This document shows positions 1-64,000 of a stretch of 64,000 nt of DNA, one piece after another; position 1 is the first letter of the stretch, and every line of letters begins with the position of its first letter. This stretch comes from Pseudomonadota bacterium (GTDB lineage: Bacteria; Pseudomonadota; Alphaproteobacteria; Acetobacterales; Acetobacteraceae): positions 1 to 64,000 of the forward strand of contig JAJZFA010000024.1 in assembly GCA_021805565.1 (NCBI GenBank). Direction: 5' to 3'. The translations under genes and the position numbers were made by a program. The notes under the pieces were generated by a model. The model saw nothing but the letters and a program-made list of their open reading frames with translations, was not told where the DNA came from and did no database searches.

Positions 1-2
1 CT

Positions 3-638
3 GCCGACAACAGTGCCTTTGGTCAGGGCGTGACCGACTGGACCGGAAACGGTGGTTACAATTTGTTCTTTCATAACGGCACCGCGACCACGAACAGTGC
101 TACCGCACAGTATAACACTGGCTTCGAAAAGCTGTACGGTACGCCCACGTTCTCCGGTTCTAGCCCGAACAGTAACAATTTCGTAGCGCTGGATGGCGAC
201 ATTAACGTCGGTGGGGGCGGCGGAATCAGCCAGTCAGTCAACGGGTTGACACCTGGATCGAAATATCAGCTTTCATTCGTCTGGGCCGCCAGCCAGCTTC
301 AAAGCCGAAGCGGACAAACCACCGAAGATCTCCAGGTAAGCCTCAACAATAAAGTCTTCGCCACTACGCCAACCGAAACGAATCCGAGCCGCGGCTTCAC
401 GGGCTGGTTTTCGCAGGCCTACACATTCACGGCATCAGGTGCCTCAACGCTGCTCAGCTTCCTGTCACAGGGAACCCCGTCCGGGGAACCACCGATCGCT
501 TTGCTGACCAATGTATCGGTTACAAGCGTGCCGAACGGGCCAACGCCGGTGCCAGAACCTGCCACGATGTCTTTGCTGGGCGCCGGGATCGCGGGTTTGC
601 TGGCGGCGCGCCGCCGCCGCCGCGCGCAATCCGCCTAA
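3..638 (+). CDS. PEP-CTERM sorting domain-containing protein, 5' truncated by window edge
   Basis: Frame is open back to base 3 (no stop before the GTG at 30). C-terminus VPEPATMSLLGAGIAGLLAARRRRR is a classic PEP-CTERM tripartite signal. Confidence 0.9.
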   Translation, partial: ADNSAFGQGVTDWTGNGGYNLFFHNGTATTNSATAQYNTGFEKLYGTPTFSGSSPNSNNFVALDGDINVGGGGGISQSVNGLTPGSKYQLSFVWAASQLQSRSGQTTEDLQVSLNNKVFATTPTETNPSRGFTGWFSQAYTFTASGASTLLSFLSQGTPSGEPPIALLTNVSVTSVPNGPTPVPEPATMSLLGAGIAGLLAARRRRRAQSA

Positions 639-1543
639 ACTTCCAACGTTCCGCGCGTCGCCCGCACACAGCTTCCGGCGACACTGGCGCTTACGGGGCC
701 TTCCCCGGTCTTGACCGCCGACGCAATAATCATGCTCGGCCGTCCCATTTCCACGCCTTGCTCGATCGCGTATTGCAAAGCCAAATTATCCCCAGGCGCG
801 ATCGAGGTTAGCAACCCCGCCAGCGCGGCAGCCGCGCTTCCGGCCGCCGCATCCTCCCAGGTGCCGCCCAGCGGTGCGAACATCCGGGCGCGCAGGCGGC
901 GTTCATCCCCACCGGTCCAGGCATATAAATACAACGAAATCTGCCCTTCGAACACCGGAAACTGGCCGGCAGCGACCCGGAACGCCCCGGTATCGGGCAC
1001 GGCCCGCGACAGTGCCGCCACGCTGGAGACCTCGGCGAGCACAAATGGCGTTCCAACCGAGGCAACCAGCGGCGTATGCGAAAGGGTCGCGATATCCTCC
1101 GCCGCAAGGCCGGCACAGGCTGCCACTGTCTCCGTTGGAATCCCGATGCCGATGGTCAGCGATCGCGGTGCGGCAACACGGGCACCGGCTATCGCGCCCG
1201 AACCGTCGCGTACGATATGGACCCGAACCAGCCCGGCCATCTCCTCGAACGTGTAATGATCCGGCGGGTCTCCAGCCATGCTGGCAAGCACGAATCCGGT
1301 GCCCACGTTCGGATGGCCAGCGAATGGCATTTCCGCCGTCCGGGAGAAAATCCGAACACGGGCGTGATGGCGGGGATCGTCCGGCGGCAGGACGAAGGCC
1401 GTTTCGGACAGATTGAACTCGGCGGCGATCGCCTGCATCTCGGCGTCGCCGAGGCCGGCCGCTTCAAGAACGACAGCCAACGGATTGCCCGCAAACCGGG
1501 TGCCAGTGAAAACGTTGACGGTCACGAATTCATAATTGCGCAT
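635..1543 (-). CDS. PhzF family phenazine biosynthesis-like isomerase
   Basis: MRNYEFVTVNVFTGTRFAGNPLAVVLEA...NLSETAFVLPP and AGHPNVGTGFVL match PhzF family hallmarks. Confidence 0.9.
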   Translation of the reverse strand: MRNYEFVTVNVFTGTRFAGNPLAVVLEAAGLGDAEMQAIAAEFNLSETAFVLPPDDPRHHARVRIFSRTAEMPFAGHPNVGTGFVLASMAGDPPDHYTFEEMAGLVRVHIVRDGSGAIAGARVAAPRSLTIGIGIPTETVAACAGLAAEDIATLSHTPLVASVGTPFVLAEVSSVAALSRAVPDTGAFRVAAGQFPVFEGQISLYLYAWTGGDERRLRARMFAPLGGTWEDAAAGSAAAALAGLLTSIAPGDNLALQYAIEQGVEMGRPSMIIASAVKTGEGPVSASVAGSCVRATRGTLEV

Positions 1544-1726
1544 TCTGGGCCTCCGGCAGAGATCATTGAGATGGTGTCCGTCCGGTCCCGCTGCGAGTCC
1601 GTAATGCTACGGCCTGGACACCAGGGCGCGATCCGGGCCGCCCGGCAGGGCGCCCGGTTCGGTGCCGTGTCTTGGCAGGCCTCCTTCGTGTGCTACGCTT
1701 TCGTATCCAAAGGGAGGCTTCCGGAA

Positions 1727-2623
1727 ATGACAGCCGAAACAGGCGCATCGGCCCAGATTCGCTACGAAACCCCGGCGCCGCATGTCGCCCGGATCGTGAT
1801 GGCGCGTCCTGAAGCGCACAACGCGCAGGGCCTTCGCATGACGTACGAACTCAATGCCGCGTTCGACCGGGCGGCGCACGACGACGCGATCAAGGTCATC
1901 ATCCTGGCGGGGGACGGGCGAAACTTCTCGGCCGGGCACGACCTGAGCGGGGATGGCGGCGAAACCTGGCGGGATTTCGGCACTGTCGGCACATGGGCCG
2001 GCTTCGACGCCCAGGGCGCCGAGGCCCGTTATGGCCGCGAAATGGAAATCTATCTGGAAATGTGCGAACGCTGGCGTAATCTATCGAAGCCGACCATCGC
2101 GCAGGTACAGGGAAAATGCATCGCCGGTGGCCTGATGCTCGCCTGGGTGTGCGACCTGATCGTCGCCAGCGACGACGCGACCTTCAAGGATCCGGTGATC
2201 GATTTCGGCATATGCGGCGTCGAATTCTTCAACCACCCCTGGGAACTGGGCATCCGCAAGGCCAAGGAATTCCTGTTCACGGCGGATGAAATCGGCGCCG
2301 CGGAAGCTGCCGCGCATGGCATGGTGAACCGGGTGGTGCCACGCGACGAACTCGCCGCCGCGACACTGGCGCTCGCCGAAAAGATTGCCGCAAAGCCGGC
2401 TTTCGCGCTCAAGGCCGCCAAACAGGCCGTTAACCACGTGCAGGACGTGCAGGGACGGCGCAACGCCCAGATGCATGCGTTCAGCCTGCATCACCTGCTG
2501 CATGCTCATAACGAGCTTATCTACGGTATGCCGATGGATCCCAACGGCCTGCCCGAAGCGGTGCGCGATAAGGTTCTGGCCAGGGTCGCGCGCGCCAAAG
2601 CGGCGAAAAACGCGGCCGGATAA
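1727..2623 (+). CDS. enoyl-CoA hydratase/isomerase family protein
   Basis: ORF 1076..2623 with likely start at ATG 1727 after a GGAGG-like site; crotonase motifs AGDGRNFSAGHDL and GKCIAGGLMLAWVCDLIVASDDATF. Confidence 0.9.
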   Translation: MTAETGASAQIRYETPAPHVARIVMARPEAHNAQGLRMTYELNAAFDRAAHDDAIKVIILAGDGRNFSAGHDLSGDGGETWRDFGTVGTWAGFDAQGAEARYGREMEIYLEMCERWRNLSKPTIAQVQGKCIAGGLMLAWVCDLIVASDDATFKDPVIDFGICGVEFFNHPWELGIRKAKEFLFTADEIGAAEAAAHGMVNRVVPRDELAAATLALAEKIAAKPAFALKAAKQAVNHVQDVQGRRNAQMHAFSLHHLLHAHNELIYGMPMDPNGLPEAVRDKVLARVARAKAAKNAAG

Positions 2624-2773
2624 TCAGCCGGCAACGCCCTGAGGCGTTTGCCTGCCGAGCCCACACCCCGGCGTCGCGGGTGGCCGGCCTTGTCCCGGCC
2701 GCTCCGGCACGGCAAGTAGCGCCGATGACAAACCGGCGATCCTGCTTTTTGCGTCCGCTAAGGGCTTGCCCCC

Positions 2774-4162
2774 ATGGCTAAACCGACATCCCGATTTGTG
2801 TGCCGGGCCTGCGGGGCCGTAACGCTGAAATGGGCCGGCCGCTGCGAAACCTGCGGCGAATGGAACACGGTGGACGAAGAACCGATCGTCGCCCGCCCCG
2901 GCCCCGCCGCCAAGGCGCCGGCCGGACGCAGCGTCGCGTTCGTCGGCCTGGCAGGCAGCGCCGAACCGCCGCCGCGCGCCGCTATCGGCATCGCCGAACT
3001 GGACAGGGTCCTGGGCGGCGGCCTGGTCCCGGCCTCCGCTGTGTTGGTCGGCGGCGACCCCGGTATCGGCAAATCCACCCTTCTACTCCAGGCCGCCGCC
3101 CGGCTGGCCCGCTCGGGACGCCGCGTGCTGTACGTCTCGGGAGAAGAATCCATCGACCAGATCCGGCTGCGCGCGCGCCGCCTGGGGGTTGCGGATTCGT
3201 CCATCGAACTCGCCGCCGCGATCAACGTGCGCGATATCGTCGCCAGCCTCGAACAGGCGAAAGACACCACGTTGGTGGTGATCGACTCCATCCAGACCAT
3301 GTGGATGGACACGATCGAAAGCGCACCGGGCACCGTCAGCCAAGTACGTGCATCGTCGTTCGAGCTAATCCGGCTCGCCAAGGCTGGCAACTTCGCGCTG
3401 GTGCTGGTCGGGCACGTCACCAAGGACGGCGGGCTGGCTGGCCCGAGGGTGCTGGAACACATGGTCGATGCGGTGCTGTATTTCGAAGGCGACCGCGGCC
3501 ATCAGTTCCGCATCTTGCGCGCGGTCAAGAACCGCTTCGGCGCCACCGATGAAATCGGGGTGTTCGAGATGACCGAGACCGGGCTGGCGGAAGTACCCAA
3601 CCCATCCGCGCTGTTTCTGGCCGAACGGCGCGGCAACATCGCCGGCAGCGCGGTATTCGCCGGGCTGGAAGGCTCGCGCCCCGTGCTGATGGAGGTGCAG
3701 GCGCTGCTGGCGCCCAACCCGGCCGGATCGCCGCGCCGGTCGGTGATCGGGTGGGACAGCGGACGGTTGTCGATGTTGCTGGCGGTGCTGGAAACGCGCG
3801 CGGGCGTGCGGCTGAACCAGACCGACGTGTATCTGAATATCGCTGGCGGACTACGGGTCAGCGAACCGGCCGCCGATCTGGCGGTCGCCGCCGCCATTGC
3901 CTCGGCCGCGTTCGAGATGCCGACCAGTCCGGGCATGGTCTATTTCGGCGAGGTCGGGCTATCCGGGGAGGTGCGTCAGGTGGCGCAGGCCGAAGCCCGG
4001 TTGAAAGAGGCCGCAAAGCTCGGATTCGACGCGGCCACATTCCCGCGCCGCGTGGCGCACGGCAATCGCAAGCTGGCCGCTCCGGAGGGATTGCGTATGG
4101 AAGAAATCGGCCACATCGCGGATTTGGTGACACGGTTCGCACCAGAAAAGCCAAAGGGGTAA
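2774..4162 (+). CDS. radA: DNA repair protein RadA/Sms
   Basis: N-terminal CxxC zinc motif (FVCRACGAVTLKWAGRCETCGEWNT), Walker A GGDPGIGKSTLLLQ, KNRFGATDEIGVFEM. Confidence 0.97.
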   Translation: MAKPTSRFVCRACGAVTLKWAGRCETCGEWNTVDEEPIVARPGPAAKAPAGRSVAFVGLAGSAEPPPRAAIGIAELDRVLGGGLVPASAVLVGGDPGIGKSTLLLQAAARLARSGRRVLYVSGEESIDQIRLRARRLGVADSSIELAAAINVRDIVASLEQAKDTTLVVIDSIQTMWMDTIESAPGTVSQVRASSFELIRLAKAGNFALVLVGHVTKDGGLAGPRVLEHMVDAVLYFEGDRGHQFRILRAVKNRFGATDEIGVFEMTETGLAEVPNPSALFLAERRGNIAGSAVFAGLEGSRPVLMEVQALLAPNPAGSPRRSVIGWDSGRLSMLLAVLETRAGVRLNQTDVYLNIAGGLRVSEPAADLAVAAAIASAAFEMPTSPGMVYFGEVGLSGEVRQVAQAEARLKEAAKLGFDAATFPRRVAHGNRKLAAPEGLRMEEIGHIADLVTRFAPEKPKG

Positions 4163-4217
4163 GCCCGACCTTCCCGGCCCCGTCGATAACCGGCTGGGGC
4201 AGGCGTCCCCGATTCGA

Positions 4218-5420
4218 TCATAACCGGCGCTCCGCCCGCACCGCGACCGCCAGGGCCGCCTGACCCAGCAGGGCCGAACCCAGCAGAATAGCGGCGACAG
4301 GGTAAACCGCGCCAGGATGCCAGGTTTCCACCGCTACCGTACACAGCATTCCATATGTCATCTGGATAAATCCGTACAAGCCGGATGCCGCCCCGATCGA
4401 CTGCGGGCTGACACTGACCGACCCGGCCAGGGCGAACGGGCTGGCAATGCCCGCGCCAACCATGAACAGGGCAACCGGCCCCACGACCGTCGCCACCGTC
4501 AGCACGTCCGCCGCATCGGCCAGGGCAAACAACGCCGCACCCAGAATTCCGATCGCATTGGCAATCCGCAACACGGATGGTACCGGCATCCGGCCCGCGA
4601 CCCGGTTGGCGCCAAAACTGCCGGCCGCCACTCCACCCATCAGCAGCAGATAATACAGCCCGACGCGCTGGGCCGGTTGATGCAGCCGGTTTTCCAGGAT
4701 GAACGGGGACGCCGACATGAACCCATAAAACGCGGTGGTCGAGCACGCGCCACCGATCGCATAGCCCAGGAAGCGGGCGGATCGCAGCAGCCGCCCATAG
4801 GCCACCATCATCGACCGGCGGGCGGTGCCGCGTTCGGACAATGTCTCTGGCATCAGCAGAACGCACGCCGCCAGCGTCGCCCCCCCGAACACCGCCAGCA
4901 GCACATAGCCGGCGCGCCACCCGCTGTAAGCGGTCAGAAAGCCGCCGATTGCCGGCGCCATGGCGGGCACCAGCGCCATCGTCAATGTCAGCATCGCGAG
5001 CTGGCCGGCCGCCTTGTCGGCCGTCGCACCGTCCCGCACCGCGGCACGCCCCAGTACCAGCCCGGCACATCCGCCAAACGATTGTACGATCCGGGCAGCG
5101 ATCATAACGGCGGCGTTCGGGGCGAGCGCCGTTGCCACGCTGGCGGCGGTAAACAGCGTCAATCCAACCAGCAAAACAGGCCGCCGCCCGAACCGGTCCG
5201 AAATCGGGCCATACATCAACTGGCCGATGGCAAGGCCGATCAGGTACAACGTGATGGTCAGTTGCGCCGAACCGACCGACATGCCCAACGCCAGCGCCAT
5301 GGCCGGAAGTGCGGGAATAATAACATGCATGCCAAGCGTACCGCAGGCCGTCATGGCGACGAGCAACATGAACGGTGCCCGTCCAGGCCCGCGCAGCGGC
5401 GGGTTAGTCAAAACGCGCAT
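4218..5420 (-). CDS. MFS transporter, Bcr/CflA-like drug resistance family
   Basis: 12-TM-like hydrophobic pattern; QLMYGPISDRFGRRPVLLVGLTLF MFS signature. Confidence 0.88.
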   Translation of the reverse strand: MRVLTNPPLRGPGRAPFMLLVAMTACGTLGMHVIIPALPAMALALGMSVGSAQLTITLYLIGLAIGQLMYGPISDRFGRRPVLLVGLTLFTAASVATALAPNAAVMIAARIVQSFGGCAGLVLGRAAVRDGATADKAAGQLAMLTLTMALVPAMAPAIGGFLTAYSGWRAGYVLLAVFGGATLAACVLLMPETLSERGTARRSMMVAYGRLLRSARFLGYAIGGACSTTAFYGFMSASPFILENRLHQPAQRVGLYYLLLMGGVAAGSFGANRVAGRMPVPSVLRIANAIGILGAALFALADAADVLTVATVVGPVALFMVGAGIASPFALAGSVSVSPQSIGAASGLYGFIQMTYGMLCTVAVETWHPGAVYPVAAILLGSALLGQAALAVAVRAERRL

Positions 5421-5695
5421 GGTTTGTCCCGATGTCCCGCGTTACCATGCCCCCGGACATCCGAAGCGGCAACACGGGCGGCCGCTGTCGGATTTCGGCG
5501 CGATGCGCACCAATGCCGGCGGGTCGCCCCGGCGCCCAGGCTTATCGCTGCGTCATATTGTCAGGCGAGCCGGCGTTGACATAGGGTCTGGCGAAGCCGC
5601 CGCCGGTCGAGGCCGGACAGCGATCGCCGCCCGAGGACCGTCGCCCAGAAACCTTCATTCCCTGGGGATTGTCATACCCAAAGGATTTTTATCCG

Positions 5696-6325
5696 ATGTA
5701 TGTGCCCGCCCATTTCAGCGAAGACCGGATCGAAGTGCTGCATGCATCGATCCGATCGGCGGGCCTCGCAACGCTCGTTTCCATGACGGCGGACGGCCTG
5801 ATCGCGAGCCACGCACCGATGCTTCTGGTACCCAGCCCCGGCCCCTTCGGCACGCTGATCGGACACTTGGCGAAGGCCAATCCGCATGTCCGAACGGCCG
5901 ATCCAGCCGTGCCGGCCCTGGCGATTTTTCACGGCCCGGATGGCTATATCACCCCGTCCTATTACGCCGCGAAGAAAGAACACGGGAAGGTCGTGCCGAC
6001 CTGGAACTACGCCGCGATCCATGCGTATGGGACTCTGGAGGTATTCGACGATCCGGCCCGCCTGCGAGACATTGTCACCGCACTGACAGACCGGCACGAA
6101 ACCCCGCGCGCGCAACCATGGGCGGTAACCGACGCACCGGACGGTTTCGTGCAGGGATTGCTGGGCGCCATCGTTGGCATTTCGTTGCGGATCGACCGGT
6201 TGGAGGGCAAAGTCAAAATGAGCCAGAACCGCCCCGCCGCCGACCAGGCCGGGGTGATCGGCGGCTTGCGCGCCGACGGCCAGGACCGTCTGGCCGAGGC
6301 GGTCAGGCAGGCGGTGTCGGTCTGA
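5696..6325 (+). CDS. FMN-binding negative transcriptional regulator, PaiB family
   Basis: MYVPAHF...HASIRSAGLATLVS and GTLIGHLAKANPH..DGYITPSYYAAKKEHGKVVPTWNYAAIHAYG are PaiB family blocks. Start placed at ATG 5696 after AAAGGA. Confidence 0.88.
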   Translation: MYVPAHFSEDRIEVLHASIRSAGLATLVSMTADGLIASHAPMLLVPSPGPFGTLIGHLAKANPHVRTADPAVPALAIFHGPDGYITPSYYAAKKEHGKVVPTWNYAAIHAYGTLEVFDDPARLRDIVTALTDRHETPRAQPWAVTDAPDGFVQGLLGAIVGISLRIDRLEGKVKMSQNRPAADQAGVIGGLRADGQDRLAEAVRQAVSV

Positions 6326-6368
6326 GAGGACGATACGCCGGCGTTGCCCTCCGCCAGGGTCGTAAGCC

Positions 6369-7151
6369 CTATGTGCTGGCCGAGTTGAATGCCCCGCCGT
6401 CCAGCAGAAGATTTTGCCCAACGATGAAGCCGATCTTCGCCGAACACAAAAACGCGCACGCATCCCCGAACTCCGCCGGGTCGCCGGCCCGCCGGGCGGG
6501 GGTGTTGGCCTGCCGCTCCTGGATCAGATCGTCCACCGGACGGTTGCTTTGCCGGGCGGCCTCCCGCAGCCCGCCGCGCAGCCGGTCGGTCAGAAACGGG
6601 CCGGGCAGGATGTTGTTGATCACGACGTTGTGGTGCGCCACCTGGCGGGCAAGGCCGGCGACAAAGCCGGTCAGACCGGCACGCGCGCCGTTGCTCATGC
6701 CCAGTTGCGCGATAGGCGATTTCACCGAAGCGGACGTGATGTTCACGATGCGGCCGAATTTCCGTTCGATCATGCCGTCGATCACCGCCTTGATCATAAA
6801 AATCGGCGCCAGCATGTTGCCATCCACCGCCTTGATCCACATGTCGCGGTCCCACTCGCGGAAATCGCCGAACGGCGGCCCGCCATTGTTATTCACCAGG
6901 ATATCCGGCGACGGGCACGCCGCCAGGGCCGCCGCCCTGCCGTCCTCGCTGGCAATATCGCCGGCGACGGCGATGACCTTCGCGCCCGTCATCTGGCGGA
7001 TCTCCGCCGCCGTCTCTTCCAGCACCGCGGCGGTCCGGGCGGTAATCGTCACATCGACGCCTTCCCGAGCCAGTGCGATCGCGCAGGCTCGTCCCAGCCC
7101 CTTGCTGGCGGCGCAGACGATTGCCTTTTTTCCTTGCAGACCCAAATCCAT
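6369..7151 (-). CDS. SDR family oxidoreductase
   Basis: MDLGLQGKKAIVCAASKGLGRACAIALAREG cofactor motif; SDR fold blocks. Confidence 0.9.
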   Translation of the reverse strand: MDLGLQGKKAIVCAASKGLGRACAIALAREGVDVTITARTAAVLEETAAEIRQMTGAKVIAVAGDIASEDGRAAALAACPSPDILVNNNGGPPFGDFREWDRDMWIKAVDGNMLAPIFMIKAVIDGMIERKFGRIVNITSASVKSPIAQLGMSNGARAGLTGFVAGLARQVAHHNVVINNILPGPFLTDRLRGGLREAARQSNRPVDDLIQERQANTPARRAGDPAEFGDACAFLCSAKIGFIVGQNLLLDGGAFNSAST

Positions 7152-7323
7152 GATACGTTCCCCTATTTTGACGAGAGAACAAGTGTATCAGGGCGGCTAC
7201 CGTCCGCCTACTGGACCGGCATTGCCGCCCATGACTACGATGTAACGCGGCTGATATGGGATTTGTGGCACATGTGCCGCTGTACGATGTCCGGTTTCGG
7301 CAAATTGGCAGGCAGGTGGCTCA

Positions 7324-8691
7324 ATGAAGATCACGCGAACGGGCATCGTTCTATTGGTGGGAACCAGTTTCGCCGCCGGCTGCGTCGCCGCGACCAGCGG
7401 ATCGATCGGCCCGGCGGCGGCGCAGGCCAACGATCAGCAGCAGACCTACCGGTGGCTCAGCCTGTTCAGCAACGTTCTGGAACGGGTCCAGGCCGACTAC
7501 GTCGAACCGGTCTCGGGGCCGGCACTGATCGACAATGCGCTCAACGGCATGCTGACCGGCCTCGACCCGCACAGTTCCTATATGAACGAAGGGCAGTGGC
7601 GCGACATGCAGTCCGAAACGTCGGGCCAGTTTGGCGGCGTCGGACTGGAAGTCACCGAGAATGGCGGCCTGCTTCAGGTGGTCAGCCCGATCGACGGCAC
7701 ACCGGCCGCGGCAGCCGGCATGAAGCCCGGCGATTTGATCACCGCCGTTGACGGCAAGACGGTGGAAGGGCTGAGCCTGAACGACGCGGTCACCGCGATG
7801 CGCGGACCGCCCGACACGAAGGTCAGCCTGATCGTGAAGCGCCTGGCGGTCACCGACCCGATCGCGGTGACGCTGACACGCCAGATTATCAAGATAGAAA
7901 CGGTCAAAAGCCGGCTGGCCGGAGACATCGGCGTTATTCGCATCAGCGAGTTTACCGAACAGACCGATACCGGCCTGCACGCGGCGATGAAAGCGTTGCG
8001 GGCGGATTCGAACGGCCGCCTGCGCGGGCTGGTGGTGGATTTGCGTAACGATCCGGGCGGGCTGCTGGATCAGGCGGTCGCGGTGTCCAACGATTTTCTG
8101 TCCGGTGGCGAAATTGTTTCGACCAGGGGGCGCCATTCGGATGACGATCAAAGCTGGCAGGCCAAACCGGACGGCAATATTTCGGGAAATCTGCCGGTGG
8201 TGATTCTGACGAATAACGGCACCGCTTCGGCCGCCGAAATCGTCGCCGGCGCGGTGCAGGATAACCATCGGGGCCTGGTGCTGGGCACTCAATCTTTCGG
8301 CAAGGGTTCGGTGCAGACGCTGTTTCCGCTGCCCGGCCACGGCGCCATCCGGCTGACGACCGCCCGGTATTACACGCCGTCGGGCCGGTCCATCCAGGGC
8401 GTTGGAATCACGCCCAATGTCGAGGTGGATGAAACGCGCACGCCGGCGCCGCATTTCGCACCCGAACACGAAGCCGATCTACAACACATCCTGTCGGTGC
8501 CCGGCACCGGGAAAGCCGTTCCCGCGCCCCCGCAGGCCGAGCTGCCGCCGATCGCCCGGCAGATACCGAAACTGCCACCCGAACACTGGCCCGCGCTGGA
8601 TGCAGCCAAGCCGGAGACGGATTTCCAGTTGCAACAAGGGCTTTTGCTGGCGAAGGCGCTGGCGGACGAAAGCCGGGCGGCGGCACGCTGA
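7324..8691 (+). CDS. S41 family C-terminal processing peptidase (CtpA-like)
   Basis: PDZ domain plus VVDLRNDPGGLLDQAV and LTNNGTASAAEIVAGAVQDNHRGLVLGTQSFGKGSVQT (Ser/Lys catalytic motif). Confidence 0.95.
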   Translation: MKITRTGIVLLVGTSFAAGCVAATSGSIGPAAAQANDQQQTYRWLSLFSNVLERVQADYVEPVSGPALIDNALNGMLTGLDPHSSYMNEGQWRDMQSETSGQFGGVGLEVTENGGLLQVVSPIDGTPAAAAGMKPGDLITAVDGKTVEGLSLNDAVTAMRGPPDTKVSLIVKRLAVTDPIAVTLTRQIIKIETVKSRLAGDIGVIRISEFTEQTDTGLHAAMKALRADSNGRLRGLVVDLRNDPGGLLDQAVAVSNDFLSGGEIVSTRGRHSDDDQSWQAKPDGNISGNLPVVILTNNGTASAAEIVAGAVQDNHRGLVLGTQSFGKGSVQTLFPLPGHGAIRLTTARYYTPSGRSIQGVGITPNVEVDETRTPAPHFAPEHEADLQHILSVPGTGKAVPAPPQAELPPIARQIPKLPPEHWPALDAAKPETDFQLQQGLLLAKALADESRAAAR

Positions 8692-8705
8692 GGGTTGCAT
8701 TGGCA

Positions 8706-8727
8706 ACCGGTGCTTCGGCACGCCGGT
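8706..8727. terminator. UUCG-tetraloop hairpin downstream of the ctpA-like gene
   Basis: ACCGGTGC-TTCG-GCACGCCGGT: 4-bp perfect inner stem around TTCG, outer stem with a 2-nt bulge. No clear T-tract. Confidence 0.35.
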
Positions 8728-8861
8728 GAGCCCGCCCGCTTAAACATGAATCCGAAGCGAAAACTGTCGAGCATGCCGTAAGAGCAAACCCTGTTGCTCG
8801 ATTTGTGTATGGCACCGTGGACCGTGTGGGGCGTTATCCATCTGCAAACGATGGGGATATC

Positions 8862-9854
8862 ATGGGAAAGATTGTCGTAATCACGGGGGCGGGCGCCGGT
8901 GTGGGCCGAGCGGCGGCAACGGAATTCGCTCGGAACGGCTGCGATGTCGCGTTGTTGTCCCGCGACCCCGAACGGCTTGAACTCGCAGCGGACGAATTGC
9001 GCCGTTTCGGCGTCAGGGTGCTGGCCATTCCAACCGATGTGGCGGACGCCAAGGCCGTGGATACCGCCGCGGACAGGGTGGAGGCCGAACTCGGTCCAAT
9101 CGACGTTTGGGTTAACGTGGCGATGGCCACTGTTTTCGCGCCGGTTCATAAATTGACAGCGGAGGAATTTCAGCGCGGGACAGCGGTTACCTATCTAGGC
9201 CAGGTGCATGGTACCATGGCCGCATTGCGTTTCATGCGACCGCGCAACCGGGGTTCCATCGTTTGCGTCGGGTCCGCCCTGGCCTATCGGTCGGTGCCGC
9301 TGCAATCGGTGTATTGCGGAGCCAAATTCGCCATTCGCGGCTTTCTGGATTCACTGCGATCGGAACTGTATCACGACAAGATCGCCGTTACGCTGACCGA
9401 GGTGGATCTGCCGGCGGTCAACACCCCGCAGTTCGATTGGGCGCGCAACAAGATGGGCCGCAAGGCCATGCCCGTGCCGCCGATTTACCAGCCGGAGGTG
9501 CCCGCACGCGCCATCTATTTCGGGGCTTTCAACCCGCGCCGCCAGATATGGGTGGGCTTCCCGACGGTGCAGGCCATCCTGGCCAACCGCATCGCGCCAG
9601 GCCTGATCGACCGTTATCTGGCGAAATTTGGGTACAACGGGCAACTAACCGACCAGCCAGCAGATAGCGATGCCCCCGGCAATTTGTTCGAACCGGTGAA
9701 AGGCCCGTACGGCGCCCATGGCCGCTTCGACGGACAGGCCCGTACCGGAAGCTGGGAAGTTTTCACCAGCTATCATCGCAACGCGGTCTGGGCGGCTGCC
9801 TTCGCTGGCCTGGCAGTCGGCGTTCATATGTTGGCCAAACGCCTGAAAGTGTGA
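8862..9854 (+). CDS. SDR family oxidoreductase
   Basis: MGKIVVITGAGAGVGRAAATEFARNGCDVALLSRD; SxYCGAKFAIRGF active-site region. Start at ATG 8862. Confidence 0.9.
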   Translation: MGKIVVITGAGAGVGRAAATEFARNGCDVALLSRDPERLELAADELRRFGVRVLAIPTDVADAKAVDTAADRVEAELGPIDVWVNVAMATVFAPVHKLTAEEFQRGTAVTYLGQVHGTMAALRFMRPRNRGSIVCVGSALAYRSVPLQSVYCGAKFAIRGFLDSLRSELYHDKIAVTLTEVDLPAVNTPQFDWARNKMGRKAMPVPPIYQPEVPARAIYFGAFNPRRQIWVGFPTVQAILANRIAPGLIDRYLAKFGYNGQLTDQPADSDAPGNLFEPVKGPYGAHGRFDGQARTGSWEVFTSYHRNAVWAAAFAGLAVGVHMLAKRLKV

Positions 9855-9868
9855 TCCGGCCGCAAGTT

Positions 9869-10318
9869 CTATCTGAACCGGCAAGGCCGGGTGCCAGGTG
9901 AAATATGAAGTTGAATCGTCATCAGCACCGCCGGGACGTCTCCAATCGTTCCGGACCGGTGCCCCTTTCGTCCGTTGATCGTCGCGCAGCCCTGGTCTTC
10001 GCCCAGCGAGAACGAACCGGGGCCTTGCTCAATGCGCGTGCCGTCCATCGATTCGATCCACCAGCGGCCGGACAACACAACGATCCATTGCGGAGCGGGG
10101 TTTTCATGCCATTCACCGATCCAGCCCACGGGCTGCACGGTAAAGACCACCGTCGCCTCCGATTTAGCCTGCGGATTGTTCCATTGCGGTTCGGCAACGC
10201 CGATCCGGTGCAGATCGAACGATGTCAACATGCATTCGGTCTGATGACTGACACCGTCTTCGTCCCGCCACAAATGCCAGTATGGCACGGTCGGCCTGGG
10301 CCCAACGGTTTCCGTCAT
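9869..10318 (-). CDS. cupin-fold hypothetical protein
   Basis: ORF 9869..10354; FTVQPVGWIGEWHENPAPQWIVVLSGRWWIESMDG...GPGSFSLGEDQG looks like a cupin barrel. Start could be 10318 or 10354. Confidence 0.7.
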   Translation of the reverse strand: MTETVGPRPTVPYWHLWRDEDGVSHQTECMLTSFDLHRIGVAEPQWNNPQAKSEATVVFTVQPVGWIGEWHENPAPQWIVVLSGRWWIESMDGTRIEQGPGSFSLGEDQGCATINGRKGHRSGTIGDVPAVLMTIQLHISPGTRPCRFR

Positions 10319-10407
10319 TGTTCCTCGCTTGCCGATAGAAACCCGATTATCCATCGTGATCTTCGATACGCTAGCGTCCCGCGGTCTTGTCTGGGGAGTC
10401 TGGGGCC

Positions 10408-10875
10408 ATGATGCTAATCGACGCCTATACTCCCTTGCTGCTTCGTGTCTGTCTGGTGGTGCTGTTTCCGTTCAGCGGTCTGGATAAGATACTCAACTGG
10501 GGTTCGGCCATGAAGCAGGCGGGGACGATCCCATTCAAGCCGGCGATGCTGATGGCCTCGATCGCCGTCGAATTCGTTACCCCGGTCTGCATTGTCACCG
10601 GGTGGCACGACCGGCTTGCCGCCTTCGTTCTGGCCGGGTTTTGTGTGGTTACGGCGGTGCTGTTTCACCAGTTCTGGCGCTTTCCCGATTTCTGGCGGTT
10701 CAAGGAAGGGCCGGGACTGGACCATTTTTGGGAATTTCTGAAGAATTTCGGCCTGGTCGGCGGCCTCGGCCTGATTATTCTGGCGCCACGAACGCTGCCA
10801 GTCAGTGAGGCCCTGCGGCATCCGCTGGCGTCCACCTATGTTATCGGTGCTCAAGCGGGCCGTCCCGCGGACTGA
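10408..10875 (+). CDS. DoxX family membrane protein
   Basis: RVCLVVLFPFSGLDKILNWGSAMKQAG...LMASIAVEFVTPVCIVTGWHDRLAAFVLAGFCVVTAVLFHQFW. Confidence 0.85.
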   Translation: MMLIDAYTPLLLRVCLVVLFPFSGLDKILNWGSAMKQAGTIPFKPAMLMASIAVEFVTPVCIVTGWHDRLAAFVLAGFCVVTAVLFHQFWRFPDFWRFKEGPGLDHFWEFLKNFGLVGGLGLIILAPRTLPVSEALRHPLASTYVIGAQAGRPAD

Positions 10876-11771
10876 TCGATCGACATCAAAAGATGGCCGT
10901 CTGGATCACGGATCATCCGGATCGGCTCGTCCGGAAGGACACCGGCGGTCAGTGTCACCCAGTCCGTGACCATGTTGTTCAGGTCCAGCCCGGACGAGCC
11001 GCGTCCGGGCGGCTGGTACTCCAGTAACTCAAGACCAGGACCGCCGTCGGATTCCGGGCGCAGGCCAGTCACACGCACGCGGGCCTCGTTCAGGCCATCC
11101 AGGTTTGCCTGTTCGGCGCCATGGTTGAACGACCGGCTGCTAACCCGCAAACCCAGCGACCGATAGAAGGTCTGGCTTTCGAACGTGGACCGGATCGACA
11201 AGGCGCTGTGATCGATGCCGAGGAAAAGCGCGCCGTCATGGCTTTCATGCCAGACGGGCCTGCCCTGACCCGGCGGAAACCATATCAGCTCCAAGGGATG
11301 TCCGAAGGGATCGCGGAATTTGAACGCCCGCACGCCCCCCACGGAGGGCGGCAACTGTTGCGGGCCGCCGTTTCCGATCGGTTGCCACCCTGACTGGCAG
11401 GCCAGATGGGCATACGCGGCATCCATATCGCCAACGACAACCGCGAGATGCTGAAACCACAGATCGTTGCTCCGGCTGTCCGGCGGATAGCGAAGTCCCG
11501 GCGTTTCGAACCGCACCAGTGCAAGTGTTTCCTGCCCGAGACGCATCGCTATTGCATCGGCGGCCGGCCGACCGGGACCAACCGCTTCCAGCGTCAACAG
11601 GTCCATGGGTTCCAATGGGATCGTGCGAAATCCCAGCGCGTCGCGATAGAACGCCTCGGCCCGGTGGAGATCCGGCACGACGCGGTTGAACCGGACAATC
11701 CGGCACGCCCGTGCGACCGGCCGCCGCATTTCGTTCGGATCGGACAACAGCGAGGACATTCGGTTCCTCAC
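10851..11771 (-). CDS. VOC family (glyoxalase/dioxygenase-like) protein with two VOC modules
   Basis: RFNRVVPDLHRAEAFYRDALGFR and FKFRDPFGHPLELIWFP; second module LGIDHSALSIRSTFESQTFYRSLGLRV. Confidence 0.85.
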   Translation of the reverse strand: MRNRMSSLLSDPNEMRRPVARACRIVRFNRVVPDLHRAEAFYRDALGFRTIPLEPMDLLTLEAVGPGRPAADAIAMRLGQETLALVRFETPGLRYPPDSRSNDLWFQHLAVVVGDMDAAYAHLACQSGWQPIGNGGPQQLPPSVGGVRAFKFRDPFGHPLELIWFPPGQGRPVWHESHDGALFLGIDHSALSIRSTFESQTFYRSLGLRVSSRSFNHGAEQANLDGLNEARVRVTGLRPESDGGPGLELLEYQPPGRGSSGLDLNNMVTDWVTLTAGVLPDEPIRMIRDPDGHLLMSIDQSAGRPA

Positions 11772-13345
11772 CCGCCCAGCCGCATCTTAAGATGGTCCGC
11801 GACTCTCAGCGCATTGGCAATGATCGTCAGTGTCGGATTGACCGCGCCGATCGATGGAAAGAAGCTCGCATCCGTTACGTAAAGATTATCCAGATCGTGG
11901 GCCTTGCAGTTCAGGTCGAGTACCGATTGTTTAGGATCGACTCCAAAACGACATGTTCCCGCCTGATGCGCGGTGCCGCCGATGGGGATGTCCTTGCCCA
12001 GATACAGCCGGCGGTCGATCAAATGCGGCCAACCACCGAGCGGCCCCAGGAGCTTTTCCAGCCGGGCGCGCAACCGGACGAGGGCTTCCGTGTTGCCCTC
12101 CGCGATCTCCAGCACCACGCGGTCTTTATCGTAACGGATACGGTTTTCCGGCCTCGGCAGGTCTTCGCTCTGGAGCCAGAAATCGATGGAATGTTCTGCC
12201 ATTTTCTCGAACGGCATGTCGGGCAGCCATGACAAAAAACCAGGCACGGCCTCGCCGCGGATTTGCTCGCCATGCGATGTCGCGCACATCTGGATAAGCC
12301 CCAGCGGATAGTCCCAGTCGTCGGCGCCGAAGTAAAAATCGCTAAGTGCCAATGTCTTCTGGAAGACCGTGGGATTGGGTTCCTTGAGCAGCGCCATTAC
12401 AATCGACATATTATGGCGAATATAATTACGGCCGACCTGATCGGAACGATTGGCCAGACCGTTCGGGTGCATATCGGATGCCGAACGAAGCAGAAGCAGG
12501 GCGGAATTCAGCGCACCGCATGCCACCACGACGATATCGGCTGAGTATTGTTCTGGTTTGTTATCGCGAATCGCATGTACACGGCTTACACTGCGCCCCG
12601 ATGGATTCGTCTCAAGCCGCGTCACATAGGTATTGGTTAGCAACGTAAAATTGGGATACGCCGCGCGCGCTGGGTCCACGCAAATCACCTGAGCATCGGC
12701 TTTAGCATTTACCGCACAGGGAAATCCGTCGAACGCGTCGCAGCGGATGCACGGGCTATAGGTGGTGGCACTGCCATCGGGATTTTGATCCAGCTTGATG
12801 CCGAGCGGGAGGTGAAATGGATGCATGCCCTCCCGCACCAGAATGTCGTTCAACTGCTGAATGCGCGGCTCATGTTTAACGGGTGGATAGGCATAAGGCG
12901 CGCTCGACCAAGGTTCGGTCGGGTCTTCGCCGCGTTGCCCATGGACATGAAACAATGCTTCCGCCTGGGTATAATACGGTTCGAACACATCGTAGCCCAG
13001 GGGCCAGGCCGGCGAGATACCGTCTTTGTGCCGCAGTTCCTGAAAGTCGCGTTCCCGCAGGCGCAACAGAGCAGCGCCATAGACCTTGGAATTGCCACCG
13101 ACAAAATAGTGCAGGCCCGGATGAAAGGTGGTGCCGTCGCCGCCGTACCAGGTCTCGGTGGCCTGATATTTGGCGTCCACGAAAACGGTCTTCGAATCCC
13201 AGTTTTCCCGAGAGCGCGGAAGGTATCCGCCGCGCTCCAGCATCAAAATACGCTTGCCGGTCGCCGCCAGCCGTTGCGCCAGTGCGCCGCCGCCCGGCCC
13301 GCTGCCAATGACGATGACATCGTAATGGTCGTGGGTTGCCGCCAT
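11768..13345 (-). CDS. GMC family oxidoreductase
   Basis: HYDVIVIGSGPGGGALAQRLAATGKRILMLERGG FAD motif; C-terminal GTAHQAGTCRFG...LYVTDASFFPSIGAVNPTLTIIANALRVADH. Confidence 0.93.
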   Translation of the reverse strand: MAATHDHYDVIVIGSGPGGGALAQRLAATGKRILMLERGGYLPRSRENWDSKTVFVDAKYQATETWYGGDGTTFHPGLHYFVGGNSKVYGAALLRLRERDFQELRHKDGISPAWPLGYDVFEPYYTQAEALFHVHGQRGEDPTEPWSSAPYAYPPVKHEPRIQQLNDILVREGMHPFHLPLGIKLDQNPDGSATTYSPCIRCDAFDGFPCAVNAKADAQVICVDPARAAYPNFTLLTNTYVTRLETNPSGRSVSRVHAIRDNKPEQYSADIVVVACGALNSALLLLRSASDMHPNGLANRSDQVGRNYIRHNMSIVMALLKEPNPTVFQKTLALSDFYFGADDWDYPLGLIQMCATSHGEQIRGEAVPGFLSWLPDMPFEKMAEHSIDFWLQSEDLPRPENRIRYDKDRVVLEIAEGNTEALVRLRARLEKLLGPLGGWPHLIDRRLYLGKDIPIGGTAHQAGTCRFGVDPKQSVLDLNCKAHDLDNLYVTDASFFPSIGAVNPTLTIIANALRVADHLKMRLGG

Positions 13346-13485
13346 GACTGCCTCTGTCCCGTCGATCGTGCGATGGAATCCGGAACGCACCCGGCTTCGA
13401 CATCGCGATGCTGGGGATGGTGCCGCGGCGGTTCAAGGCACCTGATCGGACACCTAATGGGGATGTGTTCGCGACATTTGGGAAT

Positions 13486-14295
13486 TCACGGCCCAGGGGC
13501 TGGATCTGCTTCGGTTTCCAGCCGGCCGCGCCGCCGGCGGCCGATCGCGAGTTCGGTCACCACCCCGTGCAGGGTGCGAAGCTCTTGGTCCGTCACCTCG
13601 CCGCGCTGAAACAGATGCCGCAGGTTCCGCACCATGCCCGGCCGTTTCGGCACATTGCGCAAAAACCCGCATGCATCGAGCTGATCCACCAGATGCGTCA
13701 GGAAATTGTCCAGCCGACCCTTGGTCGCCACCTGCGTTTCGTTGGTCATCAGCGTGCGCGGCGGCGTTTCATCCGCGGCGGTCCACCACTCATACGCCAT
13801 CACCATCACCGCCTGGGCCAGGTTCAGCGACATGAACGCGGGATTGAGCGGAAACCGCACCAAAGCATCGGCTTCGGCCATGTCGTCGTTGTCCAGCCCG
13901 GCGCGTTCCGGTCCGAACAGCAGGCCGGTGCGCAGGTCGCGCTTGCAGATTTCCCGCAATTCCGTCGCGGCGCCCCGGGCGGTCAGCACCGGCTTGACGA
14001 TATGGCGCGGACGCGGACAGGTCGCGAAGACATGGTGCAGATCGGCCACGGCATCGGCGACCGTTTCGTGCACCGTCGCCGCGTCCAGGATGCGATCGGC
14101 GCCCGACGCCATGCGCCACGCTTTTTCCTGCGGCCAGCCGTCCCTGGGGGCCACCAGCCGCATGTGGAACAACCCGCCATTGGCCATCGCGCGGGCACAC
14201 GCGCCAACGTTATCCGCCAGTTGCGGGCGCACCAGGATCACCACCGGGCTGTTGCCGACCGGGTGCAGATCGGCGCCGCCATCGCGTCCGGTCAT
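13486..14295 (-). CDS. trmJ: SpoU/TrmJ-type tRNA (cytidine/uridine-2'-O-)-methyltransferase
   Basis: SPVVILVRPQLADNVGACARAMANGGLFHMRLVAPRDGWP, LLFGPERAGLDNDDMAEADALVRFPLNPAFMSLNLAQAVMVMAYE. Start overlaps the cysS stop. Confidence 0.85.
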   Translation of the reverse strand: MTGRDGGADLHPVGNSPVVILVRPQLADNVGACARAMANGGLFHMRLVAPRDGWPQEKAWRMASGADRILDAATVHETVADAVADLHHVFATCPRPRHIVKPVLTARGAATELREICKRDLRTGLLFGPERAGLDNDDMAEADALVRFPLNPAFMSLNLAQAVMVMAYEWWTAADETPPRTLMTNETQVATKGRLDNFLTHLVDQLDACGFLRNVPKRPGMVRNLRHLFQRGEVTDQELRTLHGVVTELAIGRRRRGRLETEADPAPGP

Positions 14296-15644
14296 CAGGT
14301 CGCGCGCCGCCAGGTCGTGCCTGAGGGACCGTCTTCCAGCACGATTCCCCTGACCGCAAGCGCCCCCCGGATGGCATCGGCTCGGGCGAAGTCGCGTGCT
14401 TTTCTGGCCGCCAGGCGTTCGGCGATCGCAGCCTCGATCTCGGCCGCATCGCCGGGTGCGCCGCGAAACCACACCTCCGGCGCCTGCTGTAACAACCCCA
14501 GCACGGCCCCGGCGGCGCGCAGCCCGGCTGCCGCATCCTGGTCGCCGGTCAGTGCCGCATCCGCCAGCACGCGCATCGCCGCGATCGCCAGCGGAGTGTT
14601 CAGGTCATCGCACAGCGCGTCCAGCACTGGCACTGGCACATCGCCCGCGACGGCATCGGGTGCATGGTCAAGCGCCCGGTAGAACCGGTCCAGTTCGCGT
14701 TTCGCCTCGGCCAACCCCTGATCGGAAAAATCCAGCAGCGACCGGTAATGTGTCCGCAACAGCAGCAGCCGGATCGCCTCGCCCGGCGCCTTGGCCAGCA
14801 CGTCGCGCACGGTGAAGAAATTGCCCAGGCTTTTGGACATTTTTTCGCCGTTCACCTGCAACATGCCGTTGTGCATCCAGTACCGCGCGAACCGGCTACC
14901 CGGAAAGGCGCACAGGCTTTGCGCCATCTCGTTCTCATGGTGCGGAAAAATCAGATCGCTGCCGCCGCCATGAATGTCGAACGTGTCGCCCAGATACTTC
15001 CACGACATGGCGGAGCATTCGATATGCCAGCCAGGCCGACCCCGGCCCCAGGGCGAGTCCCAGCCCGGCAGATCGTCCGGCGACGGCTTCCACAACACGA
15101 AATCGCCGGCATCGCGCTTGTACGGCGCCACCTCCACCCGTGCGCCGGCCAGCAGTTCGTCCCGTCCCCGGCCAGACAGCGCGCCGTAACTGGCATCGGA
15201 TGCAACGGCAAACAGGACATGCCCTTCCGCCGGATAGGCGTGACCGGACTCGATCAGCCGCCGGATGATCGCGATCATTTCGGCGATGTGCGCGGTCGCC
15301 CGGGGTTCTTCGTCAGGGGCCAACGCCCCCAGCGCCGCCATGTCGGCGTGAAAATCGGCTGTCGTGCGAGCCGTGATGGCACCGATCGCCTCGCCGCTTT
15401 CACGGGCGCGGGCGTTGATCTTGTCGTCCACGTCGGTGATGTTGCGGACATAGGTGACGCGCGGATAAAGCCGCCGCAACAACCGGGCGGCGACATCGAA
15501 CACCACCACCGGCCGAGCGTTGCCAAGATGCGCGAGATCATAGACCGTCGGGCCGCAGACATACATCCGGATATGGGCCGGGTCGGCCGGGTCGAACCGC
15601 TCCTTACGGCGGGTCAGGCTATTGTGAATCTGTAGTTCGGGCAT
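14295..15644 (-). CDS. cysS: cysteinyl-tRNA synthetase
   Basis: [19 protein letters not shown] (HIGH region), [22 protein letters not shown] motif. Confidence 0.97.
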
Positions 15645-15759
15645 CGCTCGGTCCATTCTGGGCGAGGCTTTGTCCGCGAAACCCGCCGCCAACGCAACGC
15701 GATTTGACATTCGCGGCAACCGCCTGTAGCCAAGCACGCCCATTGAGAACTATTCGCAA

Positions 15760-17022
15760 ATGCCCGGTGCGTCCTTGACTCCTCAGACGACCTTGCGCGC
15801 CGCATCCCGTTTGCGCCGCTTTCTGGCTGTGTTCGGCCCCGGACTGGTGGTTATGCTGGCCGATACCGATGTCGGCAGTGTCATCACGGCCGGGCAGAGC
15901 GGTGTGCAGTGGGGCTATCGCCTGTTATTGCTGCAACTCGTTCTGGTACCGATCCTGTACATGGTGCAGGAACTGACCGTCCGCCTGGCCATTTTCACCG
16001 GACGCGGCCACGGGGAGTTGATCCGCGATACATTCGGGCCGGTGTGGGCCTGGGTATCGGCGATAGGCCTGTGCATTGCCACGGTTGGCGCGTTGCTGAC
16101 AGAATTCTCCGGTGTGGCAGGCGTGGGGGAGCTTTACGGACTGCCCCGCTTTGTATCGCTGCCGATCGCCGCGATCGCGCTGCTGGCGGTGGTGTTCACC
16201 GGATCGTACCGCCGGGTGGAGCGATTCGCCATCGCCGTTGGCCTGTTCGAACTGGCATTCTTCTTCGTTGCCTGGGCGGCGCATCCGGACGGCACCGCGC
16301 TGTTGGCCGGCGCTGTCGATATTCCGTACCGCAATCCCGAGTATCTCTATCTCGCGGCGGCGAATATCGGCGCGGTGATCATGCCGTGGATGGTATTCTA
16401 CCAGCAGTCCGCGGTGGCGGATAAGGGGCTGCGGCCGGAACATCTGGCGGCGGCACGTTGGGACACGGCGATCGGGGCGCTGATCACGCAGTTGATCATG
16501 GCCGCGGTGCTGATCGCTTGTGCGGCAACGATTGGCCGGGGCAACCCGAATGCCACGCTGTCCACCGTGGGCGACATGGCACAGGCGCTGACCCCGTTCC
16601 TGGGCACGGCGATAGGGAATTTTGTGTTTGGAATGGGTGTGCTGGGCGCCGGCATGGTCGCGGCCATCGTGGTGTCCCTGGCCTTCGCCTGGGGCCTGGG
16701 GGAGGTCACCGGATATCGCCGCTCCCTGGAAATGCATCCGCTGGAAGCCCGTTGGTTCTACGGTGTTTATGCACTGTGCGTTGTCGCCGGTGCGGCGATC
16801 GTTGCGGTGTGGCCGGATCTGGTGTCGCTGAACGTCGGCGTGCAGGTGATGAACGCTTTCATGCTGCCACTAGTGCTGGGTTTTTTGATCGCGCTGGCGG
16901 TCAAGGCCCTGCCCCATGCCCACCGGCTACGCGGCACCTATTTGTGGGTGGTGGTGCTGGTCGCCGCGGTAACCTGCGCGCTGGGCGTCTTTGGCGGATT
17001 GTCCGGGGCGGGGCTGGTATAA
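15760..17022 (+). CDS. NRAMP-family divalent metal transporter
   Basis: FLAVFGPGLVVMLADTDVGSVITAGQSGVQWGYRLLLLQLVLVPILYMVQELTVRLAIFTGRG plus TM pattern. Confidence 0.88.
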   Translation: MPGASLTPQTTLRAASRLRRFLAVFGPGLVVMLADTDVGSVITAGQSGVQWGYRLLLLQLVLVPILYMVQELTVRLAIFTGRGHGELIRDTFGPVWAWVSAIGLCIATVGALLTEFSGVAGVGELYGLPRFVSLPIAAIALLAVVFTGSYRRVERFAIAVGLFELAFFFVAWAAHPDGTALLAGAVDIPYRNPEYLYLAAANIGAVIMPWMVFYQQSAVADKGLRPEHLAAARWDTAIGALITQLIMAAVLIACAATIGRGNPNATLSTVGDMAQALTPFLGTAIGNFVFGMGVLGAGMVAAIVVSLAFAWGLGEVTGYRRSLEMHPLEARWFYGVYALCVVAGAAIVAVWPDLVSLNVGVQVMNAFMLPLVLGFLIALAVKALPHAHRLRGTYLWVVVLVAAVTCALGVFGGLSGAGLV

Positions 17023-17043
17023 TCGGGTCTGGTTCGGCCGGCC

Positions 17044-17295
17044 CTATCCACCTTCGATCCGCGGGATGAAGAAGACCTCCGCCCCCGGCGGCACCGGCTG
17101 GAAATACCCGGTTTCGTGGTATTCACCGTTGATGGCGACGGTTGTTTCATCCTCCAGATGCGCCCCCAGACCCGGATACAGATCGTCCATCGCCTTCAGT
17201 ACGCCACGCAGGTTTTTCGCCTCCACCTCGAATTCCCGCACGCCGCTGGTATAGCGGCGTGCGAAACCCGCGGTGAAAACGATCCGGGCGCCCAT
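17044..17295 (-). CDS. MoaD/ThiS-like ubiquitin-fold sulfur carrier protein
   Basis: 83 aa ending ...PVPPGAEVFFIPRIEGG with C-terminal GG and beta-grasp-like pattern; 1 nt between it and the upstream Mo-hydroxylase stop. Confidence 0.85.
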   Translation of the reverse strand: MGARIVFTAGFARRYTSGVREFEVEAKNLRGVLKAMDDLYPGLGAHLEDETTVAINGEYHETGYFQPVPPGAEVFFIPRIEGG

Positions 17296-17296
17296 G

Positions 17297-19576
17297 TCAG
17301 GATGAAAGGGCGGCGAGCAGACGGGGCGGGGAAATCGGCAGTTCGGTCATCCGCTTGCCGGTGGCCATCGCGATCGCGTTGGCGATGGCGGCCATCGGCG
17401 GGCAGATTCCGACCTCGCCCACGCCCTTGGCGCCGTATGGATGGGTGGGATTCGGCACCTCCACCATCACCGCGTCGATCATCGGCAAATCGGACGCGAC
17501 CGGACAGCGATAGTCCAGGAAGCCCGGATTATCCAGCAATCCCTTGGCGTTGTAGATGTATTCCTCGTTCAGAGCCCAGCCGATGCCCTGCACCACGCCA
17601 CCCTGGATCTGCCCTTCCACATAGGCAGGGTGGATGGCTCGTCCTACGTCCTGCGCGGCGACAAACCGCAGGATGGTCACCCGCCCGGTTTCCGGATCGA
17701 CCTCCACGTCGCAGAACTGACTGGCAAAACCCGGCGCCTGTCCGCCGGCGTTGACGCCGTGGGACGCGGTGATCGGCCCGCCCGTCGCCGCCGCCTTGGC
17801 CGCGATTTCCTTGAACGACAGCGCCTTGTTATCGCCGGCCTGGGCATTGGCCGGCCGGGCATAGCCATCGTCCCACACCACGTCGTCTGCTTCCACCCCC
17901 CAGATCAGCGCGGCCCGCTTGCACATCTCGGTCACCACGGACTTCGATGCGTTCACCACCGCCATGCCCGTCGCGAACGTCACCCGCGAACCGCCGGTGA
18001 CATGCGTGTAGCCAACCGATCCGGTATCCGCGACGATCGCCCGCACCGCGTTGTAATCCACCCCCAGCGTTTCCGCCGCCATGATCGCCATGGACGCGCG
18101 CGAGCCGCCGATGTCCGGACTGCCGGTCGCCACCAGTACGGTGCCGTCGGCGTTCACCTGCAACGTGGCGCTGGACTCGCCGCCACCGTTGAACCAGTAA
18201 CCGGACGCAACCCCCCTGCCCTGGTTCGGACCCAGTTTCACCCGGTATGCCGGGTGCTTCATCAGCGCCTCCAGCGTTTCGGAATACCCCGCATGGGCAT
18301 GTTTTGGCCCCGCCAGGGTCGGTGTTCCGATGCGGCAGGCGTTCTTGTGGCGCAGCGCCAGCGGGTCCATGCCAATGGCCTGGGCGCACATATCGATCAC
18401 GCTTTCAACCGCGAACGCCGAAATCGGCGACCCAGGCGCTCGATACGCCGCCGCCTTCGGCCGGTTCGACACAACATCGTAACCCACGGCGCGCTGGTTC
18501 GGAATGTCATACGGCGCATAGGCGCACAGGCACCCGTTCATCACCGGCGATCCCGGAAACGCGCCGGCCTGGAACTTGAAGATGCCGTCCGCTGCGACGA
18601 TCGTGCCATTCTTCATCACGCCGATCTTCACCCACATCGACGATCCCGAGGTCGGCCCGGACGCCCGGAACACGTCTTCCCGGGTCATTTGCAGGCGCAC
18701 CGGCGCGCCGGCCTTCTTCGATAAAATCGCCGCGACGGGTTCCAGATAGGTCACGGTCTTGCCGCCGAAGCCGCCACCGATCTCGGCCGGCGTCACGCGC
18801 AAATCGCCCAGCCTGGCGCCGAGGATTTGCGCGGTCAGCGCGCGCATCTGGAAGTGGCCCTGGCTGGAGGACCAGATCTCGCACTGGCCGTCCGGCTCAT
18901 ACTTCGCGACGCAGGCGTGCGGCTCGATGTAGGCCTGATGGACGGCTGCGGTCTTGAATTCCTTCTCGATCACCACGTCGGCGGACCTGAATCCGGCCTC
19001 GATATCGCCCAGCGCGAATTCCAGGCGCTTGGAGATGTTGGACGGCACCGACGGTGTGGGCTCGATGCCGCGGGTAATCATATCCTCGAACAACAGCGGC
19101 GCGCCCGGCGCCATCGCTTCGTCCACGTCGATTACGTGCGGCAGAACCTCATACTCCACCTTGATCAGCGATACCGCGTGGGCAGCGATACTGCCGCTGG
19201 TCGCGGCGACGGCGGCGACGGCGTGGCCCTCATACAGCACCTTCTCGCGCGCCAGGATGTTGCGGGTAACGTGCCAGAAATTTACCGCCACCCGTTCGGG
19301 GCCGATATAATCGAATTTCTGCGCCGGCAGATCCGATGCGGTCATGACGGCCTTCACACCCGGCAGTGCCTCGGCCGCCGAGGTATCGATCGATTTGATG
19401 CGCGCATGCGCGTGCGGCGACCGTAAAATCATCCCATACAGCATGCCCGGCAGTTTCAAATCGGCCCCGTACAGCGCTCGGCCGGTCACCTTCGGCACGC
19501 CGTCCGGGCGGATCGGACGAGTGCCTACCCATTTGAAACGCTTCACTGAATCGGTGACGATCATCGTGTCGTTCAC
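17297..19576 (-). CDS. xanthine dehydrogenase family molybdopterin-binding (large) subunit
   Basis: RPIRPDGVPKVTGRALYGADLKLPGMLYG, GGGFGGKT, AYRAPG, GAKGVGEVG (active-site Glu region). Start likely GTG 19576 within ORF 17297..19684. Confidence 0.93.
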   Translation of the reverse strand: MNDTMIVTDSVKRFKWVGTRPIRPDGVPKVTGRALYGADLKLPGMLYGMILRSPHAHARIKSIDTSAAEALPGVKAVMTASDLPAQKFDYIGPERVAVNFWHVTRNILAREKVLYEGHAVAAVAATSGSIAAHAVSLIKVEYEVLPHVIDVDEAMAPGAPLLFEDMITRGIEPTPSVPSNISKRLEFALGDIEAGFRSADVVIEKEFKTAAVHQAYIEPHACVAKYEPDGQCEIWSSSQGHFQMRALTAQILGARLGDLRVTPAEIGGGFGGKTVTYLEPVAAILSKKAGAPVRLQMTREDVFRASGPTSGSSMWVKIGVMKNGTIVAADGIFKFQAGAFPGSPVMNGCLCAYAPYDIPNQRAVGYDVVSNRPKAAAYRAPGSPISAFAVESVIDMCAQAIGMDPLALRHKNACRIGTPTLAGPKHAHAGYSETLEALMKHPAYRVKLGPNQGRGVASGYWFNGGGESSATLQVNADGTVLVATGSPDIGGSRASMAIMAAETLGVDYNAVRAIVADTGSVGYTHVTGGSRVTFATGMAVVNASKSVVTEMCKRAALIWGVEADDVVWDDGYARPANAQAGDNKALSFKEIAAKAAATGGPITASHGVNAGGQAPGFASQFCDVEVDPETGRVTILRFVAAQDVGRAIHPAYVEGQIQGGVVQGIGWALNEEYIYNAKGLLDNPGFLDYRCPVASDLPMIDAVMVEVPNPTHPYGAKGVGEVGICPPMAAIANAIAMATGKRMTELPISPPRLLAALSS

Positions 19577-19705
19577 GGCATCCTCGCTCTCTGCTAGTTC
19601 CGGGGCACGGACATCCCAGCAGACTCGCCCAGGCCGCGCGGAAAGGCAAGCGCGCGGGCAGTCCCACGGTGGCAAACCGGCCACCCTGACCGGGCAGGAG
19701 GCACC

Positions 19706-21874
19706 CTATCCACCCGCGATCATTTGCCTGATCCAATCCGCCAGCACGTCCAGCGCGAAGGGCTTACCCAGAACGCGCATCCCGGCGTCCAGGGCAGCAT
19801 CCCCGGCCAGCGTGGCCTCGCCATAACCGGTGATGAACAAAACCGGCAGGCCGGCGCGAATCGCACGCGCGGCATCCGCCAGTTGGCGGCCGTTCATTCC
19901 GCCCGGCAGGCCGACATCGGTCACCAGCAGGCCTACATGGGTTCCCGACCGAATGATCGCCAGCGCGGCAGCCCCATCCGCCGCCTCGATCGCCTCATAA
20001 TTCAGATCTCGCAGCAGTTCGGCGACCATCGATCGCAAATCCACTTCGTCATCGACGATCAGGATGGTTTCGCCTTGTCCGCCCTGCTCCGGCAACGCAA
20101 CCGCGGGTTCGGCCCCCGTCTCAAGCGCCGGTTCGGCTGCCGGCTCGGGCGCCGGCGGAGCGGTGCCATCCGGATCGCGATAGGCGGGCAGGTAGATCGT
20201 CACGGACGCCCCCTTGCCAACAGCCGCATCGATATGCGCCTGCCCGCCCGATTGCCGGGCAAATCCATAGATCATCGACAGCCCCAGACCGGTACCCGCG
20301 CCCAGCGGCTTGGTGGTGAAAAACGGATCGAACGCGCGCCGGACGACCTCCGGCGTCATCCCGGTACCTGTATCGCCGACCGACAGCGACACATAATGCC
20401 CGGGCGGCAGTTCCAGCGCCTGGGCGGCGGATTCGGACAGATCGCGATTGGCGGTCCCGATCGTCAGGCGGCCGCCGTCCGGCATCGCGTCCCGAGCGTT
20501 GATACACAGATTGAGCAGGGCGTTTTCCAACTGGTGCGGATCGACCAGTGTCGTCCACACATCGGGCTGGGCCTCGACACACATGTCCAGCGCCGAACCC
20601 ACGGTGCGGCGAATGAGTTCCTCCATGCCGGCAACCAGGCGATTGACATCGGTCGGCCGCGGATCGAGCGTTTGCTGGCGGGAAAACGCCAGCAGCCGAT
20701 GGGTCAGCGATGCGGCGCGCCTGGCGGCGGCCAGTGCGGCGACGGCGTGCCGGTCCAGATCCTGAACTTTCTCTTGCGCCACCCGCATCCGCAGAAGCTC
20801 GATGCTGCCGATGATGCCCGTCAACAGATTGTTGAAGTCATGCGCCAGCCCCCCCGTCAACTGTCCGACGGCTTCCATTTTCTGGGCCTGCCGCAGCCGT
20901 TCCTCGGCGATCGACTGGTCCGTGATATCGCGGCCATAACCGTACAGCCGGCCACCTTCGGGCACCGTCGTCCAGGCTATGCGCCGCCGCTCCCCCGTTT
21001 TTGTGACAAACGTGTTCTGGTAGTCGAAGACAGGCTGTCCCTGGAACAGGCGTTCCAGTCCGGCGATACCCACCGCCCTGTCCTCGGGCGCGACGAATTC
21101 CATCACGCCGTGCCCGATCGTTTCCTCACGGGTCCAGCCCAATACCCTAGTCCAGGCCGGATTGCATTCCAGCAACGTGCCATCGGGACCACCGATAAGC
21201 ATCAACGCCGGGGCAACCTGCCATGTCCGGTCGCGCTCCCGCGTGCGAATTCCGACCTGCTTTTCCAGCGATGCATTCAGCCGACGCAGCGCGTCCTCGG
21301 CCCGGGCGCGTTTTATCACATCCCAGGTCCGGGCGCCGACATCCTCCACGAACCGGACCTCGTCCGATTGCCAGTGCCGAGCGGCGGGATGAGCCACGAA
21401 CAGGCACGTTTCATGGCCGGCATCGCGCGTCATGGGTACCGCGATCAGGGCCGAAACGTTGGGTACATTCCAGTCCGGGATGGCAGACGAACCGGCGCGT
21501 GCGTCATGCACGACCACCGTCTGGCCGGCGCGATGCACACCGGCTAGCCAAAGACCCGGAAATGCCACCGGAACCGGTTCGGCCGCGGACGGAGGTGCGT
21601 CCGCCACCCAGCCGATTCCGTGGACCAGCGTTCGGCCATCCTCCACGATATGAACGTATCCGGCGCGGGTCGCTTTCAGATGCTGACCGATCGTCTCGAC
21701 GGCGGCCGCCATGATCGCACGCGGGTCATCCAGTTTGCCGGCCAGCGCCAGCAGCGCCAGCAATACCGCGCGGTTGGTGTGCCACGCCTCGGGATCGCCG
21801 TCCCGATTGGGCAGCGGCGGTTCCGGTGCACCGCTACCGGCCGGGCCGGTCTTCTGAGAAGGCGCAGTGGACAT
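19706..21874 (-). CDS. hybrid sensor histidine kinase (GAF-PAS-HisKA-HATPase-REC)
   Basis: QKMEAVGQLTGGLAHDFNNLLTGIIGSIELL (H-box), DTGTGMTPEVVRRAFDPFFTTKPLGAGTGLGLSMIYGFARQSGG, C-terminal receiver ILIVDDEVDLRSMV...LLVTDVGLPGGMNG. Start could be upstream at 21907 or beyond. Confidence 0.92.
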   Translation of the reverse strand: MSTAPSQKTGPAGSGAPEPPLPNRDGDPEAWHTNRAVLLALLALAGKLDDPRAIMAAAVETIGQHLKATRAGYVHIVEDGRTLVHGIGWVADAPPSAAEPVPVAFPGLWLAGVHRAGQTVVVHDARAGSSAIPDWNVPNVSALIAVPMTRDAGHETCLFVAHPAARHWQSDEVRFVEDVGARTWDVIKRARAEDALRRLNASLEKQVGIRTRERDRTWQVAPALMLIGGPDGTLLECNPAWTRVLGWTREETIGHGVMEFVAPEDRAVGIAGLERLFQGQPVFDYQNTFVTKTGERRRIAWTTVPEGGRLYGYGRDITDQSIAEERLRQAQKMEAVGQLTGGLAHDFNNLLTGIIGSIELLRMRVAQEKVQDLDRHAVAALAAARRAASLTHRLLAFSRQQTLDPRPTDVNRLVAGMEELIRRTVGSALDMCVEAQPDVWTTLVDPHQLENALLNLCINARDAMPDGGRLTIGTANRDLSESAAQALELPPGHYVSLSVGDTGTGMTPEVVRRAFDPFFTTKPLGAGTGLGLSMIYGFARQSGGQAHIDAAVGKGASVTIYLPAYRDPDGTAPPAPEPAAEPALETGAEPAVALPEQGGQGETILIVDDEVDLRSMVAELLRDLNYEAIEAADGAAALAIIRSGTHVGLLVTDVGLPGGMNGRQLADAARAIRAGLPVLFITGYGEATLAGDAALDAGMRVLGKPFALDVLADWIRQMIAGG

Positions 21875-22215
21875 CGGGTTCACCTTATCGATCCGATCCT
21901 GTCGCATGACTGACACGTCCGGACAATCAATACTAAGGCAACGCTGGCAAATAAGTGCGTTAGCACGCCAGCAAAGTTGCCGTGCAAAACATAAGCTTAG
22001 GGCATACCCGACACTGCAATTCGAAGCGATAATTGTTGGGCATGGCCTAAAGCCGGGTGACATGGGGACGGCAAAATCGCGGAAGATGCGATACCAGCCG
22101 GGCAGTATGCTGGAATTCCGACGCATACCCAGATCGCATCGGCCAGTGCGGCAACCCCTGGTATCGGCATCGGCGAACGTCCACCGGCCGCGGCCGGTTC
22201 GCTGCCGCCGGCTTC

Positions 22216-23373
22216 CTAACGGATAACAGCCAAAACGATTTCGACCAGAATCAGCACCAGGATCGCGATTTCCAGAACCTCCGACCGGCTGCTGTGGGCT
22301 TCATCGTAAAGTGCCGTGTAGGTATCGCGGATAATCGAAAGCTTTCGGTCCACCGCGGCGCTAACGGCCGGGACGCGAAAAAGTTCCAGTGCGGCCGCAT
22401 AGATCCGCGCGAGGTAAACATCCTCGGTCACCTGTAGCGCGTTATCGACCTTCTCGGTCAGTTCGGTCACTTCGGCGACCACTGTGTAAAGCCGCCGGGC
22501 GAGGTCGGCAAAGCGGCGGGCGCCGGGCAGCGCCCAGCGGCGCCGTGTCGCTTCGACCAGATCGTACATCCGTGGCAGTTCGGCATCGAGCCATTCGTCG
22601 TAATAGCGCATTTCAAGCAACTGTGCGTTCGCGACTTCCAGCACATCGATCACATCGGTATCGCCGCGCGGTTCGTAAACGAAAGCACGATCCCAGGTCA
22701 GCACCACAAGATCGTCGGTATAGTAGGAATACTGGTGCCGCAGCAGGTCGCGCCTTGCCCCTTCGGACAGTGCACGGGACTCACCTGACAGCACAGGGAC
22801 AAGATCGAGCCGGTTCGGCAGCGTCTCGGCCGCGGCAGGCCCGCTGAAGGCGCTGACGACGCCAATCAGATAGTCTTCTTCAAGGGTGGACGGGACAGGC
22901 CGGATCAGCGCCGCGCCGGCACCCTGGCGGACACGGTCCAGCAGATCCGTCCAAAGCGCGGCCGCGGGCGACGGACCGGCGGCGCGATCGACCGCATTGA
23001 CGCGCTGGGCGAAATCCGGCCAGGACAGGTGAGCAACCGGCAGGCGCAGGGCGATGCTGACGACGCCAAAATCGTATAGCCGGGCTGTGGCGACAGCCTC
23101 GGCGGCCCCATCCGACGCGGCCCCATCCGACAGGGACAGCACGACAGTACCCAGGGCAAGGCTAACGGGGGGTTCGCCAAAGGCGATCGCCTTGGGCGGC
23201 GTGGTCGTCAGCCGCCCGCGAGAACTGCCGGTCCGGACGGTGCGCGCCCAGGTTTCCTCGGCCTTCGCAAGATCGATGGCGTAGGCGACATCGAACAACC
23301 GGTAGGCCACGATATACCCGGCAGCGACGTTCAGGTTGAATGCAGCCTGATCGGATATGACCGGTTCCGTCAT
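22216..23373 (-). CDS. RMD1/DUF155-like protein with C-terminal TM helix
   Basis: ANAQLLEMRYYDEWLDAELPRMYDLVE...VTELTEKVDNALQVTEDVYLARIYAAALELFRV...VDRKLSIIRDTYTALYDEA..LEIAILVLILVEIVLAVI resembles RMD1/DUF155 C-terminal architecture. Confidence 0.7.
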   Translation of the reverse strand: MTEPVISDQAAFNLNVAAGYIVAYRLFDVAYAIDLAKAEETWARTVRTGSSRGRLTTTPPKAIAFGEPPVSLALGTVVLSLSDGAASDGAAEAVATARLYDFGVVSIALRLPVAHLSWPDFAQRVNAVDRAAGPSPAAALWTDLLDRVRQGAGAALIRPVPSTLEEDYLIGVVSAFSGPAAAETLPNRLDLVPVLSGESRALSEGARRDLLRHQYSYYTDDLVVLTWDRAFVYEPRGDTDVIDVLEVANAQLLEMRYYDEWLDAELPRMYDLVEATRRRWALPGARRFADLARRLYTVVAEVTELTEKVDNALQVTEDVYLARIYAAALELFRVPAVSAAVDRKLSIIRDTYTALYDEAHSSRSEVLEIAILVLILVEIVLAVIR

Positions 23374-23648
23374 GGGCAGCTCCTGGAAGGGGCGCGGGTC
23401 GTGGCCTGGGCACGCCCGAGCCGTAGAGGGTCCGAAGGACAGGCCAGTGAAAAACAGTCGCCGGCATCCGGACCTGTCGTTGCATTCCCGGCGCCGTTCC
23501 AGCCAGGGCGTTCACCGGAGAGTCCGCACACGGCCGGAACGCCCGCACCGACCCGGAAGCGCCGCCAACCGCCACTCCGGCCGCCAATCCGGCATGCAAA
23601 CCGCAATGCGCCTTGTGCGACATCGGCCCCGGTGTCTAGAAACAGGTC

Positions 23649-24320
23649 ATGGTTGCACCTCGGTCCCGCCCAATCACCATCGCTCCAAGCCTCCTCGCCG
23701 CCGACTTCGGCCGATTGCGGGAGGAAGTCGCCGCCATCGAATCGGCTGGTGCCGATTGGCTGCATTTCGACATCATGGACGGACATTTCGTTCCCAACAT
23801 CAGTTTCGGACCGGCCATCCTCGCCGCGCTACGCAAGCACACCAAGTTGGCGTTCGACGTTCACCTGATGATCGCCCCGGTCGATTACTACCTGGACGCA
23901 TTCATCGATGCCGGCGCAAATCATATCAGCCTTCACCCGGAAGCCGGCCCCCATTTGCACCGCTCGCTCCAGCACATCCGCAAAGCTGGACTCAAAGCCG
24001 GAATTGTCCTGAATCCCGCAACCTCGCCGGCCTGGATCGATTGGGCACTCGATTTAACCGACATCGTCCTGGTTATGTCGGTGAACCCCGGATTCGGCGG
24101 TCAATCCTTCCTGCCCAGCCAGTTGCCCAAAATCGCCCGGCTGCGGCAATCGATCGACGCGGCGGACCACCCCATCGCCCTGGCCGTCGATGGCGGCATC
24201 ACCGCCGCCACCGCGCCCGCCGCCATCGCCGCCGGGGCCGACACACTGATCGCCGGAACCGCCATTCTTCACAGTCCGGACTACGCCCGGGCCATCGCCG
24301 CGATTCGGGGCGATTCATGA
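23649..24320 (+). CDS. rpe: ribulose-phosphate 3-epimerase
   Basis: IAPSLLAADFGRLREEVAAIESAGADWLHFDIMDGHFVPNISFGP; LVMSVNPGFGGQSF. Confidence 0.97.
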   Translation: MVAPRSRPITIAPSLLAADFGRLREEVAAIESAGADWLHFDIMDGHFVPNISFGPAILAALRKHTKLAFDVHLMIAPVDYYLDAFIDAGANHISLHPEAGPHLHRSLQHIRKAGLKAGIVLNPATSPAWIDWALDLTDIVLVMSVNPGFGGQSFLPSQLPKIARLRQSIDAADHPIALAVDGGITAATAPAAIAAGADTLIAGTAILHSPDYARAIAAIRGDS

Positions 24321-25927
24321 ACGCGCCCACCCCGCGCCGCTGGCTGCGCGGCGCCCGCCGGGCGATGGCGCGCCTGCCCAGCCTTCGCATGGGCCGGGTC
24401 CCCGACGCCCCTGCCCTGTCCGTCCGCGATCCATGGCCGGGCGACCCCAACCGGGGCGCCCGGCTGATCAAGGGGGAACTGGAAATCGGCGGTGCCGTGC
24501 AGCCGCTGAAGCCGGATGGCTGGAACCGGATCGCCGGCTCTGCCGTGCTGCGGGCCGGCGCGCATGGTTTCGTCTGGTTGCGCGACCTCCGCGCGTTGGG
24601 AACCGACGCTGCCCGGCTGCGCGCCCGGGCGCTGGTGGCGGAATGGATCGCCGCCCCGCCGTCCGACCCGGTTGCCTATCGTCCCGACGTCATCGGCGCC
24701 CGCATTACCGCCTGGCTCGGACATTACGATTTCTTCGCCTCCACCGCCGACGATGACTTCCGCCAGCGGCTCATGACCCGCCTCGTCGCCGATGCGCGCG
24801 CCCTGTCCGCCGTGTTGCCGGCCGAGGAACTGGACGCCCGCGCCCTGACCGCGCTGAAAGGCCTGGTCGCGGCGGCGGTGGCGTTGCGGGAACACGCTGG
24901 ATTCCTGACCCGCGCGCTGCGCTTCCTGCCACAGGAAATCGCTCGCCAGATCCTGCCGGATGGCTGCCATGCCGAACGCAGCCCGGCCGCACAGTTGTCG
25001 GCATTACAGGACCTGACGGAAATCCGAGCGCTGTTGCAGACATCCCAGACCCCGCCGCCGCCCATTCTGGGTCAGGCGATCGAGCGGATGGCGCCCGCGT
25101 TGCGGATGCTGCGGCATGGCGACGGCGCTCTGGCGCTGTTCAACGGCAGCCGGGAAGAAACCGGCACGCTGGTCGATCTTGTGCTGACACAGGCAGGGCG
25201 CGCCGGTCGCGGGCCTTCCGCGCTGACAGATGGCGGATTTCACCGCATGCAGGCCGGCCGCAGTGTATTGATCGTCGATTGCGGCGCCCCGGCGCCACCC
25301 GGCCTGGACCGGCTGGCACACGCCGGCACGCTGTCGATGGAACTGTCGATCGGCCGCGACCGGCTGATCGTCAATTGCGGCGCGTTCCTGGCCGGACCGC
25401 CGGAATGGCACGACGCCGCGCGGGCCACCGCGGCCCATTCCTCGCTTGTTATCGGCGACGTGAACAGCAGCGAATTAAAACCCGTGGGCCTCGGCCGCCG
25501 CCCGATTAACGTAGAGGTGAACCGCCAGGAAGCCGCGGGCGCGCACTGGTTGGACGTGTCCCACGACGGCTGGAAGAAAACGTTCAACGCGGTGCATCGC
25601 CGCCGCCTGTATATGGCCGAAAGCGGCGAGGACGTCCGCGGCGAAGACCTGATCGAGGCATCCGAACCGCAACCCTTCACGCTGCGGTTCCATCTGCACC
25701 CCGATGTCCAGGCCAGCGTGCAACAGGATGGCGCCGCCGTGTTGCTGCGCCTGAAATCCGGCGGATTCTGGCGGCTGCGCGCCGACGGGGCCAGGCTCGC
25801 TCTGGAGGAGACGATCTACCTCGGCGGCAACGAACCCCGCCGGGGCGAGCAGATCGTACTGACCGCCTTCGCCGATGGCCCGCAGCACATCAAATGGGCG
25901 CTCAGCAAGGTCGAACGCGCCGGCTGA
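24317..25927 (+). CDS. heparinase II/III family protein
   Basis: ORF 23357..25927, ATG 24317 overlaps the rpe stop (ATGA). GGFHRMQAGRSVLIVDCGAPAPPGLDRLAHAGTLSMELSIGRDRLIVNCG is typical of the alphaproteobacterial family. Confidence 0.9.
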   Translation: MNAPTPRRWLRGARRAMARLPSLRMGRVPDAPALSVRDPWPGDPNRGARLIKGELEIGGAVQPLKPDGWNRIAGSAVLRAGAHGFVWLRDLRALGTDAARLRARALVAEWIAAPPSDPVAYRPDVIGARITAWLGHYDFFASTADDDFRQRLMTRLVADARALSAVLPAEELDARALTALKGLVAAAVALREHAGFLTRALRFLPQEIARQILPDGCHAERSPAAQLSALQDLTEIRALLQTSQTPPPPILGQAIERMAPALRMLRHGDGALALFNGSREETGTLVDLVLTQAGRAGRGPSALTDGGFHRMQAGRSVLIVDCGAPAPPGLDRLAHAGTLSMELSIGRDRLIVNCGAFLAGPPEWHDAARATAAHSSLVIGDVNSSELKPVGLGRRPINVEVNRQEAAGAHWLDVSHDGWKKTFNAVHRRRLYMAESGEDVRGEDLIEASEPQPFTLRFHLHPDVQASVQQDGAAVLLRLKSGGFWRLRADGARLALEETIYLGGNEPRRGEQIVLTAFADGPQHIKWALSKVERAG

Positions 25928-26009
25928 TGGAAGCGGTTTCGCCAGTTTCCACCGCCAGCCAGGCGCTGGCGATAAGCCCGGCACGGGCCGGCTTCGGACG
26001 ATTGACCGC

Positions 26010-27008
26010 ATGACCCGCGACGACCTGATCGCACTATTCCTCGCCCGCAATGGGTACGCGCCCGGCGATGCCGAACCGCTGGCGCAGGATGCCAGCTTTC
26101 GCCGGTATTTGCGGGTCCGCGGCGACCGGCCAGCCGTGCTGATGGACGACCCGCCGCCCGGCGATGTCCGGCCGTTTCTCCGTATCGCCCGCCATTTGCG
26201 GGAAATCGGCCTGTCGGTGCCCGGCATCGTGGCCGCCGACGAAGACCGTGGCCTGATCCTGGAAGACGACCTGGGCGACGATCTGCTGTCGGTTTTGCTG
26301 GACAGGGGAGACGATCCAAACCCGCTGCTCGACGCGGCCGTCGATTCGCTGATCGTCATGCAGCGTGCCGCGCCACCCGACGATCTGCCGCGCTGGGACG
26401 CAAGCGCGATGGCAACCACCGCGCTGGGCACGTTGTTCGATTGGTGGTGGCCGGCCCGCTTCGGCGCTCCTGCCCCGCCCGCCGCCCGGAACGACGTGGC
26501 CACCGCGCTCGGTGCGATGCTGGAACCGGTCGCGGCGGGTCCGGTGTGTCTTGTCCATCGCGACTACTTTGCCGGCAATCTGTTGCGCCTGCCGGGTGGA
26601 GGCACCGGCATCATCGACTTTCAGGGTGCCAGCCTGGGTCATCCGGCATACGATCTGGTTTCGCTGCTGCAAGACGCCCGCCGGGACATTGCACCGGCCG
26701 TCCAACACCGCGCCGTCGCTCGTTATCTGGCCGTTCGGCCCGAGTTGCACGCGCCGCACTTCCAGGCCGCGTACGACGCCTGTGCGGCACAGCGGCATTT
26801 GCGTGTGGCCTGCCAGTGGGTCAGGCTTGCCCTGCGCGATGGCCGGCCGCATTACCTCGTTCACGGGCCGCGCACGTGGCGCCTGCTACAGGACGCCCTG
26901 GCCCAACAATCCGCCGGACCGCTCGCGATCGCCTTGAACCGCTGGATACCGGCAGCGATGCGTGGCAATCCTCCCGGCCACCCCCAACCGGGATCCGACG
27001 CGCGATGA
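26010..27008 (+). CDS. amgK: aminoglycoside phosphotransferase-like N-acetylmuramate/GlcNAc kinase AmgK-like
   Basis: QDASFRRYLRVRGDRPAVLMDDPPP...LVHRDYFAGNLLRLPGGGTGIIDFQGASLGHPAYDLVSLLQDARRDI, directly followed by a MurU-like nucleotidyltransferase. Confidence 0.85.
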   Translation: MTRDDLIALFLARNGYAPGDAEPLAQDASFRRYLRVRGDRPAVLMDDPPPGDVRPFLRIARHLREIGLSVPGIVAADEDRGLILEDDLGDDLLSVLLDRGDDPNPLLDAAVDSLIVMQRAAPPDDLPRWDASAMATTALGTLFDWWWPARFGAPAPPAARNDVATALGAMLEPVAAGPVCLVHRDYFAGNLLRLPGGGTGIIDFQGASLGHPAYDLVSLLQDARRDIAPAVQHRAVARYLAVRPELHAPHFQAAYDACAAQRHLRVACQWVRLALRDGRPHYLVHGPRTWRLLQDALAQQSAGPLAIALNRWIPAAMRGNPPGHPQPGSDAR

Positions 27009-27745
27009 TTGCCCCCCATTCCGCCATGGTTCTGGCCGCCGGGCTGGCGACCCGCATGCGGCCACTGACCGATTCCACCGCCAAGCCGTTGCTGACGCTG
27101 GGCGGGCGCACATTGCTGGATCACGCACTGGATCATCTGGCATGTGCCGGCGTGACCACCGTCGCGGTTAATGCCCACTGGCAGGCGGACGCGGTCGCCG
27201 CCCATCTGGCGCACCGAAAACCGCCGCCGCGGACGGTCCTGTTGCGTGAGGACCATCTGCTGGAAACCGGCGGCGGCGTCCGGGCGGCGCTCGCGGTCCT
27301 CGGGACCGATCCATTCTTCGTCGTGAACGGCGACGCGTTCTGGCTGAACGGGCCGATCCCGGCCCTGCACCGGCTGGCGGCGGCATTCGGCGACGCGATC
27401 GATGGCGTGCTGCTGGTGCAGCGGACCGCGCATGTCCATGCCGATGTCGGCTACGGCGACTTCGCGCTGGACAAATGGGGCACCCCGCGCCGCCGGAACG
27501 AACGAGAGGTGGTGCCCTATATTTTTGCCGGGGTGCAACTGATCCACCCCCGCTTGCTGGCCGCCATGCCGGACGGCGCATTCAGCATGAACCGGGCATG
27601 GGACAGTGCGCTGGCGGCGGGACGGCTGCGCGCGGTCGTGCATGACGGTATCTGGTTCCATTTGTCCACGCCGCCCGATCTGGCGGAAGCCGAACAGATT
27701 TTGGAAGCGCGCGTGACCGGCGATGCGCGTTGGCCGTGGCGCTGA
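27005..27745 (+). CDS. murU: nucleotidyltransferase, MurNAc-1-P uridylyltransferase MurU-like
   Basis: SAMVLAAGLATRMRPLTDSTAKPLLTLGGRTLLDHALDHL; GDAFW; overlaps amgK stop (ATGATTG). Confidence 0.87.
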   Translation: MIAPHSAMVLAAGLATRMRPLTDSTAKPLLTLGGRTLLDHALDHLACAGVTTVAVNAHWQADAVAAHLAHRKPPPRTVLLREDHLLETGGGVRAALAVLGTDPFFVVNGDAFWLNGPIPALHRLAAAFGDAIDGVLLVQRTAHVHADVGYGDFALDKWGTPRRRNEREVVPYIFAGVQLIHPRLLAAMPDGAFSMNRAWDSALAAGRLRAVVHDGIWFHLSTPPDLAEAEQILEARVTGDARWPWR

Positions 27746-30705
27746 ACCTTTTCGCCGTTCCGCCCGATGTGCCGTTCCTGGATGCCCTGGCGTCCGGCTG
27801 GCTCGCACGCTGCGACTCCCTGTCCGGGGCCGGCGACCCGCTGGCCGTCGGACGCGGGCTGATTTTACTGCCGACCCGCCGATCCGCCCGCGCCCTGGCC
27901 GAGGCGTTCCTGCGCGTCAACCTCGGCCGCCCGATGCTGTTGCCGCGCATCACCGCGCTGGGCGCGCTGGACGAGGCGCCGCTGGCCCTGGCCGGTGCGC
28001 TGGACCTGCCGCCCGCCGTCGCGCCGATGCAGCGTCTGGCGGTGTTGTCCAAGCTGATCCTGGCGATGCGCGGCAAGGGGGGCGCCCCACGCACCGCCGA
28101 CCGAGCCTGGCTGCTGGCGCGGGAACTCGCGTCGCTGATGGATGAGGCGGAGCGTGCCGGCATCGATCTTGCCACCCGGCTGCCGGATGCCGCCGATCCG
28201 GAATACGCCGCCCATTGGGCGCAAACGCTGGAATTCCTGCATATCGTCACAGGCATCTGGCCGGCCTGGCTGGCCGAAAACGGTGTCATGAACCCGGCCG
28301 AACGGCAGGTGGCGCTGCTGCGGGCACAGGCCCGGGCGTGGGAGAACGATCCGCCAGAGTATCCGGTGCTGATCGCCGGGACCACCGCCGGTATCCCGGC
28401 CGTCGCCCATCTTCTTGGCGTCGTCGCCCGCCAGCCGTGCGGACAAGTGGTGCTGCCGCGGTTGGACCTGGACATGGACGACGATGCCTGGGCCGGACTG
28501 GAAGCGTCTCACGCCCAGGCCGGACTGGTTCGGCTGCTGACCGGACTGGGCGCAACGCGCGGCGACGTACGGCGGTGGGACAGCCCCACCGAACCGGCAA
28601 TACCGCCATCCAGATTCGGCGTGCTGTCGCGGACACTGTTGCCCGCCGGGGCGCTGCACGACTGGATGGACCGTCAGCCGGTCCCGCTGGACGGCCTGTC
28701 CCGCCTGAAAGCGGCCGATCAGCAGCACGAAGCCCGGGCGATCGCGCTGACGCTGCGGGAAGCACTGGAAACCCCCGGCGCCCGCGCGGCGCTGGTAACC
28801 CCGGATCGCGATCTGGCGGGCCGGGTGGCGGCGGAACTGCTGCGGTTCGGCATCGTCGCCGACGACAGCGCTGGCGAGAAACTGGCCGACTCGCCGCCCG
28901 CTGTGTTTCTGCGCCTGCTGCTACGCGCCATCGCCGGGGAACTGGCGCCGGTTGCCCTGCTGGCCCTGCTGAAGCACCCACTGGCCGGTGCCGGCCTGAA
29001 TCCCGCCGCCTGCCGCGATGCCGCGCGGAGGCTGGAAAAAGCCTGTCTGCGAGGTCCGCGGCCTGCCCACGGCATCGCCGGCCTGCGGATCGCGGCGGAA
29101 CGCGATGCGCCCTCGATCGCATTTCTGGCGCGTTTGGAGACGTGTCTGGCCCCCGCGCTGCGCTTCGATTCGGCAATGGAGATCGCCCCCGCCACCGCGC
29201 TTGCCGCGGTCATCGATGCCGCCGAACGTCTGGCCGCCACCGATGACGCCGCCGGACCCGTCCGGCTTTGGGCGGGCGAGGAAGGCGAGGCGCTGGCCAC
29301 CAGCCTCGCCGAATTGCAGGACGCGGCGACGGTCATGCCCGACCTGCGGCGCGGCGACCTGCCGGGGCTGCTGGATGCGGTGCTGGAAGGGTCCGTCGTA
29401 CGCAGCCGCCGGGCGCTGCGCGGGCGCGGCGGTGCCGAACATCCGCGGATTTTCATCTGGGGTCTGCTGGAAGCCAGGCTGCAATCGGCGGATCTGATGA
29501 TCCTCGGCGGCCTCGCGGAAACGGTCTGGCCACCGGCGGCGGAATCAGGCCCGTGGCTGTCGCGCCCAATGCGCACCCGGATCGGCCTGCCGACGCCCGA
29601 GGAAGCCGTCGGTCAGGCGGCGCACGATTATCTCGCCGCCTGCTGTTCCGCGCCGCGCATCGTGCTGTCCTGCCCCGAACGCCGCGACAATGCGCCTGCC
29701 GTCCCCGCGCGCTGGCTCGCCCGCCTGGACATGTTTCTGCAAGGACGGGATCAGGCCCTGCCGCAGCACCCATCCGTGGCGCGGGCACGCGGACTGGATC
29801 TGCCCGGCGGACCGCCGAAGCCGTTGAAGGCGCCACGCCCCTGCCCGCCGGTCAATCTGCGCCCCCGCGCCCTGAGTGTCACCGCCATCGAAACCTGGCT
29901 GCGCGACCCGTATGCCATTCACGCCCGCCATATCCTGAAACTAGCCGCGCTGAAGCCGCTGGATGAGGAAACCGACGCCTCGGATTATGGCACCCTGGTG
30001 CATGATGGGATGCGCCGGTTCCTGGAGAAACACGGCGCCGCATGGCCGCCGGATGCGGCGCTGGAAATGCGGCTGGCAATGGCGCGGGCGCTGGCGGAGC
30101 AGCGGCTGCGGCAGGCTCTGCAAACCTGGTGGGCACCGCGGCTGGACCGCATCGCCGGCTGGGTCGCCGCGACCGAGACAACCCGCCGGGACCAGCGTCC
30201 GCCGATTGAGATCGCGCCAGAGGTTCCAGGCGCGATCGACCTTTTCCGCCCCGGCGGCCGGTTTCGCCTGACCGGCCGGGCCGACCGGATCGAACGGTAT
30301 AACGACGGATCCCTGGCGATTTTGGACTACAAGACCGGTAGCCCCCCCGGCCAGACCGACGCCGATACCGGCCGAGCACCGCAACTGCTGCTGGAAGCGG
30401 CGATGGCGGCGCTGGCCGGATTTGGACCTGGTCTGGCGGGTTCGGCGTCGGCGCTGGTGTACTGGCACCTGACCGGCGGCATGGATCCAGGTTCGGAAAA
30501 GCCGCTGTTCAAGGACAAGCCCGGCGACATTCCGCCCGCCGCCGCCGCCGCCCTGTCCCGGCTGTGCGAGTTGATCGACACGTTCGACGATCCGGCACGC
30601 GCCTATTTGTCGCACCCCAATCCAAGCCTTGCCCCCAGGTTTTCGGAGTACGGGCAGCTCGCGCGGGTGGCGGAATGGTCCGCCGCGGGGGGCGCCGATG
30701 AGTGA
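27730..30705 (+). CDS. addB: double-strand break repair protein AddB
   Basis: Length 991 aa; LLPTRRSARALAEAFL...; C-terminal PD-(D/E)XK nuclease GTLVHDGMRRFLE...LAILDYKTGSPP; directly upstream of addA. Start TTG 27730 or GTG 27736. Confidence 0.94.
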   Translation: MAVALNLFAVPPDVPFLDALASGWLARCDSLSGAGDPLAVGRGLILLPTRRSARALAEAFLRVNLGRPMLLPRITALGALDEAPLALAGALDLPPAVAPMQRLAVLSKLILAMRGKGGAPRTADRAWLLARELASLMDEAERAGIDLATRLPDAADPEYAAHWAQTLEFLHIVTGIWPAWLAENGVMNPAERQVALLRAQARAWENDPPEYPVLIAGTTAGIPAVAHLLGVVARQPCGQVVLPRLDLDMDDDAWAGLEASHAQAGLVRLLTGLGATRGDVRRWDSPTEPAIPPSRFGVLSRTLLPAGALHDWMDRQPVPLDGLSRLKAADQQHEARAIALTLREALETPGARAALVTPDRDLAGRVAAELLRFGIVADDSAGEKLADSPPAVFLRLLLRAIAGELAPVALLALLKHPLAGAGLNPAACRDAARRLEKACLRGPRPAHGIAGLRIAAERDAPSIAFLARLETCLAPALRFDSAMEIAPATALAAVIDAAERLAATDDAAGPVRLWAGEEGEALATSLAELQDAATVMPDLRRGDLPGLLDAVLEGSVVRSRRALRGRGGAEHPRIFIWGLLEARLQSADLMILGGLAETVWPPAAESGPWLSRPMRTRIGLPTPEEAVGQAAHDYLAACCSAPRIVLSCPERRDNAPAVPARWLARLDMFLQGRDQALPQHPSVARARGLDLPGGPPKPLKAPRPCPPVNLRPRALSVTAIETWLRDPYAIHARHILKLAALKPLDEETDASDYGTLVHDGMRRFLEKHGAAWPPDAALEMRLAMARALAEQRLRQALQTWWAPRLDRIAGWVAATETTRRDQRPPIEIAPEVPGAIDLFRPGGRFRLTGRADRIERYNDGSLAILDYKTGSPPGQTDADTGRAPQLLLEAAMAALAGFGPGLAGSASALVYWHLTGGMDPGSEKPLFKDKPGDIPPAAAAALSRLCELIDTFDDPARAYLSHPNPSLAPRFSEYGQLARVAEWSAAGGADE

Positions 30706-33700
30706 ATCCGCCTCTACCGGAACCGCCCGCCAGCGCGCCAACCGCGCCCAGCGTATCGCGTCCGATCCAGCGGTGTCGGCATTCGTCGCCGCCTCGGCAG
30801 GGTCTGGCAAGACCAAGTTGCTGACCGACCGGCTGCTGCGGCTAATGCTGGCCGGCGCCGAACCGGAGCGTATCCAGTGCCTGACCTTCACCAAGGCGGC
30901 GGCGGCGGAAATGGCACTGCGGCTGCAAGCGACCCTGGGCCGCTGGGTGACGATGCCGGCAGGCAGGCTGGCGGACGAGTTAACGCGGCTTCAGGTCGAA
31001 CCCACCGAATCCGCCAGCAGGACCGCGCGTGCCCTGTTCGCCCGCGTCCTGGATCTGCCCGGCGGCATGCGTATCGGTACCATTCACGCCTTCAGCCAGT
31101 CGTTGCTGCGCCGCTTCCCGCTGGAAGCCGCGATTTCCCCGCATTTTCAGTTGGTGGACGACCGCGACGCCAGCGATGCGATGACCGAAGCCAGGGAAGA
31201 CATGCTGGCCAATGCCGGCGCACCGGGCATGGCCAGGGCGGTGCGGATCGTGGCTGGCCTGACCGGGGCCGGCGGTTTCGGCGACCTGGTCAAGACATTG
31301 CAGTCGGATCGCAATCGCTTGCGGCAGGCCATGCAACGCGGCGACGGCCTGGAACGTGCGCAACGCCGGGTGCTGGGCGCGACCGAGGCGGACGAGGATA
31401 CGCTGATGGACCGGGCGGTTGCATGGCTTGGCGAGGACGCCTTGCGGCATGCCGCCCTGACCGTCCGCGCCGGTGGTACGCCGGCCGCCGCGGTACGAGC
31501 CGGCCATATTCTGGACTGGCTCGGTCTGGCGCCCGGACAGCGGCGCGAAAATTGGCCGCAATGGTGCCGATACTTCGTCAAGACCGATGGCGAAGCATTT
31601 TTATCCAAGACCTGGGTGAACGCGAAACTCCAGGCGCAGCATCCCGGCGTTGCCGATCGCTTCCTCGAAGAAGCCAGTCGTATTCTGAACATCGAGGATG
31701 CCCGCAACGCGATCCGCACCGCCGAAGCGTCGGCCGCGCTGATGATGCTGGCCGGCCCGGTACTGGCGGGATATGCCCAGCGGAAGGACCAGGCCGGGCT
31801 GCTGGACTACAACGACCTGATCGACCGCACCGGCGATCTGTTGCGCGACCCTGGCGCGGCCTGGGTGCTCTACAAGCTGGATGGCGGCCTGGATCACCTG
31901 CTGCTGGACGAAGTGCAGGACACCGCCCCGCGGCAATGGCAGATCGCCCACCGGCTGACCGAGGAATTTTTCGCCGGCCAGACCGCGCGCGACCGCGTAC
32001 GGACGGTCTTCGCGGTCGGCGACCGCAAGCAATCGATCTACTCCTTCCAGGGCGCCGACGCGTCGGAATTCGATCGCGCCCACGGCCAGTTGAGCGGCCG
32101 GGTGCGCGCGGGTGGGCGGATTTTCGAAAATGTCGGGCTGGACGTGTCGTTCCGGTCCACCGGGCCGGTTCTGTCGCTGGTGGATTCGGTGTTCGCCGAT
32201 CCGCTCGCGCGGCCGGGCGTGGTGGCGGATGGAGAGACCCTGACCCATTTCGCCGATCGGGCCGGCCACGCCGGAGTGGTGGAAATCTGGCCGCTGACGC
32301 CGGCCCCGGACGTGACGCCCCCCGTCCCCTGGACGGTGCCCGACCGCAATCAGCCGCACGTGTCCGCCCAGGAGGTACTCGCCGGAACATTGGCCGGCTG
32401 GATCCAGGCCCACACCGATGGCTCCGTGGAACTTGAGAGCAAAGGCCGTCCGCTGACCCCCGGCGACGTACTGATCCTGGTGCGACGGCGCGGCCCGTTC
32501 GCCAGGGCCTTGGTCCGGGCTCTCAAAACGAAGGGTGTGCCGGTGGCGGGCCTCGACCGTCTGGTGCTGACCGATCAGCCGGCGGTGCAGGACCTGATGG
32601 CGCTGGCCGATGCGCTGCTGCTGCCGTCCGACGACCTGACCTTCGGCTGTCTGCTGACCAGCCCGTTGGGCGGCCTGAGCGATGACGATATGATGGACCT
32701 CGCGATCGGCCGCGACGGATCGTTGTGGGACGAGCTGCGCGACCGGGCCGCCGAACGCCCGGTCTGGCGCCGCGCCACCGATTTCTTCGGCCAACTGCTC
32801 GGGCGCGTCGATTATGTCTCGCCTTACGCCCTGTTCGCCGAGGCGTTGGGTCCGCTAGGCGGCCGGGCGCGGCTGTTCGCCCGCCTGGGGCCGGAGGCGG
32901 CGGAGCCGGTGGACGAACTGCTGAACGCCGCGCTGACCTATGCCGGCCGCCATCCACCATCGATGCAGGGGTTTCTGCAATGGCTGCGCCGGTCGGGCGC
33001 GGAGGTGAAGCGCGAACCGGAGGCGGCCGGCAATCTGGTGCGGATCATGACCGTGCATGGCGCGAAGGGATTGCAGGCTCCGCTGGTGATCGTTCCCGAC
33101 ACCGCCGCCCTGCCCATGGACGATGCGGGCGTGATCTGGGCGTTGGATGACACAACCGGGGCCGAGGTACCGCTGTGGGAACCAAGCAAGGCGTTCCGGT
33201 GTTCGGCGCTGGCGCGGCTGCGGGCCGAAGCCCGTCAACGGCAGATGGAGGAACACAATCGCCTGCTGTACGTCGCCCTGACCCGAGCGGAGGACCGGTT
33301 GTTGATTTGCGGCTGGCAGGGGCGGAATAAGATCAAGGACGAATGCTGGCACAGCCTGGTTTGGCGCGGGTTCGAGGCATTATCGCCGGAACGCGAGCCG
33401 TTCGGGCTTTGGGACGGCGACGCGATGTTCCTGCGCGCCGGACAGACCGTGCCGGCGGAGATCGCGGATCGCATGGCACCGGCGGAGATGGCGGGAACGA
33501 TGCCCGCATGGATCGGATCGGCGCCCGGATGGCGTGCCGCCCCACCGCCGCCCGAACCGGCGAGGCCGATGCCGCTGGCGCCGAGCCGACCGGAGGGATC
33601 GGATTTGGGGTCTGTGCCGGCGGCGGACTCGCCGCTGGCGGACCGCGATGCCGGCGGCAACCGGTTCCGCCGGGGACAGTCGATTCATGCGCTGTTACAG

Positions 33701-34174
33701 CATCTGCCGGAACTGCCGGTCGCGGCGCGCCGAGATTCGGCGGTGCGGTTTCTGGACAGGCCCGGCAATGGCTTGCCGGCGGGCGAAGCCGGACGGATCG
33801 CCGATGAAGTGCTGGCCGTCATGGCGCATCCAGATTTGATGCCGCTGTTCGGCCCAGACAGCCGCGCGGAAGTGCCGCTGACCGGCGTAGTGGGCGATTC
33901 GGCGATCGGCGGGCTGGTTGACCGGCTGGCGGTGTTGCCCGATCGGGTGCTGGTCGCGGATTTCAAGACCAACAGGCGACCGCCCGTCCGGATGCAAGAC
34001 ACACCGATTCTGTATCTGCGGCAGATGGCCTCGTACCGGGCGGTGCTGCGAGCGATTTTCCCCGGCCGGCGTGTGGAGTGCGCTTTGATTTGGACTCGCG
34101 AGGCCCGCGTGACGATACTACCGGACGAGATGCTCGATCCGCACGAGCCCGGACATGCACCGCACGCGGCTTGA
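30698..34174 (+). CDS. addA: double-strand break repair helicase-nuclease AddA
   Basis: UvrD-type helicase: FVAASAGSGKTKLLTDRLLRLML, CLTFTKAAAAEMALRL, LLLDEVQDTAP, VFAVGDRKQSIYSFQGADAS; C-terminal nuclease VLVADFKTNR. Start overlaps the addB stop. Confidence 0.97.
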   Translation: MSESASTGTARQRANRAQRIASDPAVSAFVAASAGSGKTKLLTDRLLRLMLAGAEPERIQCLTFTKAAAAEMALRLQATLGRWVTMPAGRLADELTRLQVEPTESASRTARALFARVLDLPGGMRIGTIHAFSQSLLRRFPLEAAISPHFQLVDDRDASDAMTEAREDMLANAGAPGMARAVRIVAGLTGAGGFGDLVKTLQSDRNRLRQAMQRGDGLERAQRRVLGATEADEDTLMDRAVAWLGEDALRHAALTVRAGGTPAAAVRAGHILDWLGLAPGQRRENWPQWCRYFVKTDGEAFLSKTWVNAKLQAQHPGVADRFLEEASRILNIEDARNAIRTAEASAALMMLAGPVLAGYAQRKDQAGLLDYNDLIDRTGDLLRDPGAAWVLYKLDGGLDHLLLDEVQDTAPRQWQIAHRLTEEFFAGQTARDRVRTVFAVGDRKQSIYSFQGADASEFDRAHGQLSGRVRAGGRIFENVGLDVSFRSTGPVLSLVDSVFADPLARPGVVADGETLTHFADRAGHAGVVEIWPLTPAPDVTPPVPWTVPDRNQPHVSAQEVLAGTLAGWIQAHTDGSVELESKGRPLTPGDVLILVRRRGPFARALVRALKTKGVPVAGLDRLVLTDQPAVQDLMALADALLLPSDDLTFGCLLTSPLGGLSDDDMMDLAIGRDGSLWDELRDRAAERPVWRRATDFFGQLLGRVDYVSPYALFAEALGPLGGRARLFARLGPEAAEPVDELLNAALTYAGRHPPSMQGFLQWLRRSGAEVKREPEAAGNLVRIMTVHGAKGLQAPLVIVPDTAALPMDDAGVIWALDDTTGAEVPLWEPSKAFRCSALARLRAEARQRQMEEHNRLLYVALTRAEDRLLICGWQGRNKIKDECWHSLVWRGFEALSPEREPFGLWDGDAMFLRAGQTVPAEIADRMAPAEMAGTMPAWIGSAPGWRAAPPPPEPARPMPLAPSRPEGSDLGSVPAADSPLADRDAGGNRFRRGQSIHALLQHLPELPVAARRDSAVRFLDRPGNGLPAGEAGRIADEVLAVMAHPDLMPLFGPDSRAEVPLTGVVGDSAIGGLVDRLAVLPDRVLVADFKTNRRPPVRMQDTPILYLRQMASYRAVLRAIFPGRRVECALIWTREARVTILPDEMLDPHEPGHAPHAA

Positions 34175-34230
34175 CCGAGGAGACCGGCGGACCCACTTTC
34201 GCGCTAATACAACAATGAGGATTCCGGACG

Positions 34231-34563
34231 ATGAGTGCCAATACAGTTCCCGTGACGGATAAAAGCTTCGCCACCGACGTGGTGGAAGCCAGCAAAACCG
34301 GTCCGGTGCTGGTCGATTTCTGGGCGGAGTGGTGCGGACCCTGCAAAATGATCGGGCCGGCGCTGGAGGAACTGGCGGGTGAGTTCGCCGGCAAACTGAC
34401 AGTGGCGAAAGTGGATATCGACAATAACCCGATGTCGCCGAACCAGTTCGCGGTGCGGGGCATTCCAACGCTGATTCTGTTCAAGGACGGCAAGCCCGCC
34501 GCTACCCAGGTGGGCGCGCTGCCCAAGAGCAAGCTGAAGGACTGGATCGCCGGCAATTTGTAA
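34231..34563 (+). CDS. trxA: thioredoxin
   Basis: [24 protein letters not shown]...[15 protein letters not shown]. Confidence 0.98.
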
Positions 34564-34581
34564 TCGCGGGCAACGGTCTTG

Positions 34582-34612
34582 CCCCGGCGCCGGGCAACCA
34601 GTGCCGGGGTTT
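34582..34612 (+). terminator. GC-rich hairpin followed by TTT after trxA
   Basis: CCCCGGC...GCCGGGG then TTTC; also an alternative TTGCCC/GGGCAA hairpin. Weak T-tract. Confidence 0.4.
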
Positions 34613-34632
34613 CATTGTACGACGGGGTTTTT

Positions 34633-34890
34633 CTAGATCGAACGGCGACCGGCAATGGCGTGATACAGAAACAGCACCACGACCGAACCGGCCACTGCCA
34701 CGACAACGCTATACAGATTAAAGCCGGTAACCGGTTCGGCGCCGAAGAAGGTGAACAAAAACCCACCGACGAAGGCGCCTACGATGCCAAGAACAATGTC
34801 GAGAATCAGACCCTCACCGCTTTTGTTGACAATTTTGCTAGCAATGAAGCCGGCAACGAGACCCAGAACAAGCCAGGCGATAATGGACAT
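34633..34890 (-). CDS. GlsB/YeaQ/YmgE family stress response membrane protein
   Basis: MSIIAWLVLGLVAGFIASKIVNKSGEGLILDIVLGIVGAFVGGFLFTFFG. Confidence 0.93.
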   Translation of the reverse strand: MSIIAWLVLGLVAGFIASKIVNKSGEGLILDIVLGIVGAFVGGFLFTFFGAEPVTGFNLYSVVVAVAGSVVVLFLYHAIAGRRSI

Positions 34891-34903
34891 GACGACAGGT
34901 TCC

Positions 34904-35143
34904 TTAAGTTGACGATGTTCGGGACGGGATGACGGCTGCCAGGGCGTAGGCGACACCTCCGGCTACCAACAACGAAATAAGCGGCTGTTGACGGACGTGT
35001 TGCGACACGGATGTGCGGGCTTCGCGAGCTTGAATCGTGGCCCCGTCATATGCGCCGCGCGCGTCGGCGGCGACCTGACGCAGTGTGTCCTCGACAATGA
35101 GCGCCGCCAACGCCAGCGTAACCAAACCCAGCAGTGCTTTCAC
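34904..35143 (-). CDS. small DUF883/ElaB-like membrane-anchored protein
   Basis: GTG start; helical N-terminus and C-terminal RQQPLISLLVAGGVAYALAAVIP; adjacent to a GlsB-type stress gene. Confidence 0.55.
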   Translation of the reverse strand: MKALLGLVTLALAALIVEDTLRQVAADARGAYDGATIQAREARTSVSQHVRQQPLISLLVAGGVAYALAAVIPSRTSST

Positions 35144-35271
35144 GCGATACGTTCTCCTCGGTTAACGGTTACGCAAATGCGGCCGCGGACAAGCGACGGT
35201 GTAGAAATCTGAATTTCTCGCACAGCCGATTGGGCGTCGTACGCGGCACGTTCGATCCGGTTGTTATCCAT
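35140..35271 (-). CDS. possible 43-aa small protein translationally coupled to the DUF883-like gene
   Basis: ATG 35271 to TGA 35140 in GTGA overlap with the next gene; no recognised domain. Confidence 0.3.
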   Translation of the reverse strand: MDNNRIERAAYDAQSAVREIQISTPSLVRGRICVTVNRGERIA

Positions 35272-35447
35272 GGCCATACCATTCGCCGATCGCGAAATCG
35301 CTGACGGTATAATGCCGAGCGACGGGATGGGTTTGCCCCTGACTGAAAAATATTTCAGTTTCCGGTAACGTTTGCAAAAGCACGGAGGGGCTTGACCGAG
35401 TAACCGCATAGTTGGCGGCGACATATGTAAAATGCCAAATTGGACTG

Positions 35448-35573
35448 TATAATCTGACCGGTCTGCCCGATCCGCCGCGCGGCGCAGGCGAGCGCGACGA
35501 AACCGTTCCCCCTCTCATTCAGACGCGGCGACCAGTCGGGCAGCGTTCCGGCCCCCCGGCTGACTTGGGATAA
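35448..35573 (+). pseudogene. dnaE2 3'-end remnant
   Basis: In-frame YNLTGLPDPPRGAGERDETVPPLIQTRRPVGQRSGPPADLG* aligns with the intact DnaE2 C-terminus at 46 kb ([41 protein letters not shown]). Flanking nucleotides GGATATCGGCAGGGGACTTCCGGAAATGACCGGTCCC match the dnaE2 stop region. Confidence 0.75.
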
Positions 35574-35716
35574 CGGTTTCAGGATATCGGCAGGGGACTT
35601 CCGGAAATGACCGGTCCCCACCTCACGGGCCGGACCCAAACCGCGAAAGGAACCGGACACCGGATTTGCGCTGGAAGGCGACCCGGCAGCGTGACCGGCG
35701 TGCCGCCGTGTTGCCC

Positions 35717-36037
35717 TTAATGCAGCTTTTCGACGAACACCTTGACCTTGCCGCCGCAGGCCAGGCCAACCTCCCAGGCGCGTTCGTGACTGACGCCGAA
35801 ATCCAGCAATTGCGGCGTGCCGCTGTCGATGGTTTGCATCGCCGCGTCGGCGACGGCGCCCTCGATGCAGCCGCCGGACACAGATCCCGCCATGCGGCCG
35901 GATTTGGTCACCGCCATCTGGCTGCCGGCCGGGCGGGGGGAACTGCCCCAGGTTTCGGTGACGGTGGCGATGGCCACCTGTTCGCCGGCGGCGCGCCAGG
36001 CGGCAGCGGTGGATAGAATGTCCTCGATTTCGCTCAT
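35717..36037 (-). CDS. XdhC family protein (short, XdhC/CoxI N-terminal domain only)
   Basis: VAIATVTETWGSSPRPAGSQMAVTKSGRMAGSVSGGCIEGAVADAAMQTIDSGTPQLLDFG. Confidence 0.92.
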   Translation of the reverse strand: MSEIEDILSTAAAWRAAGEQVAIATVTETWGSSPRPAGSQMAVTKSGRMAGSVSGGCIEGAVADAAMQTIDSGTPQLLDFGVSHERAWEVGLACGGKVKVFVEKLH

Positions 36038-37221
36038 AGCTTGGTTCCCTTCATACGGGCTGGGCGGGATAGCAAATCGATCAGGCCGCGCAGGCTGGCC
36101 AGATTATGCACCGGGCGGAATTCGTCCACATGCGGCAGCATCGCGCGTATGCCTTGCGATTTGGGTTCGAAACCGCTCCAGCGCAACAGCGGATTGAGCC
36201 AAATCAGCCGTGTGCAGGACCGGTGCAGGCGGTCCATGTTGTCCTCCAGGCCGTTCGCGCCGTCGCGGTCGAGACCGTCGGTGATCAGCAGAACCACGGC
36301 ACCCTGACCGAGGACCCGCTTGGCCCAGAGCCGGTTGAAGCTGGCGATGGCCTCGCCGATGCGGGTGCCGCCTGACCAGTCGGGGACGGTGTGGGCGACC
36401 ATTTGAAAGGCCACTTCGGGGTCGCGGGCGCGCAACTGGCGGGTGACATTGGACAGCCGGGTGCCGAACAGGAATACCGTGACCCGATCGCGATCGTTGG
36501 TCACCGCGTGCAGAAAGTGCAGCAGAATTTGGGCGTAACGGGCCATTGAGCCGGAAATGTCGCACAGCACGACCAGCGGCGGTGGCCGGGTGACGCGACG
36601 GCTGCGCTGGATGGCCAGGATTTCGCCGCCGTGGCGCATGCTGGTCCGGATCGTGCGGCGCAGGTCGGTCTTCGGCCCGTTCGGATCGGCCCGCAGGCGG
36701 CGGGTGCGGCGCAGATCGAGCGGCAGCACCAGCCGGCGGATTTCGCGCTTGGCCACGGCGATTTCGGTTGCACCCATGGATTCGAAATCCATCTGTTGCA
36801 GACGTTCCTGATCCGAAACCGTCATCGTCATGTCGGCGGGCGGCGGTTCGTCCCTTGCCTGGGGCGGTTTACTGTTTTTGTTGGCAAAGGCTTCCGCGAC
36901 ACGGCGGGCGGCGGGCGGCGGGCGTTCCGGCTTATTCTGCTTCCGCGCATCCATCAGCGCCATGGCGGCGGCCTGTTCAGCCGCGGCGGGGTCGCGCCAG
37001 AACAGTGCGAAGGCCTGGTCGAAAACCTCCTGCTGGTCGTGCCGGTGGATCATCGCGGTGCGCAATGCCGTGCGCGCCTGGGTTTTGGAGGCGAGATCGA
37101 TGTGCGTCAGGGCTTCCTGCGCGGCGATGCTTTCCGCCGGGCCGACAGGCAGGCCGGCGCGGCGCAGCAAGCGCGCGAAGTGCATGATATTGGCGGCAAG
37201 GCGCGGTGTACCGGTGTCCAT
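36034..37221 (-). CDS. coxE: VWA domain-containing CoxE-like protein
   Basis: LVVLCDISGSMARYAQILLHFLHAVT...RVTVFLFGTRLSNVTRQLRARDPEVAFQMVAHTVPDWSGGTRIGEAI; overlaps xdhC start by 4 nt. Confidence 0.9.
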   Translation of the reverse strand: MDTGTPRLAANIMHFARLLRRAGLPVGPAESIAAQEALTHIDLASKTQARTALRTAMIHRHDQQEVFDQAFALFWRDPAAAEQAAAMALMDARKQNKPERPPPAARRVAEAFANKNSKPPQARDEPPPADMTMTVSDQERLQQMDFESMGATEIAVAKREIRRLVLPLDLRRTRRLRADPNGPKTDLRRTIRTSMRHGGEILAIQRSRRVTRPPPLVVLCDISGSMARYAQILLHFLHAVTNDRDRVTVFLFGTRLSNVTRQLRARDPEVAFQMVAHTVPDWSGGTRIGEAIASFNRLWAKRVLGQGAVVLLITDGLDRDGANGLEDNMDRLHRSCTRLIWLNPLLRWSGFEPKSQGIRAMLPHVDEFRPVHNLASLRGLIDLLSRPARMKGTKL

Positions 37222-37286
37222 CGGTTCAACCCAACCCGGTGCCGCGATTTGATGCGAGGGCCGGCCAGAACAGCCGTATCCGCAAT

Positions 37287-37847
37287 TCAGAACACATTGG
37301 CGGCGATACACAGCGATGCGGCGGTGGCGATCGCGCCGATCGCGGCGGCGCCGATGCCAAGCCCGCGCATCCGGGTCACAACCGAAACCGATGCCAGGAC
37401 AATGGCGATTTCCAATGCGCCCACGACGTATTCATAGCTGTGGTAACGATGCTCCGCCTTATCGCGCAGAACCTCCAGTGCCCGCGCCCTTTCGGCGATC
37501 TGTTTCATCCCTTCGCCGCTTCCGGGATCGTCGCGCATGCGGGTATTATAAGCCTCGGCGTCCTTGATTCGTGCCTGGACCGCCGGGTCGGCGGCGTTTG
37601 GGAGACTGGCGAGAAGATCGGCTTCCGATGACCGCACGATGGCCCGGAGATTTTTGGCCTGATAGAAAGCCCAGTCGTTCGACAGCGATACGTGATCGGT
37701 CAGATAGGCATTCTGCGCGGCTTTGCCGCCAATTTCCGACAATGCCAGCACGGCCGCGAGGGCGGATATCAGCACGGCCATGCGCCGAGCCCACGGATCC
37801 CGCAGTTCCTCGATCGCCTCCTTGGTCTTGTCCATCGCGTCGCTCAT
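37287..37847 (-). CDS. DUF4337 domain-containing membrane protein
   Basis: DPWARRMAVLISALAAVLALSEIGGKAAQNAYLTDHVSLSNDWAFYQAKNLRAIV. Confidence 0.85.
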   Translation of the reverse strand: MSDAMDKTKEAIEELRDPWARRMAVLISALAAVLALSEIGGKAAQNAYLTDHVSLSNDWAFYQAKNLRAIVRSSEADLLASLPNAADPAVQARIKDAEAYNTRMRDDPGSGEGMKQIAERARALEVLRDKAEHRYHSYEYVVGALEIAIVLASVSVVTRMRGLGIGAAAIGAIATAASLCIAANVF

Positions 37848-38048
37848 GTGCGGTTCTCCTGCTTCCGCCACAGCGGCACGACCGGGTCATAACCGAAAGC
37901 GGACGACGGGCCAATGACGGGGCTTGGCGATCGGTGCATCGGCGCGCCGATAAGGCTGCTTTCTATCCGGCGGTATTCTCGCTTGGCGGCGGCAAACGGC
38001 TGGGGCAGTGTGCCGCCCACATCGCGATAACAATCTGGGGATACGGGA

Positions 38049-39215
38049 ATGGCCAGCCTGCCGGGACTGAACTTCGATCTGGGAGAAAGCGCGGATATGC
38101 TGCGCGCCACCGTCCAGACGTTCGCCGCGGCGGAAATCGCTCCGCGCGCCGCCGCCATCGACCGCGACAACAGCTTCCCCATGGACCTATGGCCCAAAAT
38201 GGGCGCGCTGGGCGTGCTGGGCGTCACCGCGGCGGAAACGTATGGCGGCGCCGCCATGGGCTACCTGGAACATGTCGTCGCAATGGAGGAGATTTCGCGG
38301 GCATCCGCGTCGGTGGGCCTGTCGTACGGAGCGCATTCCAATTTATGCGTCAACCAGATTTCCCGGAATGGATCGGACTCGCAAAAGCAGCGCTATTTGC
38401 CCGGCCTGATCCGCGGATCCCATGTCGGCGCGCTGGCCATGAGCGAGACGGGCGCGGGGTCCGATGTGGTCGGCATGCGCACGCGGGCGGATAAAAAGGG
38501 CGACCGGTATGTGCTGAACGGGTCCAAAATGTGGATCACCAACGGTCCGGATGCCGATGTGTTGGTTATCTACGCGAAGACCGACCCCGCGGCCGGGTCC
38601 AGGGGGATTACCGCATTTCTGGTGGAAAAAGGGTTCCCCGGATTTTCCACCGCGCAAAAGCTGGACAAGCTGGGCATGCGCGGGTCCAACACCTGCGAAC
38701 TGGTGTTCCAGGATTGCGAGGTGCCGTCCGACAACGTTTTGGGTTCGGCCGGGCGCGGCGTCGCCGTTTTAATGAGCGGCCTGGACTACGAGCGCGCCGT
38801 CCTCGCCGCCGGCCCGCTCGGTATTATGCAGGCGTGCATGGACGCGGTGCTGCCGTATGTTCACGAGCGCAAGCAGTTCGGTCAGGCGATCGGCGAATTT
38901 CAGTTGATGCAGGGCAAACTGGCCGACATGTACACGACGATGAACGCGGCCAAAGCCTATGTGTACGCCGTGGCAAAGGCCTGCGACCGGGGGGAAACCA
39001 CCCGCAAGGACGCGGCCGGCGCGATCTTGTACGCGGCGGAAAAGGCCACCTGGATGGCGTTGGAAGCCATCCAGGCGCTGGGTGGCAATGGATACATCAA
39101 CGACTATCCCACCGGCCGGCTGCTGCGCGATGCGAAATTGTACGAAATTGGGGCGGGAACGAGCGAGATCAGGCGCATGTTGATCGGGCGCGAATTGTTC
39201 GCGGAGACCGCGTAA
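38049..39215 (+). CDS. liuA: isovaleryl-CoA dehydrogenase
   Basis: Acyl-CoA dehydrogenase with [33 protein letters not shown] and [19 protein letters not shown]; directly followed by MCC subunits. Confidence 0.92.
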
Positions 39216-40807
39216 TGGCGGTCATCCGGTCCGATCTTTCCCCCCGCACGCCGGAATTCGCCGCCAACGCCGGCACCATGCGCGGCCTTGTCGCCGACCT
39301 GCGCGCACGGATTGCCGATGTGTCGCAAGGCGGCGGAGCCGTCGCCCGGGAACGTCATGTCGCCCGCGGCAAGCTGCTGCCGCGCGATCGGGTGGCGGCG
39401 CTGATCGACCCTGGTTCGCCATTCCTGGAATTGTCTCAGCTTGCCGCGTTCGGGCTGTACGGCGGCGATGTGCCGGCGGCCGGGATCGTAACCGGTATCG
39501 GCCGCGTGTCGGGCCGCGAATGCGTGGTCGTGGCGAACGATGCCACCGTCAAGGGCGGCACCTACTTTCCCATGACGGTCAAGAAACATCTGCGCGCACA
39601 GGAAATCGCCCGCAACAATAATTTGCCGTGCTTGTATCTGGTCGATTCCGGCGGCGCCTTCCTGCCGATGCAGGACGAAATCTTCCCCGACCGGGATCAT
39701 TTCGGCCGCATCTTCTTCAATCAGGCCAACATGTCGGCCGAGGGCATTCCGCAAATCGCCGTCGTCATGGGGTCGTGTACCGCCGGCGGGGCGTACGTGC
39801 CCGCCATGAGCGACGAGAGCATCATTGTCCGCAAACAGGGCACTATTTTCCTCGGCGGCCCCCCGCTGGTGCAGGCCGCGACAGGGGAAATCGTGTCGGC
39901 CGAAGACCTCGGCGGCGCGGACGTGCATGCCCGCACGTCCGGCGTGGTCGATCATTACGCGCGCAACGACCATCACGCGCTGTCGATCTGCCGCCGCATC
40001 GTCGCCGGGCTGAACCGGCCGAAGCCGGTGCCGGTGGAACGCCGCCCGCCGGAACCGCCCGCGTACGATCCGGCGGAATTGCACGGCGTGGTGCCCACGG
40101 ATTTACGGGCGCCGTACGACGTGCGGGAAGTCATTGCCCGCATCGTCGACGGCAGCGATTTCGATGAGTTCAAACGACTGTACGGCACAACCCTGGTGTG
40201 CGGATTCGCCCATTTGTACGGCTATCCGGTCGGGATCGTCGCCAATAACGGCATCCTGTTTTCGGAATCCTCGCTGAAAGGCGCACATTTCATCGAGTTG
40301 TGCAGCCAGCGGAACATTCCGTTGATATTCTTGCAGAATATCGCGGGATTTATGGTGGGCCGCAAATACGAATCGGGCGGCATCGCCAAGGACGGCGCCA
40401 AGCTGGTGACAGCGGTTTCCACCACCGCCGTTCCGAAAATCACGATGGTTATCGGCGGCAGCTATGGCGCCGGCAATTACGGCATGTGCGGGCGCGCCTA
40501 CGATCCGCGCTTCCTGTTCATGTGGCCCAACGCGCGTATCTCGGTGATGGGCGGCGAACAGGCGGCGGGCGTGCTGGCGACGGTGCGCGCCGGGTCCGCC
40601 GGTTGGTCCAAGGAACAGGAAGAGGCGTTCAAGGCGCCGATCCGGTCGCAGTACGATACGCAGGGCCACCCGTATTACGCCAGTGCCCGGTTGTGGGACG
40701 ATGGCGTCATAGACCCCGCCGACAGCCGGCGCGTGCTGGGGCTTTCGCTGTCCGCCGCGTTGAACAAACCCTTGCGGGATACGCGCTTCGGCGTGTTCAG
40801 GATGTAA
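39215..40807 (+). CDS. liuB: methylcrotonyl-CoA carboxylase carboxyltransferase (beta) subunit
   Basis: ORF 38531..40807, ATG 39215 in TAATG overlap with liu[69 protein letters not shown]. Confidence 0.93.
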
Positions 40808-40812
40808 CCGGA

Positions 40813-42777
40813 ATGTTTCGCACGCTGCTGATCGCCAACCGTGGCGAAATCGCCTGCCGCATCGCCCGAACGGCGCGCCGGATGGGTATCGAAACCATCG
40901 CCGTGTATTCCGCCGCCGACGCGCATGCGCTGCATGTATCGGCGGCGGATCGCGCTTACCCGATCGGCCCCGCGGCCGCGCGCGACAGCTACCTGAATAT
41001 TCCACGGATCGTCGGAACGGCTCTGGCCGCCGGGGCGGACGCGATCCATCCCGGATACGGTTTCCTGTCGGAAAACCCGGCCTTCGCCGACGCCTGTGCC
41101 GAAGCCGGTATCGTCTTCGTGGGGCCGCCCGCCTCGGCCATGCGGGCAATGGGATCGAAGTCCGCGGCGAAGGCGCTGATGGAGAAAACCGCCGTGCCGC
41201 TGCTGCCGGGCTATCACGGCGAACGCCAGGATGCGGCGTTCCTGGAAGACCAGGCGGTGCGTATCGGCTTTCCGGTGGTGATCAAGGCGGTTTCCGGCGG
41301 CGGCGGACGCGGCATGCGGGTGGTAACGGATGCAACCGGTTTCGCTCCGGCGTTACTGTCCGCTCAGCAGGAAGCCGCATCCGCGTTCGGCGACGACCGG
41401 GTGCTGATCGAGCGGTATCTGCAACGGCCCCGCCATATCGAGGTCCAGATCTTCGCCGACACCCATGGCGCCGCCGTGCATTTGTCCGAGCGCGATTGTT
41501 CCGCGCAGCGGCGCCACCAGAAGGTGCTGGAAGAAGCCCCCGCACCCGGCCTGCCGGCCGCTCAGCGCGAGGCGATGGGGGCGGCGGCGGTCGCGGCGGC
41601 GAAGGCGGTTGGCTATACCGGGGCCGGAACGGTCGAATTCGTCGCCGATGCCGGCGGGTTCTACTTTCTGGAAATGAACACAAGGCTTCAGGTCGAACAT
41701 CCCGTTACCGAGATGGTGACCGGGTTCGATCTTGTGGAATGGCAATTGCGTGTCGCGGCCGGCGAACCGCTGCCGGTATCGCAACCGGAGATCGGCCTGA
41801 CCGGCCACGCGATCGAAGCCCGTATCTACGCGGAGGACCCCGCCCGCGATTTCGCACCCTCGGTCGGACGCCTCGCGTTGTTTCAAACTCCGGCCGCAAG
41901 CGCCGGCGTGCGGGTGGATACCGGGTTCGCCACGGGCGATACGGTATCGGTTCATTACGATGCCATGCTGGCAAAACTGATCTGCCATGGCCCAACGCGG
42001 GAAGCAGCGTTGTTTCGCATGTCGCGGGCGCTGGCCGATTGCGCGGTGGCCGGGGTCGCCAGCAACCTCGATCTGCTCAAGCGCATCGTCGATCATCCGG
42101 ATTTTATTGCCGGCGGTATCGATACCGGCTTCATCGCGCGCGAGGCCGGCACGCTGCTGGCCGCCCAGGGCACGCCGCCGCCGGATATTCTGGCCGTGGC
42201 GGCTTTGGCCGTGCTGGCGGAGGAAACACCCGCCGGGGACGACCCGTGGGATGAAACCGATCTGTGGTGGCTGAATACAGCACCCGTCCGGATACTGGAA
42301 TTTACCGATGGCGAAACGTCTTACCCTGTCCGCGTCGCGCGCGACCCGGCGGGCTGGCGGATTGGGGATGTCGCCGGCAGTGCCGGACGCCTGAACGACG
42401 GACGGTTGCGCGTGTCGCTGGACGGTGTATGGCGAACCGTCCGGGCAACGATCGACCGGCAGACGGTGACACTGCGCGATAACGGCGAGACGTGGCGGTT
42501 CGGCCTGCCCGACCCGCTGGCCGCGTCCGATGAGGAAGAAGATGCCGGCGACCGGCTGATCGCGCCCATCCCCGGTCTGGTGACTCAGGTTTTGGCCGTG
42601 GCGGGCGATCGTGTAACACGCGGTCAGGTCCTGGTCGTGCTGGAAGCGATGAAGACCGTCTTCCGGCTGTCCGCGCGCGCCGACACGGTGGTAGCGTCGG
42701 TATCCTGTGCGGCGGGCGAAATGGTGGGGGAAGGGCAGATACTGGTCGGGTTCGGGGAACTTGCCCCAGCCGGATAG
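40813..42777 (+). CDS. liuD: methylcrotonyl-CoA carboxylase biotin-containing (alpha) subunit
   Basis: MFRTLLIANRGEIACRIARTARRMGIETIAVYSAAD; VLEAMKTVF biotinylation motif. Confidence 0.94.
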   Translation: MFRTLLIANRGEIACRIARTARRMGIETIAVYSAADAHALHVSAADRAYPIGPAAARDSYLNIPRIVGTALAAGADAIHPGYGFLSENPAFADACAEAGIVFVGPPASAMRAMGSKSAAKALMEKTAVPLLPGYHGERQDAAFLEDQAVRIGFPVVIKAVSGGGGRGMRVVTDATGFAPALLSAQQEAASAFGDDRVLIERYLQRPRHIEVQIFADTHGAAVHLSERDCSAQRRHQKVLEEAPAPGLPAAQREAMGAAAVAAAKAVGYTGAGTVEFVADAGGFYFLEMNTRLQVEHPVTEMVTGFDLVEWQLRVAAGEPLPVSQPEIGLTGHAIEARIYAEDPARDFAPSVGRLALFQTPAASAGVRVDTGFATGDTVSVHYDAMLAKLICHGPTREAALFRMSRALADCAVAGVASNLDLLKRIVDHPDFIAGGIDTGFIAREAGTLLAAQGTPPPDILAVAALAVLAEETPAGDDPWDETDLWWLNTAPVRILEFTDGETSYPVRVARDPAGWRIGDVAGSAGRLNDGRLRVSLDGVWRTVRATIDRQTVTLRDNGETWRFGLPDPLAASDEEEDAGDRLIAPIPGLVTQVLAVAGDRVTRGQVLVVLEAMKTVFRLSARADTVVASVSCAAGEMVGEGQILVGFGELAPAG

Positions 42778-42867
42778 GCGAACCGGCGGGTCGCGCGAAT
42801 AAACGCCTCGGTTGCGTCCGCCGCCGCCTGCTGTATGGAGTCATCGCCAACAGCATCAGGAGGATGC

Positions 42868-43932
42868 GTGACCCCCGAAACCGGCCTGCGGTCCGCCGCC
42901 GAAAGCGTTCCCTTGGACTGGGCCGCGGTTCGCCGCCATCTGGCCGCCCATGGTCATCGCCTGGACGCCGATCCGCCGCCGCGCCAGTTTGCCGGCGGCC
43001 TGGCCAATCTGAATTACCTGATCCACCTGGACGGCCGGCCCGCCGTGCTGCGGCGCCCGCCGATGGGGGATTTGCCGGCCGGGTCTTTCGACATGGCGCG
43101 CGAATTCCGTATTCTGTCGCGCCTGCCGGACGCGTTGCCGTTCATCGCGCGCGGCCTGTATCTGTGCAGCGATCCGTCCGTGATCGGCCAGCCGTTCCAG
43201 ATCATCGAATACCGTTCGGGACTGGTCATCCGCGAACATTTGCCCCCGCATCTGGCGCATCGTCCGGACATCGGCGCGCGCCTTTCCCGCATGCTGCTGG
43301 AAACCATTGCCGCCATCCACGCGGTGGATACCGAAGCGGCCGGGCTGGACGATCTGGGCCGGCCGGAAGGATTTCTGGCACGCGGAGTCTCCGGTTGGCG
43401 CAAACGCGGCCTCGCCGCGCTGGAAGACGGCACCGAGGCGCTGCACACCGGCATCGGCACCTGGCTTGAAAGGCATATCGTCCCGGACGGGCCGCCCGCG
43501 CTGCTGCACAACGACTTCAAGCTGAACAACATCATCCTCGATCCGGACAGTTTCGCCCCGCGCGCCGTGGTGGACTGGGATCAGGGCACACGCGGCGATC
43601 CGCTGTTCGATTTCGCGACGCTGCTGACATACTGGATCCATCCCGGAGATCCCCCGGCCATGCACGACATGGAGCAAATGCCCGCCGTGGAAGCCTGCCT
43701 GTGTTCCCGTCAGGACGCCGTCGCCGATTACGCTCGCCTGTCGGGGCGCGACATGTCGGACTTTCTGTTTTATCGCGTGCTGGCCATGTACAAATTATCG
43801 GTCATTTTTCTTCAACTCGGCCTGCGCTATCGCACCGGCGTCACGCGAGAGCAACGTTATGCCCATCTGACCGGAATCGGCACGGGCATTTTGGAATTCA
43901 CCCACGAAATCGCCAAGGGACGCGCATTCTGA
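42868..43932 (+). CDS. phosphotransferase family protein, ACAD10/11 N-terminal-like (LvaA-like)
   Basis: AGGAGG then GTG 42868. QFAGGLANLNYLIHLDGRPAVLRRPPMG, LLHNDFKLNNIILD, VVDWDQGTRGDPLFDFATLLTYW. Confidence 0.88.
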   Translation: MTPETGLRSAAESVPLDWAAVRRHLAAHGHRLDADPPPRQFAGGLANLNYLIHLDGRPAVLRRPPMGDLPAGSFDMAREFRILSRLPDALPFIARGLYLCSDPSVIGQPFQIIEYRSGLVIREHLPPHLAHRPDIGARLSRMLLETIAAIHAVDTEAAGLDDLGRPEGFLARGVSGWRKRGLAALEDGTEALHTGIGTWLERHIVPDGPPALLHNDFKLNNIILDPDSFAPRAVVDWDQGTRGDPLFDFATLLTYWIHPGDPPAMHDMEQMPAVEACLCSRQDAVADYARLSGRDMSDFLFYRVLAMYKLSVIFLQLGLRYRTGVTREQRYAHLTGIGTGILEFTHEIAKGRAF

Positions 43933-45101
43933 TGGATTTTTCGCTCACGCCGGAATTACAGGCACTACAGCAGCGCACACGCGCGTTCATTCGCGACAAA
44001 ATTATTCCACTGGAAGCCGACGGGCGCCAGACACGGCACGGCCCCACCGAGGAATTCCGCCGTGAACTGGTCGCGCTGGCCGCAGCCGAGGGGCTGGTCG
44101 CCCCGCATGTCGGGGCTGAATACGGCGGTTTAGGCCTGTCCCATGTCGGCAAGGCGGTCGTTTTCGAGGAAGCCGGCTATTCCCTGCTTGGCCCCGTCGC
44201 GATGCATATTTTCGCCCCCGACGAAGGCAATATGCATCTTCTGGAAGCGGTCGCGTCGCCGGAACAGAAAGACCGCTGGTTGCGCCCCTTGGCCGCCGGA
44301 ACCACCCGGTCGTGCTTTTGCATGACGGAACCCGCGCCCGGCGCGGGTTCCGATCCGGCGGCGATGCTGACCACGGCCGTCAAGGACGGCAATCATTACG
44401 TCATCAACGGCGATAAATGGTTCATCACCGGGGCCGATGGGGCCGCTTTCGCCATTATCATGGCGAAGGGCGAGGACGGACAGGCAACGATGTTCCTGGC
44501 CGACATGGACACGGCCGGCATCGAGATCGTCCGGGCGATGGATAGCCTGGACAGTGCCTTCGCGGGCGGTCACGCCGTGATGCGGTTTAACAATGTCCGT
44601 GTTCCCGCCAGCGACATCCTGGGCGAACCGGGCAAGGGCTTCCGCTACGCTCAGGTTCGTCTCGCCCCCGCCCGGTTGACCCACTGCATGCGCTGGCTTG
44701 GTGCGGCTAAACGCGCGCACGAAATCGCCACGGACTACGCACTGAAGCGCGAAGTGTTCGGGTCCAAACTGATTGGGCACGAAGGCGTGGGCTTTATGCT
44801 GGCGGATAACGAAATGGATATCCGCATGAGCCGGCTGTCGATCCTGCACACCGCCTGGCTGCTGGACCAGGGCGAACGCGGCGGCACCGAATCCTCCATG
44901 GCGAAAGTGTTCGTGTCCGAAGCGGTCTGGCGCGTGGTCGACCGGTGCGTTCAGGTTCTGGGCGGGCAGGGCGTGACCGGCGAAACCCTGGTTGCCCGGC
45001 TGTTCAACGAAGTCCGCGGCTTCCGCATCTACGACGGGCCGTCGGAAGTACACCGGTGGAGCCTGGCGCAACGCATTGCCCGCAACGGAGCGAACTGGTG
45101 A
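43932..45101 (+). CDS. acyl-CoA dehydrogenase family protein
   Basis: ORF 43701..45101, ATG 43932 in TGATG overlap with the phosphotransferase. TRSCFCMTEPAPGAGSDPAAMLTTAV, C-terminal VLGGQGVTGETLVARLFNEVRGFRIYDGPSEVHRWSLAQRI. Confidence 0.92.
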   Translation: MDFSLTPELQALQQRTRAFIRDKIIPLEADGRQTRHGPTEEFRRELVALAAAEGLVAPHVGAEYGGLGLSHVGKAVVFEEAGYSLLGPVAMHIFAPDEGNMHLLEAVASPEQKDRWLRPLAAGTTRSCFCMTEPAPGAGSDPAAMLTTAVKDGNHYVINGDKWFITGADGAAFAIIMAKGEDGQATMFLADMDTAGIEIVRAMDSLDSAFAGGHAVMRFNNVRVPASDILGEPGKGFRYAQVRLAPARLTHCMRWLGAAKRAHEIATDYALKREVFGSKLIGHEGVGFMLADNEMDIRMSRLSILHTAWLLDQGERGGTESSMAKVFVSEAVWRVVDRCVQVLGGQGVTGETLVARLFNEVRGFRIYDGPSEVHRWSLAQRIARNGANW

Positions 45102-45847
45102 GCCAGGATTTCGATCTGACCGGCAAGGTCTGTGTCGTGACCGGCGCCGGCCGCGGCATCGGGCGCGGCATGGCCGAAGGCCTGGCGCGTCATGGCGCGA
45201 CCGTCGTCCTGAGCGGACGGACCAGGGCAACGCTGGAGGAAGCCGCCGCCGCGATCGGCGACCGAGCGGTTGTTGTCATTGCGGATGTGTCGAAGGAAGC
45301 GGACGTTCTGGCGCTGCGCGATGCGGCACTGCAACGATGCGGGCGCATCGACGTGCTGGTGAACAATGCCGGGGTGAACGCGATTTTCAAGGGGATCGAA
45401 CGTACCACGCTGGCCGAGTGGCAAGACATGATCGATGTCAACCTGACCGGCGTGTTTCTGTGCTGCAAACACCTGGGCGGCGCCATCGGCGAAGGCGGAT
45501 CGGTTATCAACGTCAGTTCGGTGGCCGGGCATAACGGCTTGCCCCGGTCGGTGCCGTATTGCGCGTCCAAGGGCGGCGTGGAAATGCTGACCAAGGCGCT
45601 GGCGCTCGATTGGGCCAAGCGAGGGGTGCGGGTCAACACCCTGGCGCCCGGGTGGGTCGATACCGATCTGACGCACGGACTGCTGGAACACGACGTACAC
45701 GGCAAGCGCTTGCTGGACCGCACTCCGCTGGGGCGTTTCGCCACGCCGCGCGATATGGCGGGCGGCGCGGTGTTTCTGGCGAGCGATGCGTCGGCGTTTA
45801 TGACCGGACAGAGCCTGGTCATCGACGGTGGTTGGGGCGCGGAGTAG
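45098..45847 (+). CDS. SDR family oxidoreductase
   Basis: GTG 45098 in GTGA overlap. FDLTGKVCVVTGAGRGIGRGMAEGLARHGATVVLSGR; VPYCASKGGVEMLTKALALDW. Confidence 0.93.
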   Translation: MSQDFDLTGKVCVVTGAGRGIGRGMAEGLARHGATVVLSGRTRATLEEAAAAIGDRAVVVIADVSKEADVLALRDAALQRCGRIDVLVNNAGVNAIFKGIERTTLAEWQDMIDVNLTGVFLCCKHLGGAIGEGGSVINVSSVAGHNGLPRSVPYCASKGGVEMLTKALALDWAKRGVRVNTLAPGWVDTDLTHGLLEHDVHGKRLLDRTPLGRFATPRDMAGGAVFLASDASAFMTGQSLVIDGGWGAE

Positions 45848-45866
45848 CCGGATCGGCCGAGGATAA

Positions 45867-45965
45867 TCCGCCGGCTGCATCGAGGGCGCCGTCGCCGACG
45901 CAGCGATACAAGCCATCGACAGCGGCACGCCGCAACTGTTGGATTTCGGCATCGGCAGCCCGTGA
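45867..45965 (+). pseudogene. xdhC 3'-portion remnant
   Basis: In-frame SAGCIEGAVADAAIQAIDSGTPQLLDFGIGSP* nearly identical to intact XdhC SGGCIEGAVADAAMQTIDSGTPQLLDFG (35.7-35.9 kb, - strand). Preceded by TAA; no N-terminal part present. Confidence 0.9.
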
Positions 45966-46052
45966 ACCGGCGCGTCGGTAAAGCTGCCGGGCAATCCCCG
46001 CGTGGATTCCGGTGTCCGGTTTGGATCAAGCTCATAAGGAAGGGACCGGTCG

Positions 46053-49000
46053 TTACCGGAAATCCCTTGCCGGTATCTTGATTCCCCTATCACGAACAAG
46101 CCGAGGGTCCGGAACGCTGCCCGACCGACCCTCGTCGCCACGTCCATACGGCAAGGGAAAGGCCTCGCCGCGTTCGCCTACGCCGCGCAGCAGATCGGAC
46201 AGATCGGTCAGATATCCGGCGATGACGTGAATCACCTCCCCCTCGCGCTGTAATTTGCCCCGGCAGGCGATCATGCTGGCGGACAGTACCAGCCGCCGTT
46301 GCTTTGCAAAAACCGACGGCCACAGGATCAGGTTGGCATGGCCGGTTTCATCCTCGATCGTCACGAACAACACACCGCGCGCGCTGCCGGGGCGCTGGCG
46401 CACCAGAATAATACCCGCCACCTCCACAATTTTGCCATCGCGGATCGTGGGCAGATCGGCACTGCGCACCATGCCGCGCGCGGTCAGGTCCGGCCGCAGA
46501 AAGCCGACGGGATGGCGGCGCAGACTGAGGCCGGTGCTGCGATAATCTTCCACCACCTGCCGCCCGGCCGTCATCTCCGCCAGGGCCACGGCCGGTTCGG
46601 CGTCCGGTTCGGCCGGCACTGTGTCGAACAGCGGCAACCGCGTATCCGAAAGGCCTCGGATCGCCCACAGTGCCTGTCGCCGGTCCAGCCCCAACGTCAG
46701 GAACGCATCCGCTTCCGCCAGTTTTTCCAGCGCCGCGACCGGCACGCGCAGCCGGCGCCACATATCCTCGACCGAGCGATACAACGTGCCGCGGCGAGCG
46801 ATTAAATCTTCCGCATGATTCGCGGCCAGTCCTTTGACCATGCGCAACCCAAGCCGCACGGCACGCCCTTCCAGCGTGCAATCCCATACGGACTCGTTCA
46901 CCGAAACCGGCCGGATTTCCACCCCGTGCAGGGCGGCATCCCGCACGATTTGCGCCGGGGCGTAGAACCCCATCGGCTGCGCGTTCAACAGCGCGCAGCA
47001 GAACACATCGGGGTGGTGGCATTTCATCCACGCCGAGGCGTACGCAATCAGCGCGAAACTCGCTGCGTGGCTCTCGGGAAAGCCGTAACTGCCGAATCCT
47101 TCGATTTGCGAGAACGTTTTATCGGCGAATTCTTCCGTGTAGCCGCGTCCGGTCATTCCCGCGATCAGCTTCTCCTTGAAACGCGAAACCCCGCCGGTAA
47201 ACTTGAACGTCGCCATGCTGCGGCGCAGCGCGTCGGCCTCCGACGGCGTGAAGCCGGCACAGACGATCGCGATTTGCATCGCCTGTTCCTGAAACAGCGG
47301 CACGCCCAGGGTTTTTTCCAGGACGCGGCGCAATTCCGGCGTGGGATAATCGACTGTTTCCAAACCCTCCCGCCGCCGCAGATACGGATGCACCATATCG
47401 CCCTGGATCGGTCCCGGCCGGACGATCGCCACCTGAATAACGATATCGTAAAACGTGCGCGGTTTCAGCCTTGGCAGCATCGACATTTGCGCGCGCGATT
47501 CGATCTGGAACGTGCCCAGCGTGTCGGCCTTGCGGATCATCGCGTAGGTGGCCGGATCTTCCGCCGGAATCGTCGCCAGATCCAGGCGCCGGCCCTTGTG
47601 TTCGGCCAGCAGATCGAACGCCCGCCGCATACAGCCCAGCATGCCCAGGCCCAGCACATCGACTTTCATGAACCGCAGCGTATCGATGTCGTCCTTGTCC
47701 CATTCGATCGTCTGGCGGTTTTCCATGCTGGCCGGTTCGATCGGCACCAGATCGTCCAGCCGTTCCTCGGTCAGTACGAATCCGCCGGGATGCTGCGACA
47801 TATGCCGGGGAAAGCCGATCAGCGCCCGGGCCAGATCGAGCGTCAGGCGCAACCGGCGGTCTTGCAAGTTGAAGTTCAGTTCGGCGGCGTGTTCCTCGGC
47901 AACGCCATCCTCGCTCCAGCTCCAGACCTGCGACGCCAGCGCGCCGGTCACGTCGTCCGTCAGGCCCAGTGCCTTGCCGACATCGCGAACCGCGCCGCGG
48001 CCGCGATACCGGATAATCGTCGCGCATAGCGCCGCCCGGTTTCGCCCATAGGTGTTATAAATCCACTGAATGACCTCCTCCCGCCGCTCATGCTCGAAAT
48101 CCACGTCGATATCGGGGGGTTCCTTACGGGCCGCGCTAATGAAACGTTCGAACAGCAGATCGCCGCGTTCGGGGTCGATGGACGTAATTCCCAGCACGAA
48201 ACAAACCGCCGAGTTCGCCGCCGACCCGCGTCCCTGGCACAGAATACCCCGTGAGCGGGCAAACCGGACGATACTGTTAACCGTCAGGAAATACGGCGCG
48301 TATTCCAGTTCGCCGATCAAATCGAGTTCATGACGAAGCTGCCGGGAGACGCGGCCGGGAACACCGCTGGGATATCGCGCGTCCGCGCCCGCGGAAACCG
48401 ATTTTTCCAGTGTTTGCTGTGCCGTCAGGCCCGGCACGCGGACCTCGTGCGGATATTGATAGCGGAGTTCGTCCAGGCTGAACCGGCAACGGCCGGCGAT
48501 TTCCTGCGTGCGGGCGATCGCGTCGGGATGGCGGGCGAACAGCCGAACCATTTCTTCGGAAGACTGGAGATATCGCACCGTGGACCGTTCCCGCCGGTTG
48601 CCGAGTTCGTCGATGGTGCGGCCTTCGCGGATGCATGTCAGCACATCCTGCAAAATACGGCGGCCAGGCGCGTGGTACAGCACATCGTTGGTGACAACCG
48701 CCGGCACCCCCAGCCGGCGCGCGGTATCGGCGATGGTTTGCAACCGCACCGCATCGTTGGGCCGGTGCATCGATGTCAGCGCCACATACGCCCGGTTTCC
48801 GAAATCCGCTTTCAAACGCCGGATATTGTCCTCGGTAGGGACGGAACAGAGAATGCCGACCGAACCTTCCGCGGCGGCCGCGAGATCGGGCCAGTACAGT
48901 TCGCATTTACCCTTGCCGGCGCGCCCTTTGCCGGTTGTCAGCAACCGGGTCAGCCGGGAATACGCGGGCCGGTCCTCCGGGTACACCAGAACCGACACCC

Positions 49001-49217
49001 CATCCGCCAGATCCAGCCTGCATCCCACGATCGGCCTGAGGCCGGCCAGACGAACCTGCTTATGCGCCCGCACAATGCCGGCCAGCGAATTCCGGTCGGT
49101 AATCCCCAGCGCCTTCATGCCCAGAACAGCCGCGCGCTCGGCCAGTTCCTCGATATGCGAGGCGCCGCGCAGGAAGCTGTAATTCGTGGTGACCTGAAGT
49201 TCGGTGTAAGCGTCCAT
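46053..49217 (-). CDS. dnaE2: error-prone DNA polymerase III alpha subunit DnaE2 (ImuC)
   Basis: [49 protein letters not shown]; 1054 aa; downstream of imuB; ends IKIPARDFR. Confidence 0.97.
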
Positions 49218-49222
49218 GCTGG

Positions 49223-50707
49223 TCAGAAAACCCCGTGCAGAAACCAGCGCATGTCGCCGGTATCCGCGTCGCTGCCGTTGCCGCGCCGGAACAGCCAGAA
49301 GCGGCGGCCGTCCTCATCCTCGACCCGGAAATAATCGCGCACCGAGGTCCATTCCCGGTCGCGCTTCCACCATTCCCCGGCGATCCGTTCGGGTCCGTCG
49401 GCATGACGCACCCGGTGACGCACCCGCCGCCAGGTGAACGCGGCCGGTGGCCGGTCCGGCAGCAGCGCCATCGCCTCGATCGGCTGCGGCGGATTCAGCA
49501 GCCGCACCGGCCGCGGCCAATCCGCCGGCCAGTCGCCGCCGGTACCGGACAGCGGCGACACCCGGCGTTCCGATCGTTCCGGCACATCGCTTTCCACCGG
49601 CGCGATGCGATAAATCCGGGTTTCGCCCAGCCGGTTCGTCAGCCGGTCCACCAGCGACGCAAGGCCAGGGGGGGCGTCCTGCGTCAACGGCGACGCGATC
49701 TGCGTAAAACCGGCCTGTTCGGCGCGCGCGACAATCAGGCGCATCGCTTCCACTCCCGGACCGGGATCGACCTGGTCCAGCCGTTCATCCAGCATTCGTC
49801 CCAGATGCCGGACGTCGCGCACTGGCCGGACGGTGCCGATGCGGATGGCCTGTACCGACCCATCCACCCGTTCGAACAGCAGGTCCAGCCGGCGCGCGCC
49901 CAGTCCGGCTTGCTCCAAATCGCCGCAAACCGTGCCGGTCAGCCGGACGATGACGGTGGAAAAAGCCTCCGCTGTCAGCAGCGGTTCCACGAAGGTCAGC
50001 CTGGCCTGAATCAGCGTTCGCGGCACCGCCGGCACGATCGGTTCGGGTACCCGCCCCGCCGCCTGATCCAGCCGCAGCGCCACGATCGTGCCGAACCGCC
50101 GCACCAACGGCGACCGGGGGGCGGCGGCCAGCGGCCCAACGCGTTCGAACCCCATCAGCCGCAGGCCCGCCAGCACACCGGCCGGCAAGCGCAACGCCTC
50201 GATGGGGAAATCCGCCATCGCGTCCGCACCGGCCGGCACCGAACCGCCGCCGCCGAACCGGGCGACCGCGTGGGCGACGGCGGGGGTGTCGGCGGCGGCG
50301 GCATGGGCTGTCCAGCCCAGATCGTTCAACCGGGAAACCAGATCGCGCAGCAGCCGGACTTCCCCGCCCCGCAGATGCGCGCTGCCGGTAACGTCGATCC
50401 ACAGTCCGTCCGGCGGATCGGCCGCCGTCAGCGGCGCGTAGCGCAGGCACCATTCCGCCAAACGGCTCAGCGCCGCCGCATCGCCCGCCGGGTCGGCGTC
50501 ATGCACCGAAAGCCCGGGCACCAGGACCTGTGCCTGAGCCAGTTTCATACCCGGCCGCAGGCCCAATCCGGCCGCCGCGGCATCCACCGCCATGACCGTC
50601 CGGCCCGCCACCACGATCCGCGGACCGGCGTCTTCCCGGGGGGATTCAGGCTGCCTGAGCCGATCGGTCGGAAACGCCGGAAACCAGACCGAGACGACCC
50701 GTCGCAT
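49223..50707 (-). CDS. imuB: Y-family DNA polymerase-like ImuB
   Basis: [19 protein letters not shown]...; C-terminus [22 protein letters not shown]...MRWFLHGVF; between imuA and dnaE2. Confidence 0.94.
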
Positions 50708-51458
50708 CGCAAGCCTCCACTACCCAGGATCCCGGTTCGCCGCCACGGCATCGTGTCAGGTCCAGCCGCCAGCGGGCCCGTCCGAGACCCGGTGTATCCG
50801 GCGCGTGCGCCAAGGCCGGCGGCGAGGGCAGCGCCGCGATCCGCCAGCGCGTTACGGCCGCTGTCGGCTCATGCAGCGCCGGATCGTCGAAGCAGGGGCT
50901 GCGGCGGATCAAAATTGCCAGAATGCCGGATTGTTCCGCCGCCAGTTGCAGGCGGCGCGACGCGACCAGGCTGAGCCGGCCGGTGTGTTCGGCCACCACG
51001 GCGGTCAGGCCGGCATGGCGGAAACCTTCCTCCATAACCGCCAGCACATCCTTGCCGGCCTCGGCGAACACGATCCGGTCCGGCGTCAGCCCCGCGCAGG
51101 CAAGGCCGGGGGCGAACAGATCGGCCTGCCGCAGCACCCAAAAAATGGGACCGCCGGTCCGGGCCAGGATGCCGGCGACAAACAAAGTGGCGGCGGCGGC
51201 GTGTTCTGTATCCGGCCCGGCGGAGACGGCTTCATGCAGCGCCCCCAGGCGGATGCCACCGGTGGGCAGCGCCCGATCGATTGCCCCGATTCCCAGGGGA
51301 AACGAGCGTTCCGCCGAGCCTTTTGCGTGCATACGCTCGATCTGGACGATACGCTCCCGCAGTAAGGCGATAGACCGCGAGCGGGTGGCCGGCGGCGGTT
51401 CGGGTATGGCGGATCGTGCGGAGCCAGGCTTGTCCGGAATGGCGAGGGAAGTGAACAT
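50646..51458 (-). CDS. imuA: ImuA (SulA/RecA-like) mutasome protein
   Basis: SFPLGIGAIDRALPTGGIRLGALHEAVSAGPDTEHAAAATLFVAGIL; overlaps imuB. Start ATG 51458 preferred; upstream in-frame ATG at 51509 possible. Confidence 0.92.
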   Translation of the reverse strand: MFTSLAIPDKPGSARSAIPEPPPATRSRSIALLRERIVQIERMHAKGSAERSFPLGIGAIDRALPTGGIRLGALHEAVSAGPDTEHAAAATLFVAGILARTGGPIFWVLRQADLFAPGLACAGLTPDRIVFAEAGKDVLAVMEEGFRHAGLTAVVAEHTGRLSLVASRRLQLAAEQSGILAILIRRSPCFDDPALHEPTAAVTRWRIAALPSPPALAHAPDTPGLGRARWRLDLTRCRGGEPGSWVVEACDATGRLGLVSGVSDRSAQAA

Positions 51459-51467
51459 AAAGCGAAC
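51453..51467 (-). promoter_or_regulatory. putative LexA (SOS) box, alphaproteobacterial GTTC-N7-GTTC
   Basis: GTTCGCTTTATGTTC on - strand (GAACATAAAGCGAAC on +), directly at the 5' end of imuA. Confidence 0.8.
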
Positions 51468-51575
51468 ATAAGGCCAGGACGATACCCGAGTCGAGTCCTT
51501 CGTTACCATTTCTATCGCCGACGGTATCGCCGCTACCGCTCCGCTTTTTTGCCTTGGCTGGCTTTGAGTTGCTTG

Positions 51576-52316
51576 CTAGCGGTGGCCGCCGCCGCCGCCA
51601 TGACCGCCGCCTCCGCCGTGGCCCATGCCACCGCCACGGCCCGCGACACCGCCACGGCCATAACCGCCGTAGCCACCCCGGCCCCAGCGGCCATAACCGC
51701 CGTACCCACCCCGGCCCCAACGGCCATAACCGCCGTATCCGCCCCAGCCGCCGTAACCGAAAGCGCCGAATCCCAGGCCCACGCCGTAAAAACCGTCGTA
51801 AAACGGATAACCATAACCGTAACCATAGCCGTAAGGGTATGGATACGGATAAGCAGCCACAGCATAGGACCCATCATAGCCGGTGCCGGTAAAACCATAT
51901 CCCGGATCATAATCGCCCGTGGACGCCATTTGCACGGAGTCGCCGCGCGCCGCCATGCACTGCACGTAATTCAGGCCAGCCGGCGTGCCGGCATCCGCGG
52001 GAACCGCAAGGCCGGCCGCATTAGGCGATTGTCCAGCTTCGTTGGCCCCCGGCGCGATACCGGGGTTGTAAAGCGCATCCAGATCGTCGGGTGTCTGTGC
52101 ATTGGCCACCGCCTTGGGCGCCTCCGCGAGAGGAGCGCTGCCGTACCCGCCAGGGGAAGCCGCGCTTTGCTGACAAAACGCCTGATCCGCCTGAAACGCT
52201 GCCATATCCTTGCCAGGCCCGGGAACCACCATGACACCGGACATCGGCGACGATCCAGCACAAGCCCCAAGTGTCAGGCATGCACCGAGAGACGCAAGCG
52301 TACGGGCGAAATTCAT
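51576..52316 (-). CDS. putative lipoprotein with Gly/Tyr/His-rich C-terminal tail
   Basis: MNFARTLASLGACLTLGACAGS lipobox; C-terminal GGYGRWGRGGYGGYGRWGRGGYGGYGRGG...GHGGGGGHGGGGGHR. Confidence 0.8.
   Translation of the reverse strand: MNFARTLASLGACLTLGACAGSSPMSGVMVVPGPGKDMAAFQADQAFCQQSAASPGGYGSAPLAEAPKAVANAQTPDDLDALYNPGIAPGANEAGQSPNAAGLAVPADAGTPAGLNYVQCMAARGDSVQMASTGDYDPGYGFTGTGYDGSYAVAAYPYPYPYGYGYGYGYPFYDGFYGVGLGFGAFGYGGWGGYGGYGRWGRGGYGGYGRWGRGGYGGYGRGGVAGRGGGMGHGGGGGHGGGGGHR
51657..51755. repeat. 33-nt in-frame tandem repeat within the lipoprotein gene
   Basis: About three units of CCATAACCGCCGTA(G/C/T)CC(A/G)CCCC(G/A)GCC(CCA(G/A)CGG) on + strand, i.e. 11-aa GRWGRGGYGGY-like units. Confidence 0.8.
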
Positions 52317-52576
52317 CACCGATCCTCCCTGCAAACGGCACATCCGAGCGTGCGGTATGCATACAACAATTGATCTCGGTCAGCGGGGAAGCACGTCAAG
52401 GCCTTCCTCCCCTACATTTCCAAATGCAAATAAATATGATGATCGCGTTCCGCCATGCCCGATACCCCCCTCGCCGGGACGGGTGCGGGCTGGCAGAATA
52501 CGAGCGGTGTGCATGATGGCTTCGGACTCGCGCGTCCCGACGCTACGCTGCACCCGGTTTTCAGAAGGAGCACGAT

Positions 52577-53044
52577 ATGGCCGGTCAAATCGAGGCGAGA
52601 CTGGCGGAGCTTGGGATCGCCCTGCCCCGTCCGATGCCGCCGATCGCGAATTACGTTCCGTATGTCGTGACAGGCAATCTGGTTGTCGTATCCGGCCAGT
52701 TACCGGCCATTGGCGGCAAGGTCGCGGTAACCGGCAAAGTCGGCTGGACCGCCACCGTCGAGCAGGCCAAGGAAGCCGCTCGGTTATGCTTCATCAACGT
52801 GCTGGTTCACCTGAAGGCCGCCTGCGGAGGGGATCTGGACCGGGTGCGGCGCGTGGTGCGTCTGGGCGGCTTCGTCGCGGCCCCGTCGGAGTTCAATGAG
52901 CACGCGATTGTCATGAACGGCGCCTCGGATCTGGCCGTCGCGGTGTTCGGGGAGGCAGGGCGTCACGCGCGCAGCACGATTGGCGTGCCGTCCCTGCCCG
53001 CCGATGCATCCGTGGAGGTAGAGGGATTGTTCGAGATCGATTAG
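52577..53044 (+). CDS. RidA family protein
   Basis: PMPPIANYVPYVVTGNLVVVSGQLPAIGGKVAVTGKVG...RHARSTIGVPSLPADASVEVEGLFEID. Confidence 0.93.
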   Translation: MAGQIEARLAELGIALPRPMPPIANYVPYVVTGNLVVVSGQLPAIGGKVAVTGKVGWTATVEQAKEAARLCFINVLVHLKAACGGDLDRVRRVVRLGGFVAAPSEFNEHAIVMNGASDLAVAVFGEAGRHARSTIGVPSLPADASVEVEGLFEID

Positions 53045-53054
53045 GCTGCGGCAT

Positions 53055-54212
53055 ATGCCCGATGGTTCGTCCGCACTGACGCTGACGCTGCATGCCCGCA
53101 TCGCGGAGATCCCCGCCGCCGAATGGGATGCCTGCTCGGGCGGCGGCAATCCGTTCGTCAGCCACGCCTTCCTGAGCGCGATGGAAGACAGCGGATCGGC
53201 CGGTCCCCGCACCGGCTGGCTGCCACAGCATGCGGTGCTGCGCCGCGAGGACGGCGAGATCGCCGGTATTGTGCCGATGTATGCAAAATCCCACAGCTAT
53301 GGCGAATACGTGTTCGATCACGGCTGGGCGAATGCGCTGGAGCGGGCCGGCGGAACCTATTACCCCAAGCTTCAGGCGTCGGTACCGTTCAGCCCCGTGC
53401 CAGGTCCAAGACTGCTGCGCGACCCGGATCGCGGCGTGCCCGTTGGTGCCATGGCATCGGCGCTGGAACAGGCGTGCCAGTCGCTGGGCCTGTCTTCCGT
53501 GCATGTCACCTTCTGCACCGAAGACGAATGGAACGGCCTGGGCGATGCCGGCTGGCTGCGGCGGGTCGGCATGCAGTTTCATTGGCAGAACGAGGGATAT
53601 GAATCTTTCGAGGATTTCCTGGGCGCGCTGTCGTCTCGCAAACGCAAGGTGCTGCGCCGCGAACGCCGCGATGCCAACGCCGCCGGCCTGACGTTCCATG
53701 CCTTGTCCGGCGCCACGATCAAGGAGCGGCACTGGGACGCGTTTTATGCGTTCTATCAATCGACGGTGGACCGCAAATGGGGGTCGGCCTATCTGACGCG
53801 CGCGTTTTTCTCGCTGCTGGGCGAACGGCTGGGCGACAAGGTTGTCCTGATGTACGCCGAACATGCCGGCAAACCGGTGGCGGGCGCGCTTAATCTGGCC
53901 GGCGACGAGGCGTTGTACGGCCGGAACTGGGGCTGCCGGGGGGACTGGCCGTTCCTGCATTTCGAACTTTGCTATTATCGCGCCATCGACTGGGCGATCG
54001 CCCATGGATTGAAACGGGTCGAGGCCGGCGCTCAGGGACAGCACAAAATCCAGCGCGGTTATCTGCCGAAACCGACCTATTCGGCACACTGGATTGCCCA
54101 TACGGGCCTGCGCCGGGCCGTGGCGAATTTCCTGGTGGAGGAACGTGCCGAGGTCACGTCCGGCATGGCCGCGCTGGCGGCGGACTCGCCCTTCCGTAAG
54201 GACGACGGCTGA
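53055..54212 (+). CDS. GNAT family / DUF482 (COG3146) peptidogalycan-like N-acyltransferase
   Basis: EWDACSGGGNPFVSHAFLSAMEDSGSAGPRTGWLPQHAVLR...KSHSYGEYVFDHGWANALERAGGTYYPKLQ...EAGAQGQHKIQRGYLPKPTYSAHW. Confidence 0.9.
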   Translation: MPDGSSALTLTLHARIAEIPAAEWDACSGGGNPFVSHAFLSAMEDSGSAGPRTGWLPQHAVLRREDGEIAGIVPMYAKSHSYGEYVFDHGWANALERAGGTYYPKLQASVPFSPVPGPRLLRDPDRGVPVGAMASALEQACQSLGLSSVHVTFCTEDEWNGLGDAGWLRRVGMQFHWQNEGYESFEDFLGALSSRKRKVLRRERRDANAAGLTFHALSGATIKERHWDAFYAFYQSTVDRKWGSAYLTRAFFSLLGERLGDKVVLMYAEHAGKPVAGALNLAGDEALYGRNWGCRGDWPFLHFELCYYRAIDWAIAHGLKRVEAGAQGQHKIQRGYLPKPTYSAHWIAHTGLRRAVANFLVEERAEVTSGMAALAADSPFRKDDG

Positions 54213-54395
54213 CACCGGCCACGATGAAGACCGCCACGGTAAAAACCCGCTGTTGTTCATCGTCGCCGGTATGCTGGCGTCGATCGCCAGCGGCGCCTTT
54301 TGGCCCTGCCTGCATGGCGTAGCACCCGTGACACGGGGGCGCCCCTGCGCTAGGTGCAACCCTTTCGTCCGACAGACTGGGAAAATCTGACCGCC

Positions 54396-57035
54396 ATGGC
54401 CAGCAGCAACGACATCCGCGCCGCCTTCCTGGATTATTTCGCCCGCAACGGCCACCAGCCGGTGGCCAGTTCGCCGCTGGTGCCGCGCAACGATCCGACG
54501 CTGATGTTCACCAACGCCGGCATGGTGCAGTTCAAGAATGTTTTCACCGGCCAGGAAAAGCGGCCCTACATGCGCGCCGCCACGGCGCAGAAATGTGTCC
54601 GCGCCGGTGGCAAGCACAACGACCTCGATAACGTCGGTTATACCGCCCGCCATCATACTTTTTTCGAAATGCTGGGTAATTTCAGCTTTGGCGATTATTT
54701 CAAGGAAGCGGCCATTCCGTACGCGTGGGAGCTGATCACCCGCGATTTCGGACTGCCCAGGGATAAGCTGCTGGTCACGGTGTTTTCGGAAGACGAAGAC
54801 GCCGCCGCGATCTGGAAGAAAGTTGCCGGCCTGCCCGACGAAAGGATCGTCCGCATCCCGACATCCGATAATTTCTGGCGCATGGGCGACACCGGCCCCT
54901 GCGGCCCGTGCAGCGAAATTTTTTACGACCATGGCGACCACATCCCTGGTGGCCCCCCCGGCAGTCCGGATGAGGACGGCGACCGGTTCATCGAAATCTG
55001 GAACCTGGTGTTCATGCAGTTCGAGGAAGGCCCGCCCGGTACCCGCGTACCGCTGCCGCGCCCGTCCATCGACACCGGCATGGGGCTGGAGCGTGTCGCC
55101 GCCATCTTGCAAGGCAAGCACGACAACTACGACACCGACGTCTTCCGCGCCTTGATCGTGGCCAGCGCGGAGGCCACCGGACAGGATCCAGACGGTCCGT
55201 TCAAGACCAGCCATCGCGTCATCGCCGACCATCTGCGTAGCACATCGTTCCTGATGGCCGACGGCGTTCTGCCGTCCAACGAAGGGCGCGGCTATGTGCT
55301 GCGCCGCATCATGCGCCGAGCCATGCGGCATGCGACGATGATGGGCGCGAAGGAGCCGGTGATGCACCGGCTTGTCCCGGCGCTGATCCGGCAGATGGGC
55401 GCCGCCTATCCCGAACTGGGACGCGCGGAAGCACTGATAGCGGACACGTTGCTCCTGGAGGAAACCCGGTTCAAGCACCTGCTGGAACGCGGCCTGCATT
55501 TGCTGGCCGAAGAAACCGGTCGTCTGGGCGACAAGGAAGCCCTGCCCGGCCCGATCGCATTCCGGCTGTACGATACGTACGGCTTCCCGCTCGATCTGAC
55601 GCAGGACGCGTTACGCGAACAAGGGCGCGCTGTCGATCTGGCCGGTTTCGAGGCGGCCATGCTTGAACAGCGCACCCGTGCGCGCGCTGCCTGGGCTGGG
55701 TCCGGCGATGCCGCCACCGAACGGGTCTGGTTCGAAATCAAGGAACAGGCCGGCGCATCGGAATTCCTCGGCTACGCTACGGAAAGCGCGGAAGGCGAAA
55801 TTCGCGCCATTGTCGCCGATGGTTCCAGCGTCCAAACGGCATCGGCCGGAACCGACGTCGCGATCGTGCTGAACCAGACCCCGTTCTACGGCGAAAGCGG
55901 CGGTCAGGTGGGCGATACCGGCATCATCTCCGGCCCGGACGGGCTGGTTATCGCGATCGCCGACACGCAGAAAAAGCTCGGCGACCTGTTCGTCCATCTC
56001 GGCCGCGTCGAAGCCGGCGTCGCACGTCCGGGTATCCCCGTCGTTGCCGTTGTCGATCATGGTCGGCGGGCGGCAATCCGAGCACACCATTCCGCCACGC
56101 ATCTGCTGCATGAGGCATTGCGACGGAAACTAGGTACCCATGTCCAACAGAAGGGCAGCCTGAACGCGCCCGACCGGCTGCGCTTCGATGTGTCGCAGCC
56201 ACGGCCGATCGGGGCGGACGAACTGCACTGGGCCGAGGCCGAGGTAAATGCCCGCATCCGCGAAAACTCCGAGGTTACCACACGGCTGATGACCCCCGCC
56301 GCGGCGGTCGAATTAGGCGCCATGGCGCTGTTCGGCGAGAAGTACGGCGATGAAGTCCGTGTGGTGGCCATGGGCGAACCTGACGGCACCAAAGCGGCGT
56401 GGTCGATCGAACTGTGCGGCGGCACCCATGTCCGCCGCACCGGCGATATCGGCTATTTCCGTATCGTCGGAGAATCCGCCGTCGCCGCCGGCGTCCGGCG
56501 GATCGAGGCGGTGACCGGCGCGTCGGCCGAGGCGCTGATCGCGGAAACCGCCGGCCGGTTGAACGACGTGGCCGGCGCCCTGCGCGCCGCCCCCGCCGAG
56601 GTGCCGGACCGCATCGCCGCGCTGCTGGAAGACCGCCGCAAATTGCAGGCCCAGGTGGCGGAATTGCAGAAGAAACTGGCAACCGGCGGCGGGGCCGCGG
56701 CGGCCGAGGATATCGGCGGCGTCATGCTGACCGCGCGCAATCTGGGAGAGGTGCCGGCCAAGGATCTGAAAGGCCTGGCCGACGCGATCGGCAAGCAACA
56801 GGAATCGGGCGTGGTCGCGCTGGTTTCCACCGCCGAGGGTAAGGCCAGCATCGTCGTCGCCGTCTCGGCCGATCTGACCGATCGGTTCAGCGCCGTCGAT
56901 CTGGTGCGCGTCGCCTCGGCCGCGGTTGGCGGTAAGGGCGGCGGAGGCCGAACCGATCTGGCCCAGGCCGGAGGACCGGACGGCGACAAGGCGGATGCGG
57001 CGCTGGCGGCGGTGCGAGCGGCGCTGGGTGGATAA
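54396..57035 (+). CDS. alaS: alanyl-tRNA synthetase
   Basis: [78 protein letters not shown]. Confidence 0.98.
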
Positions 57036-57074
57036 CGCACGATGCGCGGCGCGAACCATCCAGCGCGCCTGCCG

Positions 57075-57911
57075 CTAAAACAGAAATAACACGCCCAGAC
57101 TCACCGCACCCGCCGCCACGCAATAATAGGCAAACGGGTTGAGCGCCCAGGAATCGTGCTGGCGGAAATACCGCATCAGAAAGGCTGTGCTCAGCAGCGC
57201 GGTAATGCCCGCCACCACGGCGGCAATTGCCGACATCGCCAGCACGCCATGCGGCACATGTTCGTGCATCAGCTTCGGCACCTCCAGCACCGTTGCCCCC
57301 AGGATGATCGGCGTGGCGATCAGGAAGGAGAAGTGCGCCGCACCCTCATGGTTGATTCCGCGCAACAATCCGCCCGCGATGGTCGCGCCGGATCGCGAAA
57401 TGCCGGGGATCAGCGCGGTGCATTGCCACACCCCGATCGTGAGCGCATCCATGCGCGTCAGCGTGGACAACTGCCGGTTGCCGCCGCGTGCCCGCAATCG
57501 TTCTCCGAAGAACAGCAAAAATCCGTTCACGATCAGGAAACCCGCTGCCACCGCCGGCGACCCGAACAGTCCGCGCACGAATTTCTCCAACAGAAATCCA
57601 GCCACCACAGCCGGGATGGTCGCGATGACCACCAGCACGAACACCCGCCTGCTCTCGGCCACCTGATGGGCACCGCCGATGCCAAGCAATCCGGTCAGGA
57701 TCGCCCACCAGTCCTGCCAGAAATACCCCAGCAAAGCCGTCGCGGTTCCCAGGTGCAGCATGACCAGAAACGGCAGGAACTCCGGCGAACGCTGGTCGAT
57801 CCCCCAATGCAACAACGCCGGCAGCACCACCGCATGCCCTAAACTGCTGACAGGAAAAAGCTCGGTCGCCCCCTGAAGGATGGCGATGACGAGCGCTTGA
57901 AGTGTGTCCAT
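57075..57911 (-). CDS. uppP: undecaprenyl-diphosphate phosphatase
   Basis: LVIAILQGATELFPVSSLGHAVVLPALLHW; PGISRSGATIAGGLLRG. Confidence 0.95.
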   Translation of the reverse strand: MDTLQALVIAILQGATELFPVSSLGHAVVLPALLHWGIDQRSPEFLPFLVMLHLGTATALLGYFWQDWWAILTGLLGIGGAHQVAESRRVFVLVVIATIPAVVAGFLLEKFVRGLFGSPAVAAGFLIVNGFLLFFGERLRARGGNRQLSTLTRMDALTIGVWQCTALIPGISRSGATIAGGLLRGINHEGAAHFSFLIATPIILGATVLEVPKLMHEHVPHGVLAMSAIAAVVAGITALLSTAFLMRYFRQHDSWALNPFAYYCVAAGAVSLGVLFLF

Positions 57912-58078
57912 GCGTGGCTCCAGCCGATTCGGAGAGCAACTTAGGCGACGGCCAGCAATAAGGGAATCGGCCAATCGCGGGCGGCGCGCGCGCCATGGTG
58001 TGACCGGCCGGATTCGACAACGCGCGCTACCGATGGGTATCCTTTTTCCCAGTCGATCGCCGAAGGGGAAACGCAAGC

Positions 58079-58858
58079 ATGAGCGTCGTCTGGACCGGAA
58101 TGGTCAGGGAAATCGCCGGCATCGAGTTACATATGACCCGCGGGGGAAGCGGACCGGCGGTTCTGGTGCTGCATCACGATATCGGCACCGTGGACCGGTT
58201 GCCGTTCTATGACGCCCTGGCGACAAAATTCGATGTCATCATCCCGCATCATCCCGGCTGGGGAAAGTCGGAGCGGCCACACTGGATGCGCCACCCGCGC
58301 GATATCGCCGCCGTTCATGCCTGGTTGCTGTCGGATCTAGGGCTGTCCGGGGTGTCGCTTGTCGGGCTGGGTTTCGGCGGCTGGATCGCCGCGGAAATGG
58401 CAAGTCTGGCGCCGCGGGATTATCGCAGACTGGTGCTGGTCGGCGCCGCCGGTATCAAGCCTCCGGAGGGCGATATCGCCGATCAGGCCATTGTGTCCTA
58501 CATCGTGTATCCCAAATCGGGTTTTCACGACGAGGCCGCTTTCGCCGCGATCTATGGCGACGTGTCCACCGACCAACTGGAGGCGTGGGATATCGCCCGC
58601 GAAATGAGTTTCCGGACCGCCTGGAAACCTTACATGTACAGCCAGACGTTGCCGCATCTGCTGGGCGGTGTACGGGCGCCGGCGCTGATTATCTGGGGCG
58701 ACGACGACCGGATCGTGCCGCTGAGCGCCGGGCACGCCTATGCGCGGGCACTGCACGACGCCACGCTGACAACCATTCCGGAGTGCGGACATTTCGCCGA
58801 AATGGAAAAGCCCGATGCGGTCGCCGCACTGACGATCGACTTCTTGACGCGCAGCTGA
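58079..58858 (+). CDS. alpha/beta hydrolase
   Basis: HPGWGKSERP, GLSGVSLVGLGFGGWIAAEMA, LIIWGDDDRIVPLSAG, IPECGHFAEMEKPDAV. Confidence 0.9.
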   Translation: MSVVWTGMVREIAGIELHMTRGGSGPAVLVLHHDIGTVDRLPFYDALATKFDVIIPHHPGWGKSERPHWMRHPRDIAAVHAWLLSDLGLSGVSLVGLGFGGWIAAEMASLAPRDYRRLVLVGAAGIKPPEGDIADQAIVSYIVYPKSGFHDEAAFAAIYGDVSTDQLEAWDIAREMSFRTAWKPYMYSQTLPHLLGGVRAPALIIWGDDDRIVPLSAGHAYARALHDATLTTIPECGHFAEMEKPDAVAALTIDFLTRS

Positions 58859-58872
58859 AGGAGGCTTCCACC

Positions 58873-60114
58873 ATGCATATGATGTATTTCACCGAACAGC
58901 CGATGTCGGCCTACGATGCGCAGGCCGGGCTGGACTATGGCGCGACGGCGCTGACCTTCTCCAACAGTCACTTCGATCCGGTGGAAGGAAGCCGACTATA
59001 TAACGAATACCTGGAAGAATACATTCTGGCCGAGGACTGCGGTGCCGACGGCATCATGCTAAACGAGCATCACAATGCGCCGTTCTGCATGCAGGCCCGC
59101 ACCAACATGTTCGCGTCCATCCTGGCCGCGACAACGAAGCGCGTGAAGATCGTCATTCTGGGGAATCCCCTGCCGCTGACGGAAAATCCCGTTCAGCTCG
59201 CCGAGGAACTGGCGATGATCGACATGATATCGAAGGGGCGGCTGGTGTCCGGCTTCGTGCGCGGCGGCGGGCAGGAGCAGTTGGCAAACGGCGTTAACCC
59301 CGCGTTCAACCGCGAACGGTTCATGGAAGCTCACGATCTGGTGCAAAAGACATGGACCCAGCCAGGGCCGTTCCGGTGGGAGGGGACGCATTACCAGCAG
59401 CGCGTCGTCAACCCGTGGGCGATTCCGATGCAGAAGCCGTATCCGCGGGTGTGGATACCCGGTGTGCTGTCGAAAGAAACGGTGATCTGGACGGCGCAGC
59501 AGCGGTATCCATATATCGCGCTGAACACGTCCATCGAAGCAACGAAAACGATTCACGAGACCTATGACAAAGCGGCGGCCGAATCCGGCTATACGGCCGG
59601 GCCGGAGAATTTCGGTTACCTGATCCGCGTGCATGTGCAGGACACCGAAGAAAAGGCGATGGAAAACGCGCGCCAGTTCATGTGGATGCAGGGCGAATTC
59701 ACCGGTCTGGCGAACCCGGTTTGGGCCAACCCGGCGGGATATTTCTCGCCGTCCGGCCGCCGGGGTTTTGTCGAATTCGCGACGGGGCGGGCGAAAAACC
59801 CGCGCGGCAACCCGACCTTCGAGCAGCAGGTGAACGATACGATGATCATTGCCGGCACGCCGGCGCAGGTGATCGAACGGCTGAAGTATCTGGTTCGGGA
59901 AACCCGCCCCGGCATCATGGGAATCTGGGCGAACGACGGCAATGTCAACAAGGAAGACCGACGCCGGTGCATCCAGTTGCTGTGCGGCGAGGTGATGCCG
60001 GCCATCAAGGCATACGGCGCCAGCCTGGGCCTGAACGACCCGTGGGAGGCGAACGCACCGGTGCATTTGCGGTATTCCACCGATATGGCGGCACAGAAAG
60101 CGGCGGCCGAGTAA
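58873..60114 (+). CDS. LLM class flavin-dependent oxidoreductase
   Basis: ADGIMLNEHHNAPFC...KIVILGNPLPLTENPVQLAEELAMIDMISKGRLVSGFVRGGGQEQ luciferase-like blocks. ATG 58873. Confidence 0.92.
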   Translation: MHMMYFTEQPMSAYDAQAGLDYGATALTFSNSHFDPVEGSRLYNEYLEEYILAEDCGADGIMLNEHHNAPFCMQARTNMFASILAATTKRVKIVILGNPLPLTENPVQLAEELAMIDMISKGRLVSGFVRGGGQEQLANGVNPAFNRERFMEAHDLVQKTWTQPGPFRWEGTHYQQRVVNPWAIPMQKPYPRVWIPGVLSKETVIWTAQQRYPYIALNTSIEATKTIHETYDKAAAESGYTAGPENFGYLIRVHVQDTEEKAMENARQFMWMQGEFTGLANPVWANPAGYFSPSGRRGFVEFATGRAKNPRGNPTFEQQVNDTMIIAGTPAQVIERLKYLVRETRPGIMGIWANDGNVNKEDRRRCIQLLCGEVMPAIKAYGASLGLNDPWEANAPVHLRYSTDMAAQKAAAE

Positions 60115-60144
60115 TTCCGATCGGTTCGATCCGCGATTTGGTCG

Positions 60145-60630
60145 CTATGGCCCGGCCGAACGGGCCTTGACCATCCGAAGCGGATTGTAGGTAACGACAA
60201 CCGAACCGTCCTGTTTCTTCACCTGATTGAAGGTGCGCACCAACCCCCGGTTGGGCCGGCTGACGCTGCGCCGGCTTTCCACGACCTCGGCCTCGACGTG
60301 GATCGTATCGCCGGCGAAGGTGGGGCCGGCGACGTTCAGTTCCATGTTGAGAAACGCGAAGCCGGTATGCTGCATGGTCGCGTGGACCAGTAATCCCTCG
60401 GCGAACGCATACACCATCGCTCCCGGAACGACGCGTTGCGCGATATCGCTTTCGGTGCGGAGGAATTCGGTATTGGAAAACAGCACTTCGGTCATGCCGG
60501 TCACGCCGATGAAATTGACCAGATCGGCTTCGGTCAAGGTCCGGCCGATGGTGCGGAATTTCCGTCCGACCGGCAAATCCTCGAAGTAAAGTCCCAGGCC
60601 AAGCACTTCATACCCGTCTATTTCCGCCAT
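60145..60630 (-). CDS. MaoC-like hotdog dehydratase family protein
   Basis: YFEDLPVGRKFRTIGRTLTEADLVNFIGVTGMTEVLF...FAGDTIHVEAEVVESRRS. Confidence 0.88.
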   Translation of the reverse strand: MAEIDGYEVLGLGLYFEDLPVGRKFRTIGRTLTEADLVNFIGVTGMTEVLFSNTEFLRTESDIAQRVVPGAMVYAFAEGLLVHATMQHTGFAFLNMELNVAGPTFAGDTIHVEAEVVESRRSVSRPNRGLVRTFNQVKKQDGSVVVTYNPLRMVKARSAGP

Positions 60631-60654
60631 GGCTTTCTCCTTTTTCGTTGCGGT

Positions 60655-61143
60655 TTATGAGCGTCCGGGCGTCCGGAACGGCAGGCGGACGGACTCCTTG
60701 AGACGGTCAAGGACGATGGACGACCGCACCCTGGCAATGGAGTCATGTGGCAGCAGCACGTCGTTCACCAGGGCGGACAGATCGTTCAGGCCGGGCACCA
60801 CCACTTTCAGCAGATAATCCGCATCGCCGGTCAGCGCGTAGGCTTCTTGCACCTCATCGATACGGCCGACCAGAGCGCGAAAGGCGCGGGCGTTGTCGCC
60901 GCTGTGGGTGGCCAGGGTTACGCTGATGAAGACCAGCAGCCGGAAGCCCAGGGCCTCGGCCGCCAGGTCCGCACGATAGCCGCGGATCAGGCCGGCCGTT
61001 TCCAAGGCCATGCGGCGGCGGGAACACTGCGACGGCGACAGGCCGATGCGGTCCCCCAGTTCCTGGTTGGTCAGCCGCCCGTTGTCCTGCAGCGCCGATA
61101 AAAGGCGCAGATCGAAGGAGTCCAGTCCGGGAGAATCTTGCAT
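60655..61143 (-). CDS. Lrp/AsnC family transcriptional regulator
   Basis: LDSFDLRLLSALQDNGRLTNQELGDRIGLSPSQCSRRRMALETAGLIRGYRADL. ATG at 61143. Confidence 0.94.
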   Translation of the reverse strand: MQDSPGLDSFDLRLLSALQDNGRLTNQELGDRIGLSPSQCSRRRMALETAGLIRGYRADLAAEALGFRLLVFISVTLATHSGDNARAFRALVGRIDEVQEAYALTGDADYLLKVVVPGLNDLSALVNDVLLPHDSIARVRSSIVLDRLKESVRLPFRTPGRS

Positions 61144-61258
61144 GCAATCCCCGTCAGCCGCGAATTTTGTGCGGATCGTCGTCGATACCGGACCATTTCG
61201 CACACTATGCGCCGGCTGGCCAAGCCATACTGCCGTCAGGCAACGAAGAGCATATCCG

Positions 61259-62383
61259 ATGGGTCCCTTCCCGCACGACGCGCCCGCCGCGCGCATTACC
61301 GCCGACAATCCCGCCGGCACGGACGGGTTCGGCTTTGTCGAATTTGCCCACCCGGACCCCGCGGCACTGCACGCGTTGTTTTCGACGATGGGCTTCGTGG
61401 CGGTGGCCAAGCACCGCACCAAGGCGATTACGCTGTATCGCCAGGGCGACGTGGATTACCTGATCAACGAAGAGCCGGGTAGTCACGCTGTCCGCTTTGC
61501 CGGGGCGCATGGACCGAGCGCTCCGTCGATGGCATTCAGGGTGGTGGATGCGGAGCATGCTTACCGGCGGGCGATCGAAGGCGGCGCGGAGCCGGCCGGC
61601 GGCGCGCGGGCGCTGGATGTGCCGGCGGTGATGGGTATCGGTGGGTCGTTGCTGTATTTTATCGACCGATACGGTGCGAAAGGGTCGGCGTTCGACGCGG
61701 AATTCCAGTGGCTTGGCGCGCCCGACCCGCAGCCGGACGGTCAGGGCCTGTTCTATCTGGATCACCTGACGCATAACGTCGGACGCGGCCGGATGGACGT
61801 ATGGTCCGGCTTTTACGAGCGCATTTTCAACTTCCGGGAAATCCGTTACTTCGACATCAAAGGCGAATATACCGGTTTATTTTCGCGTGCGCTGACAAGT
61901 CCCGACGGGAAAATCCGCATTCCGATCAATGAATCCGCGGACGATACCAGTCAGATCGAGGAATATCTGCATGCCTACAAGGGCGAGGGTATTCAACATT
62001 TGGCCTGTGGCTGCCGAGATATTTATGAAACGGTGGAATCGTTGCGGTCGCGCGGACTGGCGTTCATGCCATCGCCGCCGGGCACGTATTACGATCGTGT
62101 CGGGGAGCGGGTTCCCGGTCATGGCGAACCGCTGGACCGGTTGCAGCGCAATGGCATTCTGCTGGACGGCGAAGCCGCCATCGCGGCGGACGCGACGGAG
62201 GGCAAACGAACCAAGGTGCTGCTACAGATATTCTCCGCGACCGCAATCGGGCCGATTTTTTTCGAGTTTATCCAACGCAAGGGCGACGAAGGGTTCGGGC
62301 ATGGCAATTTTCGGGCGCTGTTTCTGTCGATCGAGGAAGATCAGATCCGACGCGGGGTGCTGACACGTCCGGCGGCGGCGTGA
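61259..62383 (+). CDS. hppD: 4-hydroxyphenylpyruvate dioxygenase
   Basis: DGFGFVEFAHPDPAALHALFSTMGFVAVAKHRTKAITLYRQGDVDYLIN; YLDHLTHNV; GEGIQHLACGCRDIYETV; FFEFIQRKGDEGFGHGNFRALF. ATG 61259. Confidence 0.95.
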   Translation: MGPFPHDAPAARITADNPAGTDGFGFVEFAHPDPAALHALFSTMGFVAVAKHRTKAITLYRQGDVDYLINEEPGSHAVRFAGAHGPSAPSMAFRVVDAEHAYRRAIEGGAEPAGGARALDVPAVMGIGGSLLYFIDRYGAKGSAFDAEFQWLGAPDPQPDGQGLFYLDHLTHNVGRGRMDVWSGFYERIFNFREIRYFDIKGEYTGLFSRALTSPDGKIRIPINESADDTSQIEEYLHAYKGEGIQHLACGCRDIYETVESLRSRGLAFMPSPPGTYYDRVGERVPGHGEPLDRLQRNGILLDGEAAIAADATEGKRTKVLLQIFSATAIGPIFFEFIQRKGDEGFGHGNFRALFLSIEEDQIRRGVLTRPAAA

Positions 62384-62777
62384 CGAACCGATCCGGCCTA
62401 TCTGTCCCTTGAGGCGAAGGGGTCATGGTACTGGCCTGTCATCGCTGCGCCCAAGGGGGCATTTGGCAGGCCCAACTCGATGGTGGGGTGAAAACCCGAA
62501 GCCGTGATAATCTTGGATGACATTCGATAACATTGGCTGTTGGTCGCCCCGCTTCTCCGTAAGCCACGCTATATATTTTCACTCACTGTGGAATTCATCG
62601 GTTGTGATGTTTGTCGCTACATCTCCTCGTCGCCGAACCTTGATGCCCTTGGGTTAATGTTCGCGTCGAGTTCGCATGCGAACCGCAGTATTCCATCATT
62701 ACGCCATTCGATCTCGCAAGGGGACACTTCCGATGCGCGTTATAAGCCAATTTCGGGGGATTGCCCTGCTCGGGATT

Positions 62778-62799
62778 GTTAGCTAAATAAAGTTAGCTA
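62778..62799. promoter_or_regulatory. paired GTTAGCTA sites, putative toxin-antitoxin operator
   Basis: GTTAGCTAAATAAAGTTAGCTA: two copies 14 nt apart (start to start), each with a palindromic TAGCTA core, ending 12 nt before the antitoxin ATG. Confidence 0.5.
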
Positions 62800-62811
62800 G
62801 GAGCATGGGTT

Positions 62812-63045
62812 ATGGAAACCGTGACGATTCATACCGCCAAGACGACGCTATCGCAGCTTCTCGCGAGGGTCGAGGCCGGCGAGGAGATTGTGCTGGCACG
62901 CGGCAAGCAACCAATCGCCAAGATCGTGCCCTACCGCGCTGACATCCCGAAGCGCCAATTCGGCGCGCTGCGGGGCGTGGTATCGGTCGGTCCCGCGTTT
63001 TTCGAGCCATTGCCGGACGATGAGCTTGCCGCGTGGGGGCAATAG
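62812..63045 (+). CDS. type II toxin-antitoxin antitoxin, Phd/YefM family
   Basis: METVTIHTAKTTLSQLLARVEAGEEIVLARGKQPIAKIVPYR. Confidence 0.95.
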   Translation: METVTIHTAKTTLSQLLARVEAGEEIVLARGKQPIAKIVPYRADIPKRQFGALRGVVSVGPAFFEPLPDDELAAWGQ

Positions 63046-63048
63046 GCA

Positions 63049-63435
63049 TTGGCCCTGTTGCTCGATACGCACGCATTTCTCTGGTGGATCGCGGGCGATT
63101 CAGCACTGTCCGTGCCGGCCCGAAGCGCGATAGAAGATGCTGGCAATTATGTTTTCGTCAGCGCGGCCTCGGCCTGGGAAATCGCCACGAAAATCCGCAT
63201 CGGCAAACTGCCGGGTGCCACGGTAATCGCCGCCGACATCATGGGCGTTGTCATCGCACAGGGCTTCGGGCGTCTGCCGATTAGTTTTGAACATGGGCAG
63301 GCTGCCGGCGCGCTTCCTGGCCCGCACAAGGATCCGTTCGACCGGATGCTGATCGCGCAAGCCATGCTGGACGGCCTCGTCCTGGTGTCGAACGAACGGA
63401 ATTTCGACGCCTACGGTGTCCGACGGCTCTGGTAG
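63049..63435 (+). CDS. PIN domain toxin, VapC-like
   Basis: LLLDTHAFLWWIAGDSALS...VSAASAWEIATKIRIGKL...DPFDRMLIAQAMLDGLVLVSNERNFDAYGV. TTG start 3 nt after the antitoxin stop. Confidence 0.94.
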   Translation: MALLLDTHAFLWWIAGDSALSVPARSAIEDAGNYVFVSAASAWEIATKIRIGKLPGATVIAADIMGVVIAQGFGRLPISFEHGQAAGALPGPHKDPFDRMLIAQAMLDGLVLVSNERNFDAYGVRRLW

Positions 63436-63443
63436 AACCGCGA

Positions 63444-63998
63444 TCAACCTGGGGTAACATCTCCCATCTGGGCCGAAACCTGCCGTGCCGCCGCGAACAA
63501 CGCACGCGCAACGCGCCCATCCAGGACCGAATCGAACGGCCAGGCCGTGCCCATACAGGTCAGGCAGGCCACAGTAAGACCGGTTCGATCGAACAACGGT
63601 CCGCTCAATGCATGCACGCCTGGCATCATTTCCCCGGTCACGCCCGCCATCCCGGCCTGGCGCACAGCATCCAGCAACACCGTCAATGCTGTTCGCGACC
63701 GAATGTTGCCGGCCGCGGCCCGCCGCCGACTATCGGCCAGTTCGCGCTGGATCAGTACATCCACCATCGCCGGCGGCAGAAACGCAGCGAAGGTCCGCCC
63801 CGTGCCAGACGCCAGCATCGGCATGATGGATCCGGCCTTCGCATTCACGGTGACCGGCCGGCTGGATTCTTCCATTCGCCCGAACACCGGCCCGCACTGG
63901 GTTCAGATCGCCAGGGCCACCGTCTCATGGACTTCATCGCACAGGCGCGCCGCTGCTTCCGACCCCAAACGCACCGCATCAACCCCGGCTAGCGCCGC
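63444..63998 (-). pseudogene. IclR family regulator effector domain, interrupted by in-frame TGA and truncated by window edge
   Basis: Minus-strand frame from the edge reads AALAGVDAVRLGSEAAARLCDEVHETVALAI*TQCGPVFGRMEESSRPVTVNAKAGSIMPMLASGTGRTFAAFLPP; TGA at 63905..63903. Confidence 0.8.
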
Positions 63999-64000
63999 TA

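What the first reader, a model, noticed from the sequence alone, without database searches (positions are those of the whole stretch)
51453..51467. LexA-type box spans the putative imuA start codon
GTTCGCTTTATGTTC fits the alphaproteobacterial LexA consensus GTTC-N7-GTTC, and its internal ATG is the most plausible imuA start. The operator would then overlap the translation start, implying a leaderless or very short leader mRNA, or a start at the upstream in-frame ATG 51509 with the box inside the coding region. No downstream ATG exists before MHAKG. LexA control of imuA-imuB-dnaE2 is established in Caulobacter; this geometry is the unusual part.
Basis: partly seen in the sequence, partly recalled or inferred. 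Interest (0 to 1): 0.6.

Follow-up and report, generated by a model that had tools for sequence, protein, structure and literature searches.

The report
imuA start codon inside LexA operator
In the bacterial genus Rhodopila, the start codon of the first gene of a DNA-damage mutagenesis operon lies inside the DNA site where the damage-response repressor LexA should bind, so one short sequence appears to serve as promoter part, repressor site and start of translation, in all 30 genomes where it could be read.

Summary
GTTCGCTTTATGTTC lies at 51453-51467 (-), and its internal ATG (51456-51458) is in frame with ImuA of an imuA-imuB-dnaE2 cassette. One box alone is within chance for this window. 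The genus is not: in 30 of 30 Rhodopila imuA loci with a readable N-terminus, the box ATG (GTG once) is in frame with the ImuA core. Twenty different extension lengths (11-64 codons) contain no stop. In 23 of 30, no start codon lies between the box and the upstream stop. Codon periodicity begins directly after the box ATG. The 51509 start is private to this species.

Two further elements appear. TAtGTT at -12..-7 overlaps half-site 1 and fits a -10 element for transcription starting at the A of ATG (leaderless mRNA). A near-invariant GACTCGACTC at about -39 (28/30) holds two abutting GANTC sites (the CcrM motif) in the -35 region; gcrA and ccrM-type genes are present. In other Acetobacteraceae genera the same promoter core carries the box one half-site (11 bp) upstream, and ATG follows a leader.

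Most likely, LexA occludes promoter and start codon together, and derepression yields a leaderless mRNA. This is a new variant of LexA-controlled imuABC. Transcript start, LexA binding and GcrA involvement are inferred.

The parts
51453..51467 (-). LexA-type operator GTTCGCTTTATGTTC (GTTC-N7-GTTC); half-site 1 at 51464-51467, half-site 2 at 51453-51456
   Evidence: conserved in 30/30 congeners; the same box type lies upstream of lexA in 28/28 congener loci examined
51456..51458 (-). imuA start codon ATG, inside the operator; its G is the first base of half-site 2, and the rest of that half-site is codon 2, TTC (Phe)
   Evidence: in frame in 30/30 congeners, GTG in one (L076); no upstream start in 23/30; codon periodicity begins here
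51465..51470 (-). Probable -10 element TATGTT (-12..-7), overlapping half-site 1
   Evidence: T-12 20/27, A-11 23/27, T-10 24/27, T-7 27/27; 4/6 to consensus; not found by the stricter scan
51489..51494 (-). Probable -35 element TCGACT, 18 nt before the -10
   Evidence: position and conservation; 4/6 to TTGACA
51488..51497 (-). GACTCGACTC: two abutting GANTC (CcrM-type) sites; the reverse strand reads CGAGTCG, the published GcrA motif YGAKTCG
   Evidence: at -38 to -40 in 28/30 congeners; only 4 copies in the whole genome; tandem GANTC paired with a LexA box in 29/32 congener genomes, 0 in the reversed control
50646..51458 (-). imuA coding sequence, 270 aa from the in-box ATG (MFTSLAIPDKP...)
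49223..50707 (-). imuB (IMS + DUF6504), overlapping the imuA end by 62 bp
46053..49217 (-). dnaE2 / imuC error-prone polymerase
   Evidence: NF004225, 1383.6 bits
51507..51509 (-). Upstream in-frame ATG considered as alternative start; rejected
   Evidence: not conserved in any congener

Best explanation
A LexA operator, a sigma-70-type promoter and the imuA start codon are superimposed. In undamaged cells LexA sits on both GTTC half-sites, the first on the -10 element and the second on positions +3 to +6 of the gene, and so blocks RNA polymerase. When RecA filaments make LexA cleave itself, polymerase starts at or within a few bases of the A of the in-box ATG and makes a leaderless (or nearly leaderless) imuA-imuB-dnaE2 mRNA. 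[quoted passage not shown] The tandem GANTC at the -35 is part of this promoter and may let GcrA/CcrM modulate it. Shown: sequence, frame, conservation, start codon by comparative evidence, shared promoter core. Inferred: LexA binding, transcription start, leaderless translation, any GcrA role.
For: Box ATG in frame in 30/30 congeners with 20 different extension lengths, all multiples of three and stop-free; 23/30 have no upstream start, 8/30 no other start at all. One congener replaces ATG by GTG, which is still a start codon. Third codon positions vary 0.52 against 0.17/0.12 directly downstream of the ATG, with no such periodicity upstream. ImuA of the genus forms one clade (99/93) in which every row with a readable N-terminus has this geometry. 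lexA is present and its own promoter carries a GAACCAACATAGAAC-type box in 28/28 congener loci, so GTTC-N7-GTTC is the genus LexA box. TATGTT at -12..-7 and GACTCGACTC at about -39 are conserved while the sequence between them drifts. No Shine-Dalgarno lies at a usable distance before the ATG in any of the 30: 29 have none and the one GGAGG, in L073, ends about 15 nt upstream. In other genera GACTCGACTC lies 30 nt before the half-site that overlaps the -10, the same distance as here, but the partner half-site is 11 bp upstream and ATG follows 34-50 nt after the box start, often with a Shine-Dalgarno. Leaderless mRNAs are common in alphaproteobacteria: 375 in Caulobacter (PMC4117421).
Against: No transcript, footprint or N-terminal peptide data. 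The -10 and -35 each match only 4/6 and a stricter scan finds no promoter. TAT before the first half-site could partly reflect LexA preference, although lexA and recA boxes do not keep it. A leader of a few bases cannot be told from none. In seven congeners, including this species, an upstream in-frame start exists.
Confidence: 0.75

Rival explanations
1. Translation starts at ATG 51507-51509 and the LexA box is simply inside the coding region, with transcription from further upstream.
For: In this species the frame is open from 51509.
Against: Absent in all congeners; many have an in-frame stop 12-60 nt before the box ATG. The upstream sequence shows no codon periodicity.
Confidence: 0.04
2. 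The mRNA starts downstream of the in-box ATG, as would follow if the second TATGTT were the -10, and ImuA starts at a non-canonical codon such as CTG or ATT near the conserved LRERI core.
For: In other genera the promoter-overlapping half-site is the downstream one; similarity to distant ImuA begins only at about residue 33.
Against: ATG/GTG kept in 30/30, all extensions in frame and stop-free, and codon constraint begins at the ATG. GACTCGACTC spacing puts the -10 on half-site 1 here.
Confidence: 0.05
3. Very short but real leader: transcription starts a few nt upstream of the ATG, within the operator, and the mRNA is translated without a Shine-Dalgarno. Otherwise the mechanism is as in the best explanation.
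For: The position of GACTCGACTC relative to the ATG varies by 1-2 nt among congeners (-38 to -40); start-site choice at promoters is usually flexible by a few bases (general knowledge).
Against: The TATGTT-to-ATG distance is invariant at 6 nt because the operator fixes it, which fits a start at the A.
Confidence: 0.15
4. The box is a chance match and the gene is not LexA-controlled.
For: In the window alone 3 matches against 1.75 expected.
Against: Conserved in 30/30 congeners across diverged flanks, and imuA promoters of other genera carry the same box type.
Confidence: 0.01

Closest known systems
LexA-controlled imuA-imuB-dnaE2 (imuABC) cassette of Caulobacter and other alphaproteobacteria
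   Same: Same gene order, same GTTC-N7-GTTC box type at the imuA promoter; Brucella imuABC induction falls on lexA overexpression (PMC6813329)
   Different: Here the second half-site contains part of the start codon; in related genera the box start lies 34-50 nt upstream of ATG
Leaderless mRNAs of alphaproteobacteria (Caulobacter, PMC4117421)
   Same: ATG at or next to the predicted 5' end, no usable Shine-Dalgarno
   Different: 5' end not mapped here; the start codon is also part of a repressor half-site
GcrA/CcrM promoters of Caulobacter (e.g. mipZ with two juxtaposed GAnTC sites, PMC3667746; motif YGAKTCG, PMC7987155)
   Same: Two abutting GANTC sites at the -35 of a sigma-70-type promoter; CGAGTCG on the reverse strand; gcrA and ccrM-type genes present
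   Different: Combined with a LexA operator; no binding or methylation data; imuA was flagged for conserved GANTC only in Caulobacterales, with no regulatory effect seen (PMC7987155)
Mycobacterium tuberculosis lexA, translated from a start codon at the transcription start (PMC2897130)
   Same: SOS gene whose start codon coincides with the transcription start
   Different: Shown there by experiment; the passages read describe no overlap of SOS box and start codon

Membership tests
LexA-regulated SOS gene (alphaproteobacterial type) | GTTC-N7-GTTC direct repeat at the promoter | tested here: met
LexA-regulated SOS gene (alphaproteobacterial type) | lexA gene in the genome with the same box type at its own promoter | tested here: met
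   own genome C24:116402-116416
LexA-regulated SOS gene (alphaproteobacterial type) | LexA binding and induction by DNA damage | not testable with these tools
   no expression or binding data
imuA-imuB-dnaE2 mutagenesis cassette | Three adjacent genes ImuA, ImuB (Y-family), DnaE2 | tested here: met
   the ImuA hit is below the NCBIfam cut-off
imuA-imuB-dnaE2 mutagenesis cassette | ImuB lacks the Y-family catalytic residues | not tested
   active-site residues of ImuB were not examined
[quoted passage not shown]
   -10-like TATGTT 6 nt before ATG and no usable Shine-Dalgarno; 5' end not mapped
GcrA/CcrM-regulated promoter | GANTC at the promoter, matching YGAKTCG | tested here: met
   motif from PMC7987155
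GcrA/CcrM-regulated promoter | gcrA and ccrM-type genes in the genome | tested here: met
   PF07750 in 30/32, PF18755 (RAMA) in 28/32 congeners, both in own genome
GcrA/CcrM-regulated promoter | Methylation-dependent GcrA binding and activation | not testable with these tools
   no methylome, binding or expression data

The most novel reading that the evidence does not exclude
The imuABC mutasome promoter of Acetobacteraceae is a two-input module: LexA represses it, and the tandem GANTC makes its activity depend on CcrM methylation through GcrA, so that damage-induced mutagenesis is gated by replication or the cell cycle. In Rhodopila and at least one other genus the module has slid by one half-site so that the operator also supplies the start codon, and it can move as a unit, for instance in front of imuB in two sister species.
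Probability: 0.3. Interest if true: 0.75.

Novelty: new variant of a known kind. Interest (0 to 1): 0.55.

Why it matters
If true, a 15-18 bp stretch carries three functions (promoter -10, repressor operator, start of translation), and selection on the operator fixes the first two residues of a mutagenesis protein. It gives a clean comparative case of an operator sliding by one helical turn along a promoter and turning a leadered gene into a leaderless one. The conserved tandem GANTC makes it testable whether damage-induced mutagenesis in alphaproteobacteria is tied to replication-dependent methylation. Gene callers may misplace imuA starts in this group.

Tried and rejected
The generic promoter scan found nothing. 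Pfam gave no hit for this ImuA. The other three GACTCGACTC copies in the genome are not next to recognisable SOS genes. The chance-box and 51509-start readings were tested and rejected. A simple in-frame classification also labels L043, L047, L090 and L181 as start-in-box; L043 has a stop just after the box, L181 has the upstream spacing and L047 and L090 have another start nearby, so these are not counted. A Pfam scan of small proteins behind similar modules failed on wrong coordinates and was not repeated. Paper searches for a LexA operator over a leaderless start found no earlier report in the held open-access library, which lacks most subscription papers.

Full report
Setting. The window is from an Acetobacteraceae genome; the nearest named relative at this locus is a Rhodopila MAG (L089), and the genus group held has 33 genomes. 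The genus name is inferred from that relative, which falls inside the group on the ImuA tree. On the - strand lie imuA, imuB and dnaE2.

Observation. GTTCGCTTTATGTTC is at 51453-51467 (-) and contains an ATG in frame with ImuA. The window alone would give 1.75 such boxes by chance and has 3, so the box by itself proves nothing.

Conservation of the geometry. ImuA was found in 31 of 33 genus genomes. In all 30 loci with a readable N-terminus the same box sits at the start, with ATG (once GTG, L076) as bases 10-12 of the box and in frame with the conserved LRxxIARIE core. The distance from ATG to core takes 20 different values from 11 to 64 codons, always without a stop. In 23 there is no ATG, GTG or TTG between the box and the upstream stop, and in 8 there is no alternative start on either side. 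Among ten close congeners, codon positions 1, 2 and 3 downstream of ATG TTC differ at 0.17, 0.12 and 0.52 of comparisons, while upstream sequence has no periodicity. Translation therefore most likely starts at the in-box ATG; the 51509 ATG is private to this species.

LexA. lexA is present over the cut-off in 28 of 32 congeners, including this genome, and all 28 lexA loci examined carry a GAACCAACATAGAAC-type box at ordinary promoter distance. recA loci mostly carry boxes too, though recA of this genome has no perfect one. Neither lexA nor recA has the start-codon geometry.

Promoter. Aligned on the box, two further blocks are conserved in otherwise drifting sequence: TAtGTT at -12..-7, and GACTCGACTC at -38 to -40 (28 of 30). 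They fit a sigma-70-type promoter (TCGACT, 17-19 nt, TATGTT) with transcription starting at the A of ATG. Both hexamers are weak and a stricter scan misses them. No Shine-Dalgarno lies at a usable distance from the ATG in any of the 30 loci: 29 have none, and the single GGAGG, in L073, ends about 15 nt upstream of the ATG.

Origin. Searching 398 Acetobacteraceae genomes for GACTCGACTC followed within 3-30 nt by GTTC-N7-GTTC gave one match in each of 36 genomes and none for the reversed pattern. Not all matches precede imuA. At imuA the spacing falls into two main classes: 9 nt in other genera, where imuA starts 34-50 nt after the box start, often behind a Shine-Dalgarno, and 19-21 nt in Rhodopila. 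The half-site that covers the -10 is about 30 nt from GACTCGACTC in both; the second half-site is 11 bp upstream in one class and 11 bp downstream in the other. The operator has in effect slid by one half-site. A distant genus (L167-L169, L171) has the in-box start with spacing 19 or 23. On an ImuA tree the Rhodopila rows form one clade. In two sister species (G141, G143) imuA has lost GACTCGACTC while imuB has gained the whole module, again with the box ATG in frame ([39 protein letters not shown]).

GANTC. GACTCGACTC is two abutting GANTC sites, the CcrM motif, and on the reverse strand gives CGAGTCG, the extended GcrA motif YGAKTCG (PMC7987155). gcrA and a ccrM-type RAMA gene are present in 30/32 and 28/32 congeners. 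The Caulobacter mipZ promoter has two juxtaposed GAnTC sites, and mutating its GAnTC sites cripples it (PMC3667746). imuA was flagged in Caulobacterales for conserved GANTC, without a regulatory effect in Brevundimonas (PMC7987155). In Rhodopila the middle base is always C/G, so the constraint exceeds bare GANTC and could instead be the -35 plus an unknown activator. A GcrA role is a hypothesis.

Mechanism. LexA over the -10 and the start codon excludes polymerase; cleavage of LexA frees the promoter; a leaderless or nearly leaderless mRNA beginning AUGUUC is made. Sequence, frame, conservation and start codon are shown; binding, start of transcription and translation mode are inferred. Leaderless translation is ordinary in Caulobacter (PMC4117421).

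Verdict. The finding is real and conserved, its first interpretation is supported, and the geometry is a new variant of LexA-controlled imuABC.

Noticed in passing
window 50646-50707: imuA and imuB overlap by 62 bp; imuB starts at the conserved [10 protein letters not shown].
   Followed up: no
L195, L212 (G141, G143): A complete GACTCGACTC plus LexA-box module sits in front of imuB, with the box ATG in frame with ImuB, while imuA there has lost GACTCGACTC.
   Followed up: partly
L173, L174, L186, L187: In other Acetobacteraceae the same GANTC-GANTC plus LexA-box module precedes a small, about 70 aa protein (MQQGALFPEP...), a candidate uncharacterised SOS gene.
   Followed up: partly
L172, L175: The module also occurs in what looks like the recA upstream region in two genomes.
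   Followed up: no
L051, L056, L095: In other genera a box of the opposite orientation (GAACAAAATAAGAAC or similar) abuts the imuA ATG directly, with TTGAC and a CAAAAT-like hexamer placed for a start at that ATG, suggesting a second route to a leaderless imuA.
   Followed up: partly
L219 (G000:C16:61189-61203): GTTCTATTTATGTTC with ordinary leader and G-rich Shine-Dalgarno-like stretch precedes a 249 aa protein ([20 protein letters not shown]...), a likely further SOS gene of this genome.
   Followed up: partly
window 51576-52343: Upstream gene encodes a lipoprotein-like protein with a long Gly/Tyr-rich repetitive tail.
   Followed up: no
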